Origin: Elusimicrobiota bacterium
GTDB lineage: Bacteria; Elusimicrobiota; Elusimicrobia; UBA1565; UBA9628
NCBI GenBank assembly: GCA_016182905.1
Contig: JACPFR010000061.1
Span: 1-38,940 of the forward strand
Reading direction: 5' to 3'
DNA: 38,940 nt
The position numbers and the translations under genes were made by a program. Shown piece by piece: positions 1-38,940 of this stretch (within the stretch, counting starts at the first letter, position 1; each line of letters begins with the position of its first letter). The notes under the pieces were generated by a model, which worked only from the letters and a program-made list of their open reading frames with translations, was not told the origin of the DNA and ran no database searches.

Positions 1-153
1 ACGGCGCACTCGGAGTACCAGGACGTGGACGGGCGCTCGGCGTCGGACACGTTCAAGCTGTGGCTGCGCTCGCGCACGCCCTCGACGACGTCGACGGACG
101 AGCAGGCGGCGTTCACGGTGACCGTGACGGCCGTGACCGGAATGGGACTCTAA
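1..153 (+). CDS. 3' end of a secreted or surface protein (partial)
   Basis: Frame 1 is open from the window edge to TAA at 151-153, giving the last 50 residues of a protein. The tail is rich in Ser, Thr and Val with alternating hydrophobic residues, ending AFTVTVTAVTGMGL, which fits a beta-sandwich or fibre-type exported protein. No catalytic motif is visible and the family is not recognisable from this fragment. It lies 22 bases upstream of an exported Ig-like protein on the same strand, so the two are probably co-transcribed. It may be a structural subunit served by that neighbour, but this is inference from order only. Confidence 0.65.
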   Translation, partial: TAHSEYQDVDGRSASDTFKLWLRSRTPSTTSTDEQAAFTVTVTAVTGMGL

Positions 154-175
154 AACGGATCAGGAGAGAGAACGC

Positions 176-1063
176 ATGAACATGAAGACGACGAAGACGG
201 CGCTCGGGGCGGCGGCCATGCTGCTGTGCCTGGCCGCGGCGGGACGCGCGAAGGTGGGCTTGTCCTCGCAGTTCATCAACGTCGTGCTGGAGAACCTCAA
301 GCCGGGCAGGAGCTACAACCTGCGCGAGCTCAAGGGCATCCCGTACACGGTGAAGAACCGCGGCGACTCGCCCGTGGAGGTCGTGCTGGAGGTCGTGCCT
401 CCGGAGCCCAAGGAGATGGTCGCGCCGTACGAGGCCATCCCGGACCCGGGCTGGCTGCAGCTCAGCCCGAGCCGCGCGATCCTGGGGCCGGGCGAGCCGG
501 CGTTCAGCGACCTGACCATCAAGGTGCCCGACGACCCGAAGTACATCGGCCGGCATTTCCACGGCGTCATATGGGCCCACACGATGAACACGGGCTTCAT
601 GGCCGCCGGGGTCAAGAGCAACGTCCGCTTCTCGATCGGAAAGGGTCCGGAGACCCTGGCCGAGGAGGAGCGACAGAAGCAGATGGTGGAGCTCAACTAC
701 GAGCTGTGGCCGTCGGCGCTGTACGTCCTGCAGGCGAAGGCCGGGAGCTACGACGTCAAGAAGCAGGAGAAGAAGTCGCTGAAGCTGACCAACCGCGACG
801 ACAAGGAGCTCGTCCTCACGGTCAAGGCGGTTCCGTGGTCCGGCAGCAAGCCCGAGGGCTACGAGACGCCCGAGGACGTCAGCTGGGCCAAGTTCGTGCC
901 CGACACGGTGACGGTCGACGCGGAGAGCCTCAAGGACATCAAGCTGATGCTCGACGTACCGGAGAGCCTGAAGGGCAAGAAGGTGGCGTTCCTGGTCCAG
1001 CTCGCGCTGCCGATCGGGACGGTGGTGAACATGTCGAACCGGGTCTACGTGCAGATCGAGTAA
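176..1063 (+). CDS. exported two-domain Ig-like protein (DUF916/chaperone-like)
   Basis: 295 residues. The signal peptide (hydrophobic core about 9-22, likely cleavage after AAGRA) is followed by two beta-rich segments, about 25-165 and 175-295, joined by a charged stretch (EEERQKQ). The first segment has the pattern of cell-surface Ig-like domains such as the DUF916 group: a 'PYTVKNRGDSPVEV' strand pair, 'GWLQLSPS', then 'LTIKVPDD' and 'GRHFHGVIWA'. Two Ig-like domains of this size also resemble periplasmic chaperones of fibre assembly. ATG 176 is preceded by GGAGAGAG, a good ribosome site. The role is unproven. Position between a fibre-like fragment and FN3 proteins suggests a periplasmic or surface assembly partner. 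Confidence 0.7.
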   Translation: MNMKTTKTALGAAAMLLCLAAAGRAKVGLSSQFINVVLENLKPGRSYNLRELKGIPYTVKNRGDSPVEVVLEVVPPEPKEMVAPYEAIPDPGWLQLSPSRAILGPGEPAFSDLTIKVPDDPKYIGRHFHGVIWAHTMNTGFMAAGVKSNVRFSIGKGPETLAEEERQKQMVELNYELWPSALYVLQAKAGSYDVKKQEKKSLKLTNRDDKELVLTVKAVPWSGSKPEGYETPEDVSWAKFVPDTVTVDAESLKDIKLMLDVPESLKGKKVAFLVQLALPIGTVVNMSNRVYVQIE

Positions 1064-1100
1064 GGATGAAAAAATGACCATGGAGACGCACAGGACGTAG

Positions 1101-4100
1101 ATGCACCGAACACCGCGGAAGTCCGCGATGGGTGTCGCGCTCGGGAGGATGAGCGCCTGGCTCCGGCTGTCGTCAGCCGGCGCGGGGCTGCTTGCCGTCC
1201 TCCTGGCCGCCCCCACGCCCTCCCGCGCGGACACGGTCCCGGCCAACGACTCCTCGCAATTCGAGGTGCGCGCGACTCCGACGGACATCTACCCGCCCCA
1301 TCCCGTCTCGGACCTCGCCGGGACGGCGGGAGCGGAAGGCCAGGCCCTGCTGCAATGGACCGCGCCGGACGAGAGCTTCGGGGTGGGTCCCAAGGCCGTG
1401 CCCGTGGTGTCCTACACCATCCATTCCTCGACGCTGAGCGTCGCGGACTTGGGCAACGACACGACGGCGTGGTTCGCGCTGTCGACGCCGGTGGCCGGCG
1501 CTCCCGCGCCGCTTCCGCCGGGCAATCCGCAGGCATTGCTGATGAGCCTGTCGCCCGGCGTGACGTACTACTTCGGCATCAAGAGCACCGACGATTCGTC
1601 GAATCTCTCGGAGTCGGACTCGAACCTCAAGAGCCTGGTCGATCAGGCCGTCGTGCCGGTCAAGGGCATCGACGGCGTCTCCAACCTGACCGCCGTGACC
1701 ACCGGAGGCACCGACGTCGGCCTGATCACCCTGTCGTGGACGCACCCGCGCCGCAACGGCCAGATCGACCCCGCGTATTACGACGTGAGGATCTCCTCCA
1801 TGGGCCAGATCTCGAGCAACGCCGAGTTCGACGCGGCCGCCCCCCTCTCCGCGCTCTCCCCGTCGCCGCCGCCGGCCCCCGGGCCGTGGGGCGGCCTGGC
1901 GTCGATGACGGTCACGGGCCTCACGCCGGGCATCGGCTACGCCTTCGCCGTGCGCGAGCGCGACGCGGGCTCGTTCGCCGGCGTCTGGGTGCGCAACGTC
2001 GCCGCGGGCCTGAACCCGCTCAACTTCGCCCTGGCGAGCGGCTTGCCTCCCGTTCCGGTCACGAACCTGACCGGCCTCGCCGGCCCCGGAGACGGGGAGG
2101 TGTCGCTCTCCTGGACCGCCCCGACCCCGCCGATCCTGGCTTCCTACCGCGTCTTCCACGCGACCTTCTCGGTCGCCTCGGTCGGCGGCAGCACCGCGGC
2201 GTGGCGCGCGGCGGCGCTGTCGAGCTCGACCGTGCTCGCCGCCCCCGGCGCTCCCGGCTCCGACGTGAGCGCCGTGCTGACCCTCGGTCCCGGCGTCCGC
2301 TACTACTTCGGCGTGGAGGCGACGAACAACACGGGGACGGGCGCGCTCGACGTCCTCAGCTCCGGGGCGCAGACGGAGGTCCGGGCCCGCGGTCTGGCGC
2401 CGGTGACGGACCTCGCCGGGGCCTCGGGCCCGCTGGCGACCGGGGTCACTCTGTCGTGGACCGAGCCCTACGTCTCGTCGGTGACCGCGCCCGTGTCCTA
2501 TCAGATCAAGGTCTCGACCTTGGGCTTCATCAACGGGGCCACGGACTACGCCGCCGCGCAGGACCTGCAGGCGATCTCGACCGTCGCGATCCCGGCCTAT
2601 GGCGGCGGCGGCGGGGCCATGAACGTCTCCGCGACCGGCCTGCTGCCGTTCGTCACGCACTACTTCGCGATCCGCCTGGTGGACGGCTCGACGCCGACGC
2701 TGACGGGCGCGTGGCTGCGCGTTCCCTCGGAGGGCCGCAACCTCGACGCGAGAGCGGTGCCCCTGTACGTTCCCAATCCCCCCGACGCCGTCACGGACCT
2801 GACGGCCCTGCCCGGGACCGCCGAGGGAGACGTCGCGCTCGTTTGGACCGCGCCTCTGAACACGAACCTGATCGCGATCGCGTCTTACGAGGTCCGCTTC
2901 GCGACGTTCTCCGCCGCGTCGCTGGGCAGCACGACGACCTGGACCGCGGCCGCGTCCTCGGCGGCGTTCGGCCCGGCGCTGGCGCCCGGCGCGATCGAGT
3001 CCCGCGTGATCGGCGGCCTGTTCCCCGCGGCGACCTGGTACTTCGCGGTCAGGTCGATCGACGCCACCGGCCAGGTCTCGGAGATCGACATGAAGTCCAC
3101 CGGGACGTTCCAGGCCGCCGTCATGCCTCGCAGTCTGGCGCCGTCGACGCCCTCGGGCCTGACGGCCGCCGCGGGCAACCGCAGCGCGACGCTCGCCTGG
3201 GCCGATCTGTCCGCGGCCGGCAAGGGCCTCGACTTCGCCTATTACCGCCTGGAGCGCTCGACCGACCTCGTCGCGTTCGTCGCCGTGACGACCACGACCG
3301 GCACGGGCTACGTCGACGCCCCGCTCGCGGCGAAGGTGACCGACTACTACCGCCTCGTCGCCCGCGACCTGCGCGGCAACGAGTCCGTCGCGTCCTCGAC
3401 CGCCGCCGCGATGCCCTACACGATCCTGCCGATGGAGCCGCTCGGCGTGACGGTGTCCGCCACGCCGGCCGACGTGACGCTGGCGTGGTCGCCGGTCACC
3501 CGCTTCGGGGACGGGTCGCCGTTCTTCAGCACGGGAACGTGGGACGCCGACGAGCTGATCGGCTACAGCGTCTTCCGCTCGACCGACGCCCTCGCCCTCG
3601 AGTTCGTGCACGTCTCGAGCCTCCCCTACATCACGACCAGCCTCGTCAACGGCACGGGAGGCCTCGGCTACTACTACCACATCAAGTCCTACAACACGCA
3701 GGGCATCTCGACGAACACTCTGACCGTCTCGTCGCTGGGCCAGCGCCTCTTCACCGTCGACTCCTCGGGAAGCATGCTGACGCTCGACGCCGCGAACTCC
3801 CTGATCCTCAACGCCGCGACCAACGGCCTCGGCGGCGACATCCGCATCATGGCGGCCCGCCGCCCGGAGGACGCGGGCGGTCCCGTCTTCCAGTCCGCGA
3901 AGTGGACGGCCTTCTTGAACGGCGCGACCGAGATCAAGGGCTTCACCTTGCCCAAGCCCGCGCGCGTCACTTTGCACTTCGACACCGACGGCGGCGTCGT
4001 CGTCCCGACGACGGCCCCGGTCACCGGGCTCTCGGTCGCCGCGTCCGGCGCCGGCGCCGCGCCCGCCTCGGTCTCCCCGAAGAACGTCGGAATGTACTGG

Positions 4101-4511
4101 TACAACGGCAGCGAGTTTAAGAAGATGTACGGCAATGTCGACGCCAACAGCCAGACCGTGACGGTCGAGTCCCCCAACCTGGGCCTCTACCAGATCCGCT
4201 CGCTGTTCCGCGCCGACGGCGCGGTGTTCGACCTCTCGAACGTGTCCGGCCGCGTCGTCACCCCCAACGGCGACGGGCTCAACGACCTCATCATCTTCAC
4301 CTACGACCCGGGCCCCCGCGGCGTCGTCGCGCGCGGGCGGATCTACGACATGACGGGCGCCTTCGTGGCGGACATGGCGCCGGGCCTCGTTCCCAACACC
4401 GTGGTCTGGGACGGCAAGATGAACGGCCGCTCCGCGACGAGCGGCGTGTACGTGTACAAGATCGAGGGCGACGGGAAGACCTACACGGGAACCGTGGTGG
4501 TGGCGCGTTGA
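1101..4511 (+). CDS. secreted seven-FN3 protein with gliding/FlgD-type C-terminal domain
   Basis: 1136 residues. The N-terminal hydrophobic stretch (about 22-44) is a signal peptide. Seven fibronectin type III-like repeats start near residues 68, 193, 320, 435, 564, 684 and 780; each opens with a V-x-x-L-like strand, then a W-T/S-x-P motif and a Tyr-rich 'YYFGIKS'-type strand. A beta-sandwich follows (about 885-1040). The last 90 residues begin 'RVVTPNGDGLND' and end 'GVYVYKIEGDGKTYTG', the pattern of CHU_C/FlgD-Ig C-terminal domains that act as sorting or anchoring tails in type IX secretion cargo. The start is uncertain: an in-frame TAG lies directly before ATG 1101, and ATG 1128 or 1149 would still leave a signal peptide. 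Likely a large surface adhesin or scaffold. Confidence 0.8.
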   Translation: MHRTPRKSAMGVALGRMSAWLRLSSAGAGLLAVLLAAPTPSRADTVPANDSSQFEVRATPTDIYPPHPVSDLAGTAGAEGQALLQWTAPDESFGVGPKAVPVVSYTIHSSTLSVADLGNDTTAWFALSTPVAGAPAPLPPGNPQALLMSLSPGVTYYFGIKSTDDSSNLSESDSNLKSLVDQAVVPVKGIDGVSNLTAVTTGGTDVGLITLSWTHPRRNGQIDPAYYDVRISSMGQISSNAEFDAAAPLSALSPSPPPAPGPWGGLASMTVTGLTPGIGYAFAVRERDAGSFAGVWVRNVAAGLNPLNFALASGLPPVPVTNLTGLAGPGDGEVSLSWTAPTPPILASYRVFHATFSVASVGGSTAAWRAAALSSSTVLAAPGAPGSDVSAVLTLGPGVRYYFGVEATNNTGTGALDVLSSGAQTEVRARGLAPVTDLAGASGPLATGVTLSWTEPYVSSVTAPVSYQIKVSTLGFINGATDYAAAQDLQAISTVAIPAYGGGGGAMNVSATGLLPFVTHYFAIRLVDGSTPTLTGAWLRVPSEGRNLDARAVPLYVPNPPDAVTDLTALPGTAEGDVALVWTAPLNTNLIAIASYEVRFATFSAASLGSTTTWTAAASSAAFGPALAPGAIESRVIGGLFPAATWYFAVRSIDATGQVSEIDMKSTGTFQAAVMPRSLAPSTPSGLTAAAGNRSATLAWADLSAAGKGLDFAYYRLERSTDLVAFVAVTTTTGTGYVDAPLAAKVTDYYRLVARDLRGNESVASSTAAAMPYTILPMEPLGVTVSATPADVTLAWSPVTRFGDGSPFFSTGTWDADELIGYSVFRSTDALALEFVHVSSLPYITTSLVNGTGGLGYYYHIKSYNTQGISTNTLTVSSLGQRLFTVDSSGSMLTLDAANSLILNAATNGLGGDIRIMAARRPEDAGGPVFQSAKWTAFLNGATEIKGFTLPKPARVTLHFDTDGGVVVPTTAPVTGLSVAASGAGAAPASVSPKNVGMYWYNGSEFKKMYGNVDANSQTVTVESPNLGLYQIRSLFRADGAVFDLSNVSGRVVTPNGDGLNDLIIFTYDPGPRGVVARGRIYDMTGAFVADMAPGLVPNTVVWDGKMNGRSATSGVYVYKIEGDGKTYTGTVVVAR

Positions 4512-4534
4512 CGTCCATTGACAGGAGAAGCGAT

Positions 4535-4936
4535 ATGAACTCGAAGAAGACGATCATGACGGCGCTGGCGGCGGGCCTGCTGGCTCTCCTCTCGGCCGTT
4601 CAAATCCACGCTCAGTCGGGCGGGTTCCGGTTCTTCGGCCCCCTCACCCGGGTGGTCACGCCGAACGGGGACTCGATCAACGACCGCTTCTTCGTCTGCT
4701 ACGACAACTTCTCCGACTCCGGCGTCAGCGGACGGATCTACACCCTCCTCGGCGCGGAGGTCGCGTCGATGAGCCACGTGCGCGCGCCGCTGGCGGGCTG
4801 CGCGGGCGGGACGCTCCCGCAGCACGCGTGGTGGAACGGACGGACGTCGGAGGGCGCCGTGCGCAGCGGCCTCTACGTGTACCGGATCGAATCCGAGGGC
4901 AAGACCTACGCGGGCACCTTCCTGGTGGTGAGGTAA
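4535..4936 (+). CDS. small secreted protein made almost entirely of a gliding/FlgD-type C-terminal domain
   Basis: 133 residues from ATG 4535, chosen because AGGAGAAG lies just upstream and a clean signal peptide follows (cleavage near IHA-QSGG). The mature protein aligns along its whole length with the last 90 residues of the preceding FN3 protein: 'RVVTPNGDSIND', 'SGRIYTLLGAEVASM', 'WWNGRTSEG', 'SGLYVYRIESEGKTYAG'. It differs by a Cys pair and a short insertion in the middle. It lies 23 bases after the FN3 gene and 3 bases before the barrel gene, so it belongs to the same operon. A sorting or anchoring module without a passenger is odd. It might be a structural subunit, a competitor, or an adaptor bound by the neighbouring barrel. 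Confidence 0.75.
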   Translation: MNSKKTIMTALAAGLLALLSAVQIHAQSGGFRFFGPLTRVVTPNGDSINDRFFVCYDNFSDSGVSGRIYTLLGAEVASMSHVRAPLAGCAGGTLPQHAWWNGRTSEGAVRSGLYVYRIESEGKTYAGTFLVVR

Positions 4937-4939
4937 GCC

Positions 4940-6943
4940 ATGAAAAACATGAACAGCCGGCTCATCGTCGCGTTGACCCTCGTCCTCCCGGCTTGCTACC
5001 CTAGGGTCGCAATGGCCGCCTACGAAGACGTGGGCGTCGGAGCGCGCGTGTCGGGGCTCGGCCATGCCTACACGGCCGTCGCCGACGACGCCTACTCCGT
5101 GTACTACAACCCCGCCGGTCTCGGCACGCTGGACCGCCCCGAGCTCGGGACGACCTACTCCAAGCTCCTGACCGGGCTCTCGGACGGCTCGAACCCGTCG
5201 AACTCGTTCATCGCCTACGCCCATCCCCTCGAGGGCGGCCGGCGCGGGACCTTCGGCGCGGGCTGGAACTACTTCACGGTGGGCGGCCTGTACCGCGAGA
5301 GCCAGCTGATGGCGTCCTACAGCCGTGGCCTCTTCGCGCGGACCTCGCCGAACAAGTACTACCTCGGCGGCACGCTGAAGTACCTCAACCGCTCCGTCGG
5401 CGGCACGGGAGAGGCCGCCAACGGCATCTCCAACACGGGCGTCGCCACGGGCACGGCCGACCCCGTGCTCCAGGGCGCGTCGAAGGGCAACCTCGACGCG
5501 GACCTGGGCTTCCTGTGGCGCGTCAAGTCCCGCTGGACCGTCGGCCTGATGATCCAGCACCTGATGGAGCCGAACGTCGGCTTCGCGGAGTCCGACAAGC
5601 TCGGCCGCAACGTGAAGCTCGGCGGCGCCTACAAGACGCCGTTCTCGACCTTGACCGGCGACGTGCGCCTGCAGAGCGCCCCGGACGGCACGACCGACAA
5701 GATCGTCGCGGTCGCGGCCGAGAAGTGGCTGCCGACCTTGCTGCACGGCTCGTTCGGCGTGCGCGGCTCGCTGTCCACCGGCAGCCGGGACTTCCGCCAG
5801 ATGGGCTTCGGGCTTTCCTACAAGATCAGCCGCATGCAGTTCGACTACGGCTTCGCCCTGCCGATCGGCGGCCTGACCGCGACCTCCGGCTCCCACCGCC
5901 TCGGCCTCACTTTGCGCTTCGGGCGGGCGAAGCAGGCGGAGGCCGCTTTCTCCGAGGCCATCCTCGAGAACCTGCGTGACCTCGCTGCGGTCGGCACCCC
6001 CGACTTCCGCTACCAGCTCGAGGACCTGGCGCTGTACAAGCGCACGGCGATCGACGAGTTCCTCCGCCAGGCGAAGCTCGACGCGACGGCCGGCCGCTAC
6101 GCCGAGTCCGCCGACAAGCTCGGCCAGGCGGTGTCGCTCAAGCCGAAGGACCCGCGCCTGCAGCAGAGCCTCGAGCGCATGACCACCGTCGCCGAGGTGT
6201 TCCCCGTCCTCAAGGACTTCCAGACCGACGCGGCGCAGGCGGCCATCTACGAGGGCGCGCTCGACTTCGTGGCGGGCGACGCCAAGGCGTCGCTGCGCAA
6301 GCTCGCCTACGCGGGCAGCCTCAGCCCGACCGACGAGCGCATCGAGCGCCTCGCGAAGGCCGTCGAGGCGAAGACCGGCGTGGTCCGCGAGGGCCCGGCG
6401 GTCGTCGAGGCGGGCCAGGCCCCGACGATGGGCGCCGAGAAGGTCGTCGGCGGCACGATGGCCCTGATGGAGGTCGCGCTCCGCGAGCGCGACTTCGAGC
6501 GCGTCGTGAAGCTGGCGGACCAGGTGCTTGAGCTCGACCCGGCCAACGCGCTCGCCTACAAGCGCCTGGGCGCGGCGCACTACGCGCTCAAGCGCAACGC
6601 GGAGGCCCTCAAGGCCCTGCGCTCGGCGTACAAGCTCGAGACCGACTCCGACTCGCGCAAGCAGATCAAGAACTACGTCGACGCGCTCCAGGCCCTCATC
6701 GAGCGCGGCAGGCGCGAGGCGGCCCCGGCGACGAAGGCCCCGGAGCCGAAGCAGACCGGCCTGACCCCGGTCGAGATCGAGCGGCTATACGAGACCGGCG
6801 TGGACTTCTACGCGCAGGGCAAGCTCACCGAGGCCGCCGCGGCCTTCCGGCGCATCATCGAGTCCGAGCCGAACAACACCTCGGCGCGGCGCGCCCTCGA
6901 CCGCGTGCAGTCCGAGATCATCTCGGGAGGCGGCAAGAAGTGA
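4940..6943 (+). CDS. PorV/UPF0164-like outer membrane barrel fused to TPR repeats
   Basis: 667 residues. After a signal peptide (cleavage near AMA-AYEDVG) comes the hallmark of the PorV/PorQ/UPF0164 barrel family: 'GARVSGLGHAYTAVADDAYSVYYNPAGLG'-type sequence (about 32-60), then alternating amphipathic strands to about residue 335. The rest (about 350-665) is helical, with TPR-like units such as 'AGRYAESADKLGQAVSLKPKDP' near 385, 'NALAYKRLGAAHYALKRNAEAL' near 535 and 'YAQGKLTEAAAAFRRIIESEP' near 620. In Bacteroidota, PorV carries cargo with C-terminal sorting domains to the surface. Here the barrel gene directly follows two such cargo-like genes, which supports an export role but does not prove it. 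The ribosome site GAGG overlaps the preceding stop. Confidence 0.75.
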   Translation: MKNMNSRLIVALTLVLPACYPRVAMAAYEDVGVGARVSGLGHAYTAVADDAYSVYYNPAGLGTLDRPELGTTYSKLLTGLSDGSNPSNSFIAYAHPLEGGRRGTFGAGWNYFTVGGLYRESQLMASYSRGLFARTSPNKYYLGGTLKYLNRSVGGTGEAANGISNTGVATGTADPVLQGASKGNLDADLGFLWRVKSRWTVGLMIQHLMEPNVGFAESDKLGRNVKLGGAYKTPFSTLTGDVRLQSAPDGTTDKIVAVAAEKWLPTLLHGSFGVRGSLSTGSRDFRQMGFGLSYKISRMQFDYGFALPIGGLTATSGSHRLGLTLRFGRAKQAEAAFSEAILENLRDLAAVGTPDFRYQLEDLALYKRTAIDEFLRQAKLDATAGRYAESADKLGQAVSLKPKDPRLQQSLERMTTVAEVFPVLKDFQTDAAQAAIYEGALDFVAGDAKASLRKLAYAGSLSPTDERIERLAKAVEAKTGVVREGPAVVEAGQAPTMGAEKVVGGTMALMEVALRERDFERVVKLADQVLELDPANALAYKRLGAAHYALKRNAEALKALRSAYKLETDSDSRKQIKNYVDALQALIERGRREAAPATKAPEPKQTGLTPVEIERLYETGVDFYAQGKLTEAAAAFRRIIESEPNNTSARRALDRVQSEIISGGGKK

Positions 6944-8310
6944 CCATCCGCGCGAGGCTCGTCGTCAGCACGTTCCTGCTCCAGGTCGTCTCCACGGCCT
7001 TGCTCGGCTGGGGCGTGCTGGCGGTGCGCAACCAGTACCAGGAGCGGGACCTTCGCGCCCTGGCGGCGACGATCGCGGTGAGCGTGGAGAGGGCCGCGGC
7101 GGACTCCCTGATCCAGAAGGACGACGTGGCGCTGCTGAGCTACCTGAAGTTCCTCCAGGCCCAGTACCCCGCGATCGCCCAGGCGCAGATACGTTGGAAG
7201 GCGAAGGGGCGGGAGCGGTACGCGACGGTCGGTGCGGTGGCCTTCGGCGCGCGGACGCGTCCCTCGCGCTTCACCGTCGCGGACCCCTCCGATCCCGAGA
7301 GGACCGTCGAGGTGAGCCTGCAGCTCGACGAAGGCGTCCTGTGGGCCCCGTTCCTGGAGGCCAACCAGCGCCTGGCGAAGATCATCCTGCTGGTCTGGGC
7401 CGTCGCCAGCCTCCTGGGGCTCGCGGTCTCCTTCCTGATCGCCCGCAGCCTGACCCGGCCGATCGTCGAGCTGAGCCGTCTGGCCGGCGAGATCGGCGCC
7501 GGCAAGCTCGGCGGCAGGCTCGCCTGGGAGTCCGACGACGAGCTCGGCGGCCTCGTGCGGGTGTTCAACGCCATGTCGGGACGCCTCGAGGAGTTCGACT
7601 CGATCAAGCGGAACTTCGTTTCCTCCGTGACCCACGAGCTGCGCTCCCCCCTCGGCGCCATCGAGAGCTTCCTCCAGCTCATCCGGGAGAAGATCTCCGC
7701 CGGGACGCCCGAGGGCTTCGCCCAGTCGAAGGAGTTCCTCGAGCGCATCCAAGTCAACGTCCACCGCCTGTCGGGCTTCATCAACGACCTGCTCGACGTG
7801 GCCAAGATCGAGAAGGGCAAGATGGAATGCGTGCTGCGGCCCATGGAGCTGCCGCTCGTGGCCAACGAGGTCTGCCAGTTCTTCGAGGCGAAGGCGCTGC
7901 AGCAGGGCGTCACGATCTCCAACCGCCTGACCGCGCTGCCCTCCGTCATCGGCGACGCCGACCGCGTGCGCCAGGTCCTCGTGAACCTCATCGCCAACGG
8001 GCTGAAGTTCACCGCCGCGGGCGGGCAGGTCTGGGTCTCCGGCGAGCAGTTCCGCGACGGCGGCTCGCGCTGGATCGAGGTGACGGTCGGCGACACCGGG
8101 CGCGGCATGGACGCCGCGGACCGGGACCGTTTGTTCCAGCCGTTCACGCAGGGACGGAACATCTCGGAGGGCGTGACGGGCCATAAAGGGACGGGCCTCG
8201 GCCTGTACATCGTGAAATCGATCGTCGATCAGCACGGCGGCAAGATCGAGGTGAAGTCGGCGCCGGGGCAGGGCACTCGCATCAGTTTTTCGCTGAAGGT
8301 CGCGGCGTAG
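6940..8310 (+). CDS. membrane sensor histidine kinase (HAMP-HisKA-HATPase)
   Basis: 456 residues from GTG 6940, which overlaps the barrel gene stop in GTGA. TM1 (about 8-28), a roughly 115-residue extracytoplasmic sensor segment with no recognised fold, TM2 (about 148-170), HAMP (about 170-225), HisKA with phosphoacceptor His232 in 'VTHELRSP', and a HATPase domain with N box 'LVNLIANGLKFT', G1 'DTGRGMD', F box 'LFQPFTQG' and G2 'GTGLGLYIVKSIVDQHGG'. All catalytic boxes are intact. Translational coupling to the barrel gene upstream and to a response regulator downstream suggests that it monitors the envelope or the export module. The ligand is unknown. Confidence 0.93.
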   Translation: MTIRARLVVSTFLLQVVSTALLGWGVLAVRNQYQERDLRALAATIAVSVERAAADSLIQKDDVALLSYLKFLQAQYPAIAQAQIRWKAKGRERYATVGAVAFGARTRPSRFTVADPSDPERTVEVSLQLDEGVLWAPFLEANQRLAKIILLVWAVASLLGLAVSFLIARSLTRPIVELSRLAGEIGAGKLGGRLAWESDDELGGLVRVFNAMSGRLEEFDSIKRNFVSSVTHELRSPLGAIESFLQLIREKISAGTPEGFAQSKEFLERIQVNVHRLSGFINDLLDVAKIEKGKMECVLRPMELPLVANEVCQFFEAKALQQGVTISNRLTALPSVIGDADRVRQVLVNLIANGLKFTAAGGQVWVSGEQFRDGGSRWIEVTVGDTGRGMDAADRDRLFQPFTQGRNISEGVTGHKGTGLGLYIVKSIVDQHGGKIEVKSAPGQGTRISFSLKVAA

Positions 8311-8330
8311 CCGCGGGAGGAGCAAACATC

Positions 8331-8717
8331 ATGGCGACATCGGTTCTGGTCATCGACGACGAGGAAGACTACCGCATCATCATCCAGGAGGTCCTGCGCG
8401 GCGGCGGGATGGACGTCCGCCTCGCCAAGGACGGCGAGGAGGGGCTGCGGCTGATCAAGGAGAAGCCCGCGGACATCGTCCTGGTGGACTGGATGATGCC
8501 GCGCATGGACGGCGAGCAGTTCTGCCGCGCGATGCGCGCCGAGCCGTCCCTCAAGGACATTCCCGTGCTCATGCTGACGGTCAAGCAGACCGCCGACGAG
8601 GAGCTCGAGGCCCTGCACTTCGGCGTGGACGACTTCGTCGTCAAGCCGTTCCGGGCGCCCGAGCTCCTGGCCCGCGTGCGCGCCGCGCTCCGGCGCACGG
8701 AGAAGAAAGCCGCGTGA
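8331..8717 (+). CDS. single-domain response regulator (CheY-like)
   Basis: 128 residues forming one receiver domain and nothing else. The acidic pocket is Asp9/Asp10, the phosphoacceptor Asp53 (in 'LVDWMMPRMDG'), the switch Thr83 and Lys105 of 'VVKPF'. A strong ribosome site (GGAGGAG, 8 bases before ATG) follows the kinase stop by 20 bases, so it is the obvious partner of the upstream kinase. With no output domain, it must act by protein contact, for example on the export module, on MltG (whose start codon overlaps this stop), or in a phosphorelay elsewhere. Confidence 0.93.
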   Translation: MATSVLVIDDEEDYRIIIQEVLRGGGMDVRLAKDGEEGLRLIKEKPADIVLVDWMMPRMDGEQFCRAMRAEPSLKDIPVLMLTVKQTADEELEALHFGVDDFVVKPFRAPELLARVRAALRRTEKKAA

Positions 8718-9697
8718 GCCGCAAAGCCCTGCTCGCATGCGCCGCGGCGCTCGCCCTCCTCCTGGCGGGCGCGTGGGCCGTGCGGCCGGGGGCGCCGGTC
8801 CGCGTGGACATCCCCGGGGGCCTCGGCGCCCGGAAGACCGCGGAGCTCCTGGGGGCCAAGGGCGTCGTCCAGTCGGTGTTCGTCTTCCGCGTCATCCTCA
8901 AGGTCACGGGCTTCGACCGCCATCTGAAGCCCGGCTCGTACACCCTGCGGGAGCGGGAGTGGCCGACGGTCGTCGCGCGCAAGCTCACCCTCGGGCTCAC
9001 CGACGACATGAAGATCACCATCCCCGAGGGCTTCATGGCGAGCCAGATCGCCGAGCGCCTGGAGAAGGCCGGGATCGCCGACGCCGGCGAGTTCCTGAAG
9101 GTCGTCGCCGAGCGCAAGCTCGAGGGAAAGCTCTTCCCCTCCACCTACCAGTTCCCCCCCGGCTACGGCGCCGAGAAGGCCGCCTCCGCGATGGAGGCCG
9201 AGTTCCGCAGGCAGATCGGCGACGCCTGGGCGGCGGCGGCTCCGCGGCCGGAGCTCTCCTTCGAGGACGCGCTGACCTTGGCGTCCATCGTCGAGCGCGA
9301 GGCCGTGCTCAAGGCCGAGCGCCCGATCATCGCGGCCGTGTACCTCAACCGCCTCAAGAAGCGGATGCCCCTGCAGGCCGACCCGACGGTGCAGTACGCG
9401 CTCAACCTGGGGTACTGGAAGAAGGGCCTCACCCGCTCCGACCTGCAGACGCCGTCCGCGTACAACACCTACATCCGCCGCGGCCTGCCTCCCGGGCCCA
9501 TCTGCTCGCCGGGCCTCGAGTCGTTCAGGGGCGTCCTCAACCCCGCCAAGACCTCCGCCCTGTACTTCGTCGCCGACACCACGGGCGGCCACCTGTTCTC
9601 CGAGACCAACGAGGAGCACTCCAAGGCGCGCATGCTCTATAAGAAGGAGCTCCGCAAGATCAAGGAGAAGCTCAAGCGCGAGGCGGCGGGCAAATAA
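8714..9697 (+). CDS. mltG: MltG endolytic murein transglycosylase
   Basis: 327 residues from GTG 8714, overlapping the response regulator stop. One N-terminal membrane anchor (about 5-23), a LysM-like region with 'LKPGSYTLRE', then the YceG/MltG catalytic domain. Hallmarks are 'EGFMASQIAERL', 'LEGKLFPSTYQFP', 'LASIVEREA' (about 189-197, containing the catalytic Glu region), 'MPLQADPTVQYAL', 'SAYNTYIRRGLPPGPICSPG' and 'YFVAD'. MltG cleaves nascent glycan strands and ends their elongation at the inner membrane. Length fits the family. Translational coupling to a two-component system is unusual and suggests that wall cutting is tuned together with the surface module. Confidence 0.95.
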   Translation: MSRKALLACAAALALLLAGAWAVRPGAPVRVDIPGGLGARKTAELLGAKGVVQSVFVFRVILKVTGFDRHLKPGSYTLREREWPTVVARKLTLGLTDDMKITIPEGFMASQIAERLEKAGIADAGEFLKVVAERKLEGKLFPSTYQFPPGYGAEKAASAMEAEFRRQIGDAWAAAAPRPELSFEDALTLASIVEREAVLKAERPIIAAVYLNRLKKRMPLQADPTVQYALNLGYWKKGLTRSDLQTPSAYNTYIRRGLPPGPICSPGLESFRGVLNPAKTSALYFVADTTGGHLFSETNEEHSKARMLYKKELRKIKEKLKREAAGK

Positions 9698-9722
9698 AAA
9701 AAGGCCCCCGCGCGGGGGCCTT
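9696..9722 (-). terminator. Rho-independent terminator after tRNA-Ala
   Basis: A perfect 18-base GC palindrome (9703-9720, GGCCCCCGC/GCGGGGGCC) is followed on the - strand by seven T (9696-9702). It lies 6 bases past the tRNA 3' end. On the + strand only TT follows the hairpin, so it would stop readthrough from mltG less efficiently; it may work both ways. Confidence 0.85.
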
Positions 9723-9728
9723 CAAATC

Positions 9729-9804
9729 TGGTGGACGTGACAGGGATTGAACCTGCGACCTCATCCTTGCGAAGGATGCGCTCTCCCAGCTGAGCTACAC
9801 GCCC
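9729..9804 (-). tRNA. tRNA-Ala (anticodon CGC)
   Basis: 76 bases on the - strand, running GGGCGTG...CACGTCCACCA. The cloverleaf closes fully: 7-bp acceptor stem with the G3-U70 wobble pair that identifies alanine tRNA, D arm GCTCAGCTGGGAGAGC, anticodon stem CATCC/GGATG with loop TTCGCAA (anticodon CGC, reading GCG), and T loop TTCAATC. CCA is encoded. The gene stands alone with its own promoter and terminator. Confidence 0.97.
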
Positions 9805-9813
9805 GACGCGCAT

Positions 9814-9842
9814 ATTATGCCAGAAACCGGGGGCTTCGTCCA
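9814..9842 (-). promoter_or_regulatory. sigma-70-type promoter of tRNA-Ala
   Basis: Reading the - strand, TGGACG (9837-9842) and CATAAT (9814-9819) are separated by 17 bases. The -10 box ends 9 bases before the tRNA 5' end, giving only a very short 5' leader. Confidence 0.6.
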
Positions 9843-9881
9843 GCGCGGAGGCGCCTACTCCTCGAGACGATGCAAATTCGC

Positions 9882-9887
9882 TAGTAT
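9882..9887 (+). promoter_or_regulatory. possible -10 box of the cyclase operon (leaderless start)
   Basis: TAGTAT lies 6 bases before GTG 9894. With normal spacing, transcription would begin at or next to the start codon. No convincing -35 box is visible at the usual distance and no Shine-Dalgarno sequence precedes the GTG. Confidence 0.35.
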
Positions 9888-9893
9888 CGCCCG

Positions 9894-12017
9894 GTGCCGA
9901 ACCTGACGAAGCGTCTCCGCGGCCTAATCCCCCTCATCGCGCTGCTCGCCGCCGTCGGTGGCCTGGCCTTGGCTTCCCGCTCGACCGAGGTCATGCAGGG
10001 CGTGGAGCTGAAGACCCTCGACTGGCGCGCGCGCCGCTTCGCCGACCCTTCGCGGAGCGACCCCGCCATCGTCCACGTCACGATCGACCAGGCGAGCCTC
10101 GACTATTTCGAGAAGGACCACAACGCCTGGCCCTGGCCGCGCGACATCTACGTCCCGGCGCTGTCCTTCCTGAAGGACGCGGGCGCGCGCGCCGTCGTCT
10201 TCGACGTGCTCTTCACGAACGCCGGCGAGGTCAGCCTCGACGCGGCGCTGGGCGCGGCCGTGAAGGACGCGGGCGTCGTCGTCCTCGCCATGGAGACCGA
10301 CGCCAAGGCCGATCCGCGCCGGCCCGAGGCCGCCCCGGCGCGGTTCGCCGCGGCGGCCGGGCCCGCGCTCGCCGCCGGGGCGGCCAAGCGCGCGTCGGTC
10401 CGCCTGCCCATCGCCCCGCTCCTGTCCGGCGCGCGCGCGCTCGGCGACACGAAGGCGGAGGCCGACCTCGACGGGGTCTTCCGCGGCGTCCCGGTCCTCG
10501 TCTCGCTCGGCGGCCGGCTCTACCCGACCTTGCCCGCGGCCGCGGCGATGCTCGCGACGGGCAAGACGCTCGACGAGCTCGCCCCGCGGCTCACGGACGG
10601 ACGCCTGCTCGTGCGCTTCCACGGCAAGGGGCTGACGGCGAAGACCTCGCCGCTGAAGACCTACGAGTCCTATCACTTCTCGGACCTCGTGACGTCTTTC
10701 GTTTCGCTCGCGGAGAAGACGAAGCCGCCGCTGGATCCCGCGCTGTTCAAGGATAAGGTCGTCTTCATCGGCATGAGCGCGCCGGGCCTGCTCGACAACC
10801 ATCCCTCCCCGATCGATCCCGTGTTCCCCGGCACGGAGATCGTCGCCGCCGCGGCCGACAACCTGATGCACGGCGACGGGCTGACCCGCGCTCCGCGCGC
10901 CTTCGTGCTCGGCCTGGTCGCGCTCGCGCTCGTCCTGGCCGGCGCCTCGTCGCGGCTCTCCTCCCACCTGGGCTGGGCGCTCGGCGTGATGCTCGCCTCG
11001 AGCGGGCTGCTCCTCGGCGCGTCCTGCGCCGCCTTCTCGCGGAGGGTCTGGCTCGACCTGGCCTCCCCTCAGCTCGCGCTGTGGCTGGGTTTCGCGGCCG
11101 CCTCGGCCTGGAGCTACGCCGTCGAGGGCCGGCAGAAGCGCTACATCCAGGGCGCGTTCTCGTTCTACCTCTCTCCCGAGGTCGTCCGTCAGATCGCGGA
11201 GCGTCCCGAGGCCCTCGCGCTCGGCGGCGAGCGCCGCGAGGCGACCTTCTACTTCTCCGACATCGAGGGCTTCACGAGCTTCTCCGAGAAGCTCGGCCCC
11301 GAGAAGCTCACCCAGCTGATGAACCGCTACCTGGGCGAGATGACGGAGACCGTGCTCGACTCCGGGGGCACCCTCGACAAGTACATCGGCGACGCGATCA
11401 TGTCCTTCTGGGGCGCGCCGCTGCCCTGCGAGGGGCACGCTTTGGTCGCCTGCAAGGTCGCGCTCGCCAACCAGAAGAAACTCGCGGGGCTCAAGGCCGA
11501 GTTCGACGGCCTGGGCTACCCCCCCGTGCGCAACCGCATCGGCCTGAACACGGGCCCGGCGATCATCGGCAACATGGGTTCCCCCAAGCGCTTCAGCTAC
11601 ACCGCCATCGGCGACGCGGTCAACCTCGCCTCGCGCCTGGAGGGCGCCAACAAGGCCTACGGCACCTACATCCTGATCTCCGAGAGCACCCGCAGGGGGG
11701 CCGGCGCCGCCGTCGAGGTGCGCGAGCTCGATTTCGTGAAGGTGAAGGGCAAGAGCGAGGCGATCCGGGTCTACGAACTGCTGGGTCTCAAAGGAGAGAC
11801 GGAACCGGCCCTTATCGAAAAAGCTAGGCTCTTCGAAAGCGGTTTGGCGGCTTTCCGGTCGCGCCGGTTCCCCGCGGCCGTCGAAATCTTCACTTCCGTC
11901 GTCGACAAATACGGTCATGATCATGCCTGCGAGAACTATCTCGAACGCTGCGAACGCTACCTCAAGGAGCCGCCGCCCGCCGACTGGGACGGCTCCAACG
12001 CCCTAACGGAGAAATAG
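9894..12017 (+). CDS. CHASE2-domain class III adenylate cyclase
   Basis: 707 residues from GTG 9894. Near the N-terminus is a membrane segment (about 8-25), then a large extracytoplasmic CHASE2 domain (about 35-325; 'VELKTLDWRARRFADPSR', 'WPWPRDIYVPALSFLKDAGARAV', 'VFIGMSAPGLLDNHPSPI'). Three membrane helices (about 335-410) follow, then the catalytic domain (about 450-630). Metal ligands Asp456 ('FSDIEGFT') and Asp500 ('YIGDAIM'), adenine-selecting Lys496 and Asp574, and Asn577/Arg581 for transition-state support are all present, so ATP should be the substrate. A C-terminal helical tail (about 640-707) looks like a TPR remnant. It heads an operon with an SH3-like exported protein and an M48 protease. 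A Crp-like cAMP reader is encoded about 5 kb away. Confidence 0.92.
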   Translation: MPNLTKRLRGLIPLIALLAAVGGLALASRSTEVMQGVELKTLDWRARRFADPSRSDPAIVHVTIDQASLDYFEKDHNAWPWPRDIYVPALSFLKDAGARAVVFDVLFTNAGEVSLDAALGAAVKDAGVVVLAMETDAKADPRRPEAAPARFAAAAGPALAAGAAKRASVRLPIAPLLSGARALGDTKAEADLDGVFRGVPVLVSLGGRLYPTLPAAAAMLATGKTLDELAPRLTDGRLLVRFHGKGLTAKTSPLKTYESYHFSDLVTSFVSLAEKTKPPLDPALFKDKVVFIGMSAPGLLDNHPSPIDPVFPGTEIVAAAADNLMHGDGLTRAPRAFVLGLVALALVLAGASSRLSSHLGWALGVMLASSGLLLGASCAAFSRRVWLDLASPQLALWLGFAAASAWSYAVEGRQKRYIQGAFSFYLSPEVVRQIAERPEALALGGERREATFYFSDIEGFTSFSEKLGPEKLTQLMNRYLGEMTETVLDSGGTLDKYIGDAIMSFWGAPLPCEGHALVACKVALANQKKLAGLKAEFDGLGYPPVRNRIGLNTGPAIIGNMGSPKRFSYTAIGDAVNLASRLEGANKAYGTYILISESTRRGAGAAVEVRELDFVKVKGKSEAIRVYELLGLKGETEPALIEKARLFESGLAAFRSRRFPAAVEIFTSVVDKYGHDHACENYLERCERYLKEPPPADWDGSNALTEK

Positions 12018-12019
12018 GA

Positions 12020-12484
12020 ATGACAAGAACTTTGCTGCTCGCGTCGGCTGCGTTGGCTTGTTCGGCGGCCGTTGCTTTCTCCGCGACCATAACCGTCCTC
12101 GTCCAGGAGACGGCGCTGCGCAAGCGCCCGCAGTCCTACTCGCCGTCGGTCGGCGTCGCCCGCCTCGGCCAGAAGCTCGAGAGCGAGGGCCTGGAGTCCG
12201 GCTTCCACAAGACGGGCTCCGGGTACATCCACTCGAGCGCGGTCACGACGCGCAAGGCCAGCGTCTCCGGCGGCGCCGGCGTGGGCGGCTCCGCCACCGC
12301 CGACGAGGTCACGCTCGCCGGCAAGGGCTTCAACGCCCAGGTCGAGAAGTCCTACGGCGAGAAGAACGGCGCCGCCGTGAACTTCGCGGCCGTCAACGCG
12401 ATGGAGCGGCGTTCCGTCCCGGAGGGCGAGCTCTTCGACTTCCTCCGCGCGGGCGGCCTGCTGGGCGAGGGAGGCTCCAAATGA
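12020..12484 (+). CDS. exported SH3-like domain protein
   Basis: 154 residues with a signal peptide (core about 4-19, cleavage near AFSA). The following 60 residues match bacterial SH3-type domains: 'VLVQETALRKRPQSYSPSVGVARLGQKLE', then 'GFHKTGSGYIHSSAV'. The C-terminal half is Gly/Ala-rich with no known domain. It starts 2 bases after the cyclase stop and overlaps the M48 protease start by 4 bases (ATGA), so the three are one transcription unit. SH3-like domains in the periplasm commonly bind peptidoglycan or protein partners; here it may target or regulate the neighbouring protease. Confidence 0.8.
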   Translation: MTRTLLLASAALACSAAVAFSATITVLVQETALRKRPQSYSPSVGVARLGQKLESEGLESGFHKTGSGYIHSSAVTTRKASVSGGAGVGGSATADEVTLAGKGFNAQVEKSYGEKNGAAVNFAAVNAMERRSVPEGELFDFLRAGGLLGEGGSK

Positions 12485-13362
12485 AGCGCTTTCTCCTCCT
12501 GAACGTCCTCGTCCTCGCCGGCTGCCAGGGCTTCCAGAACCTCGACGTGAGCTCGATGACCGGCGGGCGCATCAACTCGAACGTCGACCTGACCAAGGTC
12601 GCCAAGGGCGTCAACCAGGTCCGCAAGGGCTTCGCGGAGATCTCCGAGAGCGAGGAGTACTACATCGGTCGGGCCGTCGCCGCGCAGGTCCTGACCCGCT
12701 ACAAGCCGCTCAACGATCCCGGGCTGAACGCCTACGCGCAGAAGGTGACGCAGGCCGTCGCGCTCGCCTCGGACCGGCCCTCGACGTTCAAGGGCTACCA
12801 CGTCCAGGTGCTGGCGTCCGACGAGATCAACGCCTTCGCCGCGCCCGGCGGGTTCATCTTCGTGACGAAGGGCATGCTCGAGCTCGTGCGCAGCGAGGAC
12901 GAGCTCGCGGGCGTGCTCGCCCACGAGGTCGCGCACGTCGCCAAGAAGCACGGCCTCAAGACGATCCAGACCTCGCGGCTGACGAGCGCCTTCGCCATCC
13001 TCGGCTCCGAGGCGGCGAAGAACTACACCCCGCAGCAGGTCAGCCGGCTGACCAGCGCCTTCGAGGGCGCGGTCGACGACGTCGTCAACAAGCTCGTCGT
13101 CAACGGCTACAGCCGCGACAAGGAGTACGAGGCGGACAAGTTCGGCGCGCAGTACGCCAAGGCCGCGAACTACGACCCGGGCGCGCTGAAGGCCTTCCTC
13201 GAGCGCATGGAGAAGGCCGAGGGCTCGGGCGGCGGCGGGATGTTCAAGACCCACCCCTCGCCCTCCAAGCGCGAGGCCGAGCTCGGCGCCTTGTCTCCCG
13301 CGTCCGGCTACAAGCGCTCCTCCGAGCGCGGCCGGCGCTTCTCGGCGGCCGTCCAGCTCTGA
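12481..13362 (+). CDS. M48-family zinc metalloprotease, lipoprotein
   Basis: 293 residues from ATG 12481, chosen because it gives a lipoprotein signal (VLAGC lipobox, lipidated Cys near 16) and a 4-base coupling to the SH3 gene; the frame is open further upstream but without reason to use it. The zinc site is H148-E-V-A-H152 in 'LAHEVAHVAKKHG', with the third ligand Glu217 in 'EYEADKFGAQYA'. 'NAFAAPGGFIFVTKGML' before it is typical of the LoiP/BepA/YggG-like group, which degrade or refold envelope proteins. The mature protein faces the periplasm. The C-terminus 'THPSPSKREAELG' also fits the family. Confidence 0.93.
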   Translation: MKRFLLLNVLVLAGCQGFQNLDVSSMTGGRINSNVDLTKVAKGVNQVRKGFAEISESEEYYIGRAVAAQVLTRYKPLNDPGLNAYAQKVTQAVALASDRPSTFKGYHVQVLASDEINAFAAPGGFIFVTKGMLELVRSEDELAGVLAHEVAHVAKKHGLKTIQTSRLTSAFAILGSEAAKNYTPQQVSRLTSAFEGAVDDVVNKLVVNGYSRDKEYEADKFGAQYAKAANYDPGALKAFLERMEKAEGSGGGGMFKTHPSPSKREAELGALSPASGYKRSSERGRRFSAAVQL

Positions 13363-13388
13363 CCGGGCTTACCGACGCTTTGCCTTCG

Positions 13389-13412
13389 TTTTGCCGGTTT
13401 TTAACGGCAAAA
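13389..13412. repeat. 8-bp inverted repeat between the M48 gene and the next gene
   Basis: TTTTGCCG and CGGCAAAA flank an 8-base T-rich loop, 26 bases after the M48 stop. No T run follows the right arm on either strand, so it is a poor Rho-independent terminator. It may still protect the 3' end of the cyclase operon transcript. Confidence 0.45.
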
Positions 13413-13439
13413 ACAGGGTTCCGGGGGCATGCTGTGGTC

Positions 13440-13895
13440 ATGAAAACCCCTCCCTTGGCGGGCTCGGTCGTTCGCGTCGGCGTCGGGCTCCTGCTGTGCG
13501 CGGCGTGCTTCCAGGCCGGACGCTCGTATCAGGAGCTGTCGGCCTCCGCCTCGGCGGCGGCGAAGGACGCGTCGGGCACGGAGATGGTCGACTCGACCTT
13601 CGTCGGTCCCCACAAGCCCGCTCCCTCCCCGGCCGAGACATCGCCGCAGGCGGCCCCCGGCGACGTCCCCGGGGAAAGCGTCGACATCATCACCCCGCTG
13701 AACGTGCGCGATCCCTCGGCTCTCGTGATGGGCCCCACCCACAATTCCTGCCCTCCGCCGGAGGTCGCCGCGCCGGAGGGCAAGCTCGCGGAGCCTCCGT
13801 ACAAGGAGCCGAAGCCGAAGAAGATGAAGGAGGGACGCCTGCTCGAGCTCCTCAAAAAGGAAGACAAGAAATCCGTCTATCCCAAGCGCTACTAG
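13440..13895 (+). CDS. unknown membrane-anchored Pro/Lys-rich protein
   Basis: 151 residues from ATG 13440; the frame is open 60 bases further up, but this start puts the hydrophobic segment (about 10-25) at the N-terminus. After that anchor comes a low-complexity region rich in Ala, Ser and Pro, a motif 'DIITPLNVRDPSALVMGPTHNSCPPP' near 85-110, and a basic tail with KEPKPKKMKEGRLLELLKK. No family is recognised. High GC3 matches neighbouring genes, which supports real coding. It stands between the M48 protease and asnS with no clear promoter or ribosome site of its own. Confidence 0.65.
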   Translation: MKTPPLAGSVVRVGVGLLLCAACFQAGRSYQELSASASAAAKDASGTEMVDSTFVGPHKPAPSPAETSPQAAPGDVPGESVDIITPLNVRDPSALVMGPTHNSCPPPEVAAPEGKLAEPPYKEPKPKKMKEGRLLELLKKEDKKSVYPKRY

Positions 13896-13925
13896 GGCCC
13901 CCGCTCCGCGTTCCGACGGCCGATT

Positions 13926-13934
13926 TGGCATAAT
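13926..13934 (+). promoter_or_regulatory. extended -10 promoter of asnS (leaderless start)
   Basis: TGG followed by CATAAT (13929-13934) forms an extended -10 element 7 bases before the asnS ATG. Transcription would start at or within a base of the start codon. No Shine-Dalgarno sequence is present in the 7-base gap and no good -35 box is seen. Confidence 0.55.
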
Positions 13935-13941
13935 CTCCGTC

Positions 13942-15327
13942 ATGAAGCGAAGCGAGATCAAGGCGGTCCTCGAGACGGGCAAGGCGGGCGACGCGGTGAC
14001 GGTCGCGGGCTGGATCAAGTCGGTGCGCGAGTCGAAGAGCGTGGGCTTCGTCCATTTGAACGACGGCTCGACGTTCGATTCTATCCAGGTCGTGGTCCCG
14101 GCCGACTTTACCGGACGGGACCACATCCTCAAGCAGATCACCGGCGCGTCCCTGGCCGTCTCGGGCAAGCTGATCCCCTCCCAGGGCAAGGGCCAGTCTC
14201 TCGAGCTCGAGCCCTCCTCCATCGAGATCCTCGGCGAGTGCGACCCCTCCTCCCCGGTCCAGAAGGCCGGCACCTCCTTCGAGTTCCTCCGCGGCGTGGC
14301 GCACATGCGCCCGCGCACGAACACGTTCGGGGCGGTGTTCCGCGTCCGCTCGGAGATGTCGTACGCCGTCCACGAGTTCTTCCATAGCCGCGGCTTCGTG
14401 ATGTGCCACTCCCCGATCCTGACCACCTCCGACTGCGAGGGCGCCGGCGCCATGTTCCAGGTCACCACCCTCGACGCCGAGAAGCCCCACCGCGGGCCGG
14501 ACGGGAAGGTCGACTTCACGAAGGACTTCTTCGGCGAGAAGTGCTCGCTGACGGTCTCCGGCCAGCTCGAGGCGGAGATCCTCGCGATGTCGCTGTCCAA
14601 GGTCTACACCTTCGGCCCGACCTTCCGGGCCGAGCTGTCGACCACGCCCAGACACGCTTCCGAGTTCTGGATGATCGAGCCCGAGGCCGCCTTCGCCGAC
14701 CTCAAGGACGACATGGGCCTGGCCGAGGCCTTCGTCAAGCACCTCATCGAGCACGCCTTCAAGCGCTGCGCCCGCGACCTGCAGTTCTTCGACGAGCGCG
14801 TCGAGAAGGGCCTGCGCGCCAAGCTCGAGGCCGTCGCCAAGGCGGAGTTCGGCGTCATCGACTACACCGAGGCCGTCAAGATCCTCGAGGGCGCCGGCCG
14901 CAAATGGGACCACCCCATCTCCTGGGGCAAGGACCTGCAGACCGAGCACGAGCGCTACCTCACCGAGGAGTACGCCAAGAAGCCGGTGTTCGTCATCAAC
15001 TACCCTCGCAGCTTCAAGCCGTTCTACATGTACTGCAACGACGACCAGAAGACGGTCGCCTGCATGGACCTGCTCGTGCCGCGCGTCGGCGAGCTGATCG
15101 GCGGCTCCCAGCGCGAGCACCGCCTGGACAAGCTGCTGGAGCGCATGAAGGAGACCGGAATCTCCCATGAAACGTACTCGTGGTACGCCGACCTGCGCCG
15201 CTACGGCACGGTCCCGCACGCGGGCTTCGGCCTGGGCTTCGAGCGCCTGCTGATGTACGTCACGGGCATCGAGAACATCCGCGACGTGCAGCTCTGCCCG
15301 CGCGTGCCCGGCAACGCCAAGTTCTAG
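13942..15327 (+). CDS. asnS: asparaginyl-tRNA synthetase
   Basis: 461 residues, close to the usual bacterial length. N-terminal OB-fold anticodon-binding domain (about 15-105; 'VTVAGWIKSVRESKSVGFVH'), then the class IIb catalytic core. Motif 1 region is around 'VHEFFHSRGFVMCHSP', motif 2 is 'FGPTFRAELSTTPRHASEFW', and motif 3 is 'GFGLGFERLLMYVTGIENIRD'. The serine-rich ELSTTPRH stretch separates AsnRS from AspRS. It charges tRNA-Asn directly with asparagine. The gene appears monocistronic and converges on aspS, sharing a CTAG that provides both stop codons. Confidence 0.96.
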   Translation: MKRSEIKAVLETGKAGDAVTVAGWIKSVRESKSVGFVHLNDGSTFDSIQVVVPADFTGRDHILKQITGASLAVSGKLIPSQGKGQSLELEPSSIEILGECDPSSPVQKAGTSFEFLRGVAHMRPRTNTFGAVFRVRSEMSYAVHEFFHSRGFVMCHSPILTTSDCEGAGAMFQVTTLDAEKPHRGPDGKVDFTKDFFGEKCSLTVSGQLEAEILAMSLSKVYTFGPTFRAELSTTPRHASEFWMIEPEAAFADLKDDMGLAEAFVKHLIEHAFKRCARDLQFFDERVEKGLRAKLEAVAKAEFGVIDYTEAVKILEGAGRKWDHPISWGKDLQTEHERYLTEEYAKKPVFVINYPRSFKPFYMYCNDDQKTVACMDLLVPRVGELIGGSQREHRLDKLLERMKETGISHETYSWYADLRRYGTVPHAGFGLGFERLLMYVTGIENIRDVQLCPRVPGNAKF

Positions 15328-17093
15328 GCGGTCTTAGGCAGGTCCAGCTTGATGTGCAGCTCCTTGAGCTGCTTGTCCTTGACGGGGCCCGGGGCCTCGG
15401 AGAGGGGGTCGGTCCCCTTCTGGGTCTTCGGGAAGGCGATCACGTCCCGGATCGAGTCCTCGCCGCACAGGAGCGCGGTGAGGCGGTCGAGGCCCATGCC
15501 GAAGCCGCCGTGCGGCGGGGCGCCGAAGTCGAGCGCGGACAGCAGGAGGCCGAACTGGCGCTGCTGCTCGGTCTCGTCGAAGCCCATGAGTCCCAGGATC
15601 TTGCGCTGCATCGCGCCGCTGTGGTTGCGGATCGAGCCGCTGGCCAGCTCCACGCCGTTGAGCACCAGGTCGTACTGATGGCTGCGCACCGAGCCGGGGT
15701 CCGAGTCGAGCTTGGGGACGTCTGAGTCGAGCGGACGCGTGAACGGGTTGTGGGCGAACGTCCAGCGCTTCTCCTCGGCCTCCCACTCGAGCAGCGGGAA
15801 GTGCGTGATCCAGGAGAAATGCCACGGGGTCGAGGGCTCGGGCTTGAGCCGGGCGATGATCTCCTTGCGGATGGCGCCCAGCACGGTCGACGCCGCAATC
15901 TCCTTGTCGGCGGCGAAAAAGGTCGTGTCGCCGGGCTTCGCGCCGGTCTTGGCCTTGATCGCCTCGAAATCCTCCGGCGTCAGGAACTTGGCGATGGGCG
16001 TCTCCGGGCCCGTCGCGGTCCACTTGATCCAGGCCAGGCCCTTGGCGCCGTACACCTTGGCCAGGTCGGTGAGCTTGTCGATCTCGGCGCGGGAGTAGAC
16101 GCTCGAGCACGTGATCGCGCGCACGACGCCCCCCTCCGCCACCGGGCCGGCGAACACCTTGAAGCCGCAGCCCTTGAGCTCGGCGGAGAGGTCGACGATC
16201 TCGAAGCCGTAGCGCTGGTCCGGCTTGTCGGAGCCGAAGCGGCGCATCGCCTCGAAGTAGTCGAGTCTCGGGAATGGGATCGTCAGATCGAAGCCGATGG
16301 CGGCCTTGAAGATCGCCTTCATCATCCTCTCGCAGGCGGCGTGCACGTCCGCCTCCTCGACGAAGGACATCTCGACGTCGATCTGGGTGTGCTCCGGCTG
16401 CCGGTCGGCGCGCAGGTCCTCGTCGCGGAAGGCGCGCGCGATCTGCATGTACTTCTCGACGCCGGAGACCATCAGGATCTGCTTGAAGATCTGGGGAGAC
16501 TGGGGCAAGGCGTAGAAGGTCCCGGGCGTCATGCGCGAGGGCACGAGGAAGTCTCGCGCGCCCTCGGGCGTGGCCTTGGTCAGACAGGGCGTCTCGATCT
16601 CGAGGAAGCCTTCGGAGGCCAGCGCGTTGCGGGCGGCCATCGCGATCGTGTGGCGCACGGTCAGGTTGCGCAGCATGCGCGCGCGGCGCAGGTCCAGGAA
16701 GCGGTACTTGAGGCGGGACTCCTCGTTGACGGTGATGTGCTCGTCGATCTCGAACGGCAGGACCTTGCTCGTGTTCAGGACGGTGACGCTGTCGGCGTTG
16801 AGCTCGATCTCGCCCGTCGGGAGCTTGGAGTTCTCGGCCCCCTTGGGGCGCCGCTGGACCGTGCCCGAGATGCTCACGACGAACTCGGCGCCGAGCTTGG
16901 CGGCGGCCAGGAAGGCCTCGGCCTTCTCGGGATGGACGACGACCTGGAGCAGCCCGGAGCGGTCGCGCACGTTGAAGAAGTACACTCCGCCGTGGTCGCG
17001 GCGGGAGTGGACCCAGCCGGCGACGCGGACGGCCTTGCCCGCGAAGGAGGCGTCGAGGATCCCGGCGTCGTGGGTGCGCATGGCGTTGGACAT
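15324..17093 (-). CDS. aspS: aspartyl-tRNA synthetase (bacterial type, possibly non-discriminating)
   Basis: 589 residues. OB-fold (about 18-105), catalytic core with 'FRDEDLRADRQPEHTQID' (motif 2), the bacterial GAD insertion (about 290-415), and motif 3 'GFGMGLDRLTALLCGEDSIRD'. The family's 'ATPEGARDFLVPSR' and 'PQSPQIFKQ' loops are intact. The OB-fold loop reads 'RRDHGG' with His34; in characterised enzymes His here goes with non-discriminating AspRS (charging both tRNA-Asp and tRNA-Asn), while Leu goes with strictly discriminating ones. ATG 17093 follows GAGG at a good distance, 17 bases after the crp-like stop, so both genes form one operon. Confidence 0.96.
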   Translation of the reverse strand: MSNAMRTHDAGILDASFAGKAVRVAGWVHSRRDHGGVYFFNVRDRSGLLQVVVHPEKAEAFLAAAKLGAEFVVSISGTVQRRPKGAENSKLPTGEIELNADSVTVLNTSKVLPFEIDEHITVNEESRLKYRFLDLRRARMLRNLTVRHTIAMAARNALASEGFLEIETPCLTKATPEGARDFLVPSRMTPGTFYALPQSPQIFKQILMVSGVEKYMQIARAFRDEDLRADRQPEHTQIDVEMSFVEEADVHAACERMMKAIFKAAIGFDLTIPFPRLDYFEAMRRFGSDKPDQRYGFEIVDLSAELKGCGFKVFAGPVAEGGVVRAITCSSVYSRAEIDKLTDLAKVYGAKGLAWIKWTATGPETPIAKFLTPEDFEAIKAKTGAKPGDTTFFAADKEIAASTVLGAIRKEIIARLKPEPSTPWHFSWITHFPLLEWEAEEKRWTFAHNPFTRPLDSDVPKLDSDPGSVRSHQYDLVLNGVELASGSIRNHSGAMQRKILGLMGFDETEQQRQFGLLLSALDFGAPPHGGFGMGLDRLTALLCGEDSIRDVIAFPKTQKGTDPLSEAPGPVKDKQLKELHIKLDLPKTA

Positions 17094-17110
17094 CTGTTAC
17101 CTCGGAGGGG

Positions 17111-17800
17111 TCAGGCTTCGATGCAGAGCCCCGCGAGCTTGTCGGGCGCGGGGATGGTGTAGCGGCCGTCGTCGAGCGAGACGAGGCCGGCGCGGCGCAG
17201 GGACGACAGCGCGCGGGTGAGGGGCTCTCGGGTGGTGCCGACGACGTCGGCGAGCTCCTGCTGGGTGAAGCGGTCCTTGAGCACGATGGCGCCGCCGTGG
17301 GTCGTCTCGCCCGAGCGGCGCCCGAGGTCGAGCATGGCCTTGGCGACGCGGCCGAGGATGTTGCGGAACAGCAGGCCCTCGATCTCCTCGTTGGCGCGGC
17401 GCAGGCGCTCGCAGACGGTCTGGAGCAGGTACAGGGCCAGCTTCGGGTCGCTGGCGAGCAGGCGCTGGAAGTCCTTCTTGCGGATGACGAGCAGGCGCGA
17501 GGGCTCGACGGCCTGGGCCGCCGCGGTGCGCGTGGTGCCCTCGAGCAAGGACATCTCGCCGAAAAAGTCCCCTTCCTTGAGATAAGCGAACGTCTTCCGT
17601 TTCTTGGAGGCGGAATTCGTGAAGATCTTTATCCGGCCCGACAAGACGATGTACATCGCGTCCGAGTCCTGGCGCTTGGCGAAAACGGACTGGCGCGTGC
17701 CCAGGTCCAGCTCCTCGGCGAGACGGAACACCTCGTTGAGGTGCTTCGAGCTCAACGCGGAGAGGAAGGGGATCTTCTTGAGTAGGCGGGCGCCGTTCAT
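17111..17800 (-). CDS. Crp/Fnr-family transcription regulator with cAMP-type pocket
   Basis: 229 residues. N-terminal cyclic-nucleotide domain (about 10-120) with a phosphate-binding cassette 'FFGEMSLLEGTTRTAAA', where Glu82 and Arg91 are the residues expected to hold cAMP ribose and phosphate. A long dimer helix (about 118-150) and a winged helix with recognition region 'TQQELADVVGTTREPLTRALSSLRRAGLV' (about 179-207) follow. No Fe-S cysteines or haem signs are seen. It is first in an operon with aspS and is the likely receptor for cAMP made by the CHASE2 cyclase in this window; that pairing is inference. Confidence 0.93.
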   Translation of the reverse strand: MNGARLLKKIPFLSALSSKHLNEVFRLAEELDLGTRQSVFAKRQDSDAMYIVLSGRIKIFTNSASKKRKTFAYLKEGDFFGEMSLLEGTTRTAAAQAVEPSRLLVIRKKDFQRLLASDPKLALYLLQTVCERLRRANEEIEGLLFRNILGRVAKAMLDLGRRSGETTHGGAIVLKDRFTQQELADVVGTTREPLTRALSSLRRAGLVSLDDGRYTIPAPDKLAGLCIEA

Positions 17801-17807
17801 GGGTCCG

Positions 17808-17837
17808 ATATTAGCTTTCTTGCCTGGGGGCGTTCAA
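17808..17837 (-). promoter_or_regulatory. promoter of crp-like/aspS operon (leaderless start)
   Basis: On the - strand, TTGAAC (17832-17837) and TAATAT (17808-17813) are 18 bases apart. The -10 box ends 7 bases before the ATG at 17800, so the transcript should begin at or next to the start codon. No Shine-Dalgarno sequence precedes the gene. Confidence 0.6.
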
Positions 17838-17903
17838 GGCGGGGTTCCGCCGATTTGCTATCGATGATCGCCGTTCCCGGGGAATGGTCATCGTCAAATA
17901 GTA

Positions 17904-17921
17904 GCTGTTTCCGGAAACAGC
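17904..17921. repeat. 18-bp perfect palindrome upstream of the crp-like gene
   Basis: GCTGTTTCC meets GGAAACAGC with no spacer. It lies 30 bases past the surE stop and about 65 bases upstream of the crp-like -35 box. It could be a binding site for a dimeric regulator, or a weak terminator for the cell wall operon (followed on the - strand by TACTATTT). It does not match the E. coli CRP consensus. Confidence 0.5.
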
Positions 17922-17950
17922 CGCTCGGCTCGAAAGAGGCCTTGCGGCGC

Positions 17951-18700
17951 TTAGAGTCGCCAGGACGACAGGGCCTGGAGCATGTTCGTGTCGGTGCTGT
18001 CGATCTTGAGCGGCGTCACCGAGACGAGGCCCTTCGAGACCACGCCGACGTCGGTCCCCGGCTCGTCCACGCCCGTGACGTGCCTTCCCGCGAGCCAGTA
18101 GTACTCGAGGCCCCGCGGGTCGGAGCGGCGGGTCACGTCGGTGCCGTAGATGCGCCGCCCGAGCTTGGCGGGCACGCCGGGCTTGTAGGTCTTGCCGGCT
18201 CGGGCGGGAAAGTTGACGTTGAGGCAGACGCCCTTGGGCAGGCCCTTCACGAGCACCTGGCGCGCCAGGCGCTGGGCGAAGGCCGCCGCGGGCCGGTAGT
18301 CCTTCCCGTCGGGATCCATGGACAGCGCGATCGCGGAGACCTTGAGCAAAGTGGCCTCCATCGCGGCCGCCACCGTGCCGGAGTAGATGACGTCCTCTCC
18401 GAGGTTGTAGCCGCGGTTGATGCCGCTGACGACGAGGTCCACCTTGTTCTTGAGGATCTCGAGGATCCCGAAGCGCGCGCAATCGGCGGGGCTGCCGTTC
18501 AAAGCGTACACGCCTTCGGATTGTTTGCGGATGCGGATCGGCTTATGGAGCGTCAGAGAGTGGCTGTCGGCGGAGCGTTCGTGGTCAGGAACCGACACCG
18601 TCACGGTGCCGATGCGCCGCATGGCGGCGATAAGCGCGGGCAATCCGGGGCCGTGGATGCCGTCATCATTACAAACGAGTATTCTGGGGCGCTTTTTCAT
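17951..18700 (-). CDS. surE: SurE 5'/3'-nucleotidase
   Basis: 249 residues, the normal size. The metal-binding N-terminus 'ILVCNDDGIHGPGL' (Asp12/Asp13), 'VPDHERSADSHSLTL', 'ALNGSPADCARFGI', 'VDLVVSGINRGYNLGEDVIYSGTVAAAMEA' pattern and 'VNFPA' are all present. SurE removes phosphate from nucleotides and short polyphosphates and is linked to stationary-phase survival. Its ATG overlaps the murG stop by 4 bases (ATGA), so it is the last gene of the dcw transcription unit here. This is an uncommon place for it. Confidence 0.96.
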   Translation of the reverse strand: MKKRPRILVCNDDGIHGPGLPALIAAMRRIGTVTVSVPDHERSADSHSLTLHKPIRIRKQSEGVYALNGSPADCARFGILEILKNKVDLVVSGINRGYNLGEDVIYSGTVAAAMEATLLKVSAIALSMDPDGKDYRPAAAFAQRLARQVLVKGLPKGVCLNVNFPARAGKTYKPGVPAKLGRRIYGTDVTRRSDPRGLEYYWLAGRHVTGVDEPGTDVGVVSKGLVSVTPLKIDSTDTNMLQALSSWRL

Positions 18701-19755
18701 AAGACCAACTTTTCGAGCTCGTCAACGAACAACGAGGTCGTCTTATCCGCCGGAGGCAATTCGAGGTCGTGATGCCCCTCCGCCGTTCGCGATTCTAACA
18801 TTTTGGCCAGCGCAGGTCCGAGGTCGTCGGAAAGGTCCGTCTCAGGAATCCTCAACGCCGTTTTCGTTTTTTCAAACACGCGGGCATTGGCGTCCTGATG
18901 ATCCGCCGCCGCGTGAGGGTACGGAACCAATACCGCCGTTTTCCGTTGCGCCGCCAGTTCGGCGAGAGTGCTCGCTCCCGAACGGCACACGACGACATCG
19001 GCGGCCGCGTAAGCGGACGCCATGTCGTCGAGATAATCAAGAACCGTTGCCGTTAACCCGGCCGTTTTATACGCGTCGAGCGTCTCTTCGCTTTTGCCCT
19101 TCCCGGCGAGATGTAATACCTGCGCGTCGACGCCGGCCTTCTTCATCGCCGGCCCCACTCCCAGATTCAGCGCCTTCGCCCCCTGCGAGCCCCCGAAAAC
19201 GAGGATGGTCTTCCGCGCCGGATCGAGGCCGAGGGCTCGTCTCGCCTCCGCCGCGTCCCTGCGCCCGTATAACGCCGGTCTCACGGGAGTCCCCACCACT
19301 TTGCCGCTGCCGTCCGCCGGCGGCAGCCCCCAGAACAAGGTCGCCCCGAACATCGCCCCCGCCTTGTTCGCCAGCCCGAGTATCGCGTTCGACTCGTGCA
19401 GCGCGATCGGGATCCCCCGCCTCCACGCCGCGTACGCGACCGGGAAGGTCAGATATCCCCCCATCCCCAACGCGAGATCCGGCTTGAAGTCCTTCGTGAC
19501 CCGCGACATCAGCCGCATGCTCGCGATCAGCTTCGCCGCGAAAGCGACGAGGCCGGGGCCGAGGCTGCGCGGCATCCCGCCCAGGTCCGCCTCGAGGCAC
19601 GCCAGGCCGGCCTTCTCCAGGCGTTCCTTCGCGGGGTCGTCCTTCCTCACGATGAGCAGCGGCTCCCACCCGCGCGCCTTCAACTCCTGGGCGGCGACGA
19701 GCCCCGGGTAGAAATGCCCCCCGGTGCCGCCCGCCGCGATGAGGACGCGCCTCAT
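18697..19755 (-). CDS. murG: MurG N-acetylglucosaminyltransferase
   Basis: 352 residues from ATG 19755, overlapping the ftsW stop. GT-B fold: glycine loop 'IAAGGTGGHFYPGL' near the N-terminus, 'GMGGYLTFPVAYAA', 'HESNAILGLANK', and in the C-terminal half 'ILVFGGSQGAKALN' and the UDP-GlcNAc-binding 'VVCRSGASTLAELAA'. It converts lipid I to lipid II on the cytoplasmic face of the inner membrane. The last 100 codons use noticeably more A/T third positions than the first 250. Confidence 0.97.
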   Translation of the reverse strand: MRRVLIAAGGTGGHFYPGLVAAQELKARGWEPLLIVRKDDPAKERLEKAGLACLEADLGGMPRSLGPGLVAFAAKLIASMRLMSRVTKDFKPDLALGMGGYLTFPVAYAAWRRGIPIALHESNAILGLANKAGAMFGATLFWGLPPADGSGKVVGTPVRPALYGRRDAAEARRALGLDPARKTILVFGGSQGAKALNLGVGPAMKKAGVDAQVLHLAGKGKSEETLDAYKTAGLTATVLDYLDDMASAYAAADVVVCRSGASTLAELAAQRKTAVLVPYPHAAADHQDANARVFEKTKTALRIPETDLSDDLGPALAKMLESRTAEGHHDLELPPADKTTSLFVDELEKLVL

Positions 19756-20870
19756 TTGAGGGACTCCGCGCGCGTCTGGCGCGAGATGTTGAGGACCACG
19801 CCGACGCCGATCATCGTCGCGAGCAGGGACGAGCCGCCGTAGGAGATGAACGGCAGCGGGATGCCCTTCGTCGGCAGGAGCCCGATCGACATGGCGATGT
19901 TGAAGAACGCCTGGATGACGATCGAGAAGGAGACGCCCGCGGCGAGCAAGGTCCCGAACAGGTTGGGGGCCGCGCGCGCGATGCGCACCCCCCGGACGAG
20001 GATGGTCGCGAACAGGGCCAGGACGACGGCGGCGCCGATGAGCCCCAGCTCCTCGCAGATGACCGGGAAGATGAAGTCGGTGTGCGGCTTGGGCAGGTAC
20101 ATCAGCTTGAGCTTCGAGGCGCCGACGCCCTTCCCGGTCCAGCCGCCTGAGCCGACGGCGAGGATGGACTGCGAGAGCTGGTAGCCCGCTCCCTTGATGT
20201 TCTCGAACGGCGTCAGGAAGCTGAGCAGGCGCGCCCGGCGGTAGGGCTTGCGCCACAGCTCCTCGGCCACGACGGGCACGGCCAGGGCCAGCGCGCCGGC
20301 GATGGACTGCCAGCGCGCGCCGGCGACGAACAAGGTCAGGATCGAGACGCAGAAGATCAGGAAGGGCGTGCCGAGGTCGGGCTCGAGCCCGATCAGGACG
20401 AGGAGGACGCTCACGACGGAGAGCGGGACGACGATGCCCTGGACGAAGTTCCCGAGCTTGCTGTGCTTCTTGTCGAGGTAGGCGGCGAGGAACAGGATCG
20501 CGGTGAGCTTGGCGAACTCGGCGGGCTGGAGGCCGACGGGGCCGAGGCGGATCCAGCGCTTGGCTCCGGCCACCGCCGGGAAGAACAGCGCGGCGACCAA
20601 GGTCGCGCAGGTGATCGCGAAGACCGGCATGACGAACTCGCGCAGGCGGTTGTAGTCGAACCGGCTCATCGCCCCCATCGCGAGGATCGAGATGACCGCC
20701 CAGACGAACTGGCGCTGGAAGAAGAACAGGGGGCTGCCGATGTTCTTCTCGGCGTAGATCGCGCTCGCGGAGTAGACCATGACCACGCCGATGAAGAGCA
20801 GGGCCATGACCGCGCCGAACAGCGCGTAGTCGATCGGCGCGCCGCGCCGCGCGGAGACGCGCGGCTTCAC
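19752..20870 (-). CDS. ftsW: FtsW-type SEDS peptidoglycan glycosyltransferase
   Basis: 372 residues from GTG 20870, chosen because it sits in GTGA with the murD stop and gives a normal FtsW length. About ten membrane helices. Family landmarks are 'MVYSASAIYA' in TM1, 'AKRWIRLGPVGLQPAEFAKL', 'LEPDLGT', 'GYQLSQSILAVGSGG', 'YLPKPHTDFIFPVICEELGLIG' and 'LPFISYGGSSLLA'. The Asp of HTDF is thought to be needed for polymerisation in SEDS enzymes. It polymerises lipid II at the septum with the class B PBP encoded upstream as ftsI. Confidence 0.96.
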   Translation of the reverse strand: MKPRVSARRGAPIDYALFGAVMALLFIGVVMVYSASAIYAEKNIGSPLFFFQRQFVWAVISILAMGAMSRFDYNRLREFVMPVFAITCATLVAALFFPAVAGAKRWIRLGPVGLQPAEFAKLTAILFLAAYLDKKHSKLGNFVQGIVVPLSVVSVLLVLIGLEPDLGTPFLIFCVSILTLFVAGARWQSIAGALALAVPVVAEELWRKPYRRARLLSFLTPFENIKGAGYQLSQSILAVGSGGWTGKGVGASKLKLMYLPKPHTDFIFPVICEELGLIGAAVVLALFATILVRGVRIARAAPNLFGTLLAAGVSFSIVIQAFFNIAMSIGLLPTKGIPLPFISYGGSSLLATMIGVGVVLNISRQTRAESLK

Positions 20871-22255
20871 CGGGACTTCGCCGCGGCGGCGACGAGGGCC
20901 TTGAAGCGGCGTCCGCGGTCCTCGAAGTCCTGGAACTGGTCGAAGGAGGCGCAGGCGGGTGACAGGAGCAAGGTGTCCCCCTTCTCCCCGATCTTGAGCC
21001 CGGTCTCCACCGCGGTCCGCAGGTCGCCGCACGGGAAGATCGGCACCAGGCCGGAGAGGTCCTCCTCGATGCGGCGCGCGGCCGAGCCGATGGTGAGGAT
21101 GCCCTTCACCGACCTCTCGATCCAGGGCTTGAGCGGGCCGTAGGGGAAGCCCTTGTGCAGGCCTCCCAGGACGAGCAGGAGGCGCTTGCCGCCGGGCTCG
21201 TACGCCTTGAGGGCCACCATGGTCGAGTCCACGTTCGTGGCCTTGGAATCGTTGACGCAGGCGATGCCGCGCACGACGCCGCACGGCTCGATGCGGTGCT
21301 CGACGCCCTTGAAGGCCTTGAACGCCTTCTGGATCGCCGCGGGCTTCAGCCCCCGCGCGAGTCCCATGAGCCCCGCCGCCATCGCGTTCTCGAGGTTGTG
21401 GCGGCCCGGGAGGCGGGGCGGGACGAGGGCCAGCTCCTTCTTCGAGCCGGGAAGCTTGAAATGGAGCTTGCCCCCCTCTTCCCAAGCGTGGACATGGATG
21501 CCTTTCGTCCCGAAGTAAAGCCGCTGCGAGGGGCATTCGCGGGAGAGCCGATAGACCGCCGGATCGTCGGCGTTGAACACACAGGCGTCTCCGGGGCCCT
21601 GTTCGCGGAAGACCTTGGCCTTGGCGGACATGTACGCGGCCATGGAGCCGTGGTGGTCGAGGTGGTCGGCGGTAAGGTTGAGGATGGCCGAGGCGCGGGG
21701 CTCGAAATGGGCGGAGTCCTCGAGTTGGTAGCTCGAGCACTCGAGGACGATCACGTCCGTGGGTTTGGAGGACGGCGCGACGGCCGAGACCGGGATGCCG
21801 ATGTTGCCGGCCAGCAGGGCCTTGCGGCCGCGCGGGAGGCCCGCTTTGAAGATCTCGTAAGCCAGCTGCGTCGTCGTGGATTTGCCGTTGGTGCCGGTGA
21901 CGGCGACCACCGCCTTGGCTTTGGAGAACGCCAAGGAGATCTCCAGCTCGCTATAGACCGGAATTCCCTTCTCGGCGAGGGACTTGAAAATAGGAAGGTC
22001 GGGTTTTAAGCCGGGGCTTTTAACGACGAACGCGCAGGCGAGAAGCCGTTTGGAGTGACCGTTCCACTCCCATTTCGCTGCCTTCGGCAGCGTTTTTAAG
22101 ATCGGCGTCAATTCGGCCTTCGGCCGGACGTCCGACCCTAAGACCTTAAAGCCTTTTTTCACCAACAGGCGCGCCACCGACTGGCCGGAACGGCCTAGAC
22201 CGAGGACGCCGGCCAGCTTGCCCTTTTTGAAGGCCTTGGGATCGAACGGCTTCAT
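20867..22255 (-). CDS. murD: MurD UDP-MurNAc-L-Ala:D-Glu ligase
   Basis: 462 residues from ATG 22255, in ATGA with the mraY stop. N-terminal Rossmann-like domain ('VLGLGRSGQSVARLL'), central ATP-binding 'VAVTGTNGKSTTTQL', 'NLTADHLDHHGSM' and the C-terminal domain with 'VNDSKATNVDST', 'LLLVLGGLHKG' and 'LLSPACASFDQFQDFEDRGRRF'. These are specific to MurD. It adds D-glutamate in the cytoplasm. The first 120 codons are richer in A/T at third positions than the rest of the gene. Confidence 0.97.
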   Translation of the reverse strand: MKPFDPKAFKKGKLAGVLGLGRSGQSVARLLVKKGFKVLGSDVRPKAELTPILKTLPKAAKWEWNGHSKRLLACAFVVKSPGLKPDLPIFKSLAEKGIPVYSELEISLAFSKAKAVVAVTGTNGKSTTTQLAYEIFKAGLPRGRKALLAGNIGIPVSAVAPSSKPTDVIVLECSSYQLEDSAHFEPRASAILNLTADHLDHHGSMAAYMSAKAKVFREQGPGDACVFNADDPAVYRLSRECPSQRLYFGTKGIHVHAWEEGGKLHFKLPGSKKELALVPPRLPGRHNLENAMAAGLMGLARGLKPAAIQKAFKAFKGVEHRIEPCGVVRGIACVNDSKATNVDSTMVALKAYEPGGKRLLLVLGGLHKGFPYGPLKPWIERSVKGILTIGSAARRIEEDLSGLVPIFPCGDLRTAVETGLKIGEKGDTLLLSPACASFDQFQDFEDRGRRFKALVAAAAKSR

Positions 22256-23337
22256 CGCAGCTTGAGGGACGCCAACGCGGCAAGCATGAGCACGATGCTC
22301 ACGATCCAGAATCTCACCGTCACCTTCGGCTCGGCGAGGCCGCCGAGCTCGAAGTGATGGTGGATCGGGGCCATGCGGAAGATGCGCTTGCCCCCCCGGA
22401 GCTTGAAGGAGGCCATCTGCAGGATCACCGACAAAGTCTCCAGGACGAAGACGCCCCCGATGATCGGCAGGAGCAATTCCTGCTTCACGCACATCGCCAC
22501 GACGGCGATGACGCCGCCGAGGAACAGGGAGCCGGTGTCGCCCATGAAGATCTGCGCCGGATAGGAGTTGAACCAGAGGAAGCCCAGGCAGGCGCCGATG
22601 AGGCCCGCGAGGTAGACGGCGATCTCTCCGGCGCCCTCGACGTGGACGATGCGCAGGTAGTACGCGAGCTTGACGTTGCCCGAGGTGTAGGCGAGCACCG
22701 CGAAGCCCAGCGCGCAGAACATGACCGTGCCCGCGGCGAGGCCGTCGAGGCCGTCGGTGAGGTTGACCGCGTTCGAGGAGCCGACGATCATCAGGACGGC
22801 GAAGGCGAAGTACAGCACCCCCAGGTCAACGAACAGCTCCTTGCCGTAGGGGATGTTCATCATCGTGGTGAAGGAGCCGTTCGGCGGCTGCACGGAGAGG
22901 TAGGTGGTCACGCCCAGGCCGACGAGGACCTGGATCAGGAACTTGGCCTTGGACGGTGCGCCCTTGGCGTCCTTCTTGATGAGCTTGAGGTAGTCGTCCC
23001 AGAAGCCGATCGCCGTCAGGCAGATCGTCACGGACAGGAGCAGCCAGGTGAAGCGGTTGTCGGGGCGCATCCAGAGCAAGGTCGAGGCGACGACGGCGAG
23101 GAAGATCAGGGCGCCCCCCATCGTCGGCGTGCCGTGCTTGGAGAGGTGCGACTGGGGCCCGTCGGCGCGCTGCATCTGGCCGACCTTGCGCTCGCGCAGG
23201 GCGCGGATCAGGGAGGGGCCGAGCAGCAGGCTGACGGCGAGCGACGTCATGGCCGCGCCGCCGGCCCGGAAGGTGATGTATTGGAAGACGTTGAGCGGCC
23301 CGAACAGGTCGCGGAGCTGGTGGAGGTAATAGAGCAT
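22252..23337 (-). CDS. mraY: MraY phospho-MurNAc-pentapeptide transferase
   Basis: 361 residues, about ten membrane helices. Active-site loops are intact: 'HGTPTMGGALIF', 'AIGFWDDYLKL', 'NLTDGLDGLAAG', 'WFNSYPAQIFMGDTGSLFLGG' and the 'MAPIHHHFELGG' histidine loop. It transfers phospho-MurNAc-pentapeptide to undecaprenyl phosphate to make lipid I. ATG 23337 lies one base after the murF TAA. Confidence 0.98.
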   Translation of the reverse strand: MLYYLHQLRDLFGPLNVFQYITFRAGGAAMTSLAVSLLLGPSLIRALRERKVGQMQRADGPQSHLSKHGTPTMGGALIFLAVVASTLLWMRPDNRFTWLLLSVTICLTAIGFWDDYLKLIKKDAKGAPSKAKFLIQVLVGLGVTTYLSVQPPNGSFTTMMNIPYGKELFVDLGVLYFAFAVLMIVGSSNAVNLTDGLDGLAAGTVMFCALGFAVLAYTSGNVKLAYYLRIVHVEGAGEIAVYLAGLIGACLGFLWFNSYPAQIFMGDTGSLFLGGVIAVVAMCVKQELLLPIIGGVFVLETLSVILQMASFKLRGGKRIFRMAPIHHHFELGGLAEPKVTVRFWIVSIVLMLAALASLKLR

Positions 23338-23338
23338 G

Positions 23339-24691
23339 TTAAAGCGCCTTGGCGAGCTCCTCGAGCCGCATCGCGCGGGACGCCTTGAACAGCACGGCGT
23401 CTCGGATCGTCAGCATGGATTTTAGCCCCTTGATATAGGACTTCGCGTCGAGCGTGTGCTCGACCGCGAAGCGCGGCTTGGCGGCGGACAGCGCGTCGGC
23501 CGCCGGCTTCATCTCGGGGCCGGCCAGATAGACGGCCTTCAGGTCGAGGGTGGCCAGCCACTCCCCCAGCTCGCGGTGGAAGCGGGGAGAATCGGGCCCC
23601 AGCTCCTTCATGTCCCCGAGGACGAGCGTCTTCGTCCGGGCCGGGAACTCCTCGCAGAAGGCGGCGATGGAGGCGCGCATGGACGCGGGGTTGGCGTTGT
23701 ACGCGTCGAGGACGAGCGAGGCCCCGCTCGGGTGCGCCAGCGGCTCCTGGCGCAGCATGCCCGGCGCGTGCGCCTCGAGGCCGGCGCGGATCGCGTCCGG
23801 CGCCAGGCCCATCGCCCAGGCCGCGGCGGCGGCGCCCGCGGCGTTGTAGCGATTGAACTCTCCGAAGGCCCGCAGCTTGACCGTCAGGCGGTGCCGGTCG
23901 ATGATCAGGCCGTCCTTGCCCTCGATGCGCACCTTGCAGCTCGACCCCGTCCCGTAGGTGACCGCGCGCGCGCCCAGCCGGGTCTCCAGCGCCGCCAGCC
24001 ACGGGTCGTCGGCGTTGATCACGGCCGCGCCGTCCTCGGGGAGGACCGCGATGACCTCCGAGTTCGTCTGAAACGTGGTCTCGATCGTGCCGAAGCTCTC
24101 CAGGTGGTCGGGGCCGATGTTCGTGAGCAGGGCGACGGTCGGCTGGATCACGAGCGCCAGCTCCGCGATCTCCCCCTTGCGGCAGGCGGCGAGCTCGAAG
24201 ATGCCGTAGCGGTGCTCGGGCAGGAGCTCGAGCACGGACAGCGGCACGCCGATCTCGTTGTTCCAGTTGCCGGGGGTCGCGCACACGGGGCCGACCTGGG
24301 CGCAGATGGACTTGAGCATCTCCTTCGTCGTCGTCTTCCCGTTCGAGCCGACGATGCCGGCGACGGGGATGTCGAAGCGCTTGCGGTGGAAGTGGGCGAG
24401 GGCCTGCAGGGCCTTCAGCGTGTCGGGGACCTCGACGACGTGGCCGGGTCGCGGCGCGTCCGCGGCGAGCTTCCCCTCCGCGACGACCCAGCCCGTCGCG
24501 CGGGCGGCGAAGTCGGGGGTCAGCAGCGAGTGGGCGTCGATCTTCTCCCCGACCAGGGCCCAGAACGCCTGCCCCGGCTTCAGGCTCCGGGTGTCGGTCG
24601 TCAACGAGTCGACGGGCGCCGCGGCGTCGCCGCGGGTCAATCTCCCCCCGGCCGCCCGCGCGAACTCGCCCCACGTCAGATCAAGCCTCAT
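23339..24691 (-). CDS. murF: MurF UDP-MurNAc-tripeptide:D-Ala-D-Ala ligase
   Basis: 450 residues. N-terminal substrate domain ('VDSLTTDTRSLKPGQAFWAL'), P-loop 'AGIVGSNGKTTTKEML', 'TPGNWNNEIGVPLSVL', 'TNIGPDHLESFG', 'NADDPWL', and C-terminal 'VLDAYNANPASMRASI' and 'VLGDMKELGPDS', all MurF hallmarks. It completes the pentapeptide precursor. Start overlaps the murE stop (ATGA). Confidence 0.97.
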   Translation of the reverse strand: MRLDLTWGEFARAAGGRLTRGDAAAPVDSLTTDTRSLKPGQAFWALVGEKIDAHSLLTPDFAARATGWVVAEGKLAADAPRPGHVVEVPDTLKALQALAHFHRKRFDIPVAGIVGSNGKTTTKEMLKSICAQVGPVCATPGNWNNEIGVPLSVLELLPEHRYGIFELAACRKGEIAELALVIQPTVALLTNIGPDHLESFGTIETTFQTNSEVIAVLPEDGAAVINADDPWLAALETRLGARAVTYGTGSSCKVRIEGKDGLIIDRHRLTVKLRAFGEFNRYNAAGAAAAAWAMGLAPDAIRAGLEAHAPGMLRQEPLAHPSGASLVLDAYNANPASMRASIAAFCEEFPARTKTLVLGDMKELGPDSPRFHRELGEWLATLDLKAVYLAGPEMKPAADALSAAKPRFAVEHTLDAKSYIKGLKSMLTIRDAVLFKASRAMRLEELAKAL

Positions 24692-26184
24692 CTCAGTGCC
24701 TTCAAAGCCTCGCGCGCGGCCGCGCGATCGTCGAACGGGATCGTGCGGTCTCGCAAAATCTGCTGGTCCTCGTGGCCCTTGCCGGCGATCAGCACCACGT
24801 CGCCGGGCCGGGCCGCGGCGATCGCCGCGGCGATCGCTTCGGACCTGTCGGGTATCATCTTATAATTTTGGAGATGAGCCGCGCTCACTCCGGATTCGAT
24901 GTCGTGAAGGATCGCCGCCGGGTCTTCGGAACGAGGATTGTCGCTGGTGAAGTAAGCGAAATCCCCGCCGCGGCACGCGGCGACGCCCATGGGGCCGCGC
25001 TTGGTCTTGTCGCGATCGCCTCCGCATCCCACGACCGTGATGATGCGGCGATGCGGCAAGGAACGGAGAAGGGCGAGGATCGACTCCAAGGCGCTGTCAG
25101 TGTGGGCATAATCGACGAATACGTGGAAGTCCTGTCCTTCCGATATCGATTCCAGCCTCCCTGGTACGGCGCGAAGCGCCGCAATGCCGTTAAAAACGTT
25201 CTCAGGCGATACGTTCAATCCGAGCATGGCGGCGGCGGCCGCCATGGCGTTCTCGACGTTGTGTCTCCCCGGGAGACGCAGGTGGGCGTCATACCGTTTG
25301 CCCCGGAAGGTTACTCCAAATGCCGTTCCGTTCAAATCCGCTTTGCCTATATTCCCTTTGAGGTCCGTCGCGGCCTCCGTCAGCCCGAAGCGTATGACCT
25401 CGCAGTCCACCGCCTTCTTGACCAATAAATGCGCCCGGGGATCGTCGAAATTGAGCGCCGCCACCTTCGGGGATTTCTTGTTGTCGGCCCGCGCCAACAG
25501 ATCGAAAAGTCTCGCCTTCGCGTCGAAGTAAGCGTCCACGGTCTTGTGAAAATCCAAATGGTCCCGCGTCAGATTCAAAAATATACATGCATCGAAATCG
25601 ACGCTCTCGACCCGTTTGAGCGCCAGCGCGTGCGACGAGACCTCCATCAGCCCGTGCGTCGCCCCGCCGTCCCGGAATCTGGCCAGCAATTTCGTCAGCG
25701 TCAGCGAGATCGGCGTCGTGTTGATCGACTTCTCCAGCCGCTCCCCGTCCAGCCGGTTCTCGATCGTCCCCGCGACGGCGGGCCGTCCTCCGGCCGCCTT
25801 GACGATGGACTCGAGAAGGTAGGTGGTCGTGGTCTTCCCGTTGGTTCCGGTGACCCCGACCATCGTCATCGCCCCCGACGGATGCCCGTAGAACGAATCG
25901 GAGAGGACCGCCATGGCCAGGGCGATGTCCTCCACCTGGACCCAGGTGCCTTTGATGACGGCGGGCGGAGGCGGAGGCTCGAGCTCGCTGACGACGGCGA
26001 CGGCTCCGTTTTCCAGGGCTTGGCGCGCGTGCCGGTTCCCGTCGGTCTTGGCGCCGGGCATGGCGAAGAACAGGTCTCCCGGCGCGACCTCGCGGGAATC
26101 GTGGCGCAGGCCGGAGATCGGCAGGTCCACGGACCCGGCGACGCGCCGCGTCGCCGCGGCGCGGAGCAGCTCGGCGAGCGTCAC
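24688..26184 (-). CDS. murE: MurE UDP-MurNAc-dipeptide:meso-DAP ligase
   Basis: 498 residues from GTG 26184, one base after the ftsI stop. N-terminal 'ISGLRHDSREVAPGDLFFAM', P-loop 'VGVTGTNGKTTTTYLLE', 'NTTP', 'MEVSSHALALKRV', 'NLTRDHLDFHKT', and C-terminal 'DYAHTDSALE' and 'VVGCGGDRDKTKRGPMG'. The specificity motif reads DNPR ('TSDNPRSEDP'), which indicates meso-diaminopimelate rather than lysine. The middle and 3' half (about 24840-25640) have clearly lower third-position GC than the start of the gene. Confidence 0.97.
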   Translation of the reverse strand: MTLAELLRAAATRRVAGSVDLPISGLRHDSREVAPGDLFFAMPGAKTDGNRHARQALENGAVAVVSELEPPPPPAVIKGTWVQVEDIALAMAVLSDSFYGHPSGAMTMVGVTGTNGKTTTTYLLESIVKAAGGRPAVAGTIENRLDGERLEKSINTTPISLTLTKLLARFRDGGATHGLMEVSSHALALKRVESVDFDACIFLNLTRDHLDFHKTVDAYFDAKARLFDLLARADNKKSPKVAALNFDDPRAHLLVKKAVDCEVIRFGLTEAATDLKGNIGKADLNGTAFGVTFRGKRYDAHLRLPGRHNVENAMAAAAAMLGLNVSPENVFNGIAALRAVPGRLESISEGQDFHVFVDYAHTDSALESILALLRSLPHRRIITVVGCGGDRDKTKRGPMGVAACRGGDFAYFTSDNPRSEDPAAILHDIESGVSAAHLQNYKMIPDRSEAIAAAIAAARPGDVVLIAGKGHEDQQILRDRTIPFDDRAAAREALKALR

Positions 26185-26185
26185 G

Positions 26186-27829
26186 TCAGCGCCTCGCCGT
26201 TCCGAGCGCGGGGTCGGCGGGATGGTCGGGCGGGAGGCCCTCGAGGGTCAGCAGGCGGCTTCCCAGGCGGGCGAAGATGGGCGCGGCGACCAGTCCGCCG
26301 TAGTAGGCGCCTTTCGGCTCGTGCAGGACGACGAGGATGGTCCAGCGGGGCGCGGAGGCCGGCAGGTAGCCCGCGAAGGAGGCCGTGTACGCGGAGGAGG
26401 AGTACTTCCGCGTGAGCGGGTCGATCTTGCGCGCGGTGCCGGTCTTGCCCGCGGCGCGGTAGCCGGGTATCCTCGCGCTGGCCGCCGTGCCGCGCTCGAC
26501 GACGCCCTCGAGCATCGCCGAGACCTCGCGCACCGCGCGCTCGGAGGCGACGCGGCGGACCTTGACCGGGGGCTTGCCGTCGGCGATCAGCTTGGGCTCC
26601 CACAGCGTGCCGCCGTTGGCGATCGCGGAGTACGCGCCCAGCATCTGCAGCGGGCTCACCGCCAGGCCGTAGCCGTAGGAGGAGACGGCCAGGCCGACCT
26701 TGGTCAGGTCGGAGAGCGGCTTGAGCTCGCCGGCGCTCTCTCCGGGCAGCGGCGCGCCCGTCTTGGCGCCGAAGCCGAACGCGCGCGCCAGCCGGTAGAA
26801 GCGCGCGGCGCCCACCCGCTCGACCACCTTCGCGGTGCCGATGTTCGACGAGCGCTCCATCACCTGCGCCAAGGTCATGTTCCCCTCCGGCTCATGGTCC
26901 GTGATGGTTACTCCGGGGGTGAGCTGGAACTTACCGCCTTCGCCGTTGAAGAGCTCGTCCGGGCGCACGACCCGGTCGTCGACGGCGGCCAGCGCCGTGA
27001 CGATCTTGAAGGTCGAGCCGGGCTCGAAGGCGTCCTGGACCAGCGGGTTGCGCAGCGGGTCCGGCGGCCACGCGGCCATCGCCAGGATCTCGCCGTTGCG
27101 CGGGTCCTGGATCGCGACGACGCCTTCCTTGAACTGGCCCTTCTCGCCGCCCTCGCGCAGCGCCTCCTCCGCGAGGAACTGGGCGGTCCGGTCGAGCGTC
27201 AGCTTCAGGGGATCGGGCTCGTCGCCGGCGTCGGAGACGCTCTTGTAGATGGAGCGTCCCTGCCCGTCGCGGATGACCTCCATGCGGCGCGCGCGCCCGG
27301 TCAGGCGCTTGTCCTGCGACAGCTCGAGCCCGGCGAGGCCCTTGCCCTCGGCTCCGACCAGGCCGAGGACGCCGCGCGCGAGGTCGCCGTTCGGGTACAC
27401 GCGCTCCTGCGCGGGCACGAGGCCCAGGCCCTCGACGCGCGCCTCGGAGAGCTTCTGGAACTCCTCGAGGGACAGCTTCGTTTTCAGCCAGGCGAAGCGG
27501 TTGGCGGCGCGGGTCTTCCTCGCGATCTCGGGGGCGGGCAGCTTGAGCAGCGGCGCGAGCCTCGCGCCGAAGGCGTTCGGATCCTTGACCATCGCCTTGT
27601 CCACGAAGCACGACCAGGAAGGGATGGACCGCGCGAGCACGCGGCCGCGGCGGTCGATCAGGTCGGCGCGCGGGGCCGCTTCCTTGGCGGTGCGCGCGAA
27701 CTCGCCCGAGGCCCGGGTGGAGAGGTTGTCGTGCCGGAGGACCTGGAGGTAGGCGAGGCGGACGCCGAGCGGCAGGAGCGGCGACAGCGCCAGGGTGGCG
27801 GCGACGGTCAGCCGGAATCCGAGGTCCAT
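26186..27829 (-). CDS. ftsI: FtsI/PBP3-type class B penicillin-binding protein
   Basis: 547 residues. One N-terminal membrane anchor (about 7-29), a dimerisation/pedestal region starting 'RADLIDRRGRVLARS', and the transpeptidase domain (about 235-530). Catalytic Ser272 and Lys275 (EPGSTFK), S327-S-N329 and K462-T-G-T are intact. It cross-links septal peptidoglycan together with FtsW. No PASTA repeats follow. It lies 10 bases after ftsL. Confidence 0.96.
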   Translation of the reverse strand: MDLGFRLTVAATLALSPLLPLGVRLAYLQVLRHDNLSTRASGEFARTAKEAAPRADLIDRRGRVLARSIPSWSCFVDKAMVKDPNAFGARLAPLLKLPAPEIARKTRAANRFAWLKTKLSLEEFQKLSEARVEGLGLVPAQERVYPNGDLARGVLGLVGAEGKGLAGLELSQDKRLTGRARRMEVIRDGQGRSIYKSVSDAGDEPDPLKLTLDRTAQFLAEEALREGGEKGQFKEGVVAIQDPRNGEILAMAAWPPDPLRNPLVQDAFEPGSTFKIVTALAAVDDRVVRPDELFNGEGGKFQLTPGVTITDHEPEGNMTLAQVMERSSNIGTAKVVERVGAARFYRLARAFGFGAKTGAPLPGESAGELKPLSDLTKVGLAVSSYGYGLAVSPLQMLGAYSAIANGGTLWEPKLIADGKPPVKVRRVASERAVREVSAMLEGVVERGTAASARIPGYRAAGKTGTARKIDPLTRKYSSSAYTASFAGYLPASAPRWTILVVLHEPKGAYYGGLVAAPIFARLGSRLLTLEGLPPDHPADPALGTARR

Positions 27830-27839
27830 GGCGTCGGCC

Positions 27840-28193
27840 TCAGCTGCGCGAAGGTCCGACGAGGGGCAGCCGCGCCCAGAGGCGGGGCAGCAGGCCGCCG
27901 GTCTCGAGCGAATGCCCCGACAGCGAGCGGAGGGTGCCGGGAGCGGCCGGGACCATCCCGAGCTTGGTGTTCGCGCGCGCGGCGAGGGCCGCGGGAGCCA
28001 TGGTCTCGTCGAGCTTGAGGCGCAGGTCCGCGACGCGGCTGCGCAGGGCGCGGGCCTCGCGCCGGGTGGACTCGACCCGGTAGCCGATCCGGGTGGCCTG
28101 GACGTGCTGCCAGCAGAGGAACATGAGGAGCGCGCCCAGGCCCGCGAACTTCACGACTCGTCGAGGATCGAATCCCATCAGCGCGTCCATCAT
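27840..28193 (-). CDS. ftsL: FtsL-like division protein
   Basis: 117 residues: short cytoplasmic N-terminus, one membrane helix (about 16-33), then a heptad-like coiled coil ('ESTRREARALRSRVADLRLKLDE', about 41-63) and a 'TKLGMVPAAPG' segment typical of FtsL near the end of the coil. FtsL proteins are poorly conserved, so the call rests on topology and on position just before ftsI. AAGGA precedes the start. The hairpin array lies directly upstream in the same transcript. Confidence 0.8.
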   Translation of the reverse strand: MMDALMGFDPRRVVKFAGLGALLMFLCWQHVQATRIGYRVESTRREARALRSRVADLRLKLDETMAPAALAARANTKLGMVPAAPGTLRSLSGHSLETGGLLPRLWARLPLVGPSRS

Positions 28194-28218
28194 ACCATGT
28201 TCCTTTTAGAGTGAGGAG

Positions 28219-28460
28219 CGGGCGCCCCCGCCGAGAGGGGCGCCCGCCCTATAGTTGGCGGCTCCCCCCCGCCGAGAAGGGAGGCCGCCTAAGTCGGGCG
28301 GCTCTCCCCGCCGAGAGAGAGGCCGCCTTTATCAACGGATTGGTGGTGGGGCATCTATATCCACCAATCCAAAAACTCCGAGATCGTTGGGACGGCCCTT
28401 CCCCGCCGAGAGAGAGGGCCGTCCCGTTATCGATGGCGAGCGCCCCGCCGAGAGGGCGCC
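28219..28460 (-). repeat. array of six hairpins, five with an invariant CCCCGCCGAGA core
   Basis: Six hairpins fill the gap between the 63-codon gene and ftsL: 28219-28248 (11-bp perfect stem), 28258-28290, 28298-28328, 28338-28371 (10-bp stem, unrelated loop), 28390-28426 (11-bp perfect stem) and 28441-28460 (6-bp stem). In five of them CCCCGCCGAGA is unchanged (TCTCGGCGGGG in the mRNA strand), with CGCCGAGA starting at 28230, 28271, 28310, 28405 and 28447. Spacing is 41, 39, 95 and 42 bases; the fourth hairpin sits where a unit is missing. Stem sequences differ but remain paired. No T run follows any hairpin, so they are not classical terminators. Strand is given as that of the surrounding operon. 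Confidence 0.85.
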
Positions 28461-28473
28461 CCCCAAATCCAGT

Positions 28474-28665
28474 TCAGGGCCGGTTGGACCCCCTCGTCTT
28501 GAGGAAGACCCGCCGCCACACGTAGCCGGGGGAGCTGATCTTGCCCACCGGAGAGACCGCGACGGTCTGCCGGCGGTCGAGAAGGAAGGACACCGTGGTG
28601 TCCAGCTTCGTCAGGGCCGCCATCGCGGCCGTCGATCCGCTCAGGAACGAGGTGTTCTTCATCAT
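28474..28665 (-). CDS. unknown 63-residue protein inside the dcw cluster
   Basis: 63 residues starting MMKNTSFLSGS. The ATG lies 12 bases after the rsmH stop and is preceded by AGGGGGGAA, a usable ribosome site. Third codon positions are strongly G/C, as in neighbouring genes. A mildly hydrophobic first half ('STAAMAALTKLDTTVSFLL') is followed by a basic half ending 'GYVWRRVFLKTRGSNRP'. No membrane helix is convincing and no family is recognised. It occupies a place where no standard dcw gene is expected, and the hairpin array begins 14 bases after its stop. Confidence 0.6.
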   Translation of the reverse strand: MMKNTSFLSGSTAAMAALTKLDTTVSFLLDRRQTVAVSPVGKISSPGYVWRRVFLKTRGSNRP

Positions 28666-28677
28666 TCGTGTTCCCCC

Positions 28678-29586
28678 CTATCGCTTCTTTTCGATGACCC
28701 GCAGTTTCGCGCTGCGGCTGCGGGGATTACGCGCGACCTCTTCCTCGCTCGGGGCGATCGCCGACTTGGCGTCGCCCTTCCCGAGATACGCGCACGACCC
28801 CTGCGCGACGAACGAAGCGAAAACGTTCTTGACGATGCGGTCCTCGAGCGAGTGGAAGGTGATCACGCACAGCCTTCCGCCGTTCTTGAGGTACGGCACC
28901 ACGGCCTCGAGGCCGCGCGTCAGCGACTCGAGCTCCTGGTTCACCGCGATGCGCAGGGCCTGGAACGTGCGCGTCGCCGGGTGATGCCCGGTGCGCGGCA
29001 CGACGGACTCCACGCAGTCGGCCAGCTCCAAAGTGGTCGAGAAGGGCTTTTTCGCGCGGCGCGAGACGATCGCGCGGGCGATCTTGTCCGCCTCCGGCTC
29101 CTCGCCGAACTCCGTGAGGAGCATCGCGATCTGCTCGGCCGGCCAGCGGTTGACGATCTGCTCGGCCGTGAGCGAGGCGTCGGGCCCCAGGCGCATGTCG
29201 AGGGGCCCCTCGCGCAGGAACGAGAAGCCGCGGGAGGGCTTGTCGAGCTGCAGCGAGGAGACGCCGAGGTCGAACAGCGCGCCCGTCAGAGGGAAGAACC
29301 CTTCCTTCTCCAGAACCGCGCCCAGGGAACGGAAGTTCGAGCGGACCGCGTGGAATCTTCCACTGTGGGCTCCGAGCCGGTGACCGGCTTCAGCGAGCGC
29401 CTCCGGATCCGCGTCGAGACCAAGTACCTTTCCCTGGGCTGAAAGCTTGTTGAGGAGGGCCTCGGAATGGCCGCCCAGACCGAGGGTGGCGTCGAGATAC
29501 AGTCCCCCCTTGTCCGTGACGAGGCGATCCAGCGTTTCCGCCAGAAGGACCGACTCGTGCGTGTACCGGCGCTCTTCCAAGATCAT
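28678..29586 (-). CDS. rsmH: RsmH 16S rRNA (cytosine-1402-N4) methyltransferase
   Basis: 302 residues (MraW). N-terminal 'HESVLLAETLDRL', SAM-binding 'YLDATLGLGGHSEALL', 'DLGVSSLQLD', 'GPLDMRL', 'RTFQALRIAVNQEL' and 'ITFHSLEDRIVKNVF' are all family signatures. It methylates C1402 of 16S rRNA. Start overlaps the mraZ stop by 4 bases. Confidence 0.98.
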   Translation of the reverse strand: MILEERRYTHESVLLAETLDRLVTDKGGLYLDATLGLGGHSEALLNKLSAQGKVLGLDADPEALAEAGHRLGAHSGRFHAVRSNFRSLGAVLEKEGFFPLTGALFDLGVSSLQLDKPSRGFSFLREGPLDMRLGPDASLTAEQIVNRWPAEQIAMLLTEFGEEPEADKIARAIVSRRAKKPFSTTLELADCVESVVPRTGHHPATRTFQALRIAVNQELESLTRGLEAVVPYLKNGGRLCVITFHSLEDRIVKNVFASFVAQGSCAYLGKGDAKSAIAPSEEEVARNPRSRSAKLRVIEKKR

Positions 29587-30032
29587 ATCTCCAGGCTCTT
29601 CCCGATCTTCCTGTACGCCGGGGCGACGGTCGACTTCTCGTACGCCGCCCAGCGCTTCGCGTCCCAGATCTCAGCGCGGTTGCCCGCTCCCTGCACCAGC
29701 ACGTCGAAGCGCAGCCCCGCGTGCTCCTTCAGGTACTGCGGGACGAGTATGCGTCCCTGCGCGTCCGTCTCGACCTCGACCGCCTCGGAGAAGAACTTGC
29801 GCTTGAACGCCCGCTCCTGCTCCTTGTCCGGCATCGAGAACATCTTCAGATCGTCCGCGAGCATCTTCTCCCACTGCGTCGGCAGGAACAGGTAGAGGCA
29901 GCCGTCCATCCCGCTCGTCAGGTAGAACGCTCTCCCCTTCTCCTGCGCCAAAGTCTCCCGGTACTTCGGAGGCACCGCGAGGCGGTTCTTCGGATCGAGC
30001 GAGTAGTCGTAACGGCCGATGAGCAGGGCCAT
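29583..30032 (-). CDS. mraZ: MraZ transcriptional regulator of the dcw cluster
   Basis: 149 residues with two AbrB-like halves, each carrying the D-x-x-x-R motif of the family: 'YSLDPKNRLAVPPKYRE' (near 10-26) and 'VETDAQGRILVPQYLKEHAGL' (near 88-108). MraZ forms rings that bind repeated TGGG-type boxes upstream of its own gene. Four such boxes lie just ahead of this ATG, so autoregulation is expected. It is the first gene of the dcw operon. Confidence 0.96.
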   Translation of the reverse strand: MALLIGRYDYSLDPKNRLAVPPKYRETLAQEKGRAFYLTSGMDGCLYLFLPTQWEKMLADDLKMFSMPDKEQERAFKRKFFSEAVEVETDAQGRILVPQYLKEHAGLRFDVLVQGAGNRAEIWDAKRWAAYEKSTVAPAYRKIGKSLEI

Positions 30033-30036
30033 TATT

Positions 30037-30082
30037 TCCCACCTTCTCCCACTCGCTTGTTATTCTTCACCACTTTTCCCCA
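30037..30082 (-). promoter_or_regulatory. MraZ operator: four TGGGN-type boxes
   Basis: Reading the - strand: TGGGG (30078-30082), TGGTG (30068-30072), TGGGA (30047-30051) and TGGGA (30037-30041). Boxes in each pair are 10 bases apart start to start and the pairs are 21 apart, so all four face the same side of the helix. This fits known MraZ boxes, usually TGGGN with 5-base spacers. The last box overlaps the ribosome-site region of mraZ. Confidence 0.8.
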
Positions 30083-30093
30083 CCGGGAACGTG

Positions 30094-30122
30094 AGTATAG
30101 AGGACTCATGTGTTCCTGTCAA
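30094..30122 (-). promoter_or_regulatory. sigma-70 promoter of the dcw operon
   Basis: TTGACA (30117-30122) and TATACT (30094-30099) with a 17-base spacer on the - strand, the closest match to consensus in the window. The predicted start lies just upstream of the first MraZ box, so bound MraZ would block early transcription. Confidence 0.88.
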
Positions 30123-30192
30123 GTGACGATTTTTTGACGCCGCGCTCCCCCGTCGAGGAACAGGAGTAAAATAGCCGCGGTTTTCATCCGAT

Positions 30193-30354
30193 CGAAAAAT
30201 TATTTTCGCGCGACCATGCTGCGCCCCTCGCTCATGTCGGCGCGGGCGAAAATACGATCTCCGCCGGGGACGGTCGGGATTGACCCGACCTCCGGCGGGT
30301 TTGCCGCGCTGCGGCAAACCCCACAGGCCGCCGGCAGAGATTATTTTCTCGCCC
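30193..30354. repeat. folded intergenic element with three-way-junction shape
   Basis: An outer stem pairs 30244-30254 (GGGCGAAAATA) with 30342-30354 (TATTTTC-T-CGCCC), continuing ATCTC/GAGAT and GCCGG/CCGGC. Inside are two hairpins: 30272-30290 (7-bp stem, GGTCGGG/CCCGACC) and 30297-30321 (11-bp stem, loop GCT). A related small AT-rich hairpin (CGAAAA-ATTA-TTTTCG) lies at 30193-30208. Together they look like a structured RNA or a palindromic mobile remnant; no known family is recognised and no reading frame is credible here. Confidence 0.6.
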
Positions 30355-30410
30355 TTACCGCATGGGAGCGAGCGGTTGGAGAGAGAGCGCGAGCCTGATA
30401 GGTCGGCGAA

Positions 30411-30537
30411 GGCCCGGCGGCGGCTTCATGTCCTGAGGGGTGTGGGGTCGCCGCGCCGTTTGCGCTCGAAGCGCGGTCGACCCCAAGCGAGGCTCAATGC
30501 CGAGCGGCCCCGAAGGACATGAAGCCGCCGCCGGGCC
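30411..30537. repeat. 127-base element bounded by a perfect 23-bp inverted repeat
   Basis: The arms 30411-30433 and 30515-30537 are exact reverse complements (GGCCCGGCGG... and ...CCGCCGGGCC). Within, 30444-30456 pairs with 30471-30484 (13 pairs, one bulged T). The whole forms a rod with an internal asymmetric bulge. It starts 10 bases past the stop of the gluzincin gene. No direct target repeats are seen at its ends. It may be a 3' transcript-end structure, a small RNA, or a miniature inverted-repeat element. Confidence 0.65.
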
Positions 30538-30547
30538 GTCCCGAGCC

Positions 30548-31741
30548 TTACTGCCCGCCGATCTTCGCCATCTGCGCGCGCGAGAGCTCGTAGCGCCACG
30601 CGTGTTCGAGCGCGACCATGCGCGTGTACGGCGCGCCGTACGCGCGGTACAGCGCCTCGGGCGCGGGACGCCCGTCGCGCAGGTGCGCGGCGAACTTGTA
30701 GAACGACGAGCGGTACTGCGTGCGGATCAGGAAGCGCACCGTGCTGTAGCACTGCGCGTACCAGAGCCGCACCTTCGCGTCGGGCCAGCCCGCGGTCGAG
30801 GTGACGGCGGTGAGCTTGTCGATCGGGAAGCCGTCCCCCTGCTCGAGGCGCTCGAGGTTCTCTCTCAGCCAGTTCGGCGCGGCCAGGCCGCGCTCGACCT
30901 GCACGAGCGTCGCCATCCCCTCCGACAGCCAGAGCGGGTCGGTGGCGCCGTCGATGAAGAAGCCGTCGAAGTAGATGTGCGTCAGCTCGTGCGCGACGAT
31001 GCCGGGAAGCTCCTCGCTCTCGTACACGTAGAGCTTGCGCTTGCTCACCGAGCTCGCGCCGCCGGACCAGACGGGCCGGCCCGTCACGCGGCGGTAGGTG
31101 TCCTGGTTCTTGAACAGGAAGATCGTCGTGCGCTCGTTGCTCGCCCACGGGGAGAAGGGCGCCAAGTCGAGCATGAGGTTCGAGTGCAGGCTCTCGATGA
31201 GCTCGATGAAGCGGTCGGAGGCGGGGTACTGCTCGGCGAACACGGTGAAGTGCCGGGACTCGCTGCGCACGAAGCCCGCGGGCGTCGGCATGTCGGCGGG
31301 CGAGCTGCGGTCCTCGCGCGAGCGCGTCGTGCGGGCCGGCGACTGCGCGGGCGCCGGCGCGGGAGAGGGCCGGCCGCGGGCCGCGGGGCCGACGGCGGCG
31401 ACGTTCGGGTCCGAGGACACGGCGCGGCGGCCCTGCGAAGGAGCGGGCCCCACGTAATCCCCGGACGGGATGACGTTGAGGCCCGGGGCCGGCGCGGCCG
31501 GCGCGGCGGGCGGGAGGGCGGCGGGCGCGTTGACGGCGATCTCGACGGGCGCGACCGGGGCCAGGGCGCCCTCGTCGTGCGCCGGGGCTAGGGGCAGGGG
31601 CGGCGCCGCGCTGTACGGCGCGATGCGCTTCATCTTCGCGAGCTCAACCTCCTCCTCGCCGAGGTATTGATACACCATGACGCCCCAGAGGCTGATGACC
31701 AGGACCCAGATGAGTACGCGGAGTCTTAAAAGAACGTCCAC
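30548..31741 (-). CDS. membrane-anchored gluzincin (peptidase MA-like) metalloprotease
   Basis: 397 residues from GTG 31741. One N-terminal membrane helix (about 8-26), a long Ala/Pro-rich linker (about 40-140), then a catalytic domain. The zinc motif is H251-E-L-T-H255 with Glu274 in 'WLSEGMATLVQ', i.e. HExxH with 18 residues before the second Glu, the gluzincin pattern of M1 and peptidase MA families. The 'RHFTVFAEQ' and 'HLRDGRPAPEALYRAYGAPY' flanks fit peptidase MA. The active site should lie outside the inner membrane. Substrate unknown. A -10 box 6 bases before the GTG suggests its own promoter. Confidence 0.82.
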   Translation of the reverse strand: MDVLLRLRVLIWVLVISLWGVMVYQYLGEEEVELAKMKRIAPYSAAPPLPLAPAHDEGALAPVAPVEIAVNAPAALPPAAPAAPAPGLNVIPSGDYVGPAPSQGRRAVSSDPNVAAVGPAARGRPSPAPAPAQSPARTTRSREDRSSPADMPTPAGFVRSESRHFTVFAEQYPASDRFIELIESLHSNLMLDLAPFSPWASNERTTIFLFKNQDTYRRVTGRPVWSGGASSVSKRKLYVYESEELPGIVAHELTHIYFDGFFIDGATDPLWLSEGMATLVQVERGLAAPNWLRENLERLEQGDGFPIDKLTAVTSTAGWPDAKVRLWYAQCYSTVRFLIRTQYRSSFYKFAAHLRDGRPAPEALYRAYGAPYTRMVALEHAWRYELSRAQMAKIGGQ

Positions 31742-31747
31742 AGGGTT

Positions 31748-31753
31748 AGTTTA
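31748..31753 (-). promoter_or_regulatory. -10 box of the gluzincin gene (leaderless start)
   Basis: TAAACT on the - strand ends 6 bases before GTG 31741. A four-of-six -35 match, TGGAGA, lies 17 bases further upstream. No Shine-Dalgarno sequence separates it from the start codon. Confidence 0.45.
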
Positions 31754-31784
31754 GCCCCTCCGCGCGGCTTTCTCCACCCTCGTC

Positions 31785-32291
31785 TCAGCTGTTGGCGCCG
31801 AAGGCGTCGCGCAGGCGCAGGGCCGTCTGGGCCAGACTGTGCACGAACAGGGAGAAGATGACGATGAAGGCCGCGTGCGAGAAGACCATGCCGAGGAACG
31901 GCCCCTCGAGCGGCTGGCGGTACATGATGATCCCGATCATCGCGCCCGCGGCGGACAGGGAGCACAGCACGGTCTCGAGCTTCGAGGTGGTCAGCGCCGC
32001 CGCGGTCGGGGCCAGCACGAACAGCAGCCACATCGGGCCCCAGTACGGGTACAGAAGGTAGAACAGCGGGATCGCCCAGACGAGGTTCAGCCACACCTGG
32101 ATCTGGCGGAAGCGGCCCGCCCAGCGGACCCAGCGGTACTGGTTCTTCCCGATCCACCAGTTCGCGAGGACGTCGGCGAGCAGGATGCCGACGGCGATCT
32201 TCGTCGTGGCGGCCTCGGGCTCGCCGAAGTGGACGGCCAGGAGGATGAGCACCAGCGCGAACGGCGTGAAATAGCGGCTGAGCATCTGCAT
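31785..32291 (-). CDS. unknown integral membrane protein
   Basis: 168 residues, mostly hydrophobic, with about five predicted membrane helices (near 8-22, 30-46, 65-85, 88-105 and 135-155) and short charged loops. 'NWWIGKNQYRWVRWAGRFRQIQVW' lies between the second and third. No catalytic motif or family is recognised. It begins 3 bases after the rsmG stop, so it is the tail of the mnmE-mnmG-rsmG operon. An alternative ATG two codons in is equally possible. Confidence 0.72.
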   Translation of the reverse strand: MQMLSRYFTPFALVLILLAVHFGEPEAATTKIAVGILLADVLANWWIGKNQYRWVRWAGRFRQIQVWLNLVWAIPLFYLLYPYWGPMWLLFVLAPTAAALTTSKLETVLCSLSAAGAMIGIIMYRQPLEGPFLGMVFSHAAFIVIFSLFVHSLAQTALRLRDAFGANS

Positions 32292-32294
32292 CGG

Positions 32295-32969
32295 TCAATC
32301 CTCCTTGCGCCCGAACAGGACCAGGCGGCGGTCCCGCTCTTCGCCGGGACGGCGATAAGGGCAAGACTTTAGCACTGTGGCGTGCGCCGCGGCCAGAGCC
32401 TTGGCGGGCGCGGGCTCGGCCGGGTCCGGCGGGTCCGATTGGAAGGCGGCGAAGACCCCCTTCGGGGCGAGCATGGGCCAGGCGAGGCGGATCGCCTCCG
32501 GGAGCTCGGCCAGCGCCCGCTCGATCACCGCGTCGTGGTCGAGCTCGTAGGCGGTGAGCGCGGCGCCCGACCCGGCGCGCCGGTTGAGGACGCGCAGCTC
32601 CTTCAGCCCGGTGCGCGTCGCCGCGGCGTTGAGGAAGCGGTACTTGCGCTCGACGGACTCCATCAAGGTGACCCGCGCCTCCGGCCAGACGAGCTTGAGC
32701 ACGATCCCGATGAAGCCGGCGCCGGAGCCGAGGTCGAGTATGCGGGGCGTGCTCGGCAGCGTCTTGCGCAGGACGCCGGCCGCGAACACCCCGTCCGTCG
32801 CGTGCTTGAGGACGAGGTCGTCCCAGTCCGCGTCGGCGGTCAGGTTCACGTCCTCGTTCCTCTCGCGCACGAACGACAGGTAGGAGGATATCGCGTCGAG
32901 CTTCGCGGCGCCGAGCGGCTCGCCCCAGGACGCGGCGGCTTCGGCGAGGCGTCCGAGCGCCGCGCTCAT
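32295..32969 (-). CDS. rsmG: RsmG 16S rRNA (guanine-527-N7) methyltransferase
   Basis: 224 residues from ATG 32969, in ATGA with the mnmG stop. 'LSFVRERNEDVNLTA' near residue 30 and the SAM site 'ILDLGSGAGFIGIVLKLVWP' near 76 are typical of GidB/RsmG, followed by 'LMESVERKYRFLN' and 'VIERALAELPEAI'. It methylates G527 in 16S rRNA. Gene order mnmG-rsmG is widely conserved. Confidence 0.95.
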   Translation of the reverse strand: MSAALGRLAEAAASWGEPLGAAKLDAISSYLSFVRERNEDVNLTADADWDDLVLKHATDGVFAAGVLRKTLPSTPRILDLGSGAGFIGIVLKLVWPEARVTLMESVERKYRFLNAAATRTGLKELRVLNRRAGSGAALTAYELDHDAVIERALAELPEAIRLAWPMLAPKGVFAAFQSDPPDPAEPAPAKALAAAHATVLKSCPYRRPGEERDRRLVLFGRKED

Positions 32970-34702
32970 CTCGCGCGCGCGTGGACCCACAGGACCTGAA
33001 GGTCGGCCGGGGTCACGCCGGGCACGCGCCCGGCCTGGCCGAGCGTGCGGGGCCGCAGGCGCGCGAGCTTCTGGCGCGACTCGTTGGTCAGCGCGCCGAT
33101 CGCCGCGTAGTCCAGGCCCTCGGGGATCTCGACGAGCTCCGCGGCCTTCAGGCGCTCGGCGGAGCCCCGCTCGCGGGCGATGTAGGGCTCGTAGGACGCG
33201 CGGATCTCGCGCTGCTCCCGGACCTTGGCCATCGACCAGGGCGCCAGCTCCGCGTCCGCGGCCTCCCCCCCCTCGAGGACGAGGCCGCGGTAGCGCAGGA
33301 AGCGCTCGTGCGCGGCCGGCGCGATGAGGCCGAGGGCCGCGCCCTTCCCCATCAGGCGCAGGTCGGCGTCGTCGGCGCGCAGGCTCAGGCGGTTCTCGGC
33401 GCGCGCGGTGAACATCCGGTAGGGCTCGTCCACGCCGCGCACGACGAGGTCGTCGATCATGACGCCGAGGTAGGCCTCGTCCCGGCCGAGCCTGAAGGGC
33501 GCCTCGCCGCGGGCGAGCCGCGCGGCATTGATCCCCGCGACGAGGCCCTGTCCCGCGGCCTCCTCGTAGCCCGTCGTGCCGTTGATCTGGCCGGCGAGGA
33601 AGAGCCCGGGCACGAGGCGGCTCTCGAGCGTGTCGGTCAGCTGCGTCGGCTGGCAGAAGTCGTACTCGATCGCGTAGCCGCAGCGCGTGAGCAGGGCGTC
33701 CTCGAGGCCGGGGATCGAGGCGACGAGGGCGCGCTGGGCATCCTCGGGGAGGCTCGTCGACATGCCGTTGAGGTAGACCTCGCTGGTATTCCACCCCTCG
33801 GGCTCGAGGAAGAGCTGGTGGCGCTCCTTCAGCGGGAACTTGACGACCTTGTCCTCGATGGACGGGCAGTAGCGCGGGCCGGAGCCTTCGATCTTTCCGG
33901 AGTACAGCGGCGAGCGGTCCAGGTTGTCGCGGATCACGCGGTGCGTCGCCGCGTTGGTGTAGGCGACCCAGCTCGGGAGCTGCGGATTCGTGATCGCCTC
34001 GTTGAAATGCGAAAAGGGCTTGGGGACGGCGTCGCCGTCCTGCCGCTCGAGCCTGGAGAAGTCGATCGAACGCGCGTGGAGGCGCGGCGGCGTGCCGGTC
34101 TTCAGCCGCCCGACGGAGAAGCCGAGCGCGCGCAGGGACGCGGAGACTCCGAGCGCGGGGGCCTCGCCGCCGCGGCCGGCCGCGTGCGTCCGCAGGCCGA
34201 CGTGGGCGAGGCCGTTGAGGAAGGTCCCGGTCGTGAGCACGACCGTCCTGCCTTCGTAGCGCGTGCCGCGCCGCGACACGACGCCGCGCAGGCGCGAGCC
34301 CTCCGTCCACAGCGACCACGCCTCGTCCTGCACCGGGTCGAGGCCGGGGCACGACTCGATCGCCGCCTTCTGCCCGGCGCGGTAGGCGGCCTTGTCGCAC
34401 TGCGCGCGCGGGGACCGGACCGCCTGCCCCTTGCTCGAGTTCAGCGTCTGGGAAAAGAACGAGGAGCGGTCCGCGGCCTTGGCCATCTCGCCGCCGAGCG
34501 CGTCCACCTCGCGTACCATCTGCCCCTTGCCGACGCCGCCGATGGACGGGTTGCAGGACATCGCCGCGATCGTGTCGAGGTTCTGCGTGAGCAGCAGCGC
34601 CGTCCGCCCCATGCGCGCCGCGGCCAGCGCGGCCTCGACTCCGGCGTGCCCCCCTCCGACGACGATGACGTCGTAGCGCCGGGGAAAGAGCGCGTCAGAC
34701 AT
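32966..34702 (-). CDS. mnmG: MnmG (GidA) tRNA uridine-5-carboxymethylaminomethyl enzyme
   Basis: 578 residues, somewhat short against the usual 620-630, with the shortening in the C-terminal helical part. FAD site 'YDVIVVGGGHAGVEAA' at 10-25, 'AMSCNPSIGGVGKGQMVREVDALGG', 'TGTFLNGLAHVG', 'LKTGTPPRL', 'RYCPSIEDKV', 'GLFLAGQINGTTGYEEAA' and 'PYRMFTARAENRLSLR' are intact. With MnmE it modifies wobble U34 of several tRNAs. Its start overlaps the Yip1-like gene stop by 8 bases. Confidence 0.97.
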   Translation of the reverse strand: MSDALFPRRYDVIVVGGGHAGVEAALAAARMGRTALLLTQNLDTIAAMSCNPSIGGVGKGQMVREVDALGGEMAKAADRSSFFSQTLNSSKGQAVRSPRAQCDKAAYRAGQKAAIESCPGLDPVQDEAWSLWTEGSRLRGVVSRRGTRYEGRTVVLTTGTFLNGLAHVGLRTHAAGRGGEAPALGVSASLRALGFSVGRLKTGTPPRLHARSIDFSRLERQDGDAVPKPFSHFNEAITNPQLPSWVAYTNAATHRVIRDNLDRSPLYSGKIEGSGPRYCPSIEDKVVKFPLKERHQLFLEPEGWNTSEVYLNGMSTSLPEDAQRALVASIPGLEDALLTRCGYAIEYDFCQPTQLTDTLESRLVPGLFLAGQINGTTGYEEAAGQGLVAGINAARLARGEAPFRLGRDEAYLGVMIDDLVVRGVDEPYRMFTARAENRLSLRADDADLRLMGKGAALGLIAPAAHERFLRYRGLVLEGGEAADAELAPWSMAKVREQREIRASYEPYIARERGSAERLKAAELVEIPEGLDYAAIGALTNESRQKLARLRPRTLGQAGRVPGVTPADLQVLWVHARAR

Positions 34703-35456
34703 AGATGACCACCTTCAGCACTTCCTTGGGCATCAGGCCGAGCAGGAACGCGAGCGCGGGGACGACCAGGATCACGATCGTCGCGAGGAGGAAGCCGAGC
34801 ACGACGCGCGGCGTCGGCATGCCGACCAGGCGCCGGAGGCCGGCGCTCGCGACGGAGAGCAGCCAGACGACGGAGAGCAGGCTGAACGCGACGAAGCCGC
34901 GGTAGGAGCGGGCGGGGACCACGGTCAGGTACTCGACGACGAGGACGACGAGCTGCAGCGCGCAGAGGCCGAGCATGAAGGTCGCGATCTTGCGCCAGCG
35001 GTCGGGCGGCACGCGCCGGGCGACGAGGACCGCCGGGACGAGCCAGGCGGCGAGGACGAGGATGAACAGCGGGCGGGGCAGGCTGTCCTGCGGGGCGTAA
35101 TAGGCGGCGATCCCCAGAGGCACCGCGGTCCAGGCGGCGGTCGACGCCGTCCGTACCGGCAGCGAGCCCGAGCGCAGCCATTCCAGCGTGACGACCAGGA
35201 AGAATACGCTCAGCGAGAAGATCACCGGCTGCCACAGCGCGACGCGCAGCCAGAACATCGCGCCGTAGCCGGCGGCGACGGGAGCGTTCGGGTCGAGGAA
35301 CGACAGCGGGTTGAACCACGCCGACGAGAGCTGCAGCGGCATGAGGACGGCGTAGACCATGAGGCCGAGGCGCAGGGCGTCCGGGCGCTCGCAGGCCTCG
35401 GCGGCCTTCGTCGGCGAGAAGAGGAAGAGACGGGCGAAGCTCAGGGCGTCCTTCAT
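34695..35456 (-). CDS. Yip1-like multi-pass membrane protein
   Basis: 253 residues from ATG 35456, coupled to the MFS stop (ATGA). About six membrane helices. The opening 'ALSFARLFLFSPTKAAEACERPDALRLGLMVYAVL' pattern (a 'P-x-x-A' patch followed by a first helix) and helix layout resemble bacterial Yip1-domain proteins, whose function is not established. It sits between the MFS transporter and mnmG in one operon. The assignment is by topology and the N-terminal motif and is moderate. Confidence 0.68.
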   Translation of the reverse strand: MKDALSFARLFLFSPTKAAEACERPDALRLGLMVYAVLMPLQLSSAWFNPLSFLDPNAPVAAGYGAMFWLRVALWQPVIFSLSVFFLVVTLEWLRSGSLPVRTASTAAWTAVPLGIAAYYAPQDSLPRPLFILVLAAWLVPAVLVARRVPPDRWRKIATFMLGLCALQLVVLVVEYLTVVPARSYRGFVAFSLLSVVWLLSVASAGLRRLVGMPTPRVVLGFLLATIVILVVPALAFLLGLMPKEVLKVVIYV

Positions 35457-36655
35457 GCGAGGGCTCTCTCCGCGTCGGCGACGAAGCCTTTGCGCGCGGC
35501 CAGGCAGACCCACCCGCCGACGCCGAGCGCCAGGCAGGCGGCGAGCAGGGAGCGCGTCAGGCCGAAATGGTCCGAGCCCCAGCCGATCAGGGCCGGGGAC
35601 GCGGCGTCGCCGAGCAGGTGGATGACGAAGATGTTGGCCGCGAAGGCCATCGAGCGCTTCTCGACGCGGATGACGGAGACGATCGCCGCGTTCAGCGGGC
35701 CCATGTTGAGGAAGAGCATCATCTCCGCGAGGAACAGGCAGGCGATCGAGGCGCCGAGCGTCGGGGCCGAGATCGCGGCCGCGGCCAGCGGCATGCCCAG
35801 CAGCAGGCCCGAGCCGGAGACCAGCAGGTCCGCCGTGCGGTCGGTCCGGCGCAGCCGGTCGGAGAGCCAGCCTCCGATGAGGCTGCCGGCGAGGCCCGCC
35901 GCGACCGTCACCGCGCCGAAGCGCAGGCCCGCGTCGCCGACGCTCAGCCCGAAGCTGCGATGGAAGAAGGTGGGCATCCACACGGCGAATCCGCCCAGCG
36001 CGAAGGTCATCCCGGCGCCGGCGAAGGTGATCATGCGGAAGGTCGGCACCGACCAGACCTCGCGGTAGCCCGCGACGGGCGGCGGCGTGGCCGCGTGCGG
36101 CGGGTCGGCGGGCAGGAGCAGGCACAGCGCGGCGAGGATCAGCCCGGGCAGGCCGACGGCCCAGAAGGAGTGGCGCCAGCCGATGGCCTCGCCGAGCAGC
36201 CCCCCGCCCGCGTAGCCCAGGGCGGAGCCGACGGGGATGGCCAGGCTGAAGATCGCCAGCGCGCTGCCGCGCTTCTCGGGCGGGAACCGCTCCGCGACGA
36301 AGGACGGCGAGATCGCGCCGTAGCAGGCCTCGCCGATCCCGACGGCCGTGCGCGAGACGAACAGCGAGAAGAAGCTCCCGGCCAGCGCCGCCGCTCCCGT
36401 CGCGACGCTCCAGATGGCGACGCCCGCGGCGATCCAGGGCTTGCGGCCGCGCGAGTCCGCGATCCAGGCGATCGGCGGCGCGGCCAGCATGTAGACGATC
36501 ATGAAGGCCGAGGCGAGGCTGCCGGCCTGCGCGTCCGTGAGCTCGAGGTCGGCCGATATCAGCGGCAGGAGCGCGTACACGATCTGCCGGTCCACGTAAT
36601 TGAGGATGTTCACCGAGAGGAGCAGGGCCAGCACTCCGTTCGGCGTGGAGATCAC
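35453..36655 (-). CDS. MFS transporter (spinster-like)
   Basis: 400 residues from GTG 36655, twelve membrane helices. 'NYVDRQIVYALLPLISADLELTDAQAGSL' in helix 1 and 'GRKPWIAAGVAIWSVATG' after helix 2 are characteristic of the spinster/hexuronate side of the major facilitator superfamily. 'SRTAVGIGEACYGAISPSFVAERF' fits motif C. The substrate cannot be read from sequence; spinster relatives carry lipids, sugars or organic anions. Overlaps the preceding gene by 4 bases (GTGA). Confidence 0.88.
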   Translation of the reverse strand: MISTPNGVLALLLSVNILNYVDRQIVYALLPLISADLELTDAQAGSLASAFMIVYMLAAPPIAWIADSRGRKPWIAAGVAIWSVATGAAALAGSFFSLFVSRTAVGIGEACYGAISPSFVAERFPPEKRGSALAIFSLAIPVGSALGYAGGGLLGEAIGWRHSFWAVGLPGLILAALCLLLPADPPHAATPPPVAGYREVWSVPTFRMITFAGAGMTFALGGFAVWMPTFFHRSFGLSVGDAGLRFGAVTVAAGLAGSLIGGWLSDRLRRTDRTADLLVSGSGLLLGMPLAAAAISAPTLGASIACLFLAEMMLFLNMGPLNAAIVSVIRVEKRSMAFAANIFVIHLLGDAASPALIGWGSDHFGLTRSLLAACLALGVGGWVCLAARKGFVADAERALA

Positions 36656-36999
36656 GTGCTTCGGACCTTGTACACGGCGTCGCCGACCTTCACCCGGTCC
36701 GCGACCGAGAACGAGACGGTCTCGCCGGCCAGCGCGCTCTGCACGCAGCGCTTGCCGACGACGAGGCGCTCGACGCGCTGCGAGAGGTCGGTGTCGCGTC
36801 CCTTGACGCGCAGCGCGTCGCCGGTCGACACGGGGAACTCGAGGAGTATGGTCATCTCGTGGTTCTTGGCGTCGTAGGCGCGGACCTTGCCGAGGAACGG
36901 CGCGCCGACGATCTGCTCGTCGGGCGAGATGCCGGTGACGGGGGTGCGGTGGACGGGGGCCGCTTTGCGCGGCTTCTTCGGGGGTTTCTGGGACGGCAT
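36652..36999 (-). CDS. small EF-Tu domain 2-like (translation factor-like) beta-barrel protein
   Basis: 115 residues from ATG 36999, preceded by GAGGA at a slightly long distance; GTG 37017, 1 base after the mnmE stop, is an alternative that would add six residues. A basic N-terminal tail ('KPPKKPRKAAP') is followed by a barrel with 'LGKVRAYDAKNHEMTILLEFPVSTGDALRVKG', 'DTDLSQRVERL' and 'VKVGDAVYKV', the pattern of stand-alone proteins related to elongation factor domain 2 and the C-terminus of U32 peptidases. No GTPase domain. It could bind RNA; its link to MnmE is positional only. Confidence 0.78.
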   Translation of the reverse strand: MPSQKPPKKPRKAAPVHRTPVTGISPDEQIVGAPFLGKVRAYDAKNHEMTILLEFPVSTGDALRVKGRDTDLSQRVERLVVGKRCVQSALAGETVSFSVADRVKVGDAVYKVRST

Positions 37000-37018
37000 G
37001 ATCGTTTTTTTCCTCACT

Positions 37019-38377
37019 TTACTTCCCGACGCAGAACCGGGAGAAGATCTCGTCGAGCACCTCGTCCGAGGCGCCCTCGCCGCGGGCCTTGCCGACGAGA
37101 GCGAGCGCGCGGCGCAGGCGGTCGGCGGCGCGGTCCTCCCACGCGCCGGGGCGCGCGGCGAGCTCGGCGCGCGCGGCCGAGAGCTCGGCGAGCGCGGAGG
37201 CCAGCGCGTCCTTCTGCCGCGCGTCGTCGAGCAGGGACTCCCCCTCGTCCGCCGCGGCGGTCGAGGCGGCGGCGGCGATCGCGGCCTCGAGCTCCGGGAC
37301 GCCCTGGCCCGTGAGCGCGGAGCAGCGCACGCCCTCGGCGTCGGTCGAGCCGCCCGCGAGGTCCATCTTGTTCAGCGCGACGACGAGGCGCGCGCCGCGC
37401 TTGGCGGCCGCGGCGGCCACGGTCTCCCGCGCCGCGGCGTCGCGGCCGTCGGAGGGGCGCGCGGCGTCGACGACGAGCACGGCGACCTCGCAGGACTCGA
37501 GCGCGCGCTCGGCGCGGGCGACGCCCTCCCGCTCGGCGGGATCGCAGGCGCCGTCCCGCAGGCCGGCGGTGTCGATGAGGACGACCGGCAGCCCGGCGAG
37601 CTCCGCCTGCTCCTCGAGCAGGTCCCGCGTGGTGCCGGGCTCCGGGGCGGTGATGGCCCTCTCCCGGCCGAGCAGCGCGTTGAGCAAGGTGGACTTGCCG
37701 GCGTTGGGGCTGCCGAACAGGCCGACGCGCGCGCCCTCGCGGCGGGCGCGTCCGCGCGCGAAGCCGGAGATCAGCTTCTCGAGGCGCGCGCCGGCGTCGG
37801 CCAGAGCCTCGTCGGCGGCGGCGGCGGGCAGCGGCGCCATGTCCTCCTCCGGATGGTCGAGGCGCACCTCGAGCTCGGCCAGCAGCTCGAGCAGGGGCGC
37901 GCGCGCCGCGTCGAGCGCGTCGGAGAGCCCCCCGGAGAGGCGCGTCAGCGCCGCCGAGCGCGCGGCCGCGCCGCGCGCGGCGATCAGGTCGCCGACCGCG
38001 CGGGCCTGGGCCAGGTCGAGGCGGCCGTTGACGAAGGCGCGGCGGGTGAACTCGCCGGGAGCGGCGGGCCGGGCGCCGGCCTCGAGGACGGCCTCGACGA
38101 CGTCGCGCAGCAGCTCGGGCGAGCCGTGCCCGGTCAGCTCGAGCAGGTCCTCTCCCGTCGGCGTCGACGGGCCGGCCCAGTAGGTGGCGACCACCCGGTC
38201 GACGACGACGCCGCCGCGCCTCAGCGGCCGGGGCGTCGCGCGCCGCGGCTCGAGCTCGGTCCCGAGCAGGGTGCGCGCGATCTCCCGGCACAGAGGGCCG
38301 GAGACGCGCACGATCCCGAGGGCGGCGCGCCCGGGCGGGGTCGCGAGCGCGACGATCGTGGCCTCCCGTCCGGTCAT
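37019..38377 (-). CDS. mnmE: MnmE (TrmE) tRNA modification GTPase
   Basis: 452 residues from ATG 38377, in ATGA with the jag stop. N-terminal folate-binding domain ('GRAALGIVRVSGP'), 'PGEFTRRAFVNGRLDLAQA', and an inserted G domain with P-loop 'GSPNAGKST' (Lys228), 'GTTRD', 'DTAGLRDG' and 'NKMD'. The C-terminus ends 'FCVGK', the canonical C-[IVL]-G-K tail with the catalytic Cys. Partner of MnmG for U34 modification. Confidence 0.97.
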   Translation of the reverse strand: MTGREATIVALATPPGRAALGIVRVSGPLCREIARTLLGTELEPRRATPRPLRRGGVVVDRVVATYWAGPSTPTGEDLLELTGHGSPELLRDVVEAVLEAGARPAAPGEFTRRAFVNGRLDLAQARAVGDLIAARGAAARSAALTRLSGGLSDALDAARAPLLELLAELEVRLDHPEEDMAPLPAAAADEALADAGARLEKLISGFARGRARREGARVGLFGSPNAGKSTLLNALLGRERAITAPEPGTTRDLLEEQAELAGLPVVLIDTAGLRDGACDPAEREGVARAERALESCEVAVLVVDAARPSDGRDAAARETVAAAAAKRGARLVVALNKMDLAGGSTDAEGVRCSALTGQGVPELEAAIAAAASTAAADEGESLLDDARQKDALASALAELSAARAELAARPGAWEDRAADRLRRALALVGKARGEGASDEVLDEIFSRFCVGK

Positions 38378-38940
38378 CTCGCCTTGGGACGGAGCACGAG
38401 CTTGCGCCACGGGCCCTCTCCTTCCGACGAGGTGGTGACGTCGGGGTTCGCGCTGAACGAGCGGTGCACGAGCCTGCGCATCGAGGAATCCATCGGCTCC
38501 ATGCGCACGGGCTTGCCGGTGGCCTTCACGGTCTCGACGGCGCGGCGCGCCTCGTCGAGGACGGCCTGCTCGCGCTTCTCCCAGTAGGACAGCGCGTCCA
38601 CCTGGACCGCGATCGGCGCGCCGCCGCCGCGGGAGAGCATCAAGGTCGCGAGGAACTGCAGCGACTCGAGCACGCGGCCTTCCCGTCCCACGAGCAGGGA
38701 GGCGTCCTGCGACTCGACGGAGATCTTCACGCGCTCGAGGTCGGCGTCCCACGCGGCCGTCGCCGTCGGCGCGGCGATCGCCATCAGCTTCAGGAGCTCG
38801 ACGACGAGCTTCTGGGCCTTGTCGCAGGCCTCCGCCGCGTCGGCCGCGGAGACGGGCTTCGGGGCCTCGCCGCGCTCGCGCGGCGGACGGGCCGGCGCGG
38901 GCGGCGCGGCCGCTCGCTGCGGCGCCCGCGGCTCGGGCGC
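38374..38940 (-). CDS. khpB: KhpB/Jag RNA-binding protein (5' end outside the window)
   Basis: 188 residues visible; the frame is open to the window edge. A Pro/Ala/Arg-rich linker, then 'AQKLVVELLKLM', a KH domain with 'SQDASLLVGREGRVLESLQFLATLML', and an R3H domain with 'MDSSMRRLVHRSF' (the R-x-x-x-H signature) and 'LRPKAR' at the end. The N-terminal Jag domain would lie beyond 38940. Jag proteins bind RNA and affect cell elongation. The order jag-mnmE is classic and predicts yidC and rnpA just outside the window. Confidence 0.92.
   Translation of the reverse strand, partial: APEPRAPQRAAAPPAPARPPRERGEAPKPVSAADAAEACDKAQKLVVELLKLMAIAAPTATAAWDADLERVKISVESQDASLLVGREGRVLESLQFLATLMLSRGGGAPIAVQVDALSYWEKREQAVLDEARRAVETVKATGKPVRMEPMDSSMRRLVHRSFSANPDVTTSSEGEGPWRKLVLRPKAR

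Follow-up and report, generated by a model that had tools for sequence, protein, structure and literature searches.

A tandem RNA hairpin element with a fixed loop between rsmH and ftsL in the dcw cluster of the class Elusimicrobia

In the class Elusimicrobia, GC-rich hairpins, single or in a tandem array, stand in the dcw mRNA between rsmH and ftsL, and we hold it nearly certain that they form a new structured RNA element. What the data support are a structure on the RNA strand with covariation, an invariant loop, the restriction to one locus, a tight distance to the upstream stop codon and a varied copy number. Few bacterial gene clusters are as conserved as dcw, and a class-wide RNA element fixed at one of its junctions points to a post-transcriptional control that is undescribed as far as the literature was searched: no paper describing the element was found, with a 2017 catalogue of 224 candidate RNAs lying outside the search.

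The hairpin array and the strand that folds

The window, that is, the whole stretch of 38,940 nucleotides analysed here, forms contig C61 of an Elusimicrobiota draft genome (MAG) with a size of 3.98 Mb; the nearest named relatives of this genome are other MAGs of the phylum, such as Elusimicrobia bacterium GWA2_66_18, and the one-contig genome CP096137. On the minus strand, the order of the genes is mraZ (29583-30032), rsmH, also known as mraW (28678-29586), an ORF of 63 codons (28474-28665), the hairpin array, ftsL (27840-28193) and ftsI (26186-27829), and a sigma-70-like promoter precedes mraZ (30122-30094). RsmH, the upstream neighbour in all carriers, is recognised by Pfam Methyltransf_5 (E 3.6e-100), and the gene 3' of the array is assigned to ftsL by its position before ftsI and by a match to NCBIfam FtsL_Actino (E 1.9e-10) that lies under the curated cut-off. 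At another place, this genome and many members of the genus encode a further RsmH-like protein that shares about 40% identity with the dcw copy (loci L048-L058, among them L052 at G000:C31:12056-12946), and the rsmH of the one-contig genome G011 (G011:C1:2068077-2068971; L047, L059, L060) is broken across several frames, probably by sequencing errors.

On the mRNA (minus) strand of 28216-28465, five hairpins present the invariant loop UCUCGGCG (core UCUCGGCGGGG), accompanied by one hairpin of another type. The corresponding 11-mer of the plus strand, CCCCGCCGAGA, occurs exactly at 28226, 28267, 28306, 28401 and 28443 and nowhere else in the window, with a spacing of 39-42 nt and one gap of 95 nt. 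In the order of the mRNA, the cored hairpins lie at 28434-28465 (core 28443-28453; -24.1 kcal/mol, z -3.9), 28389-28425 (core 28401-28411; -30.2 kcal/mol, z -4.2), 28297-28327 (core 28306-28316; -22.2 kcal/mol, z -2.2), 28257-28289 (core 28267-28277; -25.3 kcal/mol, z -3.2) and 28216-28249 (core 28226-28236; -32.9 kcal/mol, z -4.4), the first one beginning 8 nt past the stop codon of the 63-codon ORF and the last one ending 22 nt upstream of the ftsL start codon. Each of them folds alone (-22 to -33 kcal/mol, z -2.2 to -4.4), with inner bulges or internal loops in the second, fourth and fifth, whose stems are not perfect, and the z of the 287-nt stretch as a whole is -5.7 for the mRNA strand and -4.5 for its complement. 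The gap holds the hairpin without the core, on the same strand (28337-28370; loop AUAUAGAUGCCCCA; -16.4 kcal/mol, z -3.9), whose inner GGUGGAUAU...CCACC is kept in most of the closest relatives while its outer stem varies and is still paired. Within its subclade this hairpin is itself conserved, as a fixed inner GGUGG-AUAY...CCACC inside a variable outer stem. A terminator scan of the array found none, and no T runs follow the stems.

The first-pass annotation had described five hairpins sharing an 11-base core at intervals of about 40 bases, an unrelated hairpin filling the missing place and no terminator T runs, all of which is borne out. Its extent and strand need some correction: an array is indeed present, at 28219-28460 in that description, with the core given on the plus strand, but the folds reach 28216-28465 and, as the genes are on the minus strand, the transcribed core is UCUCGGCGGGG.

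Compensatory changes were analysed in a gap-free alignment (A4) of 62 distinct units from across the class, with a stem of 11 bp. CUCGGCGG is invariant in this alignment and the loop reads [U/A]CUCGGCG in 62/62 units, while 97.2% of the stem cells are paired, compared with 70.4% in shuffles, and 10 of the 11 stem pairs have changed on both sides. Since the units were partly found through their pairing, two extra checks were made. With only one hairpin taken per genome, 98.6% of the cells are paired, 9/10 pairs have changed on both sides, and none of 500 shuffles is as good. The other check counted UCGGCG without selection: in the intergenic DNA of the genus, 79 of the 88 mRNA-strand occurrences belong to hairpins that keep 8 or more of 10 pairs, compared with 19 of 85 in adjacent coding DNA, and the antisense motif is rare between genes and never found in such hairpins (0/7). 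Stem-keeping compensatory changes, as expected of a cis-acting structured RNA, are therefore strong in both the 62 units and the one-per-genome set, and the earlier proposal that stems which vary yet stay paired reflect selection on structure, together with the covariation analysis suggested for it, has held up. In cells away from the loop, G-U is found 25 times on the mRNA strand and A-C 5 times (p 3e-4); because a G-U on the mRNA strand would be an A-C mismatch on the opposite strand, the mRNA strand is the folded molecule.

Distribution and restriction to one junction

Of the 19 genomes in the genus, 17, among them that of the window, yielded the main copy of rsmH, and the interval behind it was examined; in all 17 the array lies between the small ORF and ftsL, with a varying number of copies. 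Carriers as a whole have 1-8 copies and belong to seven families of the class, a range that amounts to a natural dosage experiment across related species. A covariance model built from the genus (R1) picks up hairpins at this site across other genera of the family, as well as in families f2, f3, f4 and f14. By inspection, the hairpin is also found in rsmH-ftsL intervals where this model is silent (G022, G023, G029, G032, G034, G217, G226, G229) and in those of families f6 and f12. The hairpin of genus g18 (G219) has a different loop, and none is present or recognisable in the rsmH-ftsL interval of genus g19 and of the sampled members of f5, f8, f9, f10 and f11, most of the genomes in the comparison being drafts. 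A conserved position beside the same gene, as expected of a cis-acting RNA, is thus observed in the rsmH-ftsL interval of seven families, and the element is old within the class. Near-identical tandem copies in some genomes (G231, G216) indicate that local duplication happens.

Some of these intervals hold further features. In G033 (L083, G033:C39), a different repeat family with the words TTCGGGACGT and GTTTGGTACGTC flanks a single cored hairpin, and in g19 (L191, L193), where the cored hairpin is missing, a low-GC palindrome, CTTAAGG...CCTTAAG, is found either between rsmH and ftsL or within the small ORF.

The 63-codon ORF upstream of the array is lineage-specific. Families f1-f3 conserve it, with YVWRRVFLKG as an unvarying C terminus (YVWRRVFLK in the window), and f4 and f10 have distant likenesses of it; it has no match in Pfam or NCBIfam, and the predicted structure of its product is unreliable (pLDDT 58). 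The ORF was considered as an obligatory partner of the hairpin and rejected, since each occurs alone: the hairpin without a recognisable ORF in G219 (with its altered loop), f6, f12 and f14, whereas in g19 and f10 the ORF, or something distantly like it, is present and the hairpin is not. We consequently treat it as context of the array.

Within the 4 Mb genome, the exact 11-mer occurs 28 times, compared with 8 for a reversed control, and among 20 of the 23 sites outside the array there is one strong hairpin, an ordinary terminator. When 235 genomes of the class were searched, all matches with E<=1e-3 fell on one contig per genome, and each one inspected was the rsmH-ftsL interval. A search of 341 genomes of the phylum with the model R3 placed all strong matches (E<1e-5) at the rsmH-ftsL site, the weaker ones comprising additional dcw copies, distant members found there too (L234, L236, L240) and chance matches, some of which are ordinary terminators (L233, L238, L239, L244). 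As the first pass of this search scores only the best candidates, 400 kb of the one-contig genome G011 were scanned directly with the model, with no match (best E 0.49). Neither did 59 rsmH loci from a thin sampling of other phyla give a match (best E 0.37), and the covariance models of Rfam, that of the mraW RNA motif included, gave no above-chance match close to the array. The pattern GGCGG..TCGGCG..CCGCC, a loose inverted repeat, was uninformative, being unselective in these GC-rich genomes. The search for the core in this genome and its relatives, as the first-pass annotation had advised, thereby leaves the hairpin essentially confined to the rsmH-ftsL locus, in agreement with its claim of a dcw-specific element.

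Distances to the neighbouring genes and possible roles

Distances to the flanking genes were taken in 50 genomes, with boundaries set automatically and a few of them wrong (e.g. G208). The first hairpin follows the upstream stop codon at a median of 9 nt, and at 4-15 nt in 38 of the 50 genomes, irrespective of whether the small ORF or rsmH is the upstream gene, whereas the last hairpin and the FtsL motif are anywhere between 32 and 434 nt apart. Being tight to the upstream stop codon and loose to ftsL, the element would act at the 3' boundary of the upstream mRNA rather than as a switch of ftsL translation. The hairpins are often flanked by GAUYUGG on the 5' side and CGAAUUUGA on the 3' side, and the units are spaced with a mode of 38 nt, most of them 35-44 nt apart, which does not correspond to one fixed helical phase. 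In family f4, the single hairpin of G035 (L086, G035:C16) lies between rsmH and the homologue of the small ORF, and not 3' of that homologue.

The reading that we favour, with a probability of roughly 0.45 and on grounds of sequence comparison, is that the element forms a 3' boundary of the upstream mRNA, is probably recognised by way of its loop and would set the rsmH-side product against the ftsL-side product. According to this reading, the dcw mRNA would fold its hairpin, or tandem array, just past the stop codon of whichever gene precedes ftsL, and the fixed loop of each hairpin, which suggests that something recognises it, would be the docking site of an RNA-binding factor. Once bound, the hairpins may define the 3' limit of the portion of the transcript that covers mraZ, rsmH and, where present, the small ORF, possibly through a block to 3' exonucleases, directed processing or a stop of the polymerase, and the outcome would be the amount of rsmH-side product relative to ftsL-ftsI and the mur genes, a higher copy number leading to a higher occupancy. 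More tentatively, an RNA-binding regulator of the Elusimicrobia may read the loop on 1-8 hairpins and so coordinate the rsmH side with the ftsL-ftsI-mur side, which would be an RNA-protein control dedicated to the cell-division operon, with a strength tuned over evolution by the number of hairpins. Since the loop is short, invariant and repeated, its binding partner should be directly fishable.

G020 and part of the genus have a good promoter 3' of the last hairpin, in which TATGAT or TATAAT precedes an ATG by about ten bases, as a transcript boundary would predict. Against the 3'-boundary reading, several clades have no recognisable promoter ahead of ftsL, and f9, f10 and others manage without the hairpin. 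As a separate observation, TATGAT stands exactly ten bases before the ftsL ATG in nearly all genus members (around 28180-28195 of the window, minus strand), in several of them with a TTGAAA-like -35, a possible ftsL promoter with a very short leader.

A hairpin near a stop codon is also expected of a plain terminator or stabiliser. The hairpins might thus be plain weak intrinsic terminators or exonuclease barriers, stacked to insulate ftsL from upstream transcription, with a loop that nothing reads. The GC-rich stems directly past the stop codon would fit this explanation, as would the downstream promoter that ftsL has of its own in part of the genus and the short T stretch found 2-7 nt past the last stem in several genomes (CCTTTTT in G215, CCCCTTTT in f6). 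However, an invariant loop of 8 nt is unexpected of a terminator, the terminators in 400 kb of G011 having varied loops, and most units, all five of the window included, have no T tract directly past the stem, so that we regard this explanation as rather unlikely. Less credit still is given to translational control of ftsL, in which a protein on the last hairpin or hairpins would block or aid the entry of the ribosome. Even though the array ends as close to the ftsL start in the window as described above, and the hairpin of f6 almost touches the start codon, lying a few nt before the ATG with no Shine-Dalgarno sequence seen, so that an effect on ftsL translation is possible there, it is the upstream stop codon and not ftsL to which the distance is tight. 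In addition, G035 has the small-ORF homologue between its hairpin and ftsL, and the likely promoter 3' of the hairpins would, in part of the genus, exclude them from the ftsL mRNA.

Two explanations remain. Inverted repeats with a fixed asymmetric centre and a single orientation, followed in some genomes by a promoter, could act as DNA, extruded or single-stranded, with a DNA-binding protein attached to them ahead of the ftsL promoter; but a two-stranded cruciform would not display the preference for G-U over A-C on the mRNA strand, the spacing of 35-44 nt keeps no single helical phase, and tightness to a stop codon would be meaningless for DNA, which makes this explanation highly improbable. 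The spreading palindromic element that the first-pass annotation had offered as an alternative fares worst and fails the check for scattered units that the same annotation had named. The near-identical tandem copies of G231 and G216 would suit a mobile or REP-like palindrome multiplied here by accident, but the copies of such an element should be scattered, and within the sensitivity of the searches it is refuted by strong matches in 341 genomes that all lie at one locus, with none in the 400 kb of the one-contig genome; the uniform orientation of the hairpins and an orthologous site kept in seven families also speak against it. We give this explanation practically no credence.

Relation to known systems

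The letters ACUCGGCG occur also in the helix IV arm of the 5S rRNA of G011 and several other genomes, with GGCG there within the 5S stem. Mimicry of this arm was rejected, since the hairpin loop and the 5S loop do not track across lineages: the dcw loop of f6, f12 and f14 is unchanged alongside a 5S arm that looks quite different, and in g19 the 5S letters are present but the hairpin is missing. The 16S and 23S loci of G011 showed no similar hairpin.

Several known classes share part of the architecture described here. A CRISPR array, with identical repeats and unique spacers of constant length, was rejected, as the stems differ and the linkers between units measure only about 7-10 nt. Intrinsic terminators are likewise GC-rich hairpins behind a gene, but the element usually has no U tract after the stem and has a conserved loop and tandem copies; the canonical form was rejected for the array, which lacks that tract, short T stretches at a small distance being found in some other genomes. 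REP/BIME palindromes of enterobacteria are stable hairpins located just past stop codons inside operons, where they can protect the upstream mRNA, and they are scattered over the genome with their stem sequence kept. The hairpins studied here share with them the stability and the place behind a stop codon, but lie at one locus and keep the loop while the stem varies; a REP-like nature was rejected on account of the lack of scattered copies. CsrA/RsmA proteins bind arrays of RNA hairpins whose stems are free and whose loops show a fixed motif, GGA. Repeated hairpins, a fixed loop and free stems are common to both, but a CsrA/RsmA site was rejected because the loop, [U/A]CUCGGCG in all A4 units, contains no GGA.

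The mraW RNA motif reportedly stands before mraW operons. It is a candidate structured RNA named for the dcw gene mraW (rsmH) and listed for Actinomycetales (Weinberg et al. 2010, PMC2864571). The element of the Elusimicrobia is likewise a candidate structured RNA tied to a dcw gene, but it has no Rfam match, belongs to another phylum, lies 3' of rsmH and before ftsL, and consists of tandem hairpins with the loop [U/A]CUCGGCG.
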